Shown here: positions 1 to 64,000 of the stretch, in pieces
Numbering within the stretch: the first letter of the stretch is position 1
Layout of the letters: the number at the start of each line of letters is the position of its first letter
From: Streptomyces sp. Je 1-369
GTDB taxonomy: Bacteria > Actinomycetota > Actinomycetes > Streptomycetales > Streptomycetaceae
Direction: 5' to 3'
Length of the DNA stretch: 64,000 nucleotides
NCBI RefSeq assembly: GCF_026810505.1
Contig: NZ_CP101750.1
Coordinates: 959,448-1,023,447 of the forward strand
Made by a program: the position numbers and the translations under genes
The notes under the pieces: generated by a model
The model's input: only the letters and a program-made list of their open reading frames with translations
Database searches by the model: none
Told to the model about the DNA's origin: nothing

Positions 1-9341
<9,341 letters not shown>

Positions 9342-9342
9342 C

Positions 9343-10128
9343 TCAATCTCCTTGCAGGGTGGGGACGACCATCGGCGTGTCGGTGACCGGGTCGGGGACG
9401 ATGATGCTCGGCAGGTCGAAGACGTCCTTGATCAGCGCGGCGTCCACGATGTCCCCGGGGTCGCCCTCGGCGATGACCCGGCCGTCCTTCATGGCGACGA
9501 GGTGGTCGGCGAAGCGGCACGCCTGGTTGATGTCGTGGAGTACGGCGATGACGGTGCGGCCCTCGTTGCGCAACCTGGCGAGCAGGCCGAGCAGTTGGTA
9601 CTGGTGGGTGATGTCGAGGAACGACGTCGGCTCGTCGAGGAGGAGGTAGGGCGTCTCCTGGGCGAGGACCATGGCCATCCACACGCGCTGGCGCTGTCCG
9701 CCGGACAGTTCCTGCGCGGGCCGGTCGCCGAGGTCCTCGACGCCCGCGGCCACCATCGCCTCGGCGATGGCCGCGTCGTCGTCCGGTGAGCGCAGGGCGA
9801 GCAGCGACTGGTGCGGGAAGCGGCCCCTGGCCACGAGCTGGCGGACCTTGATGTCCTCGGGGGCCAGGGGGTCCTGCGGCAGGAAGCCGAGTTGCTTGGC
9901 GAGGGCCTTGGCGGGGTAGCCGCCGACTTCGCGGCCGTCGAACTCCACGTGCCCCTCGTGGGGGCGCAGCAGCCGGACGAGGGCGCGCAACAGGGTGGAT
10001 TTCCCACAGGCGTTGGGGCCCACGATGGCGGTGAACGCGCCGTCGGGGACGTCCAGGTTCAGCCGTGTGGAGACCACCCGGTCTCCGTAGCGCAGGGTGA
10101 TGTCCCGCGCGGTCAGGCGTGCGGTCAC
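9343..10128 (-). CDS. Ferric-siderophore ABC transporter ATP-binding protein (FecE/FepC type)
   Basis: Cytoplasmic ATPase that powers uptake of a ferric siderophore. 261 residues, the usual length of the family. Walker A is GPNACGKST near residue 37 (the second residue after GPN is Ala rather than Gly), the signature is LSGGQRQRV near 140 and Walker B is LLLDEPTSFLD. Start is GTG, in a 4-nt GTGA overlap with the upstream permease stop, so translation is coupled. It is the fourth gene of the receptor-permease-permease-ATPase-NRPS transcript that starts at the iron box at 13.18 kb, so it should be expressed under iron limitation. The substrate is inferred to be the product of the adjacent NRPS. 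Confidence 0.93.
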   Translation of the reverse strand: MTARLTARDITLRYGDRVVSTRLNLDVPDGAFTAIVGPNACGKSTLLRALVRLLRPHEGHVEFDGREVGGYPAKALAKQLGFLPQDPLAPEDIKVRQLVARGRFPHQSLLALRSPDDDAAIAEAMVAAGVEDLGDRPAQELSGGQRQRVWMAMVLAQETPYLLLDEPTSFLDITHQYQLLGLLARLRNEGRTVIAVLHDINQACRFADHLVAMKDGRVIAEGDPGDIVDAALIKDVFDLPSIIVPDPVTDTPMVVPTLQGD

Positions 10129-11144
10129 GCGCGCGCCACCTCCTTACTGAGGAGCCAGATCAAGTAGCAGCCGCCGATCGCGGTGCTCACCACGCCGACC
10201 GGCAGGGCGACGGGTGCGAGGAGCATCTGGGCGACGAGGTCGGCGCCCTGGAGCAGTACCGCGCCGGTCAGCGCGGCCGGGAGCAGCGGTACGCCCGCGG
10301 CGCCCGCGAGCCTGCGGCCGATCTGCGGGGCGGCGAGGGCGATGAACGCGATGGGTCCCGCGACGGCGGTCACCGTGGCGGTGCAGCCGACGCCGACGAG
10401 CACCATGAGCAGCCGGAGCCTGCCCAGTCCGACGCCGGTGGTCACGGCGATCGCGTCGCCGAGGGACGCCTGGTGCATGGCGTGCGCCCGCGACGCCATC
10501 AGGGCCAGGAGCACGGCGATGACCGTGAACGGGATGCCCAGGTCCTCCCAGCCGACGCCGGCGAGGGAGCCCGCGCTCCAGCCGACCGCGGCGATCGCCA
10601 CTTCCAGGTCCGCGCGGAGCACGATCCACGAGTTGATCGCGGTGACCATCGCGTTGACGGCGATGCCGATCACCACGAGGCGCAGCCCGGAGAAGCCCCG
10701 GTCGAACGAGAGGAGGTAGATCACGGCGGCGATGATCAGGCCGCCGACCACCGAGCCGGTGGCCAGTTGGGCGGAGGTGCCGGACAGGACGGTGAGGGCG
10801 AAGAGGGCGCCGGTGTAGGCGCCCGCGTCGAGGCCGATCACGTCCGGGCTGCCCAGCGGGTTGCGGGTGAGGTTCTGGAAGATCGCTCCGGCGACGCCGA
10901 GGGCGGCGCCGAAGACGAGACCGGCCAGGACGCGGGGCAGCCGCCAGTCGGAGATGACCACGGAGCGGTCGGTGCCGGTCAGCGACGCGAACACCTCGCC
11001 GGGGGTGGACCATGACGTGCCGTAGCAGAGTCCGAGCAGGCCGAGGCCGAGCATCAGGACGGTCATGACGGCGACGAGGACCACCGTGCGGCGTTCGGTT
11101 CTCGGTATGAGTGTGTGCACGCTTTTCGTCACGAGTGTGTTCAC
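10125..11144 (-). CDS. FecCD-type iron-siderophore permease (second subunit)
   Basis: Integral membrane subunit of the siderophore importer, 339 residues with about ten hydrophobic segments, typical of FecCD/BtuC permeases. Conserved family stretches are visible: RLPRVLAGLVFGAALGVAGA near residue 68 and NPLGSPDVIGLDAGA after it. The start is the GTG at 11144, in a 4-nt overlap with the stop of the preceding permease; the open frame continues upstream, but only as a shadow of that gene. It pairs with the permease at 11141-12166 to form a heterodimeric channel, the usual arrangement in FepDG/FhuB-like systems. Confidence 0.92.
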   Translation of the reverse strand: MNTLVTKSVHTLIPRTERRTVVLVAVMTVLMLGLGLLGLCYGTSWSTPGEVFASLTGTDRSVVISDWRLPRVLAGLVFGAALGVAGAIFQNLTRNPLGSPDVIGLDAGAYTGALFALTVLSGTSAQLATGSVVGGLIIAAVIYLLSFDRGFSGLRLVVIGIAVNAMVTAINSWIVLRADLEVAIAAVGWSAGSLAGVGWEDLGIPFTVIAVLLALMASRAHAMHQASLGDAIAVTTGVGLGRLRLLMVLVGVGCTATVTAVAGPIAFIALAAPQIGRRLAGAAGVPLLPAALTGAVLLQGADLVAQMLLAPVALPVGVVSTAIGGCYLIWLLSKEVARA

Positions 11145-12166
11145 AGGGAGCCCGCCCCGTAGCGGCGCACGGCCCAGATCAGCATGGGTCCGCCGAGGAA
11201 CGCGGTCACGATGGCCACGGGCACTTCGCCGGTGGGCAGCAGGACGCGCGAGCCGATGTCGGCGACGAGGAGCAGGATGGGGCCGAGCACCATCGTGTAG
11301 AGGATCAGCCACGGCACGGAACCGCCCGCGGGCCTGCGGACCAGGTGCGGCACGATCAGGCCGACGAACAGGATGGGTCCCGCCACCGCCGTCGCCGCGC
11401 CGCTGAGCACGGTGATCAGTGCGAGTGCGGCGATGCGCACCCGTCCGACGTTGGCGCCCAGGGTGTGCGCGACGGTCTCGCCGAGCGACAGGGCGTTGAG
11501 CGCCCGGCTCAGGAGCAGCGCGCCGATCAGGGCGAGGGCGATCACCGTCACCGGCAGGGCCATGGGGGCCTGTTCGCGGGCCGCGAGCGAGCCGACCGAC
11601 CAGAAGCGGTACGCGTCGAAGGTGTCGGGCAGCATCAGCCGCAGGCCCAGGGCTACGCCGTTCAGTACGGCGGTCAGGGCGACGCCCGCGAGCACCAGGC
11701 GCAGCGGCGAGTGCCGTCCGACGGCGACGACGAGGAGCGCGGCGACAACCGATCCGATGACCGCGAAGCCCAGCTCACCCGCCTGGTTGACCGTCAGTCC
11801 GAGGGCGGAGCCGATGGTGATGGAGAACCCGGCGCCCGCGGTGACCCCGAGGATGCCGGGTTCCGCGAGCGGGTTGCGGGCCAGCGTCTGGATGAGGGCG
11901 CCCGCCACCGCGAGGGCGGCGCCCACCGCGATGGCGAGCAGGGCGCGCGGTGCGCGGACGTCCCGCACGATCACGTGGTCGTCGTTGCTGCCCTGGTAGT
12001 CGAAGAGGGCCCGCACGACCTCGCCGGGCGCGACCGAGCGGGCGCCGATGCCGATGCTGAGCACGGCGACGACGGCGAGCAGCGCCAGGCCGCCGACGAG
12101 CAGGCCGGTCCGCGGGACGGCCTTTCTGGTTCCGGCCGCCTCACAGGCGCGGCCCGCGACGGTCAC
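11141..12166 (-). CDS. FecCD-type iron-siderophore permease (first subunit)
   Basis: Integral membrane permease of 341 residues with an N-terminal hydrophobic segment (GLLVGGLALLAVVAVLSIGI) and the FecCD landmarks RAPRALLAIAVGAALAVAGA and NPLAEPGILGVTAGA. Its start ATG overlaps the stop of the receptor gene by 4 nt (ATGA) and its stop overlaps the next permease, so the import genes form one coupled block. It should work with the neighbouring permease and ATPase to carry the ferric siderophore handed over by the lipoprotein receptor. Confidence 0.92.
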   Translation of the reverse strand: MTVAGRACEAAGTRKAVPRTGLLVGGLALLAVVAVLSIGIGARSVAPGEVVRALFDYQGSNDDHVIVRDVRAPRALLAIAVGAALAVAGALIQTLARNPLAEPGILGVTAGAGFSITIGSALGLTVNQAGELGFAVIGSVVAALLVVAVGRHSPLRLVLAGVALTAVLNGVALGLRLMLPDTFDAYRFWSVGSLAAREQAPMALPVTVIALALIGALLLSRALNALSLGETVAHTLGANVGRVRIAALALITVLSGAATAVAGPILFVGLIVPHLVRRPAGGSVPWLILYTMVLGPILLLVADIGSRVLLPTGEVPVAIVTAFLGGPMLIWAVRRYGAGSL

Positions 12167-13158
12167 CGCTTCAGGAGCGGAGCGAACGACGTGTCGATCG
12201 CGTCCAGGGTCTGCATGGCCTGCCCGTAGGTCGCGGCCTCGGTGTAGCGGATCGGGAAGGTCTTGCCGGCCTTGACCGCGGGCAGGTTCTTCCAGAGCTT
12301 GGAGTCCATGACGTACTTGACCGGCTTGGGGACGCTGCCGTCGGGGTTGACGGAGTAGGTGATGGCGTCGGCCTTGCCGAGGGCGTCCGGCAGTTCCTCG
12401 ATGGAGGGGTACTCACTGACGGCCTTCGAGCCCGGGCCGGGCTTCTTGACCTTGCCGTAGTACTTCGCGCCGACGTCCTCGGCGATGTTGGTGCCCCACG
12501 AGCCGCCGAACTCGCGCTGGAACGTGCCCTTCGCGGTCTCGCCGTACGCGCCGACGTGGCCGAGCTTCAGCTTGGGCAGCACGTCCGCGTACTTCTTGGA
12601 CAGCTTGCCGGCCTTTGCCTCGTACGTGGCCTTGGCGGCATCGAACTTCTTCAGCGCGCCCGCCGCGTCGGACTGCTTGTGGGCCAGGTCGCGCCAGGCG
12701 GACGGCACGGTCGGGCCGACCGCGACGACGGGGGCGATGCCTTCGAGCCGCTTGACGTCGATGTCGCCGAGGACCGGGGCGGGGACACCGATGACGATCA
12801 GGTCGGGCTCGGCCTCGGCGATGGCCTCGTAGTTGGTCTCGGTCGCCAGCTCGCCCGCCACCTTGGGCGTCTTCTTGTACGTGGCGAGGTCCTGCTTGCT
12901 CATCATCGACTCGCCCCGCTTCCAGGACGAGATGCCGACGAGGGGCGCGCCGCCCTCGATCAGGGCCGGGACGGCATAGCCGGTGGCCACCACACGCTTC
13001 GGGTCGGACGGGATGGTGATCTTGCCGTTGTCGGCGGCGAACACCCGCGTCTTGCCCTTGCCGGTGTCGTCCGAGCCTCCGTCGGACGATCCGCACCCGG
13101 TCACCATCAGCGCCAGCGCCACGGCACCGACCAGGCCCGACGATCTGCGTATGGACAT
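12163..13158 (-). CDS. Ferric-siderophore-binding lipoprotein (FecB/FepB type)
   Basis: Extracytoplasmic solute-binding protein, 331 residues. The N-terminus is a lipoprotein signal with a lipobox ending VTGC near residue 22, so it should be anchored to the outer face of the membrane. The body has the two-lobed periplasmic-binding pattern of class III receptors (KRVVATGYAVPALIEGG; EPDLIVIG). It is the first gene of the transport/NRPS transcript. The start ATG has AAGGAG 6 nt upstream and an iron box 18-36 nt upstream of the start. The ligand is inferred to be the siderophore made by the adjacent NRPS. Confidence 0.92.
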   Translation of the reverse strand: MSIRRSSGLVGAVALALMVTGCGSSDGGSDDTGKGKTRVFAADNGKITIPSDPKRVVATGYAVPALIEGGAPLVGISSWKRGESMMSKQDLATYKKTPKVAGELATETNYEAIAEAEPDLIVIGVPAPVLGDIDVKRLEGIAPVVAVGPTVPSAWRDLAHKQSDAAGALKKFDAAKATYEAKAGKLSKKYADVLPKLKLGHVGAYGETAKGTFQREFGGSWGTNIAEDVGAKYYGKVKKPGPGSKAVSEYPSIEELPDALGKADAITYSVNPDGSVPKPVKYVMDSKLWKNLPAVKAGKTFPIRYTEAATYGQAMQTLDAIDTSFAPLLKR

Positions 13159-13175
13159 GTTTCGCTCCTTGTTGC

Positions 13176-13194
13176 TTAGGTAAGGCTCACCTTA
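13176..13194 (-). promoter_or_regulatory. Iron box (DmdR1/IdeR-type operator) of the transport-NRPS operon
   Basis: The 19-mer TTAGGTAAGGCTCACCTTA is an inverted repeat and differs from the actinobacterial iron-box consensus (TTAGGTTAGGCTAACCTAA) at only a few positions. It lies immediately upstream of the receptor start at 13158, so iron-loaded DmdR/IdeR would block transcription of receptor, permeases, ATPase and NRPS. Confidence 0.88.
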
Positions 13195-13261
13195 GTAGAT
13201 GGCCCTCGCGGCAGGTCAATCGGGGCGCGCAACGATTTCGCGCGCCCGTACTGCCGGTTTG

Positions 13262-14113
13262 TCAGTGATCGTCCTCGTCGAAGTCGGCGACGCCGCGCTT
13301 CCAGTACCCGGTGATGTCGTGGTCGGCCTTGCCGAGCCCCAACTCGTCGCGGACCCAGCGGCGCAGGGGCTTGATCTGCCCGGCCTCGCCGGCGACCCAC
13401 ACGTAGACACGCTCCCCCTCGGGCACGGTCACGGCGGTCACGGCCCGCTCGAGCGCGCCACCCGAACCCGCGGGCAGTCCGCCGCGGTGCAGCCAGTGCA
13501 CCTCGAAGCCCTCGGGCGCGGACAGCTCGATCTCCTCTGCGGCGTCGGCGACTTCGACGAACGCCCAGCCCTTGGCGGTCCGCGGCAGCTCCTCCAGCCG
13601 GCGGGCGATGGCGGGCAGGGCCGTGATGTCGCCCGCGAGCAGGTAGCGGTCGTACGTGTGCGGGACGATCAGCCCCCCGGGCGGGCCCGCGACGTGCACG
13701 ACGGCACCGGGCTCGACCGCGTGCGCCCAGTCCGAGGCGAGGCCGCCGTCGTGCGGGACGATGTCGATGTCGAGTTCGCCCGTGACGGGGTCGTAGCGGC
13801 GCACGGTGTACTCGCGCGAGGTGGGCGCGGGCCGGGGCCAGCGCAGCATCGCCCCGTCGCGCTCGGGCAGCCGCAATTCGCCGTCCGGCTCCGGGAAGAT
13901 GAGCTTCACGTGCTCGTCCGGGGCGTGCGCCTCGAACCCCTCGGTGCCGGGACCGCCCAGGGTCAGCCGCAGCAGGCCCTCGCCGACCTTGGCGGTGCGG
14001 ACGACCTCGGCCTCCCGGATGCCGATCGGGTAGCCCACCTTCTCGGCGTGCAGCCCCTCGCGGACCTCGGCGATCCGGTCCAGGTGACGGTGGCGGTGGT
14101 CGACGCGGGTCAC
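13262..14113 (-). CDS. Siderophore-interacting protein (FAD-dependent ferric-siderophore reductase)
   Basis: Cytoplasmic reductase of 283 residues of the SIP/ViuB family, which releases iron from imported ferric siderophores using FAD and NAD(P)H. The FAD-binding motif REYTVRRY is near residue 95, and the NAD-binding half contains LLAGDITALPAIARRLEELP and VWVAGEAGQIKPLRR, both typical of the family. The start is GTG at 14113, in a 4-nt GTGA overlap with the aryl carrier protein stop. The open frame extends further upstream but only as a shadow of the carrier gene. The C-terminus is acidic (DFDEDDH). Confidence 0.92.
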   Translation of the reverse strand: MTRVDHRHRHLDRIAEVREGLHAEKVGYPIGIREAEVVRTAKVGEGLLRLTLGGPGTEGFEAHAPDEHVKLIFPEPDGELRLPERDGAMLRWPRPAPTSREYTVRRYDPVTGELDIDIVPHDGGLASDWAHAVEPGAVVHVAGPPGGLIVPHTYDRYLLAGDITALPAIARRLEELPRTAKGWAFVEVADAAEEIELSAPEGFEVHWLHRGGLPAGSGGALERAVTAVTVPEGERVYVWVAGEAGQIKPLRRWVRDELGLGKADHDITGYWKRGVADFDEDDH

Positions 14114-14349
14114 GCGGCACGCTCCGTCAGGAGAGCCGTCCAGTGGCCCAGTTCGGGCTGCTCGGCCAGGTCGGGGAATTCCAGCGTGGTCGCTCCCGCG
14201 GCACGCCACCGCTGAACCAGGGTCATGATCCGCACCGAGTCGAGACCGAGGTCGAACAGGTCCTCGTCGGGCGCGATCTCGGCGGGGTCGCAGTCGAGCA
14301 GCTCCGCGATATCGGCTCGGACACGCTCGGGCGACAAGGTCTGGTTCAT
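14110..14349 (-). CDS. Stand-alone aryl carrier protein
   Basis: A 79-residue acyl-carrier-type protein. The phosphopantetheine attachment motif is DLGLDSVRIMTLVQRWR with Ser near residue 38. This DSVR-M form followed by RWR is characteristic of the aryl carrier domain at the C-terminus of EntB/DhbB isochorismatases, rather than of fatty-acid ACPs or ordinary NRPS carriers. Here the carrier is detached from any isochorismatase. It would hold 2,3-dihydroxybenzoate (or salicylate) as a thioester for the first C domain of the NRPS. No aryl-AMP ligase or DHB synthesis gene is in view; they may lie left of the window or elsewhere. First gene of its own iron-box transcript. Confidence 0.88.
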   Translation of the reverse strand: MNQTLSPERVRADIAELLDCDPAEIAPDEDLFDLGLDSVRIMTLVQRWRAAGATTLEFPDLAEQPELGHWTALLTERAA

Positions 14350-14405
14350 CGGGTGGCTCCTTCAAAACGCGCAGCGCGGACTCTCTCCCCTGGTCCACAC
14401 TCAGG

Positions 14406-14424
14406 AAAGGCTAACCTAACTTAA
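14406..14424 (-). promoter_or_regulatory. Iron box upstream of the aryl carrier/SIP operon
   Basis: On the minus strand this reads TTAAGTTAGGTTAGCCTTT, matching the DmdR/IdeR consensus at about 14 of 19 positions. It sits about 57 nt upstream of the carrier-protein start at 14349. It makes the carrier and reductase genes a second iron-repressed unit, separate from the transport-NRPS unit. Confidence 0.75.
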
Positions 14425-14443
14425 TCATGGTGATCACGTGAAA

Positions 14444-14471
14444 ACGGGAGGCCTGTTCGCAGGCCTCCCGT
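14444..14471 (-). terminator. Intrinsic terminator of the mycothione reductase gene
   Basis: Perfect 12-bp stem (ACGGGAGGCCTG) with a 4-nt loop, starting 20 nt after the stop of the minus-strand reductase and followed on that strand by TTTTC. It also insulates the divergently placed iron-box promoter. Confidence 0.85.
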
Positions 14472-14491
14472 TGATCCGTGCCACGTGCCGC

Positions 14492-15883
14492 TCACCCGGT
14501 GGTGCGGCTCCGCCGTTGCTCTTCCACATCACGCAGGGCGTTTTCGACCACTTCGGTCAGGGCCGGATGGATCCACAGCGGGCGCTCGGCGACGTCGCGC
14601 GCCGTCAGCCCGAAGGTCATCGCGAGGACGAGCGGCTGGACGAGGGTGGCGGCCTGCGGTCCGAGCACATGCGCGCCGAGCAGGCGGCCGGACTCCGGAT
14701 CGGCCAACACCTTGCAGAAGCCCTGGCTTTCCTCCAGCGCCCAGCCGTACGCCACGTCCTCGTACCGTCGCGTGCCGACCACGTACTCCGTCCCCTGCCC
14801 GCGGGCCTCCTGCTCGGTGATCCCCACCTGAGCGATCTGGGGCCGCGTGAACACGGCCGCGGGCACCACGTCGTACGACATCGTGCGCGGCTCGTCGGGG
14901 TGCAGGAGGTTGTGGGCGACGATCTCGGCCTCGCGGTTGGCCACGTGCTTCAGGGGCGGCCCCGTGATGATGTCGCCGAGCGCCCAGACGCCGTCGGCGC
15001 CGGTACGCAGCTGCGCGTCGACCTCGATCATGCCGCTGTCGTCACACGTGATGCCCGCCTTGTCCAGGTCGAGCGTGTCGCTGTTCGGCTCGCGGCCCAC
15101 GGCGACGAGCAGCGTGTCGGCCTCGATGACCGAGCCGTCATCGAGGGTCAGCCGCAGCCGTCCCGGACTTCCCTCCACGCGGACCAGCTCGCGGCCGAGC
15201 CGCAGGTCGTACTGGTCGCGCACGATGTCGGTGAAAGCCGAAGCGACCGACTCGTCCTGCTCGGCGAGGAGCGTGTCCTTCTTCTCGACGACGGTGACGG
15301 AGGTGCCCGCCGTGTGGAAGACGTGGGCCAGTTCGGCGGCGATGTAGCCGCCACCGAGGACCACCATCCGCTCGGGCACCCCGTCGAGACGCATCACGGT
15401 GTCGGACGTCTCGTAGGGGAGGCCGGAGTCCGCGACCGGGGGCGGGACCACGGGACGGCCGCCCGCCGCGACGACGATCCGGTCCGCGCACAGCGTCGCT
15501 GTCCCGTCGGCCGTTTCCACCAGGAGCTCGCGCTCCCCCGTGAACCGGGCGCGCCCCCGGTACACGGTCACGAAGTCCGAGGCGCGGCGGTCCTCCTCGC
15601 CGTCCCGCGACACGGAGTCGAGGCGGTCGAAGACGCGCTCCTGCACGGCAGACCAGTCGACGCCGTCCGACCTCGCCCACACGTCGTGCCGGCCCGCTTC
15701 CCGTACGCCGTCGGCCACCTCGGCCGTCACGGCGAGCATCTTGCTGGGAATGCAGCCCGCGTTGAGACAGGTGCCACCGAAGGGGCCCTCCGCCACGACG
15801 GCGACGTCCAGATGGGAGAAGCGGTCGTCGATCAGCACGTTTCCGGAACCGACGCCGAGGACGAGGAGATCATGATGTCGCAT
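14492..15883 (-). CDS. mtr: Mycothione reductase
   Basis: Flavoprotein disulfide reductase, 463 residues, which uses NADPH to reduce mycothione to mycothiol, the main low-molecular-weight thiol of actinomycetes. The redox-active disulfide motif GGTCLNAGCIPSKM is near residues 36-50, the NADPH-binding segment VVLGGGYIAAELAHVF near 165, the second FAD segment GVWALGDI near 297 and the C-terminal base motif IHPALTEVVENAL near 435. The SGN after the first glycine motif and the IHPALTE ending match mycothione reductases better than lipoamide dehydrogenases. No clear ribosome-binding site is seen. A TATGGATACT-like -10 element close to the ATG suggests a short or absent leader. Confidence 0.9.
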   Translation of the reverse strand: MRHHDLLVLGVGSGNVLIDDRFSHLDVAVVAEGPFGGTCLNAGCIPSKMLAVTAEVADGVREAGRHDVWARSDGVDWSAVQERVFDRLDSVSRDGEEDRRASDFVTVYRGRARFTGERELLVETADGTATLCADRIVVAAGGRPVVPPPVADSGLPYETSDTVMRLDGVPERMVVLGGGYIAAELAHVFHTAGTSVTVVEKKDTLLAEQDESVASAFTDIVRDQYDLRLGRELVRVEGSPGRLRLTLDDGSVIEADTLLVAVGREPNSDTLDLDKAGITCDDSGMIEVDAQLRTGADGVWALGDIITGPPLKHVANREAEIVAHNLLHPDEPRTMSYDVVPAAVFTRPQIAQVGITEQEARGQGTEYVVGTRRYEDVAYGWALEESQGFCKVLADPESGRLLGAHVLGPQAATLVQPLVLAMTFGLTARDVAERPLWIHPALTEVVENALRDVEEQRRSRTTG

Positions 15884-15975
15884 ATACGGAGAGTATCCAT
15901 ATATGTTCCCAGTACACCTCCGGAGCCGCGCCCACGTCTACGCCCAGGCGCATCCCGCGCCCGCCTCAGCGCCCG

Positions 15976-16248
15976 TCACAGGTGCCGCGGCGGGCTGTTG
16001 CGGACGGCTGAGCGGCGCGCCCACAGTGCGAGCGCGAGGAGGACGACCCCGGGGACGAAGTACGCCCACGCGTCGGCCGTCCCCGTGGCGGCGCCGACGC
16101 CCCAGGCCACCGACCACACGGCGAGCAGGACGCACAGGGCGCCCCAGGCCAGGGTCCGCATGCGCTGCCGCGCTTCGAGTCTCTGTGGAGTACCGCGCTC
16201 CATCTCGCCCATTGCGAACGAGCCACTGTGCCCATCACGTGTCGTCAT
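15976..16248 (-). CDS. Small two-helix membrane protein, unknown function
   Basis: 90 residues. The N-terminal 30 residues are polar, followed by two hydrophobic segments (LAWGALCVLLAVWSVAWGVGAA near 33-54 and YFVPGVVLLALALWA near 62-76) and a short basic C-terminus. I do not recognise the family; the pattern fits small actinobacterial membrane proteins. The open frame continues upstream but loses protein-like composition, so the ATG at 16248 is preferred. Its stop lies 92 nt upstream of the mycothione reductase start, so the two may or may not be co-transcribed. Confidence 0.6.
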   Translation of the reverse strand: MTTRDGHSGSFAMGEMERGTPQRLEARQRMRTLAWGALCVLLAVWSVAWGVGAATGTADAWAYFVPGVVLLALALWARRSAVRNSPPRHL

Positions 16249-16298
16249 ACTCCGCCGGATGCCCCCAAGTCCGCGGGTGAACCCGCCGTGCGCGAGGG

Positions 16299-17093
16299 TC
16301 AGTCGACGTCGGCCCGGGACTCCCCCATCGCCAGGCCGTCGATCCAGTTGATGGCCGCCGTACTCCCGTCGGTGCCCCAATAGGTGCCCCAGCGCGGCTT
16401 GTTGCCGAGGTCGTCCCAGGTACGGGCGCCGGAACGGGAAGCGATCTCCTTGCCGTCCATGTACACCGAAAGCTTCCCCGAACCGCCGGAACTCGTGGTG
16501 ATGCCGAGCTGGACGGAGTGCCAGGCCCCGGCCGACCAGGGGGCGGAGCCGATGGATATCCACTCCTCGCCGGGGGCGACGTACCAGACCTTCAGCCTGC
16601 CGTCCTCGACCTTCATGATCACGGGGTAGTTCTGGCTGTGCTGGTCGTTGGTGCCGTTGGACTTCCACTGGAAGACGGTCTGCGCCTCCCCCGTCTTCGT
16701 CATCGAGTCCCACCCGAACCAGTACGTGCGCCCGTCACGGAAGGCGTACTCACCACGGCCGGTCCGCACGTTGTGCGCCTCGCAGCGCGGCACGCCGACA
16801 GGCTTGTTGAACTTGAAGAAGTCACCGCGGGCCGTACCCCAGTTGTCGACCGTGACGCTGCCCGGCGCGTCGCACAGGGTGGTCCCGAAGACGCCGAGCC
16901 CGTGGGAGGCGTCACCGTCCCACAGCACGCTCTTGGCACGTGTGCCCCGCTCGGCGCTCTTGGCCTGCTCGGTGGGCCTGCCGCCGTCGTGCGCCGTGAC
17001 GTCGGCTCCGCGCGGCGCGGAAACGACCCACGCCAGAACTCCGGCCACGACGAGGCCGCCCGCTGAGGTCAGTGTCTTCGCGGTCCGGTTCAC
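16299..17093 (-). CDS. Secreted polysaccharide-lyase-like protein
   Basis: 264 residues. The N-terminus is a signal peptide (basic start, TSAGGLVVAGVLAWVVSAPRG, then a polar spacer). The mature part resembles the jelly-roll fold of heparin-lyase-like enzymes: GRGEYAFRDGRTYWFGWDSM, VFQWKSNGTNDQHSQNYPVIMK, WHSVQLGITTSSGGSGKLSVYMDGKEI and RWGTYWG, which is the typical order of strands in that family. It would act outside the cell on a polysaccharide; the substrate cannot be told from sequence. Start GTG (17093) has AGGAG 7 nt upstream; an upstream ATG in frame has no such site. Confidence 0.7.
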   Translation of the reverse strand: MNRTAKTLTSAGGLVVAGVLAWVVSAPRGADVTAHDGGRPTEQAKSAERGTRAKSVLWDGDASHGLGVFGTTLCDAPGSVTVDNWGTARGDFFKFNKPVGVPRCEAHNVRTGRGEYAFRDGRTYWFGWDSMTKTGEAQTVFQWKSNGTNDQHSQNYPVIMKVEDGRLKVWYVAPGEEWISIGSAPWSAGAWHSVQLGITTSSGGSGKLSVYMDGKEIASRSGARTWDDLGNKPRWGTYWGTDGSTAAINWIDGLAMGESRADVD

Positions 17094-17181
17094 GGCGTGC
17101 TCCTGCGAGGTGGGGGGTGGGGCGGCCACGAGGGTGCCACTGCCCCCACCACCACAGCAAGCGCTTGCGCAACAGGGAATC

Positions 17182-17748
17182 TCAGAACTGGCGGGCGACA
17201 GCGTTCCGCGCGCTCCCGGTCAGCGAGCGGAACGTCCCCGCCGCGTCCCCCGCCACGCCGCTCAGCGCCTTCGTGGCGTCACGGCGGGTGCGGCGGGCCG
17301 CCCGGCGGCCGGTCACGGCGGCGGTGCGGGTGCGGTAGGCGACGGACGGCTTGCCGTGCGTGTCGGCCGCCGCTATCAGCAGGCCGCCGAGCAGCGAGAG
17401 GTTCTTGGTGAACTGCGTGCGCTGGGCGGCCCGTTGCTCCGGGTCCTTCTCCTTCCACCACGCGTGCCCCGCCAAGGTCGTCGGCACCAGCGTGCCGGCG
17501 AGCGCGAGGGCCGCGACGCGCGGGACGCGGCCGGTCGCCAGCATCAGGCCGGCGCCGAGCTGCACCGCTCCGTTGATGCGGACGAGCCGCTCGGGGTCCT
17601 CCGTGAGCCAGGGGATCCGGGAGGCCACGGGCGCGACCACGGGCTCGGCGGCGGGGACCGCGCGCTGGGGGTCCCGGAGGGTCTGCAGCCCGCCCGTGAC
17701 GAAGACGGAGGCGAGCATCGGGCGTGCGCATTTCCTGAGAACAGCCAT
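17182..17748 (-). CDS. DoxX-like membrane protein
   Basis: 188 residues. The pattern RPMLASVFVTGGLQTLRDP at the N-terminus, followed by INGAVQLGAGLMLATGRVPRVAALALAGTLVPTTLAGHAWW, is the DoxX/DoxD four-helix membrane family found widely in actinobacteria. The C-terminal 40 residues are very basic (RRAARRTRRDATK) and probably cytoplasmic. The role of this family is unclear; some members associate with redox or thiol enzymes. Start is set at MAVLRKCARP because the family begins there; an upstream in-frame ATG would add 22 residues. Confidence 0.78.
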   Translation of the reverse strand: MAVLRKCARPMLASVFVTGGLQTLRDPQRAVPAAEPVVAPVASRIPWLTEDPERLVRINGAVQLGAGLMLATGRVPRVAALALAGTLVPTTLAGHAWWKEKDPEQRAAQRTQFTKNLSLLGGLLIAAADTHGKPSVAYRTRTAAVTGRRAARRTRRDATKALSGVAGDAAGTFRSLTGSARNAVARQF

Positions 17749-17918
17749 GTTCTTCGGCTGCCCGAATTGCGCGCGGTCAGTCGCGGTCACCGGTAGCCGT
17801 CGGTCCGCCCGCATCAGGCGGGCCGCTCCGGGTACGGGAACAGCAACCGCACACCGACCGACCGCTCATCCGCCGCGACGGCGGGACGCACCGGGCGGCA
17901 CGAACCAGGGAGGACCCC

Positions 17919-18065
17919 ATGGCCGGACTGCTCTCGCGCATCAGGACCTACAGCCGCACCCCGCAGGGACGGCGCAACATCGCGTCGGCGCGCCGTGCCG
18001 CCGCCGACCCGCGCAAGCGCGCGCAGGCCCGCTCGCTCCTCTCGCGGCTGCGGGGACGCCGCTGA
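17919..18065 (+). CDS. Small basic protein, unknown function (48 aa)
   Basis: A 48-residue, arginine-rich protein (MAGLLSRIRTYSRTPQGRRN at its start, ending in LSRLRGRR), too short for most gene finders. It has a good ribosome-binding site (GGGAGGA, 4-5 nt from ATG) and codon use typical of the surrounding genes. It lies in the divergent space between the DoxX-like gene and the reductase gene. No family is recognised. About one third of residues are Arg/Lys, so nucleic-acid or membrane-surface contact is possible, but that is speculation. Confidence 0.6.
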   Translation: MAGLLSRIRTYSRTPQGRRNIASARRAAADPRKRAQARSLLSRLRGRR

Positions 18066-18154
18066 ACCGGCGGCCGGACCACCGATGAGTTCCCGCGTGT
18101 GCGGCAGTCTTCAGCGATAGTTGCCGCACACCCAAGCCCTACGGGAGAACTCAG

Positions 18155-18727
18155 ATGCGTACCTTGATCAGCACCGCCTTCGTCTCGCTCGACGGCGTCG
18201 TGGAGGCTCCGGGCGGCGAACCCGGTTACCGGAACTCCGGATGGACGTTCAAGGACATCGACTTCCTCCCGGAGGCGTACGAGATCAAGGGCCGGGAACA
18301 GCAGGAGGCCGCCGCGCTGATGCTGGGCCGGGTCAGCTACGAGGCGTTCAGCCCCGTCTGGCCCGGCATGGAGGACTTCGCACAGTACAAGGTGATGCCG
18401 AAGTACGTCGTCTCCACGACCCTCGGCGAAGGCGACCTCGTCGACAACTGGGGCGAGACCACGATCCTGCGCTCGCTCGACGACGTCGCCGCGCTGAAGA
18501 AGACCGACGGCGGCCCGGTCATCGTCCACGGCAGCGCCTCCCTCAACCGGAGCCTGTCGGACGCCGGTCTGATCGACCGCTACCACCTGCTCGTCTTCCC
18601 GCTCCTCCTCGGCGCGGGCAAGCGCCTGTTCAGCGCCACGGACAAGGACACCCAGAAGCTGCGGCTCGTCGAGCACGAGGCCTACGCCAACGGCCTGCAG
18701 AAGAACGTGTTCGACGTCCTGCACTGA
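18155..18727 (+). CDS. Dihydrofolate-reductase-like / RibD C-terminal domain protein
   Basis: 190 residues covering one complete RibD_C/DHFR-fold domain: MRTLISTAFVSLDGVVEAPG at the N-terminus, LMLGRVSYEAFSPVWPGM near 58, KYVVSTTLGE near 85, DGGPVIVHGSASLNRSL near 120 and LIDRYHLLVFPLLLGAGKRLF near 137. Such stand-alone proteins are NADPH-dependent reductases of unknown substrate, common in Streptomyces. Start ATG is preceded by GGGAG at 7 nt. It is a single-gene unit upstream of the YdcF gene (15 nt gap) and may share a transcript with it. Confidence 0.85.
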   Translation: MRTLISTAFVSLDGVVEAPGGEPGYRNSGWTFKDIDFLPEAYEIKGREQQEAAALMLGRVSYEAFSPVWPGMEDFAQYKVMPKYVVSTTLGEGDLVDNWGETTILRSLDDVAALKKTDGGPVIVHGSASLNRSLSDAGLIDRYHLLVFPLLLGAGKRLFSATDKDTQKLRLVEHEAYANGLQKNVFDVLH

Positions 18728-18742
18728 CCGTAATCTGTGCGG

Positions 18743-19747
18743 ATGTTGCTCTACGCCCCGGCGGCCCTGCTCTTCCTCGTCTTCTGTTGGCGGATGGTGC
18801 GCGAGCGCCGCCGGTTCGGCAACGCAGTGCTCCTCGGCCTCGCCGCGCTCTGCGCACTCGCGGCCTGGATGTACCGGCTGATCTCGTCCGGCTCGACGAC
18901 CGGGCTCGTCATCGCCGCCACGCTGCTCGCCCTCGGGGCGGTGGGCATCCTCGTACTCGTGGGCCTGCTCTTCCTCAACGGGCTGCAGATGGTGCGCAAG
19001 GAGGGCAGGAGCCCCGCCAACCTGCTGTCCCTGATGGGCGCGGTGTGCGTCATCGGCGTCGTGGCCCTGGTGGTCACGGCGGCGGTGCTGCGGACGCCGG
19101 TGCTGATCGGCGTGGGCACGGCGGCGCTCGGTCTCGCCTCCTACCTCTCGTTCCTGTTCCTGAGCTTCGTCGTGTACGCGTTTCTTTACGGCCGCATGCG
19201 TATCCGCCGCAAGGCCGACTACGTGGTCGTCCTCGGCTCCGGCCTCATCGGCGGGTCGACGGTGCCGCCGCTCCTCGCCAGCCGTCTTGAGCGGGCCCGG
19301 GAGGTGCACGCGCAGCTCAGCAAGCGCGGCGGCGCACCGGTGCTCATCGCCTCCGGCGGGCAGGGCCCGGACGAGGACCTGCCGGAATCGCACGCGATGG
19401 CGGACTACCTGGTGGAGCGGGGCTTCCCCGCGAACCTGATCGAGCGGGAGGACCGGTCGACGACGACGGAGGAGAACCTGCGCTTCAGCAAGGCGATCAT
19501 GGAGAAGACCGGCGCCGACTACCGGTGCGTCGTCGTCACCAACAACTACCACGCCTTCCGCGCCGCGCTCATGGCCCGCCGGGCGGACGTCAGGGGGCAG
19601 GTGGTCGGCTCGACCACGGCGGCGTACTTCTGGCCCAACGCGACGATCCGCGAGTTCGTGGCCGTCCTCGTCGCCTACAAGCGGACCAACATCGCCGTGT
19701 GCCTGCTGTTCGTCCTGGGCGGCGTCGTGGCGTGGGCGGCCCGCTGA
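18743..19747 (+). CDS. YdcF/ElyC/SanA-family membrane protein (DUF218)
   Basis: 334 residues. The N-terminal 160 residues hold four or five hydrophobic segments (for example TTGLVIAATLLALGAVGILVLVGLLFL). A cytoplasm-like DUF218 domain starts at ADYVVVLGSGLIGGSTVPPLL near 157, continues with APVLIASGGQGPDEDLPESHAM near 196, ERGFPANLIEREDRSTTTEENL near 222 and VVVTNNYHAFRAALMARRAD near 255, and a last hydrophobic segment follows. These are the usual conserved blocks of the family, which is linked to envelope polysaccharide or lipid-carrier metabolism in other bacteria. A GTG two codons upstream is an equally possible start. Confidence 0.85.
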   Translation: MLLYAPAALLFLVFCWRMVRERRRFGNAVLLGLAALCALAAWMYRLISSGSTTGLVIAATLLALGAVGILVLVGLLFLNGLQMVRKEGRSPANLLSLMGAVCVIGVVALVVTAAVLRTPVLIGVGTAALGLASYLSFLFLSFVVYAFLYGRMRIRRKADYVVVLGSGLIGGSTVPPLLASRLERAREVHAQLSKRGGAPVLIASGGQGPDEDLPESHAMADYLVERGFPANLIEREDRSTTTEENLRFSKAIMEKTGADYRCVVVTNNYHAFRAALMARRADVRGQVVGSTTAAYFWPNATIREFVAVLVAYKRTNIAVCLLFVLGGVVAWAAR

Positions 19748-19773
19748 GCATTCCACGGGACGGAACGCATGAA

Positions 19774-19807
19774 CGGCCGCGGCCCTGTCCCACGAAGGCC
19801 GCGGCCG
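19774..19807. terminator. Hairpin between convergent YdcF and LacI genes
   Basis: An 11-bp perfect GC-only stem (CGGCCGCGGCC) with a 12-nt loop in the 185-bp space between the convergent genes. It has no T-tract, as is common for Streptomyces terminators; it could serve both directions. Confidence 0.6.
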
Positions 19808-19932
19808 CTCAGCTCGGAGGTGGAGCCGCCCACTGACCGGTCAGCGGCTCCGGCAGGATGTCACCCCTGCACTCATCGCGTGCCCACGCCTCGGGCGAGT
19901 ACACACGTTCGCCCCCATCCGAATCCTCCGCA

Positions 19933-21003
19933 TCACGTCGAGTCCCGCACCACCAGCTCCGGCTCGAAGATCAGGGACGTCGGTTCCGTCCGGACGCCGT
20001 GCACGTGCTCGTGCAGCAGCCGCGCCATCGCCGCCGCCATCTCCTCCACCGGCTGGCGGACGGTGGTGAGCGGCGGGCGGCAGGTCAGCGCCACGCTGGA
20101 GTCGTCGAAGCCGACCACCGCCACCTCCTGCGGCACCTCGCCACCTCTCTCGCGCAGCAGCTCGCAGACGCCCTGCGCCATGAGGTCGTTGGCCACGAAC
20201 ACGCCGTCCAGGCCGGGGTGCTCGGCCAGCAGTTCCGCCATCGCCGCGGCGCCGCTCTCCCGGGTGAAAGCCCCCTCGGCGATCGGCACGTACGCCGTTC
20301 CCGCCCGTTCCAGCGCCTCCCGGAAACCGGCGAGCCGCTCCTGTCCGGCCGGCAGGTCCAGGGGCCCCGTGACCGTGGCGAGCCGCCGTCGGCCGCGCGC
20401 GAGGAGGTGTTCCGCGGCGAGCCGTCCGCCCTCGCGGTGCGCCAGGTCGACGTAGCTGATCGGGACGGGCAGCGCGGGACGCGCGAAGCACACGGCGGGC
20501 AGTCCCTCGGCGACGAGCTGCGCCGGGAGCGGGTCCTCCGCGTGCGTGGAGACGACCAGCGCTCCGTCGGCGCTGCCCTGCCGCAGGAACTCCGTCACCT
20601 GTTTCCTGGCCGCCGCGCTCTCGGCGACCATCAGGACCGGGTGCATGGACCGCGGCCGCAGGAAGCCGACCACGCCGCTGATCACGCGGCCGAAGAACGG
20701 GTCGGCGAACACCCGGGCCGCGAAGGCGTTCCGCACGCCGTCGCCGGGACGGCTGTCGTCCCGTTCGCTTTCGCTCTCCTCGCCCGCGCCCGAGATGACG
20801 AGGGCGATGGTCTCCGTGCGGCGGGTGACCAGGGAGCGTGCCGCCCGGTTGGGCGCGTACCCGGTGCGCTCGATCGCCTCGCGCACCACGTCACGGATGG
20901 CCGGGTCGACGTTGCGCACTCCGTTGATCACCCGTGACACCGTGGCACGGGAGACCCCCGCCTCCCGTGCCACGTCCTCGAGCGTCAGCGACTGTCTCTC
21001 CAT
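19933..21003 (-). CDS. LacI-family transcriptional regulator
   Basis: 356 residues. The N-terminal helix-turn-helix and hinge are clear (LTLEDVAREAGVSRATVSRV near residues 6-25, then IERTGYAPNRAARSL), followed by a sugar-binding periplasmic-like effector domain with VVSTHAEDPLP, GLDGVFVANDLMAQGV and VAVVGFDDSSVALTCRPPLTTVRQP. A Glu/Asp/Arg-rich insertion (EESESERDDSRPGDG) near residue 75 is unusual for the family. It follows the DUF1996 and glycoside hydrolase genes on the same strand. A GAGCGCTCT palindrome 33-47 nt upstream of its start indicates autoregulation, and the same palindrome occurs twice in the divergent promoter at 24.0-24.4 kb. The inducer is probably an oligosaccharide released by the neighbouring secreted enzymes. 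Confidence 0.92.
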   Translation of the reverse strand: MERQSLTLEDVAREAGVSRATVSRVINGVRNVDPAIRDVVREAIERTGYAPNRAARSLVTRRTETIALVISGAGEESESERDDSRPGDGVRNAFAARVFADPFFGRVISGVVGFLRPRSMHPVLMVAESAAARKQVTEFLRQGSADGALVVSTHAEDPLPAQLVAEGLPAVCFARPALPVPISYVDLAHREGGRLAAEHLLARGRRRLATVTGPLDLPAGQERLAGFREALERAGTAYVPIAEGAFTRESGAAAMAELLAEHPGLDGVFVANDLMAQGVCELLRERGGEVPQEVAVVGFDDSSVALTCRPPLTTVRQPVEEMAAAMARLLHEHVHGVRTEPTSLIFEPELVVRDST

Positions 21004-21035
21004 GCGTGCACTCTAACTTCCCTGCACAGCACGGT

Positions 21036-21050
21036 GATAGAGCGCTCTCC
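21036..21050. promoter_or_regulatory. LacI-type operator upstream of the regulator gene
   Basis: Reads GATAGAGCGCTCTCC, centred on the palindrome AGAGCGCTCT. It shares its core with the two sites at 24.08 and 24.33 kb and lies between the glycoside hydrolase stop and the regulator start. Confidence 0.7.
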
Positions 21051-21088
21051 CATCATGGTTCGCCTCTCATGGTCCGGTGGGTCAGGGG

Positions 21089-22852
21089 TCACTGGTGGAT
21101 GCCGAACTCGTAGAGCGAGTAGCCCCAGCCCGTGCCGCGCGCGGTGCCGTGGACCCGTACGTAGCGGCCCGTGCCGTCGACGTCGAAGTCGTCGATGCCG
21201 CCGTTGCCGTCCTTCATCTCGTGGACGGTCCGCCAGTTCTGTCCGTCGTCGGAGGTCTGGATCGTGTAGGCCTTCGCGTACGACGTCTCCCAGTTGAGCT
21301 GGACGTGCCGGAACGAACGGCGGGAGCCGAGGTCGACCTGCAGCCACTGGGGGTCGCTCCAGTCGCTGGCCCAGCGGGTCGTGGCCTTGCCGTCGACGGC
21401 GCCCGCCGCGGTGCAGGGGCAGTCACCGCCGCCAGCCTGCTGGGAGGACGCCTTCGCGGCCTTGCCGAGGGCGATGTTCGTGCCGTCGACCGGCGGGGCC
21501 ACCACGCGCACCGAGCGCGTCTCGACGCCCACGTTGCCCTTGCCGTCGGTGACCTTGACGTAGATCTTCCACACGCCCGTCCGGTCGGGTGCGGTTACCT
21601 TCAGGCGGCCGTTCCCCTCGTTCGTGTGGCGCAGGGGCGTCAGGTTCTTGTCCTTGTCGATGTACATGCTGTTGGCGAGGACCTCGTAGCTCAGCGCGTC
21701 CCCGTCGGGGTCGGTCGCCTGCGTGGTGAGGGTGAGCGCGCGGCCCGCGGGGACCTTGCCCGCGTCGCCCTCGACGTTCATCGCGGAGATGACGGGCGCG
21801 GTGTTGTCCCGGGCGGTGTCCGCGCCGTACGCCTTCTTCACGGCGGTGTACGCGAGCCGCTTCTGGCCCGCGGGCAGCAGGTTGAACCAGATGCCTCCGA
21901 AGTCGTACTCGGTTCCGTAGTGGAACATCGTGGCGCCCAGCGCGACACCCTTGTGGCCGGTGACGCAGTTCCAGGCCTTGGTGTACCCCTCGGCCTTGGC
22001 GCGGTCGGTGGGCTCCTGCGGCACCCCGTTGGCGTCGTCGGGCACCTCCCACTCCCCCGCGGGCCCGGTCTCGGTGACGATGTACGGCTTGGTGTAACCG
22101 CCCTGTTCCCACGTGGACTTGATGTCGCAGACCGCGTTGTAGGAGTTCACGGCGTACAGGTCGAGGTCGGGGGCGTTCCTCTTGTAGTAGGGCCAGGCGC
22201 CGGTCCACGCGTCGGTCGAGGTGACGGGATGGTCGGGGTCGACGGCGTGGATCTTCTTGGTGACGTCGTTGACGAAGGTGGTGTAGGCGTCGCGCTGGCG
22301 TTCCAGCTCGGCGCCGGTGTAGCAGTTCTGCAGCCCGAGCACGGACTCGTTGCCCACGTTCCACATCAGGACGCCCGGGTGGTCCTTGTAGGTCTGCACC
22401 CACTTGGGGAACTCTTCGAGCATCTGGCTCTTGTACGCCGTGTCGGTCAGGTAGTTGACGCAGCCGCCGCTACCGGGGCCGCCGCCGGGCTGGAGCCAGA
22501 AGCCCGCGATGACCTTGACGCCGTGGGCGGCGGCCGAGTCGAACAGCGGCTTGCTGGAGGCGTCGGTGCCCCAGGTGCGGATGGTGTTGACACCCATGGA
22601 CGTGAGGTCGGGCATGTACTTGTCGGCGTCGGCGACGCTCGGCCCCCAGGTCAGGCCCTTGACCTGGTAGGGGGAGCCGTTCACCGTCAACTGCCAGTTC
22701 CCCTGCGATCCGGTCACCTTGACCACGCTGCCCGCGGCACCCGCCTGCTGGGCGGGCAGCGCGAGGGCACCGGAGGCGAGCAGGGCGACGGTGAGCGGTA
22801 CGGCGATGCGCCGCCGTCTCGTCGGTGGGCGGGGTGTGCGGACTCTGGGCAT
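21089..22852 (-). CDS. Secreted glycoside hydrolase with C-terminal discoidin (F5/8 type C) domain
   Basis: 587 residues: signal peptide (RRRIAVPLTVALLASGALALP), a TIM-barrel glycosidase domain from about 45 to 345, an Ig-like domain (about 350-450) and a C-terminal F5/8-type-C/CBM32 domain (NIALGKAAKASS, WASDWSDPQWLQVDLGS) from about 465. The barrel starts with VNGSPYQVKGLTWGPS and has the clan GH-A signatures WNVGNES near 168 (general acid) and VTETGP near 261 (nucleophile). It resembles GH2/GH5-like exo- or transglycosylases; the exact family and substrate are not certain. Start ATG follows AGGAG. The DUF1996 gene ends 64 nt upstream, so the two are probably co-transcribed under the LacI regulator. 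Confidence 0.85.
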   Translation of the reverse strand: MPRVRTPRPPTRRRRIAVPLTVALLASGALALPAQQAGAAGSVVKVTGSQGNWQLTVNGSPYQVKGLTWGPSVADADKYMPDLTSMGVNTIRTWGTDASSKPLFDSAAAHGVKVIAGFWLQPGGGPGSGGCVNYLTDTAYKSQMLEEFPKWVQTYKDHPGVLMWNVGNESVLGLQNCYTGAELERQRDAYTTFVNDVTKKIHAVDPDHPVTSTDAWTGAWPYYKRNAPDLDLYAVNSYNAVCDIKSTWEQGGYTKPYIVTETGPAGEWEVPDDANGVPQEPTDRAKAEGYTKAWNCVTGHKGVALGATMFHYGTEYDFGGIWFNLLPAGQKRLAYTAVKKAYGADTARDNTAPVISAMNVEGDAGKVPAGRALTLTTQATDPDGDALSYEVLANSMYIDKDKNLTPLRHTNEGNGRLKVTAPDRTGVWKIYVKVTDGKGNVGVETRSVRVVAPPVDGTNIALGKAAKASSQQAGGGDCPCTAAGAVDGKATTRWASDWSDPQWLQVDLGSRRSFRHVQLNWETSYAKAYTIQTSDDGQNWRTVHEMKDGNGGIDDFDVDGTGRYVRVHGTARGTGWGYSLYEFGIHQ

Positions 22853-22916
22853 GCGGGGTCTCCTGTGGGGGTGGGTTGGGGTGGGGTGCGCGGGGAGGTG
22901 GGGCGTGGGGCGCCGG

Positions 22917-24008
22917 TCAGGGCAGTTCGTAGTTCTCGTCGAGCGCCGCGCCCGCCTCGGGGTGCGTCTCGTCGTATCCGCGGGCGTTGCACTGCAGCCC
23001 GCCGACGACGCAGTGGTCGACCAGTGCCTTGAGCGTCGCGGGGTCCCAGGCGTTGAAGAAGTCGTAGTGGAACGAGTGACCCGTGCCGCTCGCCAGCTTC
23101 ACCTGTGAGAGGTCGCCGTTGACGGGGAACGCCATCTTGAACTCGATCATCGGCACCGCCACCGGGTGGGACGCGGGACAGATGTTGTCGTTCGTCCCCG
23201 CCTTCACCTTCGGGTACGACATGTGGCTCTGGTGGTCCGGCGTGTCGAGGTTCTTGCCGTCCCAGCAACTCGGCGCCTGGAAGCGGATGTTGAGCTGGGT
23301 GTCCGCCGACGTCGGGCAGTTCTTGGGGATGTCGACGTTGAAGTAGCTCTCACCGCACTCCCAGCCCTCCACGAAACCGGGGTGGCGGCGGAATTCGTCG
23401 GCGCTCTGCGTCGGACTGCCGACGACGTAGCGCAGCCCCTCCGGGAACGGGCGCACGCTGGTGTAGTCGGTGACGCCCGCCTTGTAGTAGATGACCTGCG
23501 GGCCCACCGGAAGCACGGGCTGCCCGGCCTTGAGGAGGGTGGGCATCCAGTACGCCGACTTGTCGCCGGGCGCCTTGCACGCGGTGTTCCCGCGCTTCAG
23601 GGAGTCCGTGGTGCTGTGGGCGTCCGTCGTCGTGTTGCCCATGAAGGTGTGGTCGTGGGACTTGCCCGGCTGGCCGGGGTAGACGATCGGGTCGTCGGGC
23701 CTGGTGTGCGTCACCGAGCAGTTGGCCTGGAACTCGTGGAAGTAGCGGTGGGGCGGCGCCTTCACTGCCGGTTTCGCGCCGGTGACCTGCGACTTCGCCG
23801 GGATGGTGCCGTCGCCGTCGCGGTCCTCCGCGGCGGCGACGGTGGACGGCGCCATCGTGTGCCCCTGGTGGTGGTGCGTCGAGGGCATCGGGTGCGCAGA
23901 GGGCGGGGCGGAGTCGGCGCCCGCCGCCATGCCGCCCACGCCCAGCGACGTCACCAGGAGCGCGCCGGACATCAGTAACCCTGAGATGATCTTCGATCTC
24001 CGTGCCAT
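22917..24008 (-). CDS. Secreted DUF1996 protein
   Basis: 363 residues with a signal peptide (KIISGLLMSGALLVTSLGVGGMAAG) and a His-rich linker (STHHHQGHTM near 43). The rest is one DUF1996 domain: FHEFQANCSVTHTRPDDPIV near 89, GKSHDHTFMGNT near 115, SAYWMPTL, FRCPxxW-like FVEGWECGESYFNVDIP and HQSHMSYP. The domain is widespread in fungi and actinomycetes as an extracellular protein beside carbohydrate-active enzymes, but its activity is not established. It has five or more conserved histidines and several Cys that could bind metal or form disulfides. First gene of the minus-strand LacI-controlled unit; AGGAGG precedes the ATG by 6 nt. Confidence 0.85.
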   Translation of the reverse strand: MARRSKIISGLLMSGALLVTSLGVGGMAAGADSAPPSAHPMPSTHHHQGHTMAPSTVAAAEDRDGDGTIPAKSQVTGAKPAVKAPPHRYFHEFQANCSVTHTRPDDPIVYPGQPGKSHDHTFMGNTTTDAHSTTDSLKRGNTACKAPGDKSAYWMPTLLKAGQPVLPVGPQVIYYKAGVTDYTSVRPFPEGLRYVVGSPTQSADEFRRHPGFVEGWECGESYFNVDIPKNCPTSADTQLNIRFQAPSCWDGKNLDTPDHQSHMSYPKVKAGTNDNICPASHPVAVPMIEFKMAFPVNGDLSQVKLASGTGHSFHYDFFNAWDPATLKALVDHCVVGGLQCNARGYDETHPEAGAALDENYELP

Positions 24009-24076
24009 GGAGACCTCCTGCCGAGTCAGCCGGATCGGTTGGGTTGCCCGTGGGTTGGGTTGCCAGTGGGTTGTGT

Positions 24077-24104
24077 CGGATCGGGAGAGCGCTCTCCCGA
24101 TCCG
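24077..24104. promoter_or_regulatory. 28-bp perfect palindrome, LacI-family operator
   Basis: Two 14-nt arms (CGGATCGGGAGAGC and its exact complement) with no spacer, centred on GC/GC as LacI-family operators are. It lies 70-96 nt upstream of the DUF1996 start and shares the core GAGAGCGCTCTC with the other two sites. Confidence 0.82.
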
Positions 24105-24326
24105 GAGTGTTGCGGCCCCGGCGCGAGCGTGTCAATAGAAAGTGAACGCTTCCGAGCCACCCCCGCATCAGGGCGCCGTCCGCCCCTCGCGAGAGCCGAT
24201 CCGCGCCTCTCCCGCCCGCCAACAGGCTCTGTGCAGGGCCTTCTTGATGTGACATCAGGGGAACCACCGGTAACTACAGCGCAACCCCTTGACGCGCCCC
24301 TCACGCGGATGAACTATTCCCGGTCA

Positions 24327-24341
24327 AGAGAGCGCTCCCCC
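24327..24341. promoter_or_regulatory. LacI-type operator upstream of the beta-helix gene
   Basis: Reads AGAGAGCGCTCCCCC; one half-site matches the 28-bp palindrome exactly and the other has one mismatch. It lies about 40-54 nt upstream of the start at 24381, where a bound repressor would block transcription. Confidence 0.65.
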
Positions 24342-24380
24342 GGCTCCCGATCGTTCACTTCCTGAAACAGGAGAGCCCCC

Positions 24381-26141
24381 ATGCCAACTTCCCCCACACG
24401 CCGCGCGGTTCTGGGCGCCATCGCCGCGTCGGCCGCCACCGCGGGCCTCGCCACCACCGCCTCCCCCGCCGCGGCGCGGACCCCGGCCGCCCGTCTGCCG
24501 GGCGGCGGCGACCTCGGGCCCAACGTGATCGTCTTCTCGCCCTCCACGTCCGGCATCCAGGCCAAGCTGGACCAGATCTTCAAGCAGCAGGAGAGCGCGC
24601 AGTTCGGCACCGGGCGCTACGCGCTGCTGTTCAAGCCGGGCACGTACAACGGGCTCAACGCCCAACTCGGGTTCTACACCTCGATAGCGGGCCTCGGTCT
24701 GTCCCCCGACGACACGTCGATCAACGGTGACGTGACGGTCGACGCCGGCTGGTTCAACGGCAACGCCACGCAAAACTTCTGGCGCTCCGCGGAGAACCTC
24801 GCGCTCACGCCCGTCAACGGCACCAACCGGTGGGCCGTGGCGCAGGCGGCGCCCTTCCGCCGCATGCACATCAGAGGCGGACTCAACCTCGCGCCCAACG
24901 GCTACGGCTGGGCCAGCGGCGGCTACATCGCGGACAGCAGGATCGACGGCAGTGTCGGCCCGTACTCGCAGCAGCAGTGGTACACCCGCGACAGTTCCGT
25001 GGGCGGCTGGGTCAACGCCGTGTGGAACATGGTGTTCTCCGGCGTCCAGGGCGCGCCGGGCCAGAGCTTCCCGAACCCCCCGTACACCACGCTCGACACC
25101 ACGCCCATCTCGCGCGAGAAGCCCTTCCTGTACCTGAACGGCACGGAGTACCGGGTCTTCCTGCCGGAGAAGCGGACCAACGCGCGCGGCACGACGTGGG
25201 GGAACGGGACTCCCCGCGGTACGTCACTGCCGCTGAGCCAGTTCTACGTCGCGAAGCCCGGCACCAGCGCCGCCACGATGAACGCGGCCCTCGCCCAGGG
25301 CCTGCATCTGCTCCTGACACCCGGCATTTACCACATCGACCGCGCCGTCGAGGTGAACCGCGCCAACACCGTCGTACTCGGCCTCGGCTACGCCACGCTC
25401 GTGCCCGACGGCGGCGCCGCCGCGATGAAGGTCGCCGACGTGGACGGGGTGCGGCTCGCCGGTTTCCTCATCGACGCCGGTCCGGTCAACTCACCCGTGC
25501 TGCTCGAGGTGGGGCCGCGGGGCTCCGCCAGGGACCACTCGGCCAACCCGATCACCGTGCAGGACGTCTTCATCAGGATCGGCGGCGCGGGCCCCGGCAA
25601 GGCCACGCTCAGCATGGAGGTCAACAGCCGCCACACGATCATCGACCACACCTGGGTGTGGCGTGCCGACCACGGCGCCGGGGTGGGCTGGGAGACCAAC
25701 CGCGCGGACTACGGGGTGCACGTCCGCGGTGACGACGTCCTCGCGACCGGTCTGTTCGTGGAGCACTTCAACAAGTACGACGTGGAATGGTCGGGACAGC
25801 GGGGGCGCACGATCTTCTTCCAGAACGAGAAGGCGTACGACGCGCCCAACCAGGCGTCGGTCCAGGACGGGAACGTGAAGGGCTTCGCCGCCTACAAGGT
25901 CGCGAGCTCGGTGACGTCCCACGAGGGCTGGGGCCTCGGCAGCTACTGCAACTACACCTCGGATCCCTCGATCCGCCAGGACCACGGGTTCGCCGCCCCG
26001 CGGACGCCGGGCGTCAGATTCCACCACCTCCTGGTCGTGTCGCTCGGAGGCATGGGCCAGTACGAGCACGTCATCAACGACACCGGTTCCGCCACGTCGG
26101 GCAGTTCCACGGTGCCGTCGACGGTGGTCTCCTACCCGTGA
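24381..26141 (+). CDS. Secreted beta-helix protein, glycan-active enzyme-like
   Basis: 586 residues. The N-terminus has a twin-arginine-type signal (TRRAVLGAIAASAATAGLATT). The mature protein shows two right-handed beta-helix-like halves, the first starting at NVIVFSPSTSGIQAKLDQIF and YALLFKPGTYNGLNAQLGFY near 50-90, the second at VAKPGTSAATMNAALAQGLH and LLLTPGIYHIDRAVEVNRAN near 285-330, with HTIIDHTWVWRADHGAG and FFQNEKAYDAPNQ later. This duplicated arrangement is like GH55-type exo-beta-1,3-glucanases, but I cannot place the family. Start has GGAGAG 7-8 nt upstream. Divergent from the DUF1996/glycosidase unit and probably under the same LacI regulator. Confidence 0.78.
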   Translation: MPTSPTRRAVLGAIAASAATAGLATTASPAAARTPAARLPGGGDLGPNVIVFSPSTSGIQAKLDQIFKQQESAQFGTGRYALLFKPGTYNGLNAQLGFYTSIAGLGLSPDDTSINGDVTVDAGWFNGNATQNFWRSAENLALTPVNGTNRWAVAQAAPFRRMHIRGGLNLAPNGYGWASGGYIADSRIDGSVGPYSQQQWYTRDSSVGGWVNAVWNMVFSGVQGAPGQSFPNPPYTTLDTTPISREKPFLYLNGTEYRVFLPEKRTNARGTTWGNGTPRGTSLPLSQFYVAKPGTSAATMNAALAQGLHLLLTPGIYHIDRAVEVNRANTVVLGLGYATLVPDGGAAAMKVADVDGVRLAGFLIDAGPVNSPVLLEVGPRGSARDHSANPITVQDVFIRIGGAGPGKATLSMEVNSRHTIIDHTWVWRADHGAGVGWETNRADYGVHVRGDDVLATGLFVEHFNKYDVEWSGQRGRTIFFQNEKAYDAPNQASVQDGNVKGFAAYKVASSVTSHEGWGLGSYCNYTSDPSIRQDHGFAAPRTPGVRFHHLLVVSLGGMGQYEHVINDTGSATSGSSTVPSTVVSYP

Positions 26142-26156
26142 CGACCTCCGGTCGTC
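26140..26156. terminator. Short hairpin between convergent genes
   Basis: A 7-bp stem (GACGACC) with a 3-nt loop occupies the 16-nt gap between the convergent beta-helix gene and the monooxygenase gene. It is small, so its role as a shared terminator is only probable. Confidence 0.4.
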
Positions 26157-26157
26157 C

Positions 26158-27357
26158 TCACCGGGAGGGCAGGGCTCCGCACCCGGTGTAGGCCTCGGCG
26201 AGGTACGTGGATCCGGCGGCGGAGCCCGTCACGGCCGCCAGTTCGGCGAGCTGGCGGCGCGTGTCGAAGTCGGTGGCGTCGGGCAGCCCGTGCAGCATCG
26301 ACGTCATCCAGTGGGAGAAGTGCTGGGCCCGCCAGACGCGGCGCAGCGCCCGGGGCCCGTACGTGTCGAGGGCGGCGCGGTCGGCCGTGCGGACGGCGCT
26401 CTCCACCGCTTCGGCGAGCACGCGCACGTCCGCCAGCGCGAGGTTGAGCCCTTTGGCGCCGGTGGGCGGGACGGTGTGGGCGGCGTCCCCGGCCAGCAGC
26501 ATGTTGCCGTACCGCATCGGATCGCACACCAGGCTCCGGAACCTGAGCACCGAGCGGTCCGTGACGGGTCCCTCCTTGAGGGAAAAGCCGTCCGGTCCGG
26601 CCACTCTGGCCTGCAGCTCCGTCCAGATCCGGTCCTCGGACCAGTCCGCCGGGTCCTCGTCGGGACCGCATTGGAAGTACATGCGCTGCACGGTGTCGGT
26701 GCGTCGGCTGATGAGCGCGAAGCCACGCTCGGAGTGGGTGTAGACGAGTTCGGCGGCGCTGGGCGGCGCCTCGACGAGGATGCCGAACCAGGCGAACGGG
26801 TGCGCGCGGAAGTAGTGCGTACGGGCCGCCTCGGGCGCCGCGGTCCGGCACACGCCGTGCGCCCCGTCGGCGCCGACCAGGATGTCGCACCGCACTTCGC
26901 AGGGTCGCCCCACGGCGTCGTCGAACAGGATGCCGGGGTGCTCGGCCGTGAGGTCGACGACCCGCGTTCCCGTGATGCCGAAGCGGAGGTCCGCGCCGTC
27001 GCGTGCGCGGGCGTCGGCGAGGTCGGTGAACACGTCGGTCTGGGGATAGAGCCACACGCTTTCCCCGACGAGTCCCTGGAAGTCGATGCGGTGGCCCATG
27101 CCCTCGAAGCGCAGCTCGATGCCGTCGTGCCGCTCCCCCTCGCGCAGCACGCGGTCGGAGACTCCGGTGTCGGTCAGCAGCCGGACGCTGTCCGCCTCCA
27201 GGATGCCCGCCCGGCTGGTGCCCTCGATCTGTGCCCGGGTGCGGTGGTCGACCACGACGGATTCGATGCCCGCGCGGGCAAGGAGGTGGGAGAGCATGAG
27301 CCCTGCCGGGCCCGCGCCGACGATGCCGACCGTGGTGCGCGTGAGGTCCCGGGGCAC
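26158..27357 (-). CDS. pobA: 4-Hydroxybenzoate 3-monooxygenase
   Basis: FAD-dependent aromatic hydroxylase, 399 residues, converting 4-hydroxybenzoate to protocatechuate with NAD(P)H and oxygen. The three motifs of class A flavoprotein hydroxylases are clear: VGIVGAGPAGLMLSHLLARA near residue 8, the DG motif LVGADGAHGVCR near 155 and the GD motif LLAGDAAHTVPPTGAKGLNL near 280. RTRAQIEGTSRAGILEADSV near 36 and PPTGAKGLNLALADV are typical of PobA. Start GTG at 27357 lies 11 nt after the kinase stop, so the two are probably co-transcribed. No beta-ketoadipate pathway genes are in the window. Confidence 0.9.
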   Translation of the reverse strand: MPRDLTRTTVGIVGAGPAGLMLSHLLARAGIESVVVDHRTRAQIEGTSRAGILEADSVRLLTDTGVSDRVLREGERHDGIELRFEGMGHRIDFQGLVGESVWLYPQTDVFTDLADARARDGADLRFGITGTRVVDLTAEHPGILFDDAVGRPCEVRCDILVGADGAHGVCRTAAPEAARTHYFRAHPFAWFGILVEAPPSAAELVYTHSERGFALISRRTDTVQRMYFQCGPDEDPADWSEDRIWTELQARVAGPDGFSLKEGPVTDRSVLRFRSLVCDPMRYGNMLLAGDAAHTVPPTGAKGLNLALADVRVLAEAVESAVRTADRAALDTYGPRALRRVWRAQHFSHWMTSMLHGLPDATDFDTRRQLAELAAVTGSAAGSTYLAEAYTGCGALPSR

Positions 27358-27368
27358 GGCCCGTCCCT

Positions 27369-27917
27369 TCAGTTCGCCAGGATGGCGTCGACCGTCTCGT
27401 CCAGGGTCAGCCCGGAGCTGTCGAACCACTCGCCCTCGCCGCGGAGTTCGCCGCGCACCGCCTCGTCCAGGAACGTCCAGTCGTCGGCGAGGACCTTGTC
27501 CCGCGCGGTGAGCCGCCGGGTGACGACGTCGATGGACGGGGCCAGCACGATCAGGCGCAGCGGCAGGTCCTTCAGGTGCTCCCGGTAGAACTCCAGGTGC
27601 GCGCGGCGCACGACCACGTCGTCGATGACCGGGACGACACCCGCGGCGTGGAAGCTGCGGGCGAGGACCGCCGCGTTGCGTGCGCGCAGGAGCAGTTGGC
27701 GGTCCGCTTCGAGGTCTTCCTCCGGCTTCGGGAGGTGGTTGCCCGAGACGATCAGGTCCTGGAGGTGGTCGCCCTCGATGTGCGCGCCGAGGGGGTACCT
27801 GCGGGCGAGCGCGTCCGACACGGAGCTCTTTCCCGACCCCGGAATGCCGACGACGAGGAACACGTGCGGCGCGGGCTCCGTGTCGACGATCTGCCCCTGG
27901 AACGAGGTGTCCGGCAT
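27369..27917 (-). CDS. P-loop nucleotide/shikimate-kinase-like ATPase
   Basis: 182 residues. Walker A GIPGSGKSSVSDALARRYPL near 22-41, an acceptor-site-like acidic/His block (AHIEGDHLQDLIVSG), a helix with VVPVIDDVVVRRAHLEFYREHL near 95, and LRLIVLAPSIDVVTRRLTARDK near 121, a pattern of small P-loop kinases of the zeta-toxin/chloramphenicol-phosphotransferase/adenylylsulfate-kinase type. The substrate is not known. The start is set at MPDTSF because GGGAG lies just upstream; an ATG seven codons earlier is possible. Placed directly upstream of the 4-hydroxybenzoate monooxygenase. Confidence 0.75.
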   Translation of the reverse strand: MPDTSFQGQIVDTEPAPHVFLVVGIPGSGKSSVSDALARRYPLGAHIEGDHLQDLIVSGNHLPKPEEDLEADRQLLLRARNAAVLARSFHAAGVVPVIDDVVVRRAHLEFYREHLKDLPLRLIVLAPSIDVVTRRLTARDKVLADDWTFLDEAVRGELRGEGEWFDSSGLTLDETVDAILAN

Positions 27918-28321
27918 GCTCTCCCACTCTCCGATCATTCAGGTTCACGGCTCGGTTGGACGGCGTCAGCCAGCCTATGCGCGGCGGCCGGACCGATCAC
28001 CCCCTTTCGGTGCGACTGCAACGCAGCGCGAACAGAAGTGCTTCACACCGCCCACACATTCTCCACCGCGATCTTTACCCAACGGTTGATTACTGGACCA
28101 ATTCCCAGCTCAGGGGCGTTAATTACTCAATCTTTGGCAGAATTTTGCCCTGTCACCTCACGGTAATGCGATGGCAAAGTGATGGTCACGACGGCCGTCC
28201 AGGCTGTTCCGGGGCGGCAGGCGCCCACCGTCACAGCGGGCCAGTGCCGCCCCGCCCGTCACCATCGACCCGACCACACCGCGTCCCCGGCCCGCCGGAG
28301 CGACGCAGGAGGCAGGCCACC
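27918..28321. other. Divergent intergenic region, 404 nt
   Basis: No coding sequence is supported. It separates the kinase/pobA unit from the carbonic anhydrase. The part 28070-28190 is much more AT-rich than its surroundings (for example GTTAATTACTCAATCTTTGG) and holds a small inverted repeat GGCA-GAATTT-TGCC at 28137-28150, so it probably carries the carbonic anhydrase promoter. AGGAGG at 28307-28312 serves the TTG start. Confidence 0.6.
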
Positions 28322-28963
28322 TTGAAGTCACTGATCGACAACGCCCGTTCGTTCGCCACGACACACGTGGCGGATCCCCACAACGCAGCGGCCTTCCGGG
28401 CTCTCGAAGCCGGACAGTCACCCGAAGCCCTGTTCATCACCTGCTCCGACTCGCGCGTCGTCCCGGCCCTGATCACCGGGGCCCGGCCGGGCGAGCTCTT
28501 CGAACTCCGTACGGCGGGCAATGTCGTCCCGCCCTACCCCGAGGCCGGCATCGACGGCCGCGCCGCAGGCCCCATGAGTGAGGCCGCCACCATCGAGTAC
28601 GCGGTGTGCGTACTCGGCGTCCGCGACATCGTCGTCTGCGGACACTCCCACTGCGGCGCCGTCGGCGCGCTCGTGCGGCGCGAAGACCTGTCGGCCGTAC
28701 CGGCCGTTCGCGACTGGCTCGAGCACTCCGTCGGCCCCGACGCCACCCTGCGTTCACTGGCGGCGACCTCGCCCGACGTGGCGGAGGCCGTCCAGACCCA
28801 CGTACTGGCGCAGGTGGAGAGGCTCCACGCGTACCCCTGTGTGCGCGAGCGCATCGCCGACAACTCCCTGACACTGCACGCCTGGTACTACGAAGTGCAC
28901 ACGGGCACCGTCAGCACACACCGGCCGTCGGACACCGGCCGGCCCTCGTTCAGTCCGCTGTGA
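28322..28963 (+). CDS. Beta-class carbonic anhydrase
   Basis: 213 residues; interconverts CO2 and bicarbonate in the cytoplasm. The zinc-site motifs are complete: FITCSDSRVVP (Cys, Asp and Arg) near residue 37 and VVCGHSHCGAVGAL (His and Cys) near 99. SLIDNARSFATTHVADPHN at the N-terminus and VETQ-like VQTHVLAQVERLHAYPCVRE near 160 are also typical. Start is TTG with AGGAGG 9 nt upstream; the longer open frame upstream is not protein-like. The SulP transporter gene follows after 53 nt, a common pairing in which the two work on bicarbonate. Confidence 0.92.
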   Translation: MKSLIDNARSFATTHVADPHNAAAFRALEAGQSPEALFITCSDSRVVPALITGARPGELFELRTAGNVVPPYPEAGIDGRAAGPMSEAATIEYAVCVLGVRDIVVCGHSHCGAVGALVRREDLSAVPAVRDWLEHSVGPDATLRSLAATSPDVAEAVQTHVLAQVERLHAYPCVRERIADNSLTLHAWYYEVHTGTVSTHRPSDTGRPSFSPL

Positions 28964-29016
28964 GCACCGCCGTTCCTCGCTGACCGGCCCGCTCCCACGA
29001 CAGGACCCCCACCCTC

Positions 29017-30600
29017 ATGCCCTCCTCTCCCCCTTCCCTCTCCTCCTCCCTGCGTTCGCCCTTCGGCGCCCTGCGCGAACCGGGCGTGCTGCGGCGGGAC
29101 ATCCTCGCCTCGCTCGTCGTCTTCCTCGTCGCCCTGCCGCTGTGCGTCGGCGTGGCGGTCGCCTCCGGCGTACCTGCCGAACTCGGCCTGGTCACCGGCA
29201 TCGTCGGCGGCCTCGTCGTCGGCTGTCTGCCGGGCAGCGCCCTCCAGGTGAGCGGCCCGGCCGCCGGTCTCACCGTGCTCGTCTTCGAAGCCGTGCGCGA
29301 GTTCGGGCTGAGCATGCTCGGCGCGATCGTGCTGCTCACCGGCGCGCTCCAGATCGGCCTCGGCCTGCTCCGCTGCGGCCGGTGGTTCCGTGCGATATCG
29401 GTCTCCGTCGTCCAGGGCATGCTGGCCGGCATCGGCCTCGTGCTGATCTTCGGCCAGCTCTACACCATGGCCGGGGCCAAGCAGCCCCTCTCCGGCATGG
29501 ACAAGATCACCGGTCTGCCGGGGCTGCTCGCCGACACGGTCGGGGACACCACGGCGCTGACCGCCGCGGCCGTCGGACTCGGCACGATCGCCGTCCTCGT
29601 GCTGTGGCCGAAGCTGCCCCCCGCGGCTCGTGTGGTACCCGCCCCGCTGGCCGCCGTGGCCCTCGCCACGGCCGTCACCGCCGGATTCGACCTCGACGTG
29701 GCGAACGTGTCGGTGCGCGGCATGGTCGACGCCATCCAGCCGCCCGGCTTCGGCGACTTCGCGGAGCTCGGCAGCGTTGCGGTGCTCGGCACCGTCCTCG
29801 CGTTCACACTGATCGCGTCGGCCGAGTCGCTGTTCAGCGCGGCCGCGGTGGACCGCATGCACGACGGTCCCCGCACGCACTACGACAAGGAGCTCGTCGC
29901 CCAGGGCGTCGGCAACACGGTGTGCGGCATGCTCGGCGCGCTGCCGATGACCGCGGTGATCGTCCGCAGCTCCGCCAACGTACAGGCCGGGGCGCGCACC
30001 CCGCTCTCGCGGATCCTGCACGGCGCGTGGCTGCTGCTGTTCGCGGTGCTCCTGCCTGCCGCGCTCGGCATCATCCCCCTCGCGGCGCTCGCCGGCGTCC
30101 TGGTGCACGCGGGCTGCAAGCTGATCCCCGTCAAGGACATCGTGCCGCTCGCCCGCGCCCACCGCGGCGAGGCCGTCGTCCTCTCCGTCACGGCGATCGC
30201 CATCGTGGTCACCAACATGTTCGAGGGCGTCATCCTCGGCCTGGTGCTCGCGGTGGCCAAGTCCGCCTGGGACACCTCCCATGTCCACCTGGACGTACGG
30301 GAGCTCACCGACGGGCGGATGGTGGTGACCATCACCGGCAACGCCACGTTCCTGCGGCTCCCCCGCATCCTGGAGACCCTGGAGGCCATGCCGCAGGACC
30401 GCCCCATCGAGCTGGACCTGACGGCCGTGCGCCATCTGGACCACGCCTGCCGCACGACGCTGGAGAACTGGGCGCTGCGGCACAACGACAGCGGCACGGA
30501 AGCCGTCCGGATGAAGACGCTTCCGGTGGCCGAGGCCACGGACAAGACTGCGGCCAAGGCCGAGGTCCAGGCCGAGGACAAGGCCAAGGCGAAGGCCTGA
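29017..30600 (+). CDS. SulP-family anion (probably bicarbonate) transporter with STAS domain
   Basis: 527 residues, ten or more membrane helices. The N-terminal block DILASLVVFLVALPLCVGVAVASG near 30 and GLVVGCLPGSALQVSGPAAGL near 66 are SulP signatures. The C-terminal STAS domain lies at about 425-505 (VVTITGNATFLRLPRILE, IELDLTAVRHLDHACRTTLENWA). The last 25 residues are a Lys/Ala/Glu-rich tail (DKTAAKAEVQAEDKAKAKA) absent from most relatives. Because a beta-carbonic anhydrase gene lies just upstream, sodium- or proton-linked bicarbonate transport is more likely than sulfate; no sulfate assimilation genes are nearby. A nested hairpin follows. Confidence 0.9.
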   Translation: MPSSPPSLSSSLRSPFGALREPGVLRRDILASLVVFLVALPLCVGVAVASGVPAELGLVTGIVGGLVVGCLPGSALQVSGPAAGLTVLVFEAVREFGLSMLGAIVLLTGALQIGLGLLRCGRWFRAISVSVVQGMLAGIGLVLIFGQLYTMAGAKQPLSGMDKITGLPGLLADTVGDTTALTAAAVGLGTIAVLVLWPKLPPAARVVPAPLAAVALATAVTAGFDLDVANVSVRGMVDAIQPPGFGDFAELGSVAVLGTVLAFTLIASAESLFSAAAVDRMHDGPRTHYDKELVAQGVGNTVCGMLGALPMTAVIVRSSANVQAGARTPLSRILHGAWLLLFAVLLPAALGIIPLAALAGVLVHAGCKLIPVKDIVPLARAHRGEAVVLSVTAIAIVVTNMFEGVILGLVLAVAKSAWDTSHVHLDVRELTDGRMVVTITGNATFLRLPRILETLEAMPQDRPIELDLTAVRHLDHACRTTLENWALRHNDSGTEAVRMKTLPVAEATDKTAAKAEVQAEDKAKAKA

Positions 30601-30642
30601 GAGCCCTCTCCCGCCACCTGCCGCTCACTGTTTCCCCCTGCT

Positions 30643-30680
30643 CCGGGAGCCGGGTCCCGCACATGCGGTCCGGCCCCCGG
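30643..30680 (+). terminator. Nested hairpin terminator after the SulP gene
   Basis: Outer arms CCGGGAGCCGG and CCGGCCCCCGG (one mismatch) enclose an inner CCGC-ACAT-GCGG hairpin, 43 nt after the SulP stop. It suggests that the peptide gene at 30735 is a separate transcription unit. Confidence 0.6.
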
Positions 30681-30696
30681 TGTCCCACCCATCCCC

Positions 30697-30713
30697 TCGG
30701 CACGCCGTGCCGA
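30697..30713. promoter_or_regulatory. 17-bp palindrome just upstream of the GCIS-repeat peptide gene
   Basis: TCGGCACG-C-CGTGCCGA, perfect 8-nt arms around one base, ending 7-8 nt before the TGGAGG ribosome-binding site. With such a small centre it is more likely a protein-binding operator than an RNA hairpin. The regulator is unknown. Confidence 0.5.
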
Positions 30714-30734
30714 ACAGCCATGGAGGTTTTCACC

Positions 30735-30893
30735 GTGGAACAGCTCATCAAGCGCATGACGCAGGAGTCCGTCTGGCAGAAGTGGGTCGCGGTCAACTCG
30801 GCCCAGGGCGCGGGCGCGAAGGAAGGCTGCATCAGCGCGACGCCGAAGAGCGGCTGCATCAGCGCCACCGGCAAGACCGGCTGCATCTCCTAG
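30735..30893 (+). CDS. Candidate RiPP precursor peptide with three GCIS repeats (52 aa)
   Basis: 52 residues. Residues 1-20 form a helical, charged leader-like part (MEQLIKRMTQESVWQKWVAV). Residues 21-29 are a small-residue linker (NSAQGAGAK). The C-terminal 22 residues carry GCIS three times, with Cys at 32, 41 and 50, an exact 9-residue period; the spacers are ATPKS and ATGKT. The second Cys-Ser motif is thus followed each time by Ala-Thr-Pro/Gly-Lys-Ser/Thr, and the peptide ends at the third GCIS. GTG start has TGGAGG 7 nt upstream; an ATG five codons earlier lacks a site. The leader/core layout and repeated Cys/Ser/Thr units are like RiPP precursors, but no lanthipeptide, YcaO, radical-SAM, lasso or ATP-grasp enzyme is nearby. 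Downstream lie an adenylate-forming enzyme and a GRDP-like protein. The function is inferred. Confidence 0.7.
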   Translation: MEQLIKRMTQESVWQKWVAVNSAQGAGAKEGCISATPKSGCISATGKTGCIS

Positions 30894-30915
30894 TCGCGCC
30901 GAACCGGCGGGCGGT

Positions 30916-30952
30916 GGCGGTGACGACGGCGGCGCGAGCCGCGGTCACCGCC
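30916..30952 (+). terminator. Hairpin between the peptide gene and the adenylating-enzyme gene
   Basis: Arms GGCGGTGAC and GTCACCGCC enclose an inner GCGGC-GCGA-GCCGC hairpin, 23 nt after the peptide stop. A partial terminator here would give more precursor than enzyme transcript, the usual pattern in peptide natural-product operons. Confidence 0.5.
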
Positions 30953-31046
30953 CCCGCCCCGCCGGCCATCCCGCCGCACCGGCCGCACCCTCCACCCCGT
31001 CCGGCCCACCCCGTCCGGCCCCATCCCGCCCAGCACCGGAGCCCCT

Positions 31047-32267
31047 TTGAACCGCCTGCCGAGCGCCGACGTCCTGGACAAGGTCCGGGACATCCCCCTG
31101 TACCGCGCGTCCGTCGAGCGCGGCGACTTCCCTGTCCTGGAGAAGCCGGAGATCGCCCGGGACTTCCCCGCCAACTGGATGACCCCCGAACTGGAGCGGG
31201 CCCTGGAGACGGGCGACGCCGAGTTCGTGCTGTCCACCGGGACCAACCACGCCCGTATGCAGCTCATCCGGCCGCCGTACTTCCTGCTCCGCTCCTACTA
31301 CCGCCTGTGGAGCGAGCACCCCGAACTCGGCGCCCTCTGGCACGCGGAGGCACGGCGGATCTCGCTGACCACCGTCCTCGCCACCGAGCACGTCGCCCGC
31401 GTCAACGCCCGCAAGCCGGGCGCGACGCCCGGTGAACGCTGGCTGGACCACCGCACGCTGTACCTCAACCGGCAGCTGCACCCCGCCGGTTGGGACCGTG
31501 CCGAGGTCGAGCGGATGCTCGCCGAGATCCGCGAGGTGAGCGCCGCGCACCCCACGGGCGCGTACCTCCTGGACTGCTCGAGCTACCACCTGGCGCACCT
31601 GGCCCGGAAGGTCACCGAGTGGGACCTGTGGGACCGTTTCCCGCGCCCGGCCGGGATCATCCACGCCTACGAGTACACGCCGCTGAACGTACGGGCGTAT
31701 CTGCGCACCCACTTCGACTGCCCCATCGTCGACCTCTTCGGCAGTACGGAACTCGGCTACCTCTTCTACAGCGAGGGCGAAGGGCGCTACCGCCCCTACC
31801 TCCACGACATGAGCGTGGAGCTGATTCCGGTGGAGCCGGGCAGCGGCATCCACAGCCTGATCGTCACCAGCGTCCGCAACCCGTACATGCCGCTGGTCCG
31901 CTACCGCTCCGGCGACTGCGTCCGCACCGCCGACGGCAGCGCGGACCCGGAGCGGATCGTCTCCTTCTGCGGCCGTGAGAAGGAGCTGCTCGCCACGCCC
32001 GAGGGCCCCGTGGCCCAGGCCGACCTGGACACCCGGGTCACCGCGGCCTCGCCCCGCGTCTTCCTGCATCAGCTGCACCTCACCGGCGAGGGCCGGAGCG
32101 AGCTGTGGTGCACGACGTTCGACGGGAAGCCGTTCACACCCGACGAGGCCGCCGAACTGGCCACATCCGTCGCGGCGTTGACCGGGCGCTCCTGCCACGT
32201 GGAGCACCGTGACCACGTGCCGATCGGGCGCTCCGGCAAGTACGCCTGGCTGGCCGCGCCGAAGTGA
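31047..32267 (+). CDS. PaaK-like adenylate-forming enzyme of the GCIS-peptide locus
   Basis: 406 residues of the ANL (acyl/aryl adenylating) superfamily, nearest in layout to phenylacetate-CoA ligases and coenzyme F390 synthetases. Visible motifs: phosphate-binding LSTGTNHARMQL near 62, the ATP/Mg motif DLFGSTELGY near 230, PLVRYRSGD near 284 and GREKELLATPEGPV near 309. It should activate a carboxylate as an acyl-AMP. It contains no carrier or reductase domain. Start TTG with GGAG upstream. It lies 153 nt after the peptide gene and overlaps or abuts the next gene, so the three probably act together. The substrate could be the peptide C-terminus, a side chain, or a small acid attached to it; the sequence does not decide. 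Confidence 0.8.
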   Translation: MNRLPSADVLDKVRDIPLYRASVERGDFPVLEKPEIARDFPANWMTPELERALETGDAEFVLSTGTNHARMQLIRPPYFLLRSYYRLWSEHPELGALWHAEARRISLTTVLATEHVARVNARKPGATPGERWLDHRTLYLNRQLHPAGWDRAEVERMLAEIREVSAAHPTGAYLLDCSSYHLAHLARKVTEWDLWDRFPRPAGIIHAYEYTPLNVRAYLRTHFDCPIVDLFGSTELGYLFYSEGEGRYRPYLHDMSVELIPVEPGSGIHSLIVTSVRNPYMPLVRYRSGDCVRTADGSADPERIVSFCGREKELLATPEGPVAQADLDTRVTAASPRVFLHQLHLTGEGRSELWCTTFDGKPFTPDEAAELATSVAALTGRSCHVEHRDHVPIGRSGKYAWLAAPK

Positions 32268-32317
32268 CCGCCTCAATGACCGCGGCCGCGCCGCCGACCC
32301 ACCGGACCGGAGCCCTC

Positions 32318-32830
32318 ATGCAGACTTCCGTATCGCACGCCCCCACCGCCGAAGAGCTGCTCGGCGCCGACCTGCACGCCGAGGTCGTACGGCACTTCGC
32401 CGCGAAGCCCGACGCCCCGGAGCCCGCGTACGTCACCCACCAGGTCCGCGAATGCCTCCGCTACCTGTACCTGGTCTCCCGCCACCCCGACCGCCTCGCC
32501 GGTCTCTTCCTCCCCGTCGAGCAGGACATCGACGAGATCTGGCACTACCTGATCCTGCAGACCCGGGAGTACCGGGAACTGTGCGAACAGCGGTTGCCCG
32601 GAGGCCACTTCATCCACCACCGGAGCGTGTCGTACGACGCCTACCAGCAGGAGCCGGGGCGCGAGACGGCGGCGGAGGAGGCGCTGCGCTGGATTCCCCT
32701 CTACACCGCCGCGTTCGGTCCGTACGACGAGGACGCCCTGCCGCACTGGACGGTCGTGCGGTTCCTCCACGAGGTGCTCGAACTGTCCCTGACGGAGATC
32801 GCGGCGCTGGCGCACAGCACGGAAGGCTGA
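32318..32830 (+). CDS. GRDP-like protein of the GCIS-peptide locus
   Basis: 170 residues, helical. It carries the motif of glycine-rich-domain-containing-protein-like (DUF1399/GRDP) proteins: DIDEIWHYLILQTREYRELC followed by GGHFIHH, near residues 69-100. The spaced His, Cys and His-His residues (WH...Y...C....G..HH) look like a metal site. The family has no known enzymatic role. ATG at 32318 is preferred because CCGGAG lies just upstream, in the same spacing as for the preceding gene; a GTG at 32264 that overlaps the previous stop by 4 nt would add 18 residues of low complexity. It is probably a partner of the adenylating enzyme in modifying the peptide. Confidence 0.65.
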   Translation: MQTSVSHAPTAEELLGADLHAEVVRHFAAKPDAPEPAYVTHQVRECLRYLYLVSRHPDRLAGLFLPVEQDIDEIWHYLILQTREYRELCEQRLPGGHFIHHRSVSYDAYQQEPGRETAAEEALRWIPLYTAAFGPYDEDALPHWTVVRFLHEVLELSLTEIAALAHSTEG

Positions 32831-33006
32831 AGACCGGACACACCGACTGGTGCCGGACGCTCCAACTGGTGTCAGCTGCGCAGCATTTGATGCCGCACGA
32901 CGGATTCCCGACGGGCCGTGCCATAGTAATGTGACATTTTACTGACCGGCCTCCGCGCCGCCGTCCGTCCGCCTGCCCGTCCGTGCGTCGTCCCCAGGGA
33001 GTCCTC

Positions 33007-34398
33007 GTGACCGTATCCGGCATGCCGCAGTCCGCCGCCCCGCTCCACACCGGCAGCCACGACCTGCCCGCCTCCGCCGAGCTCTCCCGCTTCATGGCGG
33101 AGGCCTGGGGCCCGTCCGCCCTGCCCGACTCCGACCGGGTGCCCGCGCACGCCGTCACCCCGGCCCGCCGGGCGCGGCTGTCCGCCCGCTTCCCCGGAGA
33201 ACGGCTGATCGTGCCCGCGGGCGAGCTCACGGTCCGGTCGAACGACTGCGACCACCGCTTCCGGCCGCACAGCGCGTACGCCTGGCTGACCGGCCTGACC
33301 GGTGAGGACCAGGCCGGCGGCGTGCTGGTCATGGAGCCTTCGGGGCCGCACGGGCACGAGGCGGTGCTCCATCTGCGGCCGCGTTCACCGCGTGTCGACG
33401 GCGACGAGGAGTTCTACCGGGACCGGCGCTACGGCGAGTTCTGGGTGGGCCGCCGCCCCGACCTCGCCGAGGCGGAACGGCTCACCGGCATCCGCTGCGC
33501 CCACCTGGACTCCCTGGGGACACCGACGGGCCGCGACGCCGCCTCCGATCCCGAACTGGCCGCCGCGCTCTCCGAGTTGCGGCTCGTCAAGGACGCCTGG
33601 GAGGTCGAGCAGTTGCAGCTGGCCGTCGACCACACCACCGCCGGGTTCGAGGACGTGGTCCGTGCGCTGCCGCGCGCGCTCACGCATCCGCGCGGGGAGC
33701 GCTGGATCGAGGGGGTGTTCGGCCTGCGCGCCCGCGCCGAGGGCAACGGCACCGGCTACGAGACCATCGCGGCCTCCGGAGCCCATGCCTGCGTGCTCCA
33801 CTGGATCCGCAACGACGGACGCCTCGACCGTGACGAGCTGCTGCTCCTGGACGCGGGCGTGGAGACCGACACGCTCTACACCGCCGACATCACCCGCACC
33901 CTGCCGCTCTCCGGCCGCTTCTCCCCCGTCCAGCGCCAGGTGTACGAGCTGGTGCTCGCCGCGCAGGACGCGGGGATGGCGGCGCTGCGTCCCGGTGCGC
34001 GCTTCCGGGACTTCCACCGGGCCGCCATGCGGGTCGTCGCGGAGGGCCTTGCCGAGTGGGGCGTCCTCAAGGACGCGCGGGGCGACCTGCACCGCCGCTA
34101 CACCCTGTGCGGCAGCGGCCACATGCTCGGGCTCGATGTGCACGACTGCGCCAAGGCACGCGCCGAAACCTATCTGGACGGTGTCCTGGAGGAGGGCCAG
34201 GTCCTCACCGTGGAGCCCGGTCTCTACCTCCAGCCCGACGACGGGACACTCCCCGCCGAGCTGCGCGGCATCGGCGTCCGGATCGAGGACGACCTGGTCG
34301 TGACGGCGGAGGGCGCCCGCCTGATGTCGGGCGCGCTGCCGCGCACGGTCGAGGGCGTCGAGGAGTGGATGGGCACACTGCTCGACGCCCGCGTCTGA
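33007..34398 (+). CDS. M24-family aminopeptidase P (Xaa-Pro aminopeptidase)
   Basis: 463 residues, cytoplasmic metallopeptidase that removes N-terminal residues preceding proline. The N-terminal non-catalytic domain has the PepP pattern SNDCDHRFRPHSAYAWLTGL near 80; the catalytic pita-bread domain has ELLLLDAGVETDTLYTADIT (metal-binding Asp) near 276, GHMLGLDVHDCAK (His) near 373, LTVEPGLYL (Glu) near 399 and GIGVRIEDDLVV (Glu) near 420, so all metal ligands are present. GTG start has GGGAG upstream. It lies 176 nt after the GRDP-like gene with a TAGTAAT box in between, so it may have its own promoter; membership in the peptide locus is possible, not shown. Confidence 0.9.
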   Translation: MTVSGMPQSAAPLHTGSHDLPASAELSRFMAEAWGPSALPDSDRVPAHAVTPARRARLSARFPGERLIVPAGELTVRSNDCDHRFRPHSAYAWLTGLTGEDQAGGVLVMEPSGPHGHEAVLHLRPRSPRVDGDEEFYRDRRYGEFWVGRRPDLAEAERLTGIRCAHLDSLGTPTGRDAASDPELAAALSELRLVKDAWEVEQLQLAVDHTTAGFEDVVRALPRALTHPRGERWIEGVFGLRARAEGNGTGYETIAASGAHACVLHWIRNDGRLDRDELLLLDAGVETDTLYTADITRTLPLSGRFSPVQRQVYELVLAAQDAGMAALRPGARFRDFHRAAMRVVAEGLAEWGVLKDARGDLHRRYTLCGSGHMLGLDVHDCAKARAETYLDGVLEEGQVLTVEPGLYLQPDDGTLPAELRGIGVRIEDDLVVTAEGARLMSGALPRTVEGVEEWMGTLLDARV

Positions 34399-34460
34399 GC
34401 CCCGCACGGCGGCACAACCGCGCGTTTCTCTTCCGCCCGGTCCATGGGGTACAGTCGATC

Positions 34461-34610
34461 ATGTGCTCGACGCCGGAACAACGGCGCAGGGCCCGCGCGT
34501 TGGTGGTCCAAGGAAAGGCGCCCCACTTCCTGTGGGGAGATGCAGGTGCAAGGCCTGCCCAGCGCTCGCGAAAGAAGGCCCCGGCCTCCGTCACGGAGGC
34601 CGGGGCCTTC
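34461..34610 (+). ncRNA. Candidate structured RNA or 5' leader
   Basis: A -10-like TACAGT at 34450-34455 lies just before this stretch. It then contains two small hairpins (CCCCAC-TTCCT-GTGGGG near 34519-34536 and GCAGG-TGCAAGG-CCTGC near 34541-34560) and ends in a 16-bp perfect hairpin. It could be a free small RNA or an attenuator leader for the gene at 34633. An open frame from ATG 34461 (MCSTPEQRRRARALVVQGKA) would be leaderless but runs straight through the hairpin, and its third-position GC falls well below that of true genes here, so a short protein is less likely. I do not recognise the RNA family. Confidence 0.4.
34574..34610 (+). terminator. 16-bp perfect terminator hairpin
   Basis: GAAGGCCCCGGCCTCC and its exact complement around a 5-nt loop (GTCAC). 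It follows the M24 peptidase and the candidate RNA and ends only 22 nt before the next start codon at 34633, a position suited to attenuation of that gene. Confidence 0.8.
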
Positions 34611-34632
34611 TCGCGTAGGCGACACTGTGACC

Positions 34633-35361
34633 ATGTTCGTCGACCGCCTTCCGCCCCCGCACACCTACGGCCGCCTCCGCGTCGAGCGCCACGATCTGTC
34701 CCCCGCCCACTGGCTCGGGCAACGCCCCTCGGCCGCCGACGGGTTCGGGACGGTGGCAGCCGTGTGCGCCCCCGGCTTCGCGGCATACGCGCGGATCCTG
34801 CACCCCGCCCGGCTCGGCACCGCACCGGTGCGATGGGACCGGGCCGCCGCCTCGTACGGCGCGACGGTCGGTGCGGCGACGCGCTGGCACGAGCTGATCG
34901 GCGCCGAGGACCGCCTCCTCTACCGCAACGACGACACCCCCGCCGTCCCCGGCGTCTGGGACGAGCACCCGCACGAAGGGCCGACGCCGGGCGACGTGGC
35001 CCGGACCATGATCCCCGTCCTGGCGCGGCACACCGGGACTCCCGACCGCTGTTGGTACGGACTGTGGGCCGGTTACGGGCACATCGAATGGGACGGCGTG
35101 CCCGTCTTCGACACGCCGGGCCGCGAGGAGATCCTGCTCTCCGGCCCCCTCGACGACGCCGACTCGCCCGCGCCCGGCTTCATCGACGGCGTGCCCGAAC
35201 TCCCCGACCTGTGGTGGCCCGAGGACCGCGCCTGGTGCGTGGGCGGTGACGTCGGCCTCGTCAGCACGTACGTCGGAGGCTCCGCGCGGTGTGTCGCCGA
35301 ACTCCTCGCGACCCCGGGGCTCGAGGCCTACGAGGTCGACGGGACGTCCGCAGTGGACTGA
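34633..35361 (+). CDS. Hypothetical protein, unknown function
   Basis: 242 residues, acidic and Trp-rich, no signal peptide or membrane segment. Features: LRVERHDLSPAHWLGQRPSA near 15, APGFAAYARILHPA near 44, WYGLWAGYGHIEWDGVPVFDTPGREEILLSGPLDD near 140 and PDLWWPEDRAWCVGGDVGLVSTYVGGS near 193. The layout resembles uncharacterised Streptomyces proteins of similar length; no family is recognised. An in-frame GTG two codons upstream is an alternative start. The gene starts immediately behind a strong hairpin and has no other visible promoter, so its expression may depend on read-through. Convergent with the reductase gene (15-nt gap). Confidence 0.75.
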   Translation: MFVDRLPPPHTYGRLRVERHDLSPAHWLGQRPSAADGFGTVAAVCAPGFAAYARILHPARLGTAPVRWDRAAASYGATVGAATRWHELIGAEDRLLYRNDDTPAVPGVWDEHPHEGPTPGDVARTMIPVLARHTGTPDRCWYGLWAGYGHIEWDGVPVFDTPGREEILLSGPLDDADSPAPGFIDGVPELPDLWWPEDRAWCVGGDVGLVSTYVGGSARCVAELLATPGLEAYEVDGTSAVD

Positions 35362-35376
35362 GCCCGCGCGTGCCGG

Positions 35377-37038
35377 TCAGCGCAGGATGCCCGCCCTGCC
35401 CGACCGTGCCGTGGAGACGAGTTCGGCGACCGTGGCGATCTTGACGCGGGGGCGGCCCGCGCTCGCGCCCCTGGTCACCTCGGCCCGCTCGATGGCGGCG
35501 AGTCCGCGCGCGTCGACCACCTGGCGGTTGCGGCGGCGCGCCAGCCGGTGGAAGGCCTTCGTGGCGTGTTGCGGGGCGGGCAGCGCGCCCGCGACCGCGT
35601 CGGCGAGGAGGGTGGTGACCGTTTCTGCGGCGCAGGTGCGGTTGGCGCCGATGCCGCCGCTGGGGCCGCGCTTGATCCAGCCCACGACGTAGGTGCCGGG
35701 GCGTCCCTCCACCCGGCCGCCCTCGTGGGGCACGGTGCCGCCGGTCTCGTCGAAGGGCAGTCCGGCGACGGGCGTGCCGCGGTAGCCGATGGCGCGCAGG
35801 AGCAGGCCCGCCGGGATCGGCTCCTCCCCCGCGGCCGTCGCCACACGCACCGCGTCGACCCGTTCCGTGCCGAGGAGTTCGACGGGTTCGCAGTGGAAGC
35901 GCAGCACGATGCGGCGGCCGGGCTCCGGCTGTCGTTCCCAGTCGGGCCGTACGCGCGTGACGCCCCGCAGGGCCGCCGCCTTGTCCCTCGCGTCCGCGGC
36001 GTCGATGGCGTCCGCGACGCGCGGGTCGTGGTCGTCGACGACCAGGTCCACGCCCGGCAGGTGCTTGAGTGCCAGGAGTTCGGACCTGGTGTACGCGGCG
36101 TGCTCGGGGCCGCGCCGGGCGAGCAGGACGACCTCGCGGACCTTGCTGCCGCGCAGGGCGCGCAGCGCGTGGTCGGCGATGTCGGTGCGGGCGAGGGTGT
36201 CGGGGTCGGCGAGCAGGATGCGGGCGACGTCCAGGGCCACGTTGCCGTTGCCGACGACGACGGCACGCTCCGCCGACAGGTCGATGCCGTCCGGCTCCGC
36301 GTCGGGGTGGGCGTTGTACCAGGCGACGAACGCGGTCGCGGAGATGCTGCCGGGCAGCTCCTCGCCGGGGATCGAAAGGCGCCGGTCGGCCGAGGCGCCC
36401 ACGGCGTAGACGACCGCGTCGTGGTGGGCCGCGATCTCCTCCGGGGTGACGTCGGTGCCCACGTCGAGGCCGAGGTGCATCCGTACCCGCGGGTGCGCGT
36501 GGAAGCGGGCGAAGGTCTCGCCGACCTTCTTGGTCGCGGGGTGGTCGGGCGCGACGCCGTAGCGCACGAGTCCGCCCGCGACCGGGAGCCGGTCGATGAG
36601 GGTGACCTCGGCGCTGGTGTGCAGCAGCAGGTCCTGCACGGCGTACATCCCGGCGGGACCGGTGCCGACGACGGCGACCTTCAGCGGCGCGAAGTCCGCG
36701 GGCAGGACGCGGGGGAAGGACGGCTCGCCCCAGGCATGGAAGTTGGGACTGCCGGGGCCGGGATCGGGTGCGGCGTCCGCCGTCGCGTCGTCGTAGTAGG
36801 CCGCGTTGATCGCGGCGTACTCCTTCTGCGCGAGGGGCAGGGTGTCCACCGGGAAGATCGCGTCGACGGGGCACGCGTCGGCGCAGGCGCCGCAGGAGAT
36901 GCACGTCTTCGGGTCGATGTGCAGCATCTCCGTGCTGCCGAACGCCCGCTCCTCCGGCGTGGGGTGGATGCAGTTGACCGGGCACACGGCCACGCAGGTG
37001 GCGTCGTTGCAACAGGTCTGGGTGATGGCGTAGGTCAT
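35377..37038 (-). CDS. Ferredoxin-fused FAD/NADP oxidoreductase (FprB-like ferredoxin reductase)
   Basis: 553 residues. Residues 1-70 are a bacterial two-cluster ferredoxin (CCNDATCVAVCPVNCIHP and CISCGACADACPVDAI), followed by an adrenodoxin-reductase-type flavoprotein: KVAVVGTGPAGMYAVQDLL near 120, VVVGNGNVALDVARILL near 262 and VVGWIKRGPSGGIGANRTCA near 465. This fusion is that of mycobacterial FprB and delivers electrons from NADPH to an oxygenase or P450. It lies 40 nt downstream of the AurF-like oxygenase on the same strand and is its probable electron donor. The C-terminal 80 residues resemble the tail found in this subfamily (FHRLARRRNRQVVDARGL). Confidence 0.92.
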   Translation of the reverse strand: MTYAITQTCCNDATCVAVCPVNCIHPTPEERAFGSTEMLHIDPKTCISCGACADACPVDAIFPVDTLPLAQKEYAAINAAYYDDATADAAPDPGPGSPNFHAWGEPSFPRVLPADFAPLKVAVVGTGPAGMYAVQDLLLHTSAEVTLIDRLPVAGGLVRYGVAPDHPATKKVGETFARFHAHPRVRMHLGLDVGTDVTPEEIAAHHDAVVYAVGASADRRLSIPGEELPGSISATAFVAWYNAHPDAEPDGIDLSAERAVVVGNGNVALDVARILLADPDTLARTDIADHALRALRGSKVREVVLLARRGPEHAAYTRSELLALKHLPGVDLVVDDHDPRVADAIDAADARDKAAALRGVTRVRPDWERQPEPGRRIVLRFHCEPVELLGTERVDAVRVATAAGEEPIPAGLLLRAIGYRGTPVAGLPFDETGGTVPHEGGRVEGRPGTYVVGWIKRGPSGGIGANRTCAAETVTTLLADAVAGALPAPQHATKAFHRLARRRNRQVVDARGLAAIERAEVTRGASAGRPRVKIATVAELVSTARSGRAGILR

Positions 37039-37078
37039 GTTCGTCGGCTCAGCTCGGGTCGGATCGGCTCGGGACGCC

Positions 37079-37993
37079 TCAGATGAGGTGGGCGCGCTTG
37101 TAGAAGACCAGGGCCGGCTTGGTGAGCAGGCCGCACGACGCGAGGAACTCCATGAGGCCCGAACAGCTGGACCGCATCATGGACTTGTGGTGTTCGTTGG
37201 CCTTCGCCTCGGCGATGGCGCGCTCCTCGTCGAGCCCGGCGTTCGCGTACACCTTGCGGTTCACCATGCTGGTGACGATGACGTACGACGCGATGGCGAT
37301 GATGAGGGAGTTGATCTCGCGGCGTACGCGGCCCGCGCCCGCGAGCTGCTTGCGCGTCTGGTCGCGGGCGAACTTCATGTGCCGCGACTCCTCGACGACA
37401 TGAATGTTGTTGATGGTGCGGACGAACGGCACGACGCGCTCGTCCCGCATCCAGTCGCGCTGCATCACGTCGAGGACTTCCTCGGCGACGAGGATCGCGG
37501 CGTACGCGGCCTCACCGAAGGCGACGGACTTGAAGACCCTGCCGAGTTCGGTCGCCCAGCGGCGCGGCCGGTAGGCGGGGGCGCCGAGCTTCTCGGCGCC
37601 GCGGGCGAACATGATGGAGTGGCGGCACTCCTCGGCGATCTCGGTGAGCGCCCACTGCACCTCGGTGCTCGTCGGGTCCTTGGCGTAGACGTCGCGCAGC
37701 ACCATCTGCTGCAGGATCATCTCGAACCAGATGCCCGTGCTGGCCACCGAGGCGGCCTCCTGCCGGGTCAGCTCCTTGCGCTGCCCCTCGGTCATCTCCC
37801 GCCAGTAGGCGGTGCCGTAGAGCGTGCTCCACTCCGGGCTGGCGCCGTGGCAGTCGCGGTCGAGGGGGGTGTCCCAGTCGACTTCGACGGCCGGGTCGTA
37901 CGCCAGCACAGCGGCCGAGTCCAACAGCCGCCGGGCGACGTCGCCCTCCGGAGAACTGCCCTGTGTGCTCGGCCGAACAGTGCTGCTTGCCAT
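37079..37993 (-). CDS. AurF-like diiron oxygenase
   Basis: 304 residues of the AurF/p-aminobenzoate N-oxygenase ferritin-like family. Diiron ligands are visible as Glu in TGIWFEMILQQ near 94, the first ExxH in EIAEECRHSI near 128, Glu in ILVAEEVLD, and the second helix with NNIHVVEESRHMKF near 203 (His, Glu-Glu, His). Such enzymes use oxygen on amines or other substrates. Directly followed by the ferredoxin-fused reductase. AAGGAG precedes the ATG by 9 nt and a 37-bp palindrome lies about 85-120 nt upstream. There is no other biosynthetic gene beside the pair, so the substrate is unknown; similar pairs are common in actinomycetes. Confidence 0.88.
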   Translation of the reverse strand: MASSTVRPSTQGSSPEGDVARRLLDSAAVLAYDPAVEVDWDTPLDRDCHGASPEWSTLYGTAYWREMTEGQRKELTRQEAASVASTGIWFEMILQQMVLRDVYAKDPTSTEVQWALTEIAEECRHSIMFARGAEKLGAPAYRPRRWATELGRVFKSVAFGEAAYAAILVAEEVLDVMQRDWMRDERVVPFVRTINNIHVVEESRHMKFARDQTRKQLAGAGRVRREINSLIIAIASYVIVTSMVNRKVYANAGLDEERAIAEAKANEHHKSMMRSSCSGLMEFLASCGLLTKPALVFYKRAHLI

Positions 37994-38076
37994 GCTGCGG
38001 CTCCTTGGCTCGGTGACGCGTCGACTCCGACGACGTCCAGGCAGCGGGCACGGCGCCTCGTCACACGGCAGGCCGC

Positions 38077-38113
38077 GACCCCGTTGTTAGACAGAACGTA
38101 TAACAACGGGGTC
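38077..38113. promoter_or_regulatory. 37-bp palindrome upstream of the AurF-like/reductase operon
   Basis: Perfect 13-nt arms GACCCCGTTGTTA and TAACAACGGGGTC separated by 11 nt whose inner bases continue the symmetry imperfectly. It is the only large inverted repeat between the oxygenase start and the MFS stop. It fits a TetR-family operator; a leader hairpin or terminator is the alternative. No regulator gene is adjacent. Confidence 0.65.
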
Positions 38114-38179
38114 GGGTACGCCTACCCTCGAGTAAGTAAGAGATTGGACAGAGCCGTTGAAGCCGTAGAACCATGCAGG

Positions 38180-39346
38180 TCAGCCGGTCGTGGCCGGCCA
38201 GCGGATCCGTGTGCTGCACGCCGAGACGACCAGCGCGGAGGCGGCGACGGCGGCCAGACCCCACACCAGACTGCTGGCGTGGGCGATGAAACCGATGAGC
38301 GGCGGTCCCGCCAGCAGACCCGTCGTCCCCATGGCCGCCACCAGCGTCAGCGAGTCCGAGCCCTGCCCGGCCGCGGCCACGTAGACGCACGGGGTGACGG
38401 CCGCGATGCCGAGGCCGACACAGGCGAAGCCGAGCAGCGCGGGCACCAGGCCCCCGCTCAGCAGGGCGAGCGCGAGACCCGACCCTGCCAGCACGCTCCC
38501 GGTCAGGACGACGCGCCCGTCGCCCCAGCGGCTGCGCCATCCGTCGGCGAAGAGGCGGGCGACCAGCATCATTCCGGAGACGACGGCGATGCCCAGCGGC
38601 GCCAGCTCGGCGGACGCCTCGGCCACGTCCTCCAGATAGAGCGCCGACCAGTCGTTCATGGCACCCTCGGTGACGGTGCCGAACGCCATGGCGACGCACA
38701 TCCACAGCGTCACCCGGGACGGCACCGTCCACTTGGACTTCTTCTTCTCCGGCGCCGCGGCGCCGGCCGTCTCCCGCTCCGTCAGGAGTCCCGAGCGGGC
38801 GCAGACCACCAGCAGGAGCAGGAAGAGCGCGGCCGCCCCGAAGTGCGCGGCGACCGCCGAGGTCACCGCGTTCATGCCGGAGGCGAGCAGCGCGGCGAGC
38901 AGCGAACCGCCGCTGAACGTCGCGTGCAGGCGGGCCATGGCGTTGCGCTCGTACCGCTTCTCCAGCTCGGCCCCCTGCGCGTTCATGGCGACGTTCAGAC
39001 AGCCCACGAGGACGCCGTCGACGCACATGACGAGCAGCGCCACGGGATAGTTGGGTGCTCCGGCCAGCGCGAGGAGCAGCAGCGCCAGACAGAGCGCCGA
39101 AAGGAGCGCGAGGCGCTGCGAGCCGAGGCGCCGCATCAGGACGGCGACGAGCGGGAACGACACGGCGGCGCCGATACCCGCGGCCATGAGGAGCACGCCG
39201 ACCTCGGCCGCTGACAGGTCGAGGTCCTCCTTGATGGCCGGGATGCGCGACGCCCAGGTCGCGTACTGGAAGCCGAGCGAGCAGAACAGTGCCGCGATCG
39301 CCAGCTGGCTCCGATGGAAAGGATCACGCACGCGGAGCACCCGCAT
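38180..39346 (-). CDS. MFS transporter of the PhyH/DUF6271 cluster
   Basis: 388 residues, about 12 hydrophobic segments. Opening FCSLGFQYATWASRIPAIKEDL with LSAAEVGVLLMAAGIGA near 39 is typical of the YbjJ/Fsr-like branch of major facilitator proteins. It is the last gene of the five-gene operon and its start lies inside the acetyltransferase gene (23-nt overlap), so it is translationally coupled. It probably exports the product of the operon or gives self-resistance; this is inferred from place only. Confidence 0.88.
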   Translation of the reverse strand: MRVLRVRDPFHRSQLAIAALFCSLGFQYATWASRIPAIKEDLDLSAAEVGVLLMAAGIGAAVSFPLVAVLMRRLGSQRLALLSALCLALLLLALAGAPNYPVALLVMCVDGVLVGCLNVAMNAQGAELEKRYERNAMARLHATFSGGSLLAALLASGMNAVTSAVAAHFGAAALFLLLLVVCARSGLLTERETAGAAAPEKKKSKWTVPSRVTLWMCVAMAFGTVTEGAMNDWSALYLEDVAEASAELAPLGIAVVSGMMLVARLFADGWRSRWGDGRVVLTGSVLAGSGLALALLSGGLVPALLGFACVGLGIAAVTPCVYVAAAGQGSDSLTLVAAMGTTGLLAGPPLIGFIAHASSLVWGLAAVAASALVVSACSTRIRWPATTG

Positions 39347-39881
39347 CAGCCCACTTCTCCGGTTCTCTCGCCGGTACGGTCGCCGGCCGTGTGGTTCTCG
39401 ACATGTAGACGGCCGTCGGGCCGTAGCCGGACGGTGGCGGGCCCGCGTGTGCGGTGAAGCCCCGGCCCGCCCAGAACGTCTCGCTGCCGCCGACGGCGAC
39501 CAGGGAGATCTGCTCGTAGCCGTGCGCGCGGGCCGTCGCCATGAGGTGGCGCAGGAGGTGCCGGGCAAGACCCCGGTGCCGCAGGTGTTCCGCGACGACG
39601 ATGTCGTGCAGGTGCAGGTTGCGCGAGGCGAGCGTCGGCCCGCGCTCGGGTCCGTCCAGCTCCGGGTACGCGGACTCCGGGTACGGCAGGGCCAGCAGGT
39701 AGCCCGCCAGCTGCCGTCCGAGGTCCAGTGCGAAGCACGTCCCGGGCGACGCACCGGCCCGGGACTCCAGCGCCTCCCTCCCCTCGGAGAGGCCGAGGGG
39801 CGCGTAGGCGCGGGACTCCAGTGCCACGATGCCGGGCCAGTCGCCGTCGGCGATGCGGCGTATGCGTACGGCCTCGGTCAT
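39324..39881 (-). CDS. GNAT-family N-acetyltransferase
   Basis: 185 residues, one GNAT domain: VRIRRIADGDWPGIVALESRAY at the N-terminus, LHDIVVAEHLRHRGLARHLLRHLMATA near 90 (acetyl-CoA-binding R-x-x-G-x-A loop), ISLVAVGGSETFWAGRGFTAH near 124. It should acylate an amino group of a small molecule, plausibly the amine made by the adjacent PLP decarboxylase. Its start overlaps the decarboxylase stop by 4 nt (ATGA). Confidence 0.88.
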   Translation of the reverse strand: MTEAVRIRRIADGDWPGIVALESRAYAPLGLSEGREALESRAGASPGTCFALDLGRQLAGYLLALPYPESAYPELDGPERGPTLASRNLHLHDIVVAEHLRHRGLARHLLRHLMATARAHGYEQISLVAVGGSETFWAGRGFTAHAGPPPSGYGPTAVYMSRTTRPATVPAREPEKWADAGAPRA

Positions 39882-41077
39882 GCCGCCTCGCCGTCGATCC
39901 AGGTGTACGGGAGCGGGCTGAAGCCGTTGAAGCCCTGCGTCATGTAGCTCGTGGCGTACGCGCCGCAGGACATCACCCAGACCGGGTCGCCCGAGGCGAG
40001 GGTCTTGGGCACCGGCACGAGGCCGTCCTCGTGCGAGTAGGCGTCGTCGCTGTCGCAGGTGGGTCCCGCGACGACGGCGGGGACGGATTCGGCGTCGCGG
40101 TGCGAGGGGAAGACGAGCCGGTACTGCAGCTGGTCCATTTCGTAGAGGCCGTTGAACTTGCCGCAGCTCAGGTACAGCCAGTACTGACGCTCGCCGTCTG
40201 GCCTGCGGCGCGCGGAGAGCCGGGAGACGTGGGCGCGGATGGCGCCGTGGTCGGCGATGAGGTAGCGGCCCGGTTCGATGACGAAGCCCAGGTCGTGCCC
40301 GGGGAGCGCGCCCAGGCGTGCCATGCCCTCGCGGATGACGGTGAAGATCTTGTCCATCGGCGGTTCGAGGGTCGTGCCGTGCTTGTCGCGGTAGCCGAGC
40401 GCGGGCAGGCCTCCGCCGAGGTTGACGTGGTCGAGGGCGATGCCGCGGGCCGTGAGTGCGGTCAGCACGTCGGCGATGCGGTCGAACGCGCCGTTCCAGG
40501 CGTCGGCGGTCATCTGCTGCGACCCGACGTGCACGGAGAGGCCCGCGGGTGTGAGCCCCAGGTCGCGTGCCGTCTCCAGGATCGCGAGGGCGTCCTCGGG
40601 CGAGCAGCCGTACTTGTTGCTGAGTCCCCAGAGCGCGCCCTCGCCGGTGGTGGCGAGGCGGCAGAACACGCGGCTGCCCGGGGCGTGTTCGGCGACCGCC
40701 CGCACGTCCTCCAGACTGTCGGTCGCGAAGTCCCTGATGCCGAGCCGGAACGCGTCGGCGATGTTCCGGTCGGACTTCACGGTGTTGCCGTAGTGCACCC
40801 GGCCGAGGGGCACGCCCGCCCGCAGCGCCTGCTCCACCTCGATGGGGCTCGCCGCGTCCACGCCGGAGCCGCGCCGTGCGAGGAGGGCGAGGACCTCGTC
40901 GACCGGGCAGGCCTTCATGGCGAAGCGGACGGCGACACCGGGGAGTTCGCGCAGGAGGGTGTCGTACCCCTCCTCGATGCCGGGGAGGTCGAAGACGATC
41001 TGGTCCTCGGCGGCGGCCGCGAGGGCGTCGAGGAGTGAGGCGCTGTCGGGTTCGTACGTCGTCGTCATGGTGCTCAC
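39878..41077 (-). CDS. Ornithine/diaminopimelate-decarboxylase-like PLP enzyme
   Basis: About 399 residues, fold type III PLP enzyme. The PLP lysine is in RFAMKACPVDE near 51, followed by SGVDAASPIEVEQAL, the phosphate-binding loop HVNLGGGLPALGYRD near 228, EPGRYLIADHG near 270 and the catalytic Cys motif GPTCDSDDAYSHED near 341, as in eukaryote-type ornithine decarboxylases. It should decarboxylate ornithine, lysine, arginine or a modified amino acid. GTG start overlaps the upstream DUF6271 stop by 4 nt; an ATG three codons in is an alternative. Third gene of the PhyH operon. Confidence 0.88.
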   Translation of the reverse strand: MSTMTTTYEPDSASLLDALAAAAEDQIVFDLPGIEEGYDTLLRELPGVAVRFAMKACPVDEVLALLARRGSGVDAASPIEVEQALRAGVPLGRVHYGNTVKSDRNIADAFRLGIRDFATDSLEDVRAVAEHAPGSRVFCRLATTGEGALWGLSNKYGCSPEDALAILETARDLGLTPAGLSVHVGSQQMTADAWNGAFDRIADVLTALTARGIALDHVNLGGGLPALGYRDKHGTTLEPPMDKIFTVIREGMARLGALPGHDLGFVIEPGRYLIADHGAIRAHVSRLSARRRPDGERQYWLYLSCGKFNGLYEMDQLQYRLVFPSHRDAESVPAVVAGPTCDSDDAYSHEDGLVPVPKTLASGDPVWVMSCGAYATSYMTQGFNGFSPLPYTWIDGEAA

Positions 41078-42393
41078 GCGGGGGTTCCCGTCGCCTGGAG
41101 CGGGCCGATGTCCTGGGCGGCGCGCATCAGCGGCTGCCATGCCTCGGTGAGCAGGGCGAAGTCCTCGATGTCGCCGCGTGCCTCGTCGAGGAGGCGTTCG
41201 CGGTGGGCGGCCAGGTGGTCGGCGACGGCCGTGTACCGGCCGCCGAGCCTGCGGTGGGCGGCGTCGAGGCGATCGAGGCGCCGGACGTTCTCCGCCTGGT
41301 CGAGTGCGGTGCTCTGCCGGGCGAACTCGGCGACGACGGTCGGGCGCACGTGGCCCTGCTCGTCGAGCAGCTCCTCGCCGGCCTCGGTCATGCGGTCGTA
41401 GATGTGGTTGAAGTAGAGCATCGACAGGAGGAACTTCGCGTAGCGCGTCTGGTACGCGAGGAAGCCGGCGTCGGTCCTGCGCTCCCCGGTGTAGTAGTTG
41501 ACGATGTTCCGGTTGTGCAGGACGCCGGGCAGGGCGGCGTCGTGGACCAGGTGGATGAGGAAGTAGTCGCTGCCGATGGTGTCGGTCGCGGGCGGCAGCG
41601 GCACGCGCTCGTGCACGTCGTGGAAGCTGATGTTGCACATGTCGACACGCATCGGGTCGACGAGGCCGAGCAGTGCGTGGTCGCGCTCGAACGGGTCGGT
41701 GCCCGCGCCCCGGAAGGACTCGTCGACCAGCGCCCGCTTCTCCGTGTCGGACCAGTGCTCGGGCGCCCAGAGGCTGACCACGTCGTAGTACACGTCCGGG
41801 TCGGTGCGCTGGATGTCGCCGATGTCCACGGAGAGTTCCCCGACGAAGGAGCTGCCCACCATCGCCACGCGCCGGTCGGCGTGGCGCGGTTCGAGAGCGC
41901 TCTCCGTAACGCCGTGCGCCGCCTCCCGGGCGGGCTTGCCGAGCGACATGAGCTCGTGGTGGACGGGGAAGACGGGCTCGCCGTCGATGCTCTGGTAGCG
42001 GCTGTCGGAGTCCCTGCGGTGGACGGACTCGCAGCCGAGCGCACGGGCGATGAGGAAGGCGCGGTTGGTGCAGGCGCCGTAGGAGAGGCGGTCCGGGAGC
42101 ATCAGGTCGAGCGTCAGCTCGGGCTTGGCGACCTCGGCCCGCTCGATCACGTCGCGCAGGAAGTCGCGCTGCGCCGCCTCGTCGAGGTGGTGCACGACGA
42201 CGTGGGGCAGGTCGGGGAGTGCGGCGACGGCCCGGGTGTGGTCGGCGAACGTGGCGGTGTCGGAGGAGTCCAGGATCAGCAGGTGCGCCTCGACGTCGAA
42301 GTGCGCCGCCGCGTACGCGGCTTCCTCGCCGATCGCCGCGATGGTCTCGGGGCAGGACCGGTTGGTGGGAAGGGTCAGGCAGATGCGTCGCAT
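41074..42393 (-). CDS. DUF6271-type protein, glycosyltransferase-like N-terminus
   Basis: 439 residues, cytoplasmic. The N-terminus (ICLTLPTNRSCPETIAAIGE, later AHLLILDSSD) has the beta-alpha pattern of a GT-A fold nucleotide-sugar enzyme, and CESVHRRDSDSRYQS near 121 contains a DxD-like DSD metal motif. The rest is helical (SDYFLIHLVHDAALPGVLHNRNIVNYYTGERRTD) and does not match a known enzyme. I believe it belongs to the family named DUF6271, found in actinobacterial clusters, but cannot confirm this. Its start lies 19 nt inside the PhyH gene and its stop overlaps the PLP enzyme, so it is a core part of this operon. Confidence 0.75.
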   Translation of the reverse strand: MRRICLTLPTNRSCPETIAAIGEEAAYAAAHFDVEAHLLILDSSDTATFADHTRAVAALPDLPHVVVHHLDEAAQRDFLRDVIERAEVAKPELTLDLMLPDRLSYGACTNRAFLIARALGCESVHRRDSDSRYQSIDGEPVFPVHHELMSLGKPAREAAHGVTESALEPRHADRRVAMVGSSFVGELSVDIGDIQRTDPDVYYDVVSLWAPEHWSDTEKRALVDESFRGAGTDPFERDHALLGLVDPMRVDMCNISFHDVHERVPLPPATDTIGSDYFLIHLVHDAALPGVLHNRNIVNYYTGERRTDAGFLAYQTRYAKFLLSMLYFNHIYDRMTEAGEELLDEQGHVRPTVVAEFARQSTALDQAENVRRLDRLDAAHRRLGGRYTAVADHLAAHRERLLDEARGDIEDFALLTEAWQPLMRAAQDIGPLQATGTPA

Positions 42394-43415
42394 GCGGCTT
42401 CCCCGTTCCAGGACTTGAGGCCGAGCAGCTTGGCGCCCAGGTCGTTGAGGGCGGCGGTGCCGTAGCGCAGGGCTTCGGGCTTGTCCGCGTCGCCGAGCAG
42501 CGTGGCGTTCCACTCCGGGGTGCTCAGGTTGGACCAGGAGTCGATGCGGGAGCGGCGCAGTTCCTCGTGGGACTCCAGGGCGGGCATCATCGAGAGGTAC
42601 TGGACCGCCCGGACGCCGTCCTTCGACGTGTTGGGGGCGACGCCGTGGGCCAGCAGGCCGTTCCAGATCAGCAGGTCACCGGCCTCCAGCTCGGGCCGGA
42701 CGACGGGCATCTCGTCGCGGTCGATCGCGGGGCGGATGGGGTCGCGGCCGTCGGGCTGGAGCGCCTTCCACCGGTCGAACCGCCGGAACAGTTCGGGGCA
42801 GCACTGGAAACCGCCGTGGTCCTCGCGGGTGTCGTCGAGGGCGATGATGCCCTGCACGCGCTGGGGCAGCACGCCGAGGGTGGTGTCGACGTCCCAGTGG
42901 AGGTTGATGTCGAAGCCGCGCTCGGTGGGCGCGATCAGGGAGCGGGAGCGGTTCTTGACGTTGGGCGGGTTGAGGTTGAGGCGGTCCAGGGTGACCCAGA
43001 GCTCCTCGCAGTCCCAGACGTCGACGAAGGCGTCGTAGACCCGCTGCGCCTGGCGGCTGTCCCAGATCAGCTGGTGGTGGTAGGCCTCGACGAAGCCGTA
43101 GACGTGCAGTTCGCGGTCGAGGTCGGAGCGGAACTCGCGGTCCTCGTACCAGGTCTCGGGGCGGCCGCGGTCCAGGCCCTGGAACTCCCAGGCGAAGTCG
43201 AGGAGGTCCTTGGCGGCCTCACGGGGGATCGCCTGCTTCACGACTATGTAGCCGTACGTCTGCCAGTGGGCGAAGTCCTCCTCGGAGAGGACTCGCAGGG
43301 GGCGGGTCTTCTCGAGGTCGCGCAGCTGGGTCTGCGCCAGGTACGTGTCGGCGTCCGAGCTGAAGTACGGGACGTCGGAAGGGGCTCGATGGAGGTAGCG
43401 GTCACTCGCTGCCAT
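42375..43415 (-). CDS. PhyH-family Fe(II)/2-oxoglutarate dioxygenase
   Basis: 346 residues of the phytanoyl-CoA-dioxygenase family. EEDFAHWQTYGYIVVKQAIP near 45 is the usual entry; the Fe(II) facial triad is given by NLHWDVDTT (His, Asp) near 170 and LLAHGVAPNTSKDGVRAVQYL (His and 2-oxoglutarate Arg) near 267; RGFDINLHW and GDLLIWNGLLAHG are typical. It should hydroxylate a small substrate, perhaps an amino acid or its conjugate. First gene of the five-gene operon, with TTGGAG upstream of the ATG and a dre-like site 60-75 nt before the start. Confidence 0.9.
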   Translation of the reverse strand: MAASDRYLHRAPSDVPYFSSDADTYLAQTQLRDLEKTRPLRVLSEEDFAHWQTYGYIVVKQAIPREAAKDLLDFAWEFQGLDRGRPETWYEDREFRSDLDRELHVYGFVEAYHHQLIWDSRQAQRVYDAFVDVWDCEELWVTLDRLNLNPPNVKNRSRSLIAPTERGFDINLHWDVDTTLGVLPQRVQGIIALDDTREDHGGFQCCPELFRRFDRWKALQPDGRDPIRPAIDRDEMPVVRPELEAGDLLIWNGLLAHGVAPNTSKDGVRAVQYLSMMPALESHEELRRSRIDSWSNLSTPEWNATLLGDADKPEALRYGTAALNDLGAKLLGLKSWNGEAACDASA

Positions 43416-43474
43416 GTGGTGCTCCAAGGATCGGTGCTCATCTCCGGCGGCAGATCTCCACGCCGGATCACCAA

Positions 43475-43490
43475 AATGGACTAGACCAAC
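43475..43490. promoter_or_regulatory. dre-like site (DasR/GntR operator) before the PhyH operon
   Basis: On the minus strand it reads GTTGGTCTAGTCCATT. The 12-nt core TGGTCTAGTCCA differs at one base from the DasR core TGGTCTAGACCA. The full 16-mer matches the dre consensus at about 12 positions. It sits close to the operon start, where a repressor would act. Binding by DasR is inferred from the match only. Confidence 0.6.
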
Positions 43491-43639
43491 TCTCCGTGTC
43501 AACAATTGAATTGGGCGCCTTGAGGGGCAAAAAGGCGACATTTACCCCCAGTTCACTCGCCCGTCATATGTGGATTCGGCAAAGATCCCGCAGCTCAACT
43601 CGGGCCTACCGACGGGTAGTTGGACCGGACCAAAACGAA

Positions 43640-43669
43640 AGAGGCGCCACCGCACGCGGTGACGCCTCT
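43640..43669 (-). terminator. Terminator of the FG-GAP gene
   Basis: 14-nt arms AGAGGCGCCACCGC and GCGGTGACGCCTCT (one mismatch) with a 2-nt loop, 61 nt after the stop on the minus strand and followed there by TTTCGTTTTGG. Confidence 0.7.
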
Positions 43670-43730
43670 GGTGAGCCCGGCCAGGAGTTACCTGCCTCAG
43701 GAACCCGCTGTTACGCGCTGTTACGCGCTG

Positions 43731-45209
43731 CTACTCGTCGATCGCCGCGCCGAACGCCGCGTCCGCCGCCGGTGCCCCCAGCGAGCCCGCGCCGTACGTC
43801 CAGGACCCGGCGGCGGTGACCCCGCCGGAGTTCGCGGACAGGACCCACACCACGCCGTCCCCGGTGTTCTCGCCGGGCGCGGCCGCCAGGAGCCCGAAGC
43901 GCCCGTCGCGGTTCGGGTCGGTGAGCCGCACCTGCGCGCCCCACTTGTCGCCCTTCTCGGCATCACCGGGAACGTCCGCGGAGTTCTGGTCGAACGACTT
44001 CGCGCCGCTCGCCGTCATCCCGTTCTCCGAGCCGCGAAGCACCCAGACGGCCCCCGCGTCGGCGACCGTCCCGATGTCCTCGCCCGGCGCGCCGATCGCG
44101 ACGTCGGCATAGCCGTCGCCGTTGGTGTCCGCGACCGACAGGTCGGCGCCCCAGCCGTCCCCCGGCTCGGCGACACCGGGCACACCCTCGGCGTCCTGCG
44201 TCCACCACTTGGCCTCGTTCACGAGGCCGTCCTCCGTTCCGTAGCGCACGCCGACCAGGCCGCCGGTCATCGTCTCGCCACCGTCGTCCGGGGACGCGGG
44301 CTCGCCGGTCACGAGGTCGTCGTAGCCGTCGTTGTTGATGTCGCCGGAGGCCGCGACCGGGCCGCCGCGCAGGTCGTTCTTGTACGTCAGGCCGTCGGCG
44401 CCGCCCGCGAACTGCACGGACCAGCCGTGACCGGGCTCGTCCCCGTCGGTGGTGCCGGAGGCCACGAGGTCGGCGTAGCCGTTCTTGTCGTAGTCGCCGG
44501 TGGTCAGCGACTTGGAGACGATCGCGCTCGTGGCGGCCGACCTGCCGAGCCGCTCGGTGGCCTGACGGCGCAGCGGCGCCTCTCCCCGTGCCTGCGGCGC
44601 GGGGTCGTACACGAAGAGGTCCAGGTTGTCCCGGTCGAGGACGGCGAGGAGGTCGCCGGGGGTGTCCGCGGTGAAGTGCGCCGCGGCCAGGCCGAGGCCG
44701 AACTGCTGGCCCGCGGCGGCGCTCTGGCTCTGCAGCCAGCTGCTCGCGGAGCCGGTGAGCCCCGACTTCGAGCCCCACAGGACGGCGACGCCACCGGCGT
44801 CCGCCCCGGCGTCGAGGTCCTCCCCCGGGATGCCGATGACCGCGTCGTCGTAGCCGTCGCCGTCGAGGTCGCCGGTGGCGACGGCCTTGCCGAAGTTGTC
44901 GCCCGCCTCGGCGGCACCGGAGACACCGGACGTCGACTGGCTGAATCTGGCGACGTCGCTGGTGTTGATGCCTCCGGTGGAGCCGTACTGGATGGTGACG
45001 AGCCCTGCGCCCTTGGCGCCGCTCACCGTGGCACCCGGGGCGCCGACCAGGACGTCCTCGTATCCGTCGCCGTTGAAGTCACTGTTGCGGTCGTCGGCGC
45101 GGGTACCCCCAGGGGTGCCGGCGAAGGCGGAGGGGGCGGCGGCGATACCGGCCCCGGTCAGCAGAAGGAACGATGCCGCGGCGAGGGCGGCCGAACGGTT
45201 CTTGCGCAC
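43731..45209 (-). CDS. Secreted FG-GAP (integrin-alpha-like) beta-propeller protein
   Basis: 492 residues with a signal peptide (SAALAAASFLLLTGAGIAAAPSAFA). At least six FG-GAP repeats with Ca-binding DxDxDG loops: NSDFNGDGYEDVLVGAPG, DLDGDGYDDAVIGIPGED, DYDKNGYADLVASG, DINNDGYDDLVTGEP, DTNGDGYADVAIGAPGED and DPNRDGRFGLLAAAPGEN. It should fold as a seven-bladed propeller at the cell surface or outside; function in adhesion or ligand binding is only inferred. GTG start with AGGAG 8 nt upstream; an earlier in-frame start has no site. There is no anchor motif at the C-terminus. Confidence 0.88.
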   Translation of the reverse strand: MRKNRSAALAAASFLLLTGAGIAAAPSAFAGTPGGTRADDRNSDFNGDGYEDVLVGAPGATVSGAKGAGLVTIQYGSTGGINTSDVARFSQSTSGVSGAAEAGDNFGKAVATGDLDGDGYDDAVIGIPGEDLDAGADAGGVAVLWGSKSGLTGSASSWLQSQSAAAGQQFGLGLAAAHFTADTPGDLLAVLDRDNLDLFVYDPAPQARGEAPLRRQATERLGRSAATSAIVSKSLTTGDYDKNGYADLVASGTTDGDEPGHGWSVQFAGGADGLTYKNDLRGGPVAASGDINNDGYDDLVTGEPASPDDGGETMTGGLVGVRYGTEDGLVNEAKWWTQDAEGVPGVAEPGDGWGADLSVADTNGDGYADVAIGAPGEDIGTVADAGAVWVLRGSENGMTASGAKSFDQNSADVPGDAEKGDKWGAQVRLTDPNRDGRFGLLAAAPGENTGDGVVWVLSANSGGVTAAGSWTYGAGSLGAPAADAAFGAAIDE

Positions 45210-45366
45210 GAGCGGCTCCTGTGAAGGAAGGTGGCCGGGCAGGCGCGGGGGGTGTCCGGAAAGGGCCCGTTCCTTGTCCGGCGCCCTGTTCGACACGGGA
45301 TGGGGCGCCAGGGTTGTACGGCATTCACGACCTGCTTCCGGAGCGTGTGCTCGCAGTTGCCGGAAG

Positions 45367-45414
45367 CGTCACTTCCATCCGGCGTCGCTTCCTTCCGGCG
45401 TCACTTCCATCCGT
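45367..45414. repeat. Three tandem 16-bp units at the 3' end of the GH16 gene
   Basis: CGTCACTTCCATCCGG, CGTCGCTTCCTTCCGG and CGTCACTTCCATCCGT lie head to tail. The third unit contains the last codons and stop of the GH16 gene (GGATGGAAGTGA on the minus strand), so the gene end has been copied twice downstream. Confidence 0.85.
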
Positions 45415-46312
45415 ACGCGTACGCCGCCACCCAGGTGATCTCCAGCTGCGCGCTGCTGCCCGGCGCGGCCCCCGGTCCTTCCAAGGCGCTCTCGTTCTGC
45501 AGGACCCAGGAGAGCGGGCGGTCGGGGACGCCGCGCGTGTCGTGTCCGGTCTCGCGTCCGTCGACGAAGAACCGGACATGTCCTGGCGTCCACTCGGTGG
45601 AGACGGTGTGCCACGCGGTCCAGGTGTCGGCGCCGGGGTAGGAGCCCTGCTCGCCTCCGCCGCAGGGGTGGTGGAAGGCGGTGAGGGAGCCGGTCCACTC
45701 GCCCTCCGGGTGGTCCATCTCGCAGCCGCCGCCGTAGTGCAGCCAGGCCGACTTGTAGCCGGGGGCCTGCTCGGTCACCTTGATGCGGGCGCTGTACTTG
45801 CCGTACTTCATCTGCATGACCGCGCGTGGTACCACCGCCGACGCGTGGACGGGCCCTCCGTCGGCGGGCCGCCACATGCGGATGCGCATCCGGCCGTCGC
45901 CGTCCGCCGCAGGTCCCACGCTCACCGTGTCCTCCGGGTGGTAGACGCCGACGACGTCGCGGTCCCGGTCGTGGGCCGTGTCGGGCCAGCCGGTCGGGTA
46001 CGCCCACCAGTTGTCCCGGTACGAACCCTTGAGCCCCGCGCAGTACGCCGCGGAGGTGTCGGTGTGGTGGTCGCAGTCGCGGAAGGCGCCGAGCGGTACC
46101 CGGTCGCCGTTGAAGTCCTCGGCGAGGACCTGCCAGAACGGCCCGCAGTCGCCGACCGGCAGCGTGCTGCCCGCGCCGCGGCAGGCATCCGCCGACACCG
46201 GCACGCCCCCCGCGCTCGGAACGCACAGCAGGATCCCCAGCAGCGTCGCGCCGAGCGCGCCGAACACGACCGGCCGCCGACGCCGCCGTCCGGCCGCAGC
46301 ATGTGATCCCAT
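45401..46312 (-). CDS. Secreted GH16-like glycoside hydrolase
   Basis: 303 residues with a signal/anchor segment (RRPVVFGALGATLLGILLCVP). The beta-jelly-roll shows the GH16 active-site motif CEMDHPEGEWTG (E-x-D-x-x-E) near residue 193, preceded by ARIKVTEQAPGYKSAWLHYG and followed by WHTVSTEWTPGHVRFFVDGRE, typical of laminarinase/lichenase-like enzymes. A Cys-rich N-terminal part (CRGAGSTLPVGDCGPFWQVL) precedes it. The substrate is probably a beta-glucan or galactan; the motif H in place of I/V is unusual. ATG with GGAGG upstream. Divergent from the SpaA-repeat protein gene. Confidence 0.82.
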   Translation of the reverse strand: MGSHAAAGRRRRRPVVFGALGATLLGILLCVPSAGGVPVSADACRGAGSTLPVGDCGPFWQVLAEDFNGDRVPLGAFRDCDHHTDTSAAYCAGLKGSYRDNWWAYPTGWPDTAHDRDRDVVGVYHPEDTVSVGPAADGDGRMRIRMWRPADGGPVHASAVVPRAVMQMKYGKYSARIKVTEQAPGYKSAWLHYGGGCEMDHPEGEWTGSLTAFHHPCGGGEQGSYPGADTWTAWHTVSTEWTPGHVRFFVDGRETGHDTRGVPDRPLSWVLQNESALEGPGAAPGSSAQLEITWVAAYAYGWK

Positions 46313-46521
46313 CGCGCCGCCTCCGCTCCACGGACGCCCCCGCGAGAGGGGCCACGCCCTTCGAGGGGGCCATCCTCGTGGAGGCACGGAGTCGACGCCA
46401 CACGGACGGCGCAACGCTCGTCCTTTGCAGTGCTCTTCTTATGAAGCGCGGATCGGTTGAACGGTCCCCGGCGTCAATCGTGCGAGCCTCCCCACGTCTC
46501 TATGACCCTGTGGGAGCTGAT

Positions 46522-48627
46522 GTGCACGTGACCTTTCCTTCCCTCGTCCGGACCGGGACGAGGTATCTCTGCCTCCTCGGCATCGTGGCGGGGACGAGCC
46601 TGTCGGCCGTGCCTGTCGCCGAGGCCGCCGCGAAGCCCCTGCCCGGCGGCCTCGGTCCGTGCGTGCCGGGCAACTGCCCCGACGGCGACTACCCGCCGAC
46701 CAACAACGGGGGGATCAAGTACCGCGACAACGGCATCAACATCTACGTGGGCGGGGACTTCCTCGTCCGCGAGAAGGCCGCGGAAGCCGAAGGGCGCGTC
46801 GTCGTCCTCGGCGACTTCGACCAGGACAAGGCGGCCGGCGCCAGCAGCATCTACAACGTCGGCGAGGCCGGCGTCGGCTCCCGGGTGGCGCCGCCCAAGG
46901 GCGCCGACTGGCTCACCGCGGGCGGCAGCGTCACCGTCGCCGGCGGAGAGCGGCTCCTCGCCGAGGACGGTGTCGTGCGGTACGCCAAGGACGCCGACGG
47001 CACGATCCTCGCCACGAAGCGCAAGGACCGTGACGCCGCCGAGCCGTACATCCCGCTGCGCGACGAGCTGACCGCCGCCAGCCAGTGCTACGCGCACCCC
47101 GACGGCGGCACACGCACCCCCACCGGAACGGCCACCCACGCGGGCGGCGAGACCCTGTTCCGCGGCGACAACACCTCCATGCTCCAGGTCTTCAACGTCG
47201 ACTTCGACCTGATGGGCGGCAGCGGCGGCCAGGAGGGCATCCGTTTCGAGGGCATCCCGGACGGCGCCACGATCCTGGTCAACATCCTCGGCACCAAGCG
47301 CACCATCAACACGTACAGCGGCACCATCGACGACAGCAGCCAGCTCAACAAGTTGCGCAGCCGCCTGCTGTGGAACTTCCCCGACGCCACCTCGGTGGAG
47401 GTCAAGGGCACCGGGCAGTTCCAGGGCAGCGTCCTGGTCGGCAACCAGGGCTCGACGACCACGGTCAGCGTGCCGGGCATGAACGGCCGCTTCTTCACCA
47501 CGGGCTCGCTCACCCACACCAGCTCGGCGTCGGGCGGCGGCGGCCAGGAGTTCCACAACTACCCCTTCCTCGGCGACCTGCCCGACTGCGCCACCGCGCC
47601 CGCCACCGGCGAGGTCAAGGTCGTCAAGACCGACGACGACGGCGGCAAGCCCCTCAAGGGCGCCGAGTTCGAACTGTGGCGCGAGTCCAACGGCGACGAC
47701 GGCCTGCAGACCGGCGGCGACGACCCGGACACGAAGGTCGGCGACCCCTGCGTCACCGAGGCGCAGGGCGAGTGCGCGCGGACCGTGCCGCTCGGCACGT
47801 ACTACTGGCGCGAGACCAAGGCGCCGAAGGGGTACGAGCGACCCGACCCGAACGTCTTCGGACCGGTGGAGCTGACCGAGGCGAACGCCTCCGAGGGCGT
47901 CTCCGTCCCGGCCACGAACAGGAAGAAGGACGAACCGTCCGTCAAGGAGGGCCTGGTCTCCGTCGTCAAGAAGGACCAGGACACGGGGAAGCCGCTGCCC
48001 GGCGCCGTCTTCCAGCTCTGGCACGAGACGAACGGCGAACCCGGCCTCCAGCGCGGCGGCGCGGACCCGGACACCGCCAAGGGATCGCCCTGCACGACGA
48101 ACTCGTCCGGTGCCTGCCGCAGGACCGTCACGGCCGGCACGTACTACTGGGTGGAGACCAAAGCGCCCGACGGGTACGACCTGCCGGACCCGGCCGCCTT
48201 CGGGCCCCTCACCCTCACCGAGTCCGACGTCGCGCTCGGGGCCTCCGTCGAGGCACTGAACCGCAAGGAGCGGCAGCCCGACGTCCACGGCTCCCTCACG
48301 GTCGTCAAGAAGGACAAGAAGACGGGCAGGCCGCTGCCGGGCGCCGTCTTCCAGCTCTGGCGCGAGAGCAACGGGACGCCCGGTCTCCAGACGTCGGGCG
48401 CGCGCCGGGACACCCTCGCCGACCGGGGCTGCGCCACGGACGGCCGCGGGCGGTGCGCGTTCCAGGGCCTCACGCCCGGCTCGTACTACCTCAGGGAGAC
48501 CGCCGTTCCCGACGGCTACGTCATGCCCGCGAAGAAGGTCAGCGGCCCGCACAAGGTGACCAAGCCCGCCAAGGACGTCACGGTGACGCTCACCAACCAG
48601 CGAGGCGGAGGCAAGAAGGGCAAGTGA
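46522..48627 (+). CDS. Choice-of-anchor A surface protein with three SpaA/Cna-B repeats
   Basis: 701 residues: signal peptide (TRYLCLLGIVAGTSLSAVPVAEA), a choice-of-anchor A domain (INIYVGGDFLVREKAAEAEG, NVFNVDFDL-like segments, VEVKGTGQFQGSVLVGN) to about 340, then three SpaA/prealbumin-like repeats of about 110 residues starting near 368, 478 and 591 (VVKTDDDGGKPLKGAEFELW and relatives). Each repeat has the Lys (VVK), Glu (YYWRETKAP) and Asn (TNR/LNR/TNQ) expected for a self-formed isopeptide bond, and a Cys pair. The C-terminus is GGGKKGK and lacks an LPXTG sorting motif. Likely an extended surface protein. Start chosen as the GTG after GGGAG; a GTG two codons later is possible. Confidence 0.85.
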   Translation: MHVTFPSLVRTGTRYLCLLGIVAGTSLSAVPVAEAAAKPLPGGLGPCVPGNCPDGDYPPTNNGGIKYRDNGINIYVGGDFLVREKAAEAEGRVVVLGDFDQDKAAGASSIYNVGEAGVGSRVAPPKGADWLTAGGSVTVAGGERLLAEDGVVRYAKDADGTILATKRKDRDAAEPYIPLRDELTAASQCYAHPDGGTRTPTGTATHAGGETLFRGDNTSMLQVFNVDFDLMGGSGGQEGIRFEGIPDGATILVNILGTKRTINTYSGTIDDSSQLNKLRSRLLWNFPDATSVEVKGTGQFQGSVLVGNQGSTTTVSVPGMNGRFFTTGSLTHTSSASGGGGQEFHNYPFLGDLPDCATAPATGEVKVVKTDDDGGKPLKGAEFELWRESNGDDGLQTGGDDPDTKVGDPCVTEAQGECARTVPLGTYYWRETKAPKGYERPDPNVFGPVELTEANASEGVSVPATNRKKDEPSVKEGLVSVVKKDQDTGKPLPGAVFQLWHETNGEPGLQRGGADPDTAKGSPCTTNSSGACRRTVTAGTYYWVETKAPDGYDLPDPAAFGPLTLTESDVALGASVEALNRKERQPDVHGSLTVVKKDKKTGRPLPGAVFQLWRESNGTPGLQTSGARRDTLADRGCATDGRGRCAFQGLTPGSYYLRETAVPDGYVMPAKKVSGPHKVTKPAKDVTVTLTNQRGGGKKGK

Positions 48628-48645
48628 CCCTCTGATGGTCCGTGT

Positions 48646-48681
48646 GCCGGGCGCGGGCGGCGTCAGCCGCCCGTGCCCGGC
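48646..48681. terminator. Shared terminator hairpin of the convergent SpaA-protein and L,D-transpeptidase genes
   Basis: 16-nt arms GCCGGGCGCGGGCGGC and GCCGCCCGTGCCCGGC (one mismatch) around a 4-nt loop. It covers the 3' end of the transpeptidase gene and stands 18 nt after the stop of the plus-strand gene. Confidence 0.75.
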
Positions 48682-49337
48682 TTCGTTCCCCAGAGGTAGA
48701 TCCGGTCGCCCTTCTGGAGCAGGTCGTAGAGGCGCCGGGCGTCACCGACGGCCAGGTTGACGCAGCCGCCCGAGCCGGACGAGAAGAGGTCCGAGCGGGT
48801 GCCGTGCAGGGCCTGTCCGCCGTTGAAGAACTGCGCGTACGGCATGGGGACGCGGTAGATCGTCGAGTAGTGGTCGCGGTGCTTCCAGTAGATCCGCTGC
48901 CAGCCGCGGCGGGTCTCCAGGCCGTCGCGGCCGCTGCGCACCGGCACCGGGTCGAAGACCAGCCCGCGTCCGCTCTGCGCCCACAGGATCTGCCGGGTCA
49001 GGTCCACGCAGGTGATCCGGTACGGCTTCACGGGGCAGGCCCGCCGCTGCGCGGGGCTGCGCCGGACCTTGTCCGCGACGAGGAAGCGGTACGTCCGCAG
49101 GGTGGCCCTGCCTTCCGCGGGGCGGACACCGAGGCGCTGCTGGAGCCGCCGGATGGCCGCGCAGTCGGCGGCGGACTGCCGTCCGTCGACGGGCAGCCGC
49201 AGCTCCCGCTCCAGTTCGCGCTGGTAGGGGGCGGTGCCGGAGCGGCACGCGGGACCCTGGGCGGGTCCGGGAGGCGCCGCGTACGACGCGGGGACGGCCA
49301 ACGACAGGGCGGCGATCGCCGGGAGGAGCCAACGCAT
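48663..49337 (-). CDS. Secreted L,D-transpeptidase (YkuD domain)
   Basis: 224 residues with a signal peptide (WLLPAIAALSLAVPASYA). The middle part has a peptidoglycan-binding-like segment (ADCAAIRRLQQRLGVRPAEG). The YkuD catalytic domain follows, with QALHGTRSDLFSSGSGGCVN (conserved His and Cys) near 180-200. Such enzymes form 3-3 cross-links or attach proteins to peptidoglycan in the cell wall. It is convergent with the surface-protein gene. An N-terminal Cys-containing stretch (GPACRSGTAPYQ) is present but no lipobox is clear. Confidence 0.87.
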   Translation of the reverse strand: MRWLLPAIAALSLAVPASYAAPPGPAQGPACRSGTAPYQRELERELRLPVDGRQSAADCAAIRRLQQRLGVRPAEGRATLRTYRFLVADKVRRSPAQRRACPVKPYRITCVDLTRQILWAQSGRGLVFDPVPVRSGRDGLETRRGWQRIYWKHRDHYSTIYRVPMPYAQFFNGGQALHGTRSDLFSSGSGGCVNLAVGDARRLYDLLQKGDRIYLWGTKPGTGG

Positions 49338-49469
49338 CGCACCAGCTTCACCCGTGCGCCGCCGCTCCCCGGGCGACACGACCCGACCATCCCACGATTG
49401 CTCCGAACAGCGGTCTCCGGTTCCGGCCCCGCAACCCTGTTGCAACGTGTCGGCGGGCAGGGTCCCGCC

Positions 49470-49853
49470 ATGGACCGTCATGAGACGAAGGACACCGGGA
49501 ACGACTCCCCTCGTGTGCAGCTCACGCCCGCCGCCGCCCTGCTCCTGCGGAAGTTGCGGGAGGTGCACGGGCCGCTGATGTTCCATCAGTCCGGCGGCTG
49601 CTGCGACGGCAGCGCCCCCATGTGCTACCCGGACGGCGAGTTCCGTACCGGCCAATCCGACGTCCACCTCGCGTCGCTGACGGTCGAAGGGGTGGCCGAG
49701 CCCGTAGCGTTCTGGATGTCGAAGAGCCAGTACGAGCTGTGGAGCCACACCCGGCTGATCGTGGACGTCGTGCCGGGGCGCGGCAGCGGCTTCTCGCTGG
49801 AGGCCCCGGAAGGCGTACGTTTCCTGATCCGTTCCCGGCTGGTCGGGACGTAG
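49470..49853 (+). CDS. DUF779 protein
   Basis: 127 residues: VQLTPAAALLLRKLREVHGPLMFHQSGGCCDGSAPMCYPDGEFRTG near the N-terminus is the Cys-rich signature of DUF779, followed by FWMSKSQYELWSHTRLIVDVVPGRGSGFSLEAPEGVRFLIRSRL. Family members in actinomycetes usually accompany acetaldehyde dehydrogenase genes and may bind metal through the conserved Cys; here no such dehydrogenase is adjacent. ATG chosen as the first start with a protein-like frame. Confidence 0.8.
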   Translation: MDRHETKDTGNDSPRVQLTPAAALLLRKLREVHGPLMFHQSGGCCDGSAPMCYPDGEFRTGQSDVHLASLTVEGVAEPVAFWMSKSQYELWSHTRLIVDVVPGRGSGFSLEAPEGVRFLIRSRLVGT

Positions 49854-49927
49854 CCACCGGGATCTGGTGAACTCCTCTGGCTGCTGCGACAGTTGGTTCG
49901 CTGCCCGGTCGAAAACCAGGGGGATCT

Positions 49928-51202
49928 GTGACTCGCCAGAAGCAACGCGGTGGACGGTTCAGAACGGCCCTGACACTTGCCACGACGCTCGGCATGCTGG
50001 CCGGTGCCGCTCTCACGGGAGCGGCGCCGGCCGGTGCCGCTTCGGGGGGTGTCGCGCACGCGTCCGGCCCGGTGGCGCCGGGGGTGGAGTATCGATACTT
50101 CGACGTGGCGGGATCCCACGGGGCCGCCCGCGTGCACGTGCTCGACGTGGATCTGCGCGACCCGCGCACCAGTGTCGGCCTGCTGTATCCGGGCAAGGTC
50201 GCCGCGCGTGCGCCCGTCTCCGCGCTCGCGGACGGCGCCGGTGCCGTCGGCGGCATCAACGGCGACTTCTTCAACATCTCCGAGACGCAGCACCCCGGCG
50301 TCGAGGCGACCGGCGCACCCGTCGGTCCTGCGATCGCGGCTGGCCACGCGCTCAAGGGCGCCGTGCCGAACGGGCAGCGCTTCGGGCCCGCGATGCCGCC
50401 GGGCGTGACCACCGAGGCCGTCCTCGGCGTCGGGTACGACCGCAGGGCCCGCCTGGACAGCCTCGCCCTCGACGGGCACCTCCGCACCCGGGACGCCCGC
50501 CTTCCGCTGGGCGGCCTCAACCAGTACGCGCTGCCGGTGGGTTCCGTGGGCGCGTTCACCAGCGACTGGGGCTCCGTGTCGCGGGTGCGCGCGACCTGCG
50601 GCACCGACACGAGCCGCGGCGCGCCGTGCAGCACGGACACCCACGAGGTGACGGTCCGCGGCGGACGCGTGGTGGCCTCGGCCGACACGCCGGGCACCGG
50701 TCCGATCGCCCGCGGCACCACGGTCCTGGTGGGCCGCGAGGCGGGCGCGCAGGAGCTGCGGAAGCTGTCGGCGGGCGACTGGGTGCACGTCAAGCACCGC
50801 CTGGTCGCGGCCGAGTCCCGCATGCCTCTGCGCTTCGCCCTCGGCGGCTACCCGGTGCTCCGTGGTGGCGAGCCGCTGCCCGGCCTCGACGGGACCGCGT
50901 CGGCGGTGCGGACGGCCGCGGGGATCGCCGACGGCGGCCGTCGCCTGCTGCTCCTTTCCCTCGACGGGTCCCCCGAGTTCCGTACGGGCCTGACGATCGC
51001 CGAGATGGCGCGGACCCTTCAGGAGCTGGGCGCGCGGGACGGCTTCAGCCTGGACGGCGGCGGCTCCTCCACCCTGGTCTCCGCGACGTCCACGCTGGTG
51101 GCGCGGCTCCCGGGCGCCGAAGCCGTCACGGTCCGCAACAACCCCAGCGGGGGCATCGAGCGTCCGGTACCGAACGGCATCGGCGTGTTCTCCCGCACCT
51201 GA
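49928..51202 (+). CDS. Secreted NAGPA-type phosphodiester glycosidase
   Basis: 424 residues, signal peptide (RTALTLATTLGMLAGAALTGAAPAGAA). The domain of N-acetylglucosamine-1-phosphodiester alpha-N-acetylglucosaminidase family proteins is visible: AVGGINGDFFNISETQHPGVEATG near 110, AGGYPVLRGG-like ALGGYPVLRGGEPLPG near 302, ARDGFSLDGGGSSTLVS near 370 and RPVPNGIGVFS at the end. It is thought to hydrolyse sugar phosphodiesters in the envelope; substrate not known here. GTG start with AGGGGGA upstream. Ends 9 nt before the convergent beta-propeller gene. Confidence 0.88.
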   Translation: MTRQKQRGGRFRTALTLATTLGMLAGAALTGAAPAGAASGGVAHASGPVAPGVEYRYFDVAGSHGAARVHVLDVDLRDPRTSVGLLYPGKVAARAPVSALADGAGAVGGINGDFFNISETQHPGVEATGAPVGPAIAAGHALKGAVPNGQRFGPAMPPGVTTEAVLGVGYDRRARLDSLALDGHLRTRDARLPLGGLNQYALPVGSVGAFTSDWGSVSRVRATCGTDTSRGAPCSTDTHEVTVRGGRVVASADTPGTGPIARGTTVLVGREAGAQELRKLSAGDWVHVKHRLVAAESRMPLRFALGGYPVLRGGEPLPGLDGTASAVRTAAGIADGGRRLLLLSLDGSPEFRTGLTIAEMARTLQELGARDGFSLDGGGSSTLVSATSTLVARLPGAEAVTVRNNPSGGIERPVPNGIGVFSRT

Positions 51203-51211
51203 GCCGGTCGT

Positions 51212-52780
51212 TCACTCGCCGTCCCGCACCGCCACGAGCCCGTTGAACGCGCCCACGTAGGCCGTCCCGTCGGGGCCCAGCGTGACGGGCGCCCAGTTGT
51301 TGTCGTACGCGATGCCCGTGCCGGCGAGCCGCTTCCAGCGGGTGTCGCCGGTGCGGAAGTCGACGGCGGTCAGGTACCACGCATCGATGCCGAGGCGGTT
51401 GGGTTCCTTCGTGTAGAAGTACAGCAGGCCGTTGGCGGTGGACAGTTTCGGCACCGTCGACGGGGAGCGTTCGGCGCTCTCCCAGACGGTGTCGCAGCCG
51501 GTGCCGTCCTCGCGCACATCGATCCTGCTGACGCCGCCGACGACGCTGCGGCCGAGGGTGAGCGAGGTGATGTTCTCGTAGCCGTAGTTGTTCTCGACGA
51601 CGAGGCTGTCGCCCCAGGTGATCAGCGAGTTGTCGGTGGTGGAGGCGCCGGAGCCGAAGACGGGAACCTTGCAGACGAGCCGCTCGTCGTCCGGCACGTC
51701 GGTGCCGCGCCGGTAGACGAGGACGTTCATGCGGTCGTCGGCGTTGTCGGTGATCGCCACGTAGTCGTCGTGCGCGCCGAAGAGGTCTGGCGTGGTGCCG
51801 GAGCCCTGGTTGACCGAGCCGGGCTTGGTGCCGGTGCCGCGGTCGTACGTCCGGCGCCAGAGGGCCTTGGGCGTGCCGTCCGCGGTGGCCCGGAAGCTGT
51901 AGAGGGCGTGGTCGGAGACGATCGAGACGCCGTCACGTGCGACGGAGAACGAGTTCTGGATCTCCTCGCCGTCGAGGCGGACGGAGCGGATGGCGCCGGA
52001 CTTCGGGTCGACGGTGCCGATGCGCCCCTGCCGGGTCACCCACCAGATGCGCCCCTCCCAGTCCGGCATCACCGATGTGACGGGGTCGCACTCGCCGCTC
52101 GGGTAGAGGTTGGTCCAGCTCACGCAGTCGTGCGGAACGTGGTCCGTCAGGTCCCACTCCTTGTCGACGACGAAGCGCCAGCCACCGCCCGGGGTGCGTT
52201 CGTGCGCGAGTCGCACGATGTGCTGGCGCGAGTCGGCGAGGACGAGCCGGTCCTCGTTGTCGAGGTACGAATAGGCGCCGCCCGACGTGTCCTTGAAGAT
52301 CTTCGAGAAGTCGAGGCGGGTGATGGCCTCGACGGTCGAGGGCCGCTGCGGCAGCTTGTACTCGGCGAGCGTGTCCAGCGTCTCCGGGTCGAGCAGCTTG
52401 ACCAGGAACCCGGTGAACGTGCCGCACACGGTGACGATGCGTCCGTCGCGGTCGAAGGTGACGGTCGCGCACTCGCCGCCGAGCGCCGCCATCTTCTCGC
52501 TGTCGACGGTGGGCCGCTTCCCGAGCGGCCCGCTCCAGGGGTACGTTCCGCTGCCGGCCGCGTCGGCGTGCATGCCGCTGCGGCCGTTGGCGGCCAGGTA
52601 CGGGTGCTGGGGCGGCGGGGTGCCGGGCAGCGGCCGCGCCTCGGCGGGCGCGCCCTCGTACTGCTCGACGAGCCGGTGCCCCGGGGCGTTGGGTATCTCG
52701 TCGGCGTACGCGGGCACCGCGAGGGACACGGTCAGGGCCACGACACCGGCGGGAACGATGTGGCGCAGTCTGCTGGGCAT
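51212..52780 (-). CDS. Secreted beta-propeller protein, unknown function
   Basis: 522 residues, signal peptide (RHIVPAGVVALTVSLAVPAYA). The mature part is built of repeated four-stranded blade-like units (GGECATVTFDRDGRIVTVCG, EDRLVLADSRQHIVRLAHE, WEGRIWWVTRQGRIGTVDPK, DGVSIVSDHALYSFRATADG and GIAYDNNWAPVTLGPDGTAYVGA), similar to PQQ/BamB-like propellers; it does not contain the PQQ-enzyme catalytic motifs. I cannot name the family. It may bind a ligand outside the cell. It is followed upstream by a 64-residue membrane protein gene on the same strand. Confidence 0.75.
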   Translation of the reverse strand: MPSRLRHIVPAGVVALTVSLAVPAYADEIPNAPGHRLVEQYEGAPAEARPLPGTPPPQHPYLAANGRSGMHADAAGSGTYPWSGPLGKRPTVDSEKMAALGGECATVTFDRDGRIVTVCGTFTGFLVKLLDPETLDTLAEYKLPQRPSTVEAITRLDFSKIFKDTSGGAYSYLDNEDRLVLADSRQHIVRLAHERTPGGGWRFVVDKEWDLTDHVPHDCVSWTNLYPSGECDPVTSVMPDWEGRIWWVTRQGRIGTVDPKSGAIRSVRLDGEEIQNSFSVARDGVSIVSDHALYSFRATADGTPKALWRRTYDRGTGTKPGSVNQGSGTTPDLFGAHDDYVAITDNADDRMNVLVYRRGTDVPDDERLVCKVPVFGSGASTTDNSLITWGDSLVVENNYGYENITSLTLGRSVVGGVSRIDVREDGTGCDTVWESAERSPSTVPKLSTANGLLYFYTKEPNRLGIDAWYLTAVDFRTGDTRWKRLAGTGIAYDNNWAPVTLGPDGTAYVGAFNGLVAVRDGE

Positions 52781-52859
52781 GCGCCGAAGCTAGATGCCGC
52801 CTCCGCGACTGTCCATGACTGCGCGTCAGTTGTTCATGAACTCGCAGCACTCGCACGCG

Positions 52860-53054
52860 TCATGGCCGGATCGAGCTGACGATGTCGGCGGTGGCCGTGA
52901 GTCCGTTGTGGATGGTCGGCGCCATGCTCGTACTCGCCAGGTAGAAACCGAGGAGCCCGCAGACGACGGCGTGCGACACCTTCAGCGCTCCGTTGCGCAG
53001 AAAGACCACCGCGAGGACCACAAGGAGCAGCACGACAGAGATCGAAACGGCCAT
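52860..53054 (-). CDS. Small membrane protein, unknown function (64 aa)
   Basis: 64 residues with one strong hydrophobic segment at the N-terminus (VSISVVLLLVVLAVVFLR) and a second moderate segment (AVVCGLLGFYLASTSMAPTI). It has AGGAGG 8 nt from the ATG at 53054, so translation is likely. It resembles small conserved actinobacterial proteins that may act with conjugative or developmental membrane complexes, but no role is assigned. Confidence 0.65.
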   Translation of the reverse strand: MAVSISVVLLLVVLAVVFLRNGALKVSHAVVCGLLGFYLASTSMAPTIHNGLTATADIVSSIRP

Positions 53055-53183
53055 GGGAAGTACCTCCTCCGCCACGTGGAACCGCGGCTTCCGGCCGTCA
53101 GTCTGGCGTAACGGAGGGAGCGTCCGGGCGTCTGACCTGTGCTCCGAACGGGTGTTACTTGCACGAGGGTTGATCCTCGAAGA

Positions 53184-54044
53184 TCATCCGCGGTGCGCGT
53201 CGAGGAACGCTTCGAGCCCGGCGAGGTCATCGGTGTTGAGGTGATCCACCCCGGCGGCGAGCAGCTCGCTCCACACCGCGTCGCGCTGCGGTCCCGGCAG
53301 GTCGGGCGTGGCCCAGAAACGCACGCGCTGCCTGCGCGCGTGGGCGGCGGAGACGATGCCGCGCAGCTTGTCGCGCTCCGCCGGAGGTATCGGCCCCACG
53401 CCCTGCCAGCTGAAGTTGAGGGACCAGTTGTCGCTGATCAGCGGGATGAGCGAGGCGGGCGCCGCGGTGCCCAGATCGGCGAGCCGCCCGTCGTAGAAGG
53501 CATGCCGAACCCGCTGCGCCTCCATCGGCCCGCGCGCCGCCCGGTCCCCGGAGACGACGGCGGTGACGGCGCCGCGGCGCACCTTCCCATGGCTGTACGA
53601 CGTGAAGAGGCGCCGGTAGGGCCGCAGATGGCGGTGGAGCTCGGCGTACGTCGACGCGCCCTCGGTCTTGATGTCGATCAGCAGCTGGAAGGGGGTGCGG
53701 TGATACCCCCGGTACACGGACCCGTGCTGTGCGCGCACGCGGGCGGCCAGGGGCTCCAGGTAGAGCGACTCCAGGGTGCGGGCGGGGTCGAGGTCCACCG
53801 GGTCGTGGGCGACGAGCAGCTGCCCGTCGACGAGGTAGATGTCGGCCTCGACGCTGCCGAAGCGGTGGTCGAGCGCGTCGAAGAGGGGGCGGGGGTGCTC
53901 GTAGTCGTTGTGGGCGTGGGCCCGGATCAGGGGGCGGGGGTGGTGTCCGCCTCCGGTCGCGTGCGCGTGGGCGGGCATCGCGACGCCGCCCACGAGGGCG
54001 GCTCCGAAGGTGGTGAGGGCTCTGCGACGGGTCGTGAGGGCCAT
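53184..54044 (-). CDS. Secreted glycerophosphodiester phosphodiesterase-like protein (AIM6-like)
   Basis: 286 residues, twin-arginine-type signal (TTRRRALTTFGAALVGGVAMPAHA). The PI-PLC/GDPD TIM-barrel start is RAHAHNDYEHPRPLFDALDH near 42, with GSVEADIYLVDGQLLVAHDP near 64 holding the metal-binding Glu-Asp and His-Asp residues; LLIDIKTEG near 118 and the C-terminal VRFWATPDLPG, GVDHLNTDDL follow. This layout matches the AIM6-like phosphodiesterases. It probably cleaves phospholipid-derived diesters outside the cell. ATG has GGGAGG upstream. Confidence 0.85.
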   Translation of the reverse strand: MALTTRRRALTTFGAALVGGVAMPAHAHATGGGHHPRPLIRAHAHNDYEHPRPLFDALDHRFGSVEADIYLVDGQLLVAHDPVDLDPARTLESLYLEPLAARVRAQHGSVYRGYHRTPFQLLIDIKTEGASTYAELHRHLRPYRRLFTSYSHGKVRRGAVTAVVSGDRAARGPMEAQRVRHAFYDGRLADLGTAAPASLIPLISDNWSLNFSWQGVGPIPPAERDKLRGIVSAAHARRQRVRFWATPDLPGPQRDAVWSELLAAGVDHLNTDDLAGLEAFLDAHRG

Positions 54045-54177
54045 GTTGTGCCTCCCGGGGGGCGAATGGATGCGGACGCCCGCCCACATGGACGGGCGGG
54101 ACCTCAGTGAGTATGAGTCCCCGCCCACGCCAGGAAACCTGCCCTGCCCGGGAGTTGGCGCTATCGACGCCGCGCGT

Positions 54178-55227
54178 TCACGGCCGGTCCGTGAAGACCT
54201 CAGGGTTCGCGCAGTGGGCGAGGGGTTCGCCGTTCAGGTAGCGGGCGACCTCGGCTGCCACGATGCGGGCCGCCTTGTGGGCCACCTGTTGGCTGCCGCC
54301 CGCGATGTGCGGGGTCATGACGATGCCGGGGGTCTTCAGGAGGCGGGAGTCGGCGGGGACGGGTTCTGTCGGGTAGACGTCGAAGGCGGCTCCGGCGAGT
54401 TGGCCCGCGTCGAGGGCGTCGCAGACCGCTTCGTAGTCGAGGAGGGCGCCGCGGGCGCAGTTGACGAGGACGGAGCCGCGGGGCATGCGGGCGATCTGTT
54501 CGGCACCGATCATGCCCTTGGTCTCGTCGGTCACGCGCGCGTGCAGGGAGACGATGCGGGAGCGGGTGAGCAGGTCGTCGAGGGAGACCTGCTCGGCGAC
54601 GCCGGTGAGCAGGTTGGGCTGTACGTAGGGGTCGTGGACCAGGACGTGGGCGCCCATCGCGACCAGGACCTTGGCTACGCGGCTGCCGATGGCGCCGTAG
54701 CCGACCAGGCCGACGGTGGCGCCTTCGATCTCGATGCCGCAGTTGTCGTAGTCGTAGTAGTCGCCGCGCCAGACGCCGGACCGCAGGTCGGTGTGGGTGT
54801 CACCGACTCCGCGTGCGGCGGCCAGGAGCAGGGTGAGGGTGTGTTCGGCGGTGGCGACGGCGTTGCGTCCCGGGGCGTAGCAGACGGCGACACCGTGGCG
54901 GGTGGCCGCCTCCAGGTTGGCGTTGACGGGGCCGCCGCGGCTGACGCACATCAGCTTCAGGTCGGGGCAGTTGGTGAGGATCCGCTCGGTCAGGGGCGCC
55001 AGCTGCGTGACGCACACCTCGACACCCTGGAGCGCCTCGATGAGCTCCTCCTCGGTGCCGGACGCCTCGACGACCTCGCCGACGGGGCCGAAGGGCGTGT
55101 GCGGCCAGGGCAGCGTGAGTTCCCGTACGGCGACGGCGTCCGTGCCGGAGGTGGCCGCGCGGACCTCGTCGGCGAGCAGGCGGGGCAGGACGAAGTGGTC
55201 GCCGGCGGCGAGGACGGTGGTGCTCAT
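54178..55227 (-). CDS. D-2-hydroxyacid dehydrogenase of the sugar operon
   Basis: 349 residues; NAD-dependent dehydrogenase of the phosphoglycerate/formate/lactate dehydrogenase family. Rossmann motif GATVGLVGYGAIGSRVAKVL near 168, Arg near LKLMCVSRGGPVNANLEAAT, Glu-type GALLDYEAVCDAL and catalytic His in VMTPHIAGGSQQ near 308 are present. It should reduce or oxidise a 2-hydroxy acid derived from the sugar the operon degrades. Last gene; its ATG overlaps the phosphatase stop by 4 nt. Confidence 0.88.
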   Translation of the reverse strand: MSTTVLAAGDHFVLPRLLADEVRAATSGTDAVAVRELTLPWPHTPFGPVGEVVEASGTEEELIEALQGVEVCVTQLAPLTERILTNCPDLKLMCVSRGGPVNANLEAATRHGVAVCYAPGRNAVATAEHTLTLLLAAARGVGDTHTDLRSGVWRGDYYDYDNCGIEIEGATVGLVGYGAIGSRVAKVLVAMGAHVLVHDPYVQPNLLTGVAEQVSLDDLLTRSRIVSLHARVTDETKGMIGAEQIARMPRGSVLVNCARGALLDYEAVCDALDAGQLAGAAFDVYPTEPVPADSRLLKTPGIVMTPHIAGGSQQVAHKAARIVAAEVARYLNGEPLAHCANPEVFTDRP

Positions 55228-55868
55228 GAGGGGGTTCCTTCGTGTCCTTCGTGGGTGGGGGCGGTCGTGGTCGGTGCGTTGAGGCGGAGCAGGGACATCC
55301 GGTCCTCGCGGAGCCGCAGTTCGGTGAGGGCGCCGTTGTGGAGTGCGGGGAAGACCCGCCGGTAGTCGGCGAGGGGTATGCCGAGCTGGTGGCAGAGGAG
55401 GAGGCGGACGAGGGTGGAGTGGGCGACGACGAGGACGCGGCCTTCCGGGTAGGCGTCGGCGAGGTCGAAGAGGGCTTCGCTCGCGCGCTCGGCCGCCGCG
55501 CGCGGGTCCTCGCCGCCGGGCAGGTGGTGGGCGACCGGATCGCGGAGGAACGCTGCGAGTTCCTCGGGGAAACGCGCGCGCATCTCGTCCCGGGTCAGGC
55601 CTTCGCCCCGCCCGAAGTCCACCTCCACGAGCCGCTCCTCGACGCGGGGCGTCACGCCGAGCGCCTCGGCGGCGGGCTGCGCGGTCAGCCGGGCGCGGCT
55701 CAGCGGGGAGCTGACCACGGCGTCGATCCGCTCCCCCGCGGCCCACGCGCCGAGCGCGGCGGCCTGGCGGAGTCCGTGCGCGGTGAGCTCCACGTCGGTG
55801 CGCCCGGCGTAGCGGTTGCCGTCGTGCCAGACGGTCTCCCCATGGCGTACGAGGACGAAGTCGGTCAC
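55224..55868 (-). CDS. Histidine phosphatase (phosphoglycerate-mutase-like)
   Basis: 214 residues. RHGETVW near residues 8-14 carries the phospho-accepting His, with the second Arg and Glu in SSPLSRARLTAQ and VDFGRGEGLT, and the second His in VVAHSTLVRLL near 148. Likely dephosphorylates a sugar phosphate, perhaps a product of the kinases. GTG start overlaps the kinase stop by 4 nt. Confidence 0.88.
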   Translation of the reverse strand: MTDFVLVRHGETVWHDGNRYAGRTDVELTAHGLRQAAALGAWAAGERIDAVVSSPLSRARLTAQPAAEALGVTPRVEERLVEVDFGRGEGLTRDEMRARFPEELAAFLRDPVAHHLPGGEDPRAAAERASEALFDLADAYPEGRVLVVAHSTLVRLLLCHQLGIPLADYRRVFPALHNGALTELRLREDRMSLLRLNAPTTTAPTHEGHEGTPS

Positions 55869-57394
55869 TGGTCTTCCCTTTCGCGTTCCTGGCTGTCGGG
55901 GGCCCGGCGGGCGCGGTCTCGCGCATGTGCGGCGACGGTGCCGTCCAGCCAGCCCCGTCCGGCCAGCTCCTCGACGAAGGCGAGGTAGACGGGCACCCAG
56001 CGGGCGGTACGCACGGGGTCGGGCCGGATCTCCTCGCCGGTGCGGACCATGGCGGCCGCGGCGTCCCGCACGCCGACACCCGCCGAGGTCGCGGCGAGCA
56101 CCGCCATGCCGACCGCGCCCTCGGCCTGTTCGGGGACCCGCACGGTCCTGCCGAGGACATCGGCGCGCAGCCCGCTCCAGTACCGGTTGCGGGCGCCGCC
56201 CCCGGTGAGGGTGAGCGGTCCGTCGACGGGCGCGCCGATCAGGTCGAGGTAGTCGAAGCAGAGCCGTTCGACGCAGGCGACGCCGAGGAGGTACGCGTGG
56301 AAGCGCTCGGCGTCGTCGGCGGGGGCGCCGAGGACGAACGGGCGGGCGTCCGGGGCGCGGAAGGGGAAACGTTCGCCGCCGGTGGAGACCAGCGGGTAGG
56401 CGACCGCGTCGGACGTGCACCGGCTCGCGAGGGCGGTGAGTGCGTCCAGGTCGGCGTCCGGGAACTCGCGGGCGAGGGCGCCCGCGCCGCTGCTCGATGC
56501 GCCGCCCGGCAGCCAGGTGTCGCCGGGGCCGCGGTGGCAGTAGACGACGCCTCCCGGGTCGCGCACCAGGTGGGGGCTGGTGCCCTTGAAGACGAGGGTG
56601 GTGCCGAGTACGGAGTTCCAGGCGCCCGGGGTGAGGGCGCCCGCGCCGATCTGCGCGGCGCAGCCGTCGGTCATGCCCGCGACGATCGCCGTGCCCTCGG
56701 GGATGCCCGTCGCGGTGGCGGCCGCCGCGCAGACGGTGCCGAGGAGGCTGCCTGGACGTACGACACCGGGCAACAGGGCGCGTGGGACGGCGAGTTCGTC
56801 GAGCACGCCGTCAGGCCAGCGCTCCTCGGTGAGGTGGTAGCCGGTCTTCAGGGCGTGGCTGGCATCGCTCGCCACCTGGTGGCCCGCGAGGCGCCAGGTG
56901 ATCAGATCGGGCTGGTGCAGCAGCCGCACCCCCGTACCGGCCGACGCGGGTTCGTGTTCGAGTAGCCAGAGCAGTTTGGGCAGCGCCCAGGACGGCTGCA
57001 TGGAGCGGTAGCCGAGCTCGTGCCAGACGGCGGCGCCCGCCTCGTTGGCGCGTGCGGCCTGCCCGGCGGCGCGCCCGTCGTCGTACATGAGCCCCGGCGT
57101 GAGCGGGGCACCGGAGGCGTCGGCGAGCAGGACGGTCCCGGAGGTGCCGTCGATGGCGAGGCCTCGGACGCGGGCGGCGTCGATGCCGGACAGGGCCTCG
57201 CGGCAGGCGTCGGCGAGCGCGGCCCACCACTGCTCGGGGTCCTGTTCGTGGCGGGCTCCCTCGCGGCGGCTGGTGAGGGGGCGGGACGCGGCGGCGAGCA
57301 CGCGGCCCGTGGAGTCGACGGCGACGCAGCGGGCGCTCTGGGTGCCGAGATCCAGGCCGAGCCAGACGGCGTCGGGGGGCAGCTGCTCAGGCAC
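55865..57394 (-). CDS. FGGY-family carbohydrate kinase (second kinase of the sugar operon)
   Basis: 509 residues. GLDLGTQSARCVAVDSTGRV near 12 is the phosphate-1 motif of the FGGY fold, GLAIDGTSGTVLLADASGAP near 73, NSVLGTTLVFKGTS near 256 and LTGGGARNRYWSGLRADVLG near 395 are other blocks. The DGTSGTV and LMYDDGRA patterns are closest to D-ribulokinase/xylulokinase-like members, but the substrate is not certain. Start GTG with AAGGAG is preferred over the ATG six codons upstream. It overlaps the upstream kinase gene by 8 nt. Confidence 0.88.
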   Translation of the reverse strand: MPEQLPPDAVWLGLDLGTQSARCVAVDSTGRVLAAASRPLTSRREGARHEQDPEQWWAALADACREALSGIDAARVRGLAIDGTSGTVLLADASGAPLTPGLMYDDGRAAGQAARANEAGAAVWHELGYRSMQPSWALPKLLWLLEHEPASAGTGVRLLHQPDLITWRLAGHQVASDASHALKTGYHLTEERWPDGVLDELAVPRALLPGVVRPGSLLGTVCAAAATATGIPEGTAIVAGMTDGCAAQIGAGALTPGAWNSVLGTTLVFKGTSPHLVRDPGGVVYCHRGPGDTWLPGGASSSGAGALAREFPDADLDALTALASRCTSDAVAYPLVSTGGERFPFRAPDARPFVLGAPADDAERFHAYLLGVACVERLCFDYLDLIGAPVDGPLTLTGGGARNRYWSGLRADVLGRTVRVPEQAEGAVGMAVLAATSAGVGVRDAAAAMVRTGEEIRPDPVRTARWVPVYLAFVEELAGRGWLDGTVAAHARDRARRAPDSQEREREDQ

Positions 57395-58928
57395 GGAGGG
57401 CTCCTTGTCCATGTGTCGTTTCTCGTGCTGCGCGGGGGCCGGGCAGGGGTGCGGCGGCCGCGGTCCAGCCCGCGTCGCGGGCCAGGGTGCGCCAGGTCAG
57501 GAACGACTCGTACAGGTCCGCGTAGTGGGCGGAGCGCTCCGGGTCGGGTTCCCAAGTGGTGCGCATCCGTACGTACTTGGCGGCGGCGCTGTGCATGCTG
57601 GACTCGGCGCCGCTGAGCACGAGGCCGGTGAGGAAGGCACCCTTGGCGCCGAGTTCGGTGTCGCCGGAGCGGGCCGTCGGCACGCCGGTCGCGTCCGCGA
57701 TGAGCGCGCACCACTCGGCGCTGTTGGCGCCGCCGCCGCACAGCCGCAGCTCCGTGACCGAGGTGCGGGAGGCGACGAGCGAGTCGCGCAGGACGAGGGA
57801 GAGTCCGTCGAAGACGGCCCGGGCCAGGTCGGCGCGGGTGTGTTCGAGGGAGAGTCCCCAGAACGAGCCGCGGGCGCGCGGGTCGAGGAACGGTGCCCGC
57901 TCCCCCGCCGGGGAGAGGTAGGGCAGGAACATCAGGCCGCGGGCGCCGGGTTCGGATTCGGCGAAGGCCAGCGCGGCCAGTTCGGGCGGGCCTTCCAGGT
58001 GGAGAGTGCGGGAGGCCCAGTTGAGGACCTCCGCGCCGTTGAGGGTGGGGAAGGCCCGCAGGATGCGTTCGCGGCCGCGGTAGGCGATGTTGATGCCGGA
58101 CGGTTCGCCGCTCGTGTCGACGTCCCTGCGGACGATCTCGGTGCACAGCGTGGTGCCGAGGATGCTGCACGCCTGGCCCGGGTTGACGACGCCCGCGCCG
58201 CGGGCGGTGGAGGCGATGTCGTACGGCGCCATGACGACGGGGAGCCCGGCGGGCAGGCCGAGCTGGGCCGCCGCCCCGGAGGTGATCTCGCTGATCCGCT
58301 CGTGCTCGCCGAGGACCTTGGGCAGCAGGCGGGCGTAGGAGGTGAGGCCGAACAGGGCGACGATCTCGGGGTCGTAGTCGCCGGTGGTGTGGTCGAGGAA
58401 GGGCGCGGAGGCGTCGGACTCGTCCGTGGCGGTGACTCCGGTCAGGCGCAGGAACAGCCAGCCCGCGGCGGTCAGCGACGCGGCCGAGCGGGCCAGGCGC
58501 TGCGGATCGTGGCAGCCCAGCCAGCTGAAGATCGCGTTGGGCATGCCGCTGCAGGTCAGAGAGCCGTTGCGCCGGTAGGCCTCGTCGAGGACGCCCTCGC
58601 GCTGCCAGCGGATGAGGATGTCGCCCGCGCGGCCGTCGGACCAGAGGACGGCGGGTCCGGTGGGGCGGCCCGCGGCGTCGACGAGCCAGGCGCCGTCGCC
58701 CTGCGCGGTGAACGTCACGAGCCAGACGGGGTCGGTGATCTCCGCCAGGGCGTTGCGGACGGTGTGGACGACGGCGTTCCACACCGTGTCCATGTCCTGC
58801 TCGGCCCACCCGGGGTGGCGGCGCTGCACCTCGGTGGCGAGCCGGGAGACGGCGAGTTCGTTGCCCTGGTCGTCGAAGACCACGGACTTGATCATCGTGG
58901 TGCCGACGTCGATGGCGAGTACCGACAT
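57387..58928 (-). CDS. FGGY-family carbohydrate kinase (first kinase of the sugar operon)
   Basis: 513 residues. Opening SVLAIDVGTTMIKSVVFDDQ and the blocks TFTAQGDGAWLVDAAGRPTG near 86, CSILGTTLCTEIV near 257 and LRLCGGGANSAEWCALIADA near 396 place it in the FGGY family. The GQGDG-like TAQGDGAWL motif is seen in polyol/tetritol kinase-like members. With a second FGGY kinase right behind it, the pathway may phosphorylate two different intermediates. ATG lies 3 nt after the transporter stop. Confidence 0.88.
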   Translation of the reverse strand: MSVLAIDVGTTMIKSVVFDDQGNELAVSRLATEVQRRHPGWAEQDMDTVWNAVVHTVRNALAEITDPVWLVTFTAQGDGAWLVDAAGRPTGPAVLWSDGRAGDILIRWQREGVLDEAYRRNGSLTCSGMPNAIFSWLGCHDPQRLARSAASLTAAGWLFLRLTGVTATDESDASAPFLDHTTGDYDPEIVALFGLTSYARLLPKVLGEHERISEITSGAAAQLGLPAGLPVVMAPYDIASTARGAGVVNPGQACSILGTTLCTEIVRRDVDTSGEPSGINIAYRGRERILRAFPTLNGAEVLNWASRTLHLEGPPELAALAFAESEPGARGLMFLPYLSPAGERAPFLDPRARGSFWGLSLEHTRADLARAVFDGLSLVLRDSLVASRTSVTELRLCGGGANSAEWCALIADATGVPTARSGDTELGAKGAFLTGLVLSGAESSMHSAAAKYVRMRTTWEPDPERSAHYADLYESFLTWRTLARDAGWTAAAAPLPGPRAARETTHGQGALRA

Positions 58929-58931
58929 GGG

Positions 58932-60239
58932 TCACGGTCCCTTCGGGGCTTCGGCGTGAAGCGGCTGTGGCAGGAGTACCGCGGAGTCGGCGACGGGGAC
59001 AGGGGCCGGGGCGGTGGTCCGCAACGTGAGGGTGAGCAGCGCGCTGACCGCGTGGCACCCGGCGAAGATCCATACGACGCCGCCGACGCCGAGCGGCCCG
59101 AGGAAGAGGCTGACGACGAGGGGGCCCACGAAGGTGGAGGCGCCTGCGCCGAGGTTCAGCGCGGCCATGGCCTGGCCCTTGTGGGTGGGCGCGATGTCCG
59201 TCATGAGGGCGGAGAGCGGGACGTATCCGGAGAGCGTGGCGCCGTAGAGGACGGCGACCAGGACGCAGAGGGCGTACTGCGATCCGGCCGCGGACGGAAC
59301 GTAGTAGAGGACGAGCGTCGACAGCGTGCACCCGACGCCGCCGAACCAGGCGACGGTGGTGCGCCAGCCGACCCTGTCGCCGACGATGCCGAACACCAGG
59401 TTGGTGACGATGTTGGTGGCGAACATCAGGGCGAGCAGCCGCAGCCACTGCGCGTTGGAGAGGCCGATCTCCTTGACGAACCAGGTGGGGAGCATGACCA
59501 GGAAGCCGAACTGAGAGGCGGTGTTGAGCATGCGCACCACCGCGCCCGCCCCGACCCGCGGGTTGCGGTAGAGGATCGTCAGGCTGCCGACGAGCCCGGC
59601 CATGGGGCTCTCGCCCGCCGGGGCCAGCCGTCCGGAGCCGGTGGGTTCGCGGACGAGGAGGAGCGGTACGAGACCGCCCACGACGACCACGCCGAGTGCG
59701 GCCCACAGGGTGCCGAGCTCTCCGACGTGCGGGATCAGCAGGCTGGCGGTGAGCGAGCCGAGCGTGGGCAGTCCGGCGGAGAACGCCGACCAGAACCAGC
59801 CCATGGCGCTGCCCATCTGCCGCTGCGGGGCGACGGCCGCGATCCACACGAGGAAGGCGTAGGCGAAGAGGGGGAAGGCGAGGCCGCGCAGTCCGTAGCC
59901 GAGGAGGAGCAGCGGATACGCCTTGCTCGGGATCGCGACCGTGAGGAAGAAGACGTGCGTGACGGCGAAGGCGACGAGCCCGGCCCACATGACGCGGCGC
60001 GGGCCCCACAGGTCGGAGAGGGCGCCCGCGAACCAGGCGGCGACGGCGCCCGTGACGCCGTACACGGTGAAGACCATCGCGACCGAGGAGGCCGGGATGC
60101 CGAGGTCCTCCAGGTACGGCGATAGGTAGCCGGCCTCGACGCCGACACCGGTCATGAAGATCAGGAGGCCAAGGTATCCCCAGGAGAGGGCGGGCGGGAT
60201 GCCGAGTCGTGTGAAGACGGAACTCGGGGTGTTCGTCAT
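58932..60239 (-). CDS. MFS sugar/polyol transporter
   Basis: 435 residues with about 12 membrane segments. The first helix ALSWGYLGLLIFMTGVGVEAGYLSPYLEDLGIPAS is followed by the loop 2-3 signature ALSDLWGPRRVMW near 75. The central loop is after TM6 and the second half starts at FVKEIGLSNAQWLRLLALMFATNIVTNLVFG. It probably takes up the substrate of the operon. First gene of the unit; GGGGAG precedes the ATG. The intergenic region to the divergent regulator is 264 nt. Confidence 0.87.
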   Translation of the reverse strand: MTNTPSSVFTRLGIPPALSWGYLGLLIFMTGVGVEAGYLSPYLEDLGIPASSVAMVFTVYGVTGAVAAWFAGALSDLWGPRRVMWAGLVAFAVTHVFFLTVAIPSKAYPLLLLGYGLRGLAFPLFAYAFLVWIAAVAPQRQMGSAMGWFWSAFSAGLPTLGSLTASLLIPHVGELGTLWAALGVVVVGGLVPLLLVREPTGSGRLAPAGESPMAGLVGSLTILYRNPRVGAGAVVRMLNTASQFGFLVMLPTWFVKEIGLSNAQWLRLLALMFATNIVTNLVFGIVGDRVGWRTTVAWFGGVGCTLSTLVLYYVPSAAGSQYALCVLVAVLYGATLSGYVPLSALMTDIAPTHKGQAMAALNLGAGASTFVGPLVVSLFLGPLGVGGVVWIFAGCHAVSALLTLTLRTTAPAPVPVADSAVLLPQPLHAEAPKGP

Positions 60240-60431
60240 CGAAGCTCCCCTGCGGCAAGGTCGGCGGCGGACGCGGCGGCTGATGCGGGCAGGTCCGAGC
60301 TAACAGTTGGCCGAAATCCGCCGTCAATGACCCGCTGACATCTCCCGCGACGAGGGTCTTTCGCCGTGTGAGGAGGACTTGGGTCCCCCGCCCCCGAGCT
60401 GCGCGGGCCCCGGGCCGCCACCGTGGCGACC

Positions 60432-60455
60432 TGTGAAATCCGTGAGATCATCACA
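60432..60455. promoter_or_regulatory. Candidate operator in the MFS/DeoR divergent promoter
   Basis: TGTGA and TCACA are arranged as an inverted repeat with 14 nt between, 49-72 nt before the DeoR start, with another TGTCACACGG just downstream. It is a plausible site for the DeoR protein itself, but the repeat is short and the claim weak. Confidence 0.3.
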
Positions 60456-60503
60456 CCGGCATGTCACACGGTGGGTGGATGAGCGGCACGGCGGGAGAGG
60501 CGC

Positions 60504-61292
60504 ATGGCGACGGCGGACCGGGCGGACGTGCGTGAGGCGCGGCGCGGCAGCATCCGTGAATCAGTGGTCGCGAACGGCTTCGTGCGCGCCGCCGACCTCG
60601 CCGACGAGTTCGGCGTCAGCCTGATGACGATCCACCGCGACCTGGACTTCCTGCAGTCGCAGGGGTGGCTTCGCAAGGTGCGCGGCGGGGCGACGGGCCT
60701 GCCGTCCGCGCAGTTCCACGGCAGCGTCGCCGAGCGCATGTCGACGATGGCGCAGACGAAGCAGCAGCTGGCGCGCGCGGCGGTGCGGGAGCTGGTGCCG
60801 GGCCAGACGGTGCTGCTCGACGACAGCACGACGTGTCTGCACCTGACGCGGCTGCTGGCCGAGCGCACCCCGCTGACGGTCATCACCAACTCGCTGCCCG
60901 CGATCACGGCACTCGCCAAGGAACCCGGCGTCTCGCTGATCGCGCTCGGCGGCAGCTACTTCCCCGCCTACGACGCCTTCATGGGCCTGCACACCGCGGA
61001 CAGCGTCGAGGCGTTCCGCGCGGACGTCCTCTTCATGTCGACGACGGCGGTGACGCGCGGCCGCTGCTATCACACGTCACCGGAGACCGTGCAGGTCAAG
61101 CGCGCGATGATGGCGGCGGCCACGCGCCGGGTACTGCTCGCCGACCACACCAAGTTCACCCGCGACGGGCTCTACGCGCTGGCGCCGCTCGCCGACTTCG
61201 ACCTGCTGGTGGTGGACGACGGTCTCGCGCAGGACGAGGTGCGCGAGATCCGCCGGGACGGCACGGAGGTACGGGTCGTGCCGCGGGGCTGA
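60504..61292 (+). CDS. DeoR/GlpR-family transcriptional regulator
   Basis: 262 residues. N-terminal winged helix-turn-helix (RRGSIRESVVANGFVRAADL, FGVSLMTIHRDLDFLQSQGW near 30-60) and a C-terminal sugar-phosphate-binding domain (VLLDDSTTCLHLTRLLAERT near 108, ALGGSYFPAYDAFMGL near 148, LLADHTKFTRDGLYALAPLADF near 212). It reads away from the sugar operon and probably represses it until a phosphorylated sugar binds. A GAGAGG block precedes the ATG. Confidence 0.9.
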   Translation: MATADRADVREARRGSIRESVVANGFVRAADLADEFGVSLMTIHRDLDFLQSQGWLRKVRGGATGLPSAQFHGSVAERMSTMAQTKQQLARAAVRELVPGQTVLLDDSTTCLHLTRLLAERTPLTVITNSLPAITALAKEPGVSLIALGGSYFPAYDAFMGLHTADSVEAFRADVLFMSTTAVTRGRCYHTSPETVQVKRAMMAAATRRVLLADHTKFTRDGLYALAPLADFDLLVVDDGLAQDEVREIRRDGTEVRVVPRG

Positions 61293-61334
61293 CCCCGCGG
61301 CGGACCGTGGCGGATCACAGCACCGCAGGGAACC

Positions 61335-61524
61335 TCAGCGGCACGTGTACTGGATCGCGCCCGCGCCGTCGGTGAGCTTGGAGCCGACCCCCATGCATTT
61401 GGTCGTCGTACATCGACTTGCGGTCGACGGTGAGGTGGAACTTCTTCGCCTGCTCGGTGGAGGGCCGCGTCAACGGCCCCTCCATCGCGTTGGATTGGGC
61501 CGCGGTGATCGCGCGGGTGACGGT
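61335..61524 (-). pseudogene. Frameshifted 3' remnant of a secreted protein gene
   Basis: In the minus direction the frame directly after the ABC ATPase stop codes TVTRAITAAQSNAMEGPLTR and continues to HLTVDRKSMYDD near 61400; a second frame then continues as TTKCMGVGSKLTDGAGAIQ and ends TCR-stop at 61335. The two parts read as one protein C-terminus broken by a single frameshift. The KC...GA...YTC pattern weakly resembles a ricin-type (beta-trefoil) lectin. There is no intact start. The remnant probably came from a larger gene whose 5' part was lost when the ABC genes were placed here. Confidence 0.5.
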
Positions 61525-62193
61525 CTACGCGGCGGGGACACCCGCGAGCTCGTCCCAGTGCACCGTGCGGTCGCACCACCGCTCCAGGAGTACGCGGTCG
61601 TGGCCGACGGCGAGGAGTCCCGCGTCGTGCTCGGTCCGGTACTCCTCGACGACGTGGACCAGTGCCGCCGTCGTCGACGCGTCGAGCATCGCCGTCATCT
61701 CGTCGCAGATCAGCCAGCGGGGTCGGAGCACCAACGCGCGGGCCAGGCAGGCCCGTTGCAGCTGGCCGTCGCTGACCTCGTGCGGGCGGCGGCCCAGGAG
61801 GTCCGTGCCGAGGCCGACCCGGGCGGCGAGCTCAGGGACCGCGGCGGCCGCTTCGGCTCCGCGTCCGACGGCGCGCAGCGGTTCCGCGATCAGGGCGGTG
61901 AGGGTCAGGCGGGGGTCGGCGGAGAGCCGTGGCTGCTGGAAGACGACGCCGAAGGCGGTGCGCAGCTCGCGGGGCGCGCGGTGGCGCCAGCCGCGGGCGG
62001 TCGCGCCGTCGATGACGACCTGTCCGGCGTCGGGGCGGTGCAGGAGTGCGGCGACCCGCGCCAGCGTGGACTTGCCGCAGCCGCTGGGGCCGAGCAGGCC
62101 GACGGACTCGCCGGGCGCGAGGGTGAGGCCGGCGTCGCGGACGACGGGGGCGCGGCGGTCGTATCCGGCGGTGATGGAGCGCAGTTCAAGCAC
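61525..62193 (-). CDS. Peptide/nickel ABC transporter ATP-binding protein (DppF/NikE type)
   Basis: 222 residues, shorter than typical DppF (about 300) because the C-terminal oligopeptide-type extension is absent. Walker A GPSGCGKSTLARVAALLHRP near 35, Walker B RWLICDEMTAMLDAS near 165. The signature motif reads VSDGQLQR instead of LSGGQxQR, a Gly-to-Asp change in a conserved position. ATG overlaps the preceding ATPase gene by 8 nt. Works with the neighbouring ATPase and permease. Confidence 0.85.
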   Translation of the reverse strand: MLELRSITAGYDRRAPVVRDAGLTLAPGESVGLLGPSGCGKSTLARVAALLHRPDAGQVVIDGATARGWRHRAPRELRTAFGVVFQQPRLSADPRLTLTALIAEPLRAVGRGAEAAAAVPELAARVGLGTDLLGRRPHEVSDGQLQRACLARALVLRPRWLICDEMTAMLDASTTAALVHVVEEYRTEHDAGLLAVGHDRVLLERWCDRTVHWDELAGVPAA

Positions 62194-63163
62194 GGGGTGC
62201 CTCCAGTACGTCCGCGTGGGGATGGTGGCAGGCGGCGCCGTCGGTGAGCGCGGGCAGCGCGCCGCACGCGTCGTCGGCCCGTTCGCAGCGTGCCGCGAAA
62301 GCGCATCCCGCGGGCAGCGCGGTGAGTTCGGGCGGCATGCCGGGGACGGGGGTGAAGGCGCGCTCCGGCAGGGCGTTCAGGAGGCCGCGGGCGTACGGAT
62401 GGCGGGGGCCCGGCGTGCCGAAGAACGCCTCCGCGTCGGTGAGTTCGACGACGCGGCTCGCGTACATCACGGCGACCCGGTCGGCGATGCGCTCGGCGGC
62501 GGCGAGGTCGTGGGTGATGAGGAGCAGCGCGCGGTCGTCGCCGACGTGCCGGCGCAGCTCGTCGACGGTGCGGTCGACCAGGTCGCGGTCGAGGCCGGTG
62601 GTGGGCTCGTCGGCGAGGAGGAGCGGCGCGTCGCCGATGAGGGCGAGCGCGGTGGCAGCGCGCTGGGCGAGGCCGCCGGACAGTTCGTGCGGGTAGCGGT
62701 CGAGGTGGCCCAGGGGGAACGCGGCGCGTTCGGCGGCCGCTTCGGCGGCGGCCCTCAGCCGCGGCTTCCGTACGCCCGCGAGCTCGCGGAGGGTCTCCTC
62801 CAGCTGGGAGCGGACGGTGCGGACCGGTGTCAGGTGGGCGGCGGGGCTCTGCGGTACGAGGCCGACGCGGCGCCCGCGCACGGTGCGGGCCAGCGTGCGC
62901 TCGTCGGCGGTGAGCAGGTCGACGGGGGCCGCGCCGTCCGAGCCGCCGATCAGCGCGGATCCGGCGGTCTCCGCGTTCTGCGGGAGCAGACCGAGGAGCG
63001 CGGAGGCGAGCACGGACTTGCCGCAGCCGCTCTCGCCGACCAACGCGAGGCACTCCCCCGCCGCGAGGTCGAAGGTCGCGTCGGTGACGGCGGAGACGTG
63101 GGTGCCGCCGCGCATGCGGAAGCGTACGGAGAGACCGTTCACGGAGAGGACGGGGACCGTCAC
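62186..63163 (-). CDS. Peptide/nickel ABC transporter ATP-binding protein (DppD type)
   Basis: 325 residues. Walker A GESGCGKSVLASALLGLLPQ near 44, signature ELSGGLAQRAATALALIGDA near 155 and Walker B LLLADEPTTGLDRD near 178, then the oligopeptide/dipeptide C-terminal extension (HPYARGLLNALPERAFTPVPGMPP, CAFAARCERADDACGALPAL) with Cys residues typical of the family. Two ATPase genes in a row with a DppC-type permease are the usual oligopeptide/nickel importer layout. GTG start, 4-nt overlap with the permease stop. Confidence 0.92.
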   Translation of the reverse strand: MTVPVLSVNGLSVRFRMRGGTHVSAVTDATFDLAAGECLALVGESGCGKSVLASALLGLLPQNAETAGSALIGGSDGAAPVDLLTADERTLARTVRGRRVGLVPQSPAAHLTPVRTVRSQLEETLRELAGVRKPRLRAAAEAAAERAAFPLGHLDRYPHELSGGLAQRAATALALIGDAPLLLADEPTTGLDRDLVDRTVDELRRHVGDDRALLLITHDLAAAERIADRVAVMYASRVVELTDAEAFFGTPGPRHPYARGLLNALPERAFTPVPGMPPELTALPAGCAFAARCERADDACGALPALTDGAACHHPHADVLEAPRA

Positions 63164-63993
63164 AGCATGAGCTCCGATCGGCGCCGGGGGTTGATCCGTT
63201 CCCGCCAGGCGCCCGCGAGGCCCGCGATCGCCAGGGTGGGCACGATGATGAACAGGCCGGGGAACAGCGTCGGCCACCAGTCGCCCGCGAGGAGCGAACC
63301 GCGGGCGCTCTGCACGAGCGTGCCGAGGCTGGCCTGGTGGGAGGGGAGCCCGAGGCCGAGGAAGGACAGCGCGGACTCGTGCCAGATGGCGTGCGGCACC
63401 ATCAGGACGGCGGCGAGTCCGGCCTGCGGCAGGACGCCGGGCAGCAGGTGCCTGACGGTGACGCGCAGCCGTGAGGCGCCGCCGGAGATCGCCGCGTCGA
63501 CGTAGGGCCGCGAGCGCAGCGACAGGACCTCGGCGCGCACGATGCGGGCGGTGGACAGCCAGTGCGTGAGCGCCACGGACACGACGACCGGCCAGACGCC
63601 GGGCCGGAACATCGCGACGATGAAGATGCCGAGCAGCAGGTGCGGCACGGACGCGAAGACGTCGACGAGCCGCATCACCAGGCGGTCCACCCAGCCGCCG
63701 GAGGCGGCGGCGAGGGCGCCCACCGCCGTGCCGATGACGGTGGCGACGACGGCCGCGACGACACCGACGAGGAGCGAGACCCGAAGCCCGTACACGCAGC
63801 GCAGCAGCAGATCGCGGCCGACGTCGTCGGTGCCGAAGGGATGCGAGAGCGACGGCGGCCGCAACTTCGACGCGAGGTCGACGGCCTGCTCGTCGAGGTG
63901 GACGAGGGGCGGTACGAGGAGGACGGCGAGGACGACCGCGGCGACGAGCACCGCGGAGGTGCGCACCCGCCACGCGCGCGTGGAGCGCCGCAC
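63160..63993 (-). CDS. Peptide/nickel ABC transporter permease (DppC/NikC type)
   Basis: 277 residues visible with about six membrane segments. The HPFGTDDVGRDLLLRCVYGLRVSLLVG near 51 and the EAA-loop region VDAAISGGASRLRVTVRHLLPGVLP near 167 are DppC signatures; HESALSFLGLGLPSHQASLG follows. Start GTG at 63993 lies at the right edge; the frame continues upstream to the end of the window, so a longer N-terminus cannot be excluded. The other permease and the solute-binding protein are expected just beyond the edge. Confidence 0.88.
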   Translation of the reverse strand: MRRSTRAWRVRTSAVLVAAVVLAVLLVPPLVHLDEQAVDLASKLRPPSLSHPFGTDDVGRDLLLRCVYGLRVSLLVGVVAAVVATVIGTAVGALAAASGGWVDRLVMRLVDVFASVPHLLLGIFIVAMFRPGVWPVVVSVALTHWLSTARIVRAEVLSLRSRPYVDAAISGGASRLRVTVRHLLPGVLPQAGLAAVLMVPHAIWHESALSFLGLGLPSHQASLGTLVQSARGSLLAGDWWPTLFPGLFIIVPTLAIAGLAGAWRERINPRRRSELML

Positions 63994-64000
63994 ACCGCCC

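Follow-up and report, generated by a model that had tools for sequence, protein, structure and literature searches.

Most genome mining for RiPPs takes known enzymes or models as its starting point. Pearlins, scaffold peptides such as TglA that carry a cysteine at or near their C-terminus, serve as a platform for small-molecule chemistry and use PEARL ligases together with other enzymes, in contrast with the ANL enzyme and GRDP-like protein of the cassette reported here. The PaaK-type ANL fold of this cassette is shared with NatL2, which acts with NatAM in nataxazole biosynthesis, with AjiA1 and with ClxA (closoxazole), all of them ligases working without CoA. NatL2, AjiA1 and ClxA join two small aryl acids without a precursor peptide, whereas the cassette encodes one. 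According to the available part of the source (PMC7204872), a zinc-dependent partner enzyme acts after the PaaK-type ligase of the nataxazole pathway; that partner is an amidohydrolase while the partner in the cassette is GRDP-like. In the biosynthesis of nosiheptide, a thiopeptide RiPP, an adenylating enzyme brings an aryl acid into the pathway through NosI, NosJ and NosK, as stated in the excerpted report (PMC5585349). There, NosI loads the group onto a carrier protein, NosJ, from which NosK sets it free, whereas no carrier protein recurs beside the cassette in the 29 loci compared. The decRiPPter search for Streptomyces RiPP families (PMC7794033) was similar in kind and addressed the same genus. 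In its main text the terms "AMP-binding", "adenylat", "carbonic" and "MFS" appear 0 times, and the passages with "ligase" concern ATP-grasp, peptide or T4 ligases. No report of the cassette was found in the literature searched, which consisted of titles and abstract starts, with most subscription papers outside its coverage.

The cassette comprises a short cysteine-repeat peptide, a PaaK-like protein and a GRDP-like protein and, judging from gene content, looks like an undescribed route to a ribosomal peptide natural product. It was detected in the window, i.e., the whole stretch of 64,000 nucleotides of Streptomyces sp. Je 1-369 DNA that was analysed. The original prediction of a 52-residue peptide bearing three GCIS motifs, followed on the same strand by two enzyme-like genes, was confirmed. 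The peptide ORF (30735..30893, + strand, GTG start) encodes 52 aa, consisting of a leader (residues 1-22) and three K-x-G-C-I-S repeats with cysteines at residues 32, 41 and 50, an exact period of 9. It is preceded by a ribosome-binding site (30722..30734, + strand) made of GGAGG at 30722-30726 and an 8-nt spacer to the GTG. Downstream lie the genes for the PaaK-like ANL enzyme (31047..32267, + strand, 406 aa, TTG start), whose adenylating activity is predicted from fold and aligned residues, and for the GRDP-like protein (32318..32830, + strand, 170 aa, ATG start), predicted to be all-helical and designated on the basis of profile similarity. No curated model is matched by the peptide or the GRDP-like protein, and those matched by the PaaK-like protein are all sub-threshold, so that the cassette would be easy to miss.

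A wide genome scan returned 121 stretches encoding a PaaK-like protein. In the best 80 of these 121, which were analysed, a GCIS-repeat peptide was found just upstream of the PaaK-like match (61-357 nt) in all 80 loci and a GRDP-like gene in 79, the single miss falling at a contig end; three further loci (L158, L163 and L164) also encode the peptide. Strong peptide matches (E<=6.2e-12) were detected in 29 of 297 genomes of the window's family, its own genome included, after weak matches in G026, G219 and G264 (E 0.001-0.009) were judged to be due to chance and dropped. The PaaK-like gene occurs in 28 of 292 family genomes, confined to 2 of 17 genera, and all 28 have a strong peptide match; the 29th peptide genome (G296) carries the PaaK-like gene at its peptide locus and was evidently absent from the 292-genome draw. 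At the class level, 7 of 394 genomes encode the PaaK-like protein and the same 7 the peptide (E<=1e-10). Eight class genomes with weak peptide matches (E 5e-4 to 0.01) were dropped; they have no PaaK-like match and several of the matches contain internal stops. Peptide, PaaK-like and GRDP-like genes also occur together in Kutzneria, in the actinomycete G524, which belongs to another family than the window, and in 3 of the 299 Paraburkholderia-family genomes searched. Carriers are mostly Streptomyces, and the cassette spans two phyla. The family-genome and wide-scan locus sets overlap (e.g., G224 and L060) and are therefore not independent. The original prediction anticipated co-occurrence in other genera with a conserved leader and a varying repeat number, and this is what was observed (2 to 4 repeats); consequently, there is good support for describing the cassette as a precursor peptide with two enzyme-like proteins dedicated to it. 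Being small (three core genes), not rare and present in two phyla, the cassette is amenable to testing by expression.

Neither viral contigs nor plasmids yielded a relative of the PaaK-like protein; plasmids also lacked the peptide and viral contigs gave none for the GRDP-like alignment. Phage or plasmid cargo was rejected on the absence of the PaaK-like protein from both and of the peptide from plasmids. An anti-phage defence system was likewise rejected, since PADLOC models matched none of the three proteins at E<=1.

The leader of the peptide is 22 residues long and ends in an invariant N-S; L4, W14, W17, N21 and S22 are invariant in the alignment of 83 peptides (83/83). It is followed by 2 to 4 copies of the core unit K-x-G-C-[I/V]-[S/C], with three copies in 70 peptides, two in 7 and four in 6. 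The degenerate repeats GYIS (L110) and GRAS (L136) were left out of the 248 repeats counted, so that two of the seven peptides scored with two repeats have a third, degenerate one. The lysine two positions before the glycine is present in 245 of the 248 repeats, and all cysteines of the 83 peptides lie within GC[I/V/L]S except two in L082, which read GCIC. Exchange of Ser for Cys at repeat position 4 was seen in L082 and L163, the latter being described apart from the 83 peptides, among which Thr is never found at this position. Lys, Cys and Ser/Cys are conserved in the core of these peptides, whereas Asp/Glu are not. Among candidate acceptors, lysine is conserved nearly as well as cysteine, yet L135 and L164 lack it in their first repeat. 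Such a genetically encoded architecture, with a fixed leader and a variable core, is that of a RiPP precursor, and its co-encoding with what appear to be dedicated enzymes points the same way. GGAGG, GGAG or GAGG precedes the chosen start in 80 of 80 relatives, a figure obtained with a start-choosing script that favoured such starts.

The designation of the first enzyme as an ANL protein is borne out by its predicted fold and aligned active-site residues. Its model (pLDDT 80.6, with a poorly modelled P-loop-like region) retrieves the PaaK fold with Foldseek (best E 4.4e-16, prob 1.00), the best matches including PaaK1, AjiA1, NatL2 and ClxA. The structural match is distant, with a TM of about 0.6 and an rmsd of 6-8 A for the top PaaK-type matches (13-14 A for some chains) and 14-20% identity in the structural alignments with the PaaK-type matches named. 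No Pfam family was matched at E<=1, and the best NCBIfam model, DVU1553_fam_AMP, scored 32.3 bits against a cut-off of 300. The sequence match to ClxA is weak but significant (E 1.1e-5). Candidate active-site residues are T234, E235, D290, R310 and K398. T222 and D281 contact AMP in ClxA according to the portion of the report available (PMC12519233); in an alignment counted by hand these pair with T234 and D290, which are invariant in 84 of 84 aligned rows. K398 is found in 83 of 84, the remaining row being a gap, and pairs with ClxA K393 by position only. The adenylation residues are kept and the protein is predicted to form an acyl-AMP; ester/amide ligases are among its nearest relatives of solved structure.

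The label GRDP-like holds as far as profile similarity is concerned, but the cassette protein falls below the Pfam cut-off. Homology to GRDP-like proteins rests on a profile match to a Variovorax member (prob 97.0, E 8.2e-11), which itself scores 17.3 bits with PF07173, below the cut-off, and two plasmid relatives of which are named "glycine-rich domain-containing protein-like" at NCBI. A D-x-x-W-H core is common to the cassette protein and the GRDP-like proteins (PF07173). The sole PF07173 match in the genome G000 is the cassette gene (E 1.3, 12.2 bits, cut-off 22.7); five other carrier genomes gave no match and none of 16 cassette members matched. At E<=0.01 nothing was retrieved from 41 relatives, nor from 14 control genomes, which makes that search uninformative. 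Eight residues (E68, D72, E73, W75, H76, C89, H101 and R102) are invariant in 82 of 82 aligned relatives. As Foldseek and VIA-align gave no PDB match of weight, the fold was left without a name. In several other GRDP-like proteins a Gly/Cys-rich or Cys-repeat tail is part of the same chain; the cassette protein lacks one, its repeats being encoded by the separate peptide gene. GRDP-like proteins with Cys-repeat tails adjoin a conserved protein of ~1,100-1,170 aa in 8 of the 8 such loci fetched, with no PaaK-like gene beside them. Weak GRDP-like matches were also seen in one plasmid and two phages.

Taken together, the cassette is best read as a RiPP-type biosynthetic system in which acyl-AMP chemistry would decorate the peptide repeats, a reading to which we give about an even chance. 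The peptide gene would yield the precursor, a 22-residue leader followed by 2-4 core K-x-G-C-[I/V]-[S/C] repeats, and the hairpin after this gene may keep the precursor above enzyme levels. The PaaK-like enzyme would adenylate a small, perhaps aromatic, carboxylic acid, the acyl group then passing directly to a nucleophile of each repeat (first a Cys thiol or Ser hydroxyl, possibly then a nitrogen close by), with neither CoA nor a carrier protein as intermediate, as happens between two small molecules with NatL2 and ClxA. The GRDP-like protein, with its invariant acidic, His and Cys residues, may bind the leader, finish the reaction much like NatAM, the zinc enzyme that follows NatL2, or do both. 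A protease from outside the cassette would cut the leader or the repeats, and an MFS pump would export the small product. The original prediction suggested, as one example, that a carboxylate of the peptide is activated and then captured by a Cys or Ser; we favour the opposite polarity, in which the carboxylate would come from outside and the peptide would be the acceptor, because Lys, Cys and Ser/Cys rather than Asp/Glu are conserved in the core and because the acid activated by NatL2 and ClxA is passed to an external nucleophile. No acid-making gene recurs, and the acid would therefore be a common metabolite. More tentatively, and with clearly less than an even chance, the cassette may define a new RiPP class based on adenylate transfer, in which the PaaK-like ligase acylates the repeats directly and tandem cysteine repeats have a hitherto unrecognised partner in the GRDP-like protein, which would act in trans in this cassette and, in the Paraburkholderia family, is joined in cis to tails of Cys repeats. 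If true, ANL adenylation independent of a carrier protein would join the known means by which ribosomal peptides are decorated, and the handling of tandem cysteine repeats would become a plausible function of the GRDP-like domain.

The gene neighbourhood bears on these readings. Families recurring in at least half of 29 loci are the peptide, the PaaK-like and GRDP-like proteins, SulP, MFS and carbonic anhydrase; neither these families nor the window neighbourhood include a protease, a peptide exporter or a classical RiPP enzyme, and Pfam scans of 14 window proteins (22.9-39.3 kb) detected no LanB/C/M, YcaO, radical SAM, lasso or ATP-grasp enzyme. An M24 aminopeptidase (33007-34398) was rejected as part of the system, having no match in 28 family loci or in the 80 wide-scan loci. 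MFS genes occur in 58 of 80 loci, although the window has none directly downstream; in addition, the three Paraburkholderia-family loci have an MFS gene of a different type, and the MFS match of L164 is split across two frames. In the window, genes for a beta-carbonic anhydrase (Pro_CA; 28322..28963, + strand) and a SulP-family anion transporter (29017..30600, + strand), both recurrent but non-defining neighbours, lie directly upstream of the cassette in the same direction. At least one of the two lies no more than about 6 kb away, on one side or the other and in varying arrangements, in 50 of 81 loci (three loci could not be scored), which we estimate to be far above chance expectation from one to few copies per genome. 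Since SulP relatives are present in 122 of 150 family genomes, of which only 7 are peptide carriers, the pair was rejected as an exclusive part of the cassette. The linkage has no role in the RiPP-type reading preferred above but may hint at the target, at resistance or at the substrate, and in a bolder variant of the adenylate-transfer class the pair would supply bicarbonate as the activated carboxylate, leading to a carbonylated or carbamoylated product. The same linkage, and the association of Cys-repeat tails with the ~1,100-1,170-aa protein rather than with a PaaK-like gene, would also suit a peptide that is a working small protein (for metal, CO2 or thiol) tied to carbonic anhydrase/SulP and matured or regulated by its two partners, with no secreted product. 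We consider this improbable, as 31 of 81 loci have no such pair nearby and as specialised metabolism typically shows the patchy spread, the presence in two phyla and the linkage to MFS genes seen here.

Somewhat less improbable, though still unlikely, is that the peptide serves as a reusable carrier holding the acyl group as a Cys thioester (or otherwise on Lys/Ser) while the GRDP-like protein acts on the attached group, the small molecule alone leaving through the MFS pump. This would resemble carrier-protein or pearlin logic and agrees with the type of transporter that recurs, with several near-identical sites per chain and with the lack of a recurrent carrier protein in the 29 loci; however, no release enzyme recurs, the repeat number varies as in multi-core precursors, and a fixed N-terminal leader is typical for RiPP precursors. 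Should both enzymes instead activate the peptide itself, with the PaaK-like enzyme in the role of YcaO, Cys (and Ser/Cys) would be converted to azolines. To our knowledge no ANL enzyme activates a backbone amide, the conserved Lys would be left without a role, and Thr is absent from the Ser position, so that this seems quite improbable despite the near-invariant Cys, the Ser or Cys at position 4 and, in the part of the source available, the oxazole ring formed by NatL2/NatAM, where a PaaK-type ligase is likewise followed by a zinc enzyme (PMC7204872). That the peptide is an accidental ORF beside two ordinary enzyme genes has a negligible probability: longer ORFs overlap it in the G+C-rich DNA of the window and the leader-codon pN/pS is only 0.51 (with saturated distances), but this reading is already refuted by the conservation of the peptide across the loci described above, where leader residues are invariant and the repeat grammar is kept.

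Sequences flanking the peptide gene were also compared. The original prediction placed a terminator before it; a stem-loop is possible there but not unusual (z -1.20), and no terminator-like site was found. The 17-bp palindrome is present (30697..30713) but is not conserved: in none of the seven relatives examined do the 260 nt upstream contain a perfect 14-22 bp palindrome, and it was rejected as a conserved operator and lies outside the conserved system. The conserved upstream element is rather an 11-bp-periodic box, TCATTGACAnTCnCTTGGcCATCCcTTTACnTTCg, found in 70 of 81 loci but absent from the window, a count that is partly circular because the scoring pattern was drawn from the same upstream sequences; mononucleotide shuffles and the absence of second sites (none in 1.02 Mb) served as controls. 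The predicted hairpin after the peptide gene was recovered in the 80 nt past the stop (30894..30973, + strand; z -2.87), the score falling to -0.55 when 147 nt are folded. We propose that it acts as an attenuator or mRNA stabiliser between the precursor and enzyme genes. Although the Paraburkholderia locus L135 lacks it (z +0.8), a z below -2 was obtained in 65 of 81 loci, against 3 of 81 inside the PaaK-like gene, 2 of 80 after it and 13 of 81 before the peptide.

In the window, the 52-residue peptide is encoded at 30735-30893 on the plus strand from a GTG start, with a GGAGG site 8 nt 5' of it, and closes with three GCIS motifs whose cysteines lie at positions 32, 41 and 50. As described in the original prediction of a new RiPP-type system, two enzyme-like genes follow on the same strand, the PaaK-like gene (31047-32267) and the GRDP-like gene (32318-32830); the whole lies in an 8.82-Mb single-contig genome. 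Profile searches against Pfam and NCBIfam returned no credible match for the peptide or the GRDP-like protein and only sub-threshold NCBIfam matches for the PaaK-like protein. No account of the cassette was found in the literature searched, most subscription papers being outside its coverage.

The three genes recur together. The peptide was strongly matched in 29 of 297 genomes of the same family, counting its own genome and leaving out three weak matches, and all 28 relatives carrying it encode both the PaaK-like (28/28) and the GRDP-like protein (28/28). An alignment search with the PaaK-like protein was positive in 28 of 292 family genomes, every one of them also a peptide genome, and at the class level the PaaK-like gene occurs in 7/394 genomes, the same seven in which the peptide is matched at E<=1e-10. 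Scanning named genomes yielded 121 stretches encoding a PaaK-like relative, the best 80 of which were used (77 from Streptomyces and one each from Kitasatospora, Kutzneria viridogrisea and Paraburkholderia domus). In every one of these 80, a peptide bearing two or more GC[I/V/L]S motifs is encoded 61-357 nt before the PaaK-like match, and 79 also encode a GRDP-like protein, the contig of the 80th stopping just past the PaaK-like gene. Co-occurrence across genera, which had been put forward as a check, thus holds and reaches two phyla. Within the Paraburkholderia family, the PaaK-like gene was detected in 3 of 299 genomes, all three with peptide, GRDP-like and MFS genes; this MFS gene differs in type from that of Streptomyces and is split across two frames in one locus (L164). 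In an unrooted, long-branched tree of 84 PaaK-like rows, the three Paraburkholderia-family sequences group in a single clade (SH-aLRT 99) that adjoins Kutzneria (84) among actinobacterial rows, a position which suggests that the cassette was transferred between phyla.

Comparison of 83 peptides (the 80 named loci, the window, L158 and L164) revealed five invariant leader residues, L4, W14, W17, N21 and S22. Their 248 repeats read GCIS (235), GCVS (12) or GCIC (1), with a lysine two residues ahead of the glycine in 245, and are spaced by 9 residues in 124 of 165 intervals and by 8 in 29. Most peptides contain three repeats (70), the others two (7) or four (6), so that the anticipated combination of a conserved leader and a varying repeat number was indeed recovered. 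Outside this set, the variant precursor of locus L163 (genome G737; from 7055, minus strand) has cysteine in place of serine in two of three repeats (KTGCVC, KTGCVC, KSGCIS), hence position 4 accepts either residue. Unusual repeats were also seen in L082, L110 and L136 (GCIC, GYIS and a degenerate final GRAS). Leader codons gave a pN/pS of 0.51 on saturated distances, a weak test of codon-level selection; the case for the peptide stands on its conserved residues instead.

The structure predicted for the PaaK-like protein from 15 rows has a mean pLDDT of 80.6, dropping below 50 in the P-loop-like residues 58-75. At a TM of about 0.6 it matches PaaK1, a Bacteroides acyl-CoA ligase, AjiA1, NatL2 and ClxA; ClxA is also the top PDB match by sequence (E 1.1e-5). 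ClxA residues T222 and D281, which contact the AMP phosphate and ribose (PMC12519233), align by hand count with T234 and D290, invariant in 84/84 rows. K398, found in 83 of 84 rows with a gap in the remaining one, corresponds to ClxA K393 by position near the C-terminus rather than by alignment. The adenylation residues are established, as are the gene set and the precursor, whereas the chemistry is inferred. Two points lead us to favour a mechanism in which the acyl group would pass directly from acyl-AMP onto the peptide repeats: the side chains conserved in the core (Lys, Cys, Ser/Cys) are nucleophilic rather than acidic, and relatives of solved structure carry out such a direct transfer without CoA. 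NatL2 forms an ester from acyl-AMP that the zinc enzyme NatAM converts to an oxazole (PMC7204872), and NosI provides a precedent for an ANL enzyme within a RiPP pathway, although it acts through a carrier protein (PMC5585349).

The GRDP-like protein is predicted to be all-helical and had no PDB match of weight in structure comparisons. E68, D72, E73, W75, H76, C89, H101 and R102 are invariant in 82/82 aligned relatives, and the protein may bind metal. It is homologous (hhalign prob 97.0) to a Variovorax plasmid protein (L166:5848-6420) ending in a tail of AWCSL repeats, which as a query matched 22 of 120 Paraburkholderia-family genomes, two of them via their cassette proteins. In 14 strong matches (L169-L182), the GRDP-like domain is fused to Cys-repeat arrays of variable length, with units such as AYCVKPEAK, AYCAVSASSK and AYCIRQAAD. 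All eight loci whose surroundings were fetched encode a conserved neighbour protein of ~1,100-1,170 aa, and none a neighbouring PaaK-like enzyme. Together with the separate cassette peptide, these fusions show that the pairing of GRDP-like domains with tandem Cys repeats is not confined to one case: it occurs in cis in the Paraburkholderia family and in trans in the cassette, which supports a functional tie without proving it. The fusions look like a distinct family worth study. Weak GRDP-like matches to the cassette protein were also seen in two phage proteins annotated as hypothetical, Streptomyces phage Kromp gp33 (L167:3851-4369, E 1e-6) and a Klebsiella phage 05F01 protein (L168:3935-4795, E 3e-6).

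The predicted hairpin directly 3' of the peptide stop was borne out: its mean z is -3.3, with z under -2 in 65/81 loci (63/81 in a first run) versus 3/81, 2/80 and 13/81 control stretches, though in the window z weakens to -0.55 when 147 nt are folded, and L135 shows no hairpin. It is conserved in structure across loci and would play a role in expression; hairpins between precursor and enzyme genes are common in RiPP operons. Upstream, a box of three TTGAC-like pentamers at 11-bp steps begins 65-139 nt 5' of the peptide start; 12 or more of its 15 positions are matched in 70/81 loci versus 2/1,620 mononucleotide shuffles, and its profile found no second site in 1.02 Mb of named loci. An 11-bp step is also known from OmpR/SARP-type activator sites; no regulator gene was found among neighbour families recurring in at least half of 29 loci. 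The profile has no site in the window, which retains 7-8 of 15 positions, as do L059, L060, L061, L116 and L135; L096, L100, L101, L126 and L127 retain 10-11. In the window and L059-L061, the cassette is immediately preceded by co-oriented genes for a beta-carbonic anhydrase and a SulP-family transporter and may therefore be expressed from that unit, yet L066, L071, L073, L082 and L095 share this arrangement and keep the box.

In 50 of 81 scorable loci, a gene for carbonic anhydrase or SulP is found no more than about 6 kb away; five arrangements were seen, and the PaaK-like tree implies 17 changes. Because SulP relatives are widespread irrespective of the cassette (122/150 genomes), the pair is an associate rather than a defining part, and might serve in substrate supply, self-protection or co-regulation. 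An MFS gene lies 3' of the cassette in 58/80 loci; none is directly downstream in the window. About 4 kb from the window's cassette, a minus-strand group comprises an AurF-type p-aminobenzoate N-oxygenase gene (37079-37993, Pfam E 7e-100), a ferredoxin/pyridine-nucleotide oxidoreductase gene (35377-37038) and an MFS gene (38180-39346). Flavin monooxygenase-like genes, judged by eye, occur near the cassette in 3 of 29 clustered loci and in genome G524, as in L031 (roughly 1.7 kb 5' of the peptide) and L158 (5599-7908, minus strand).
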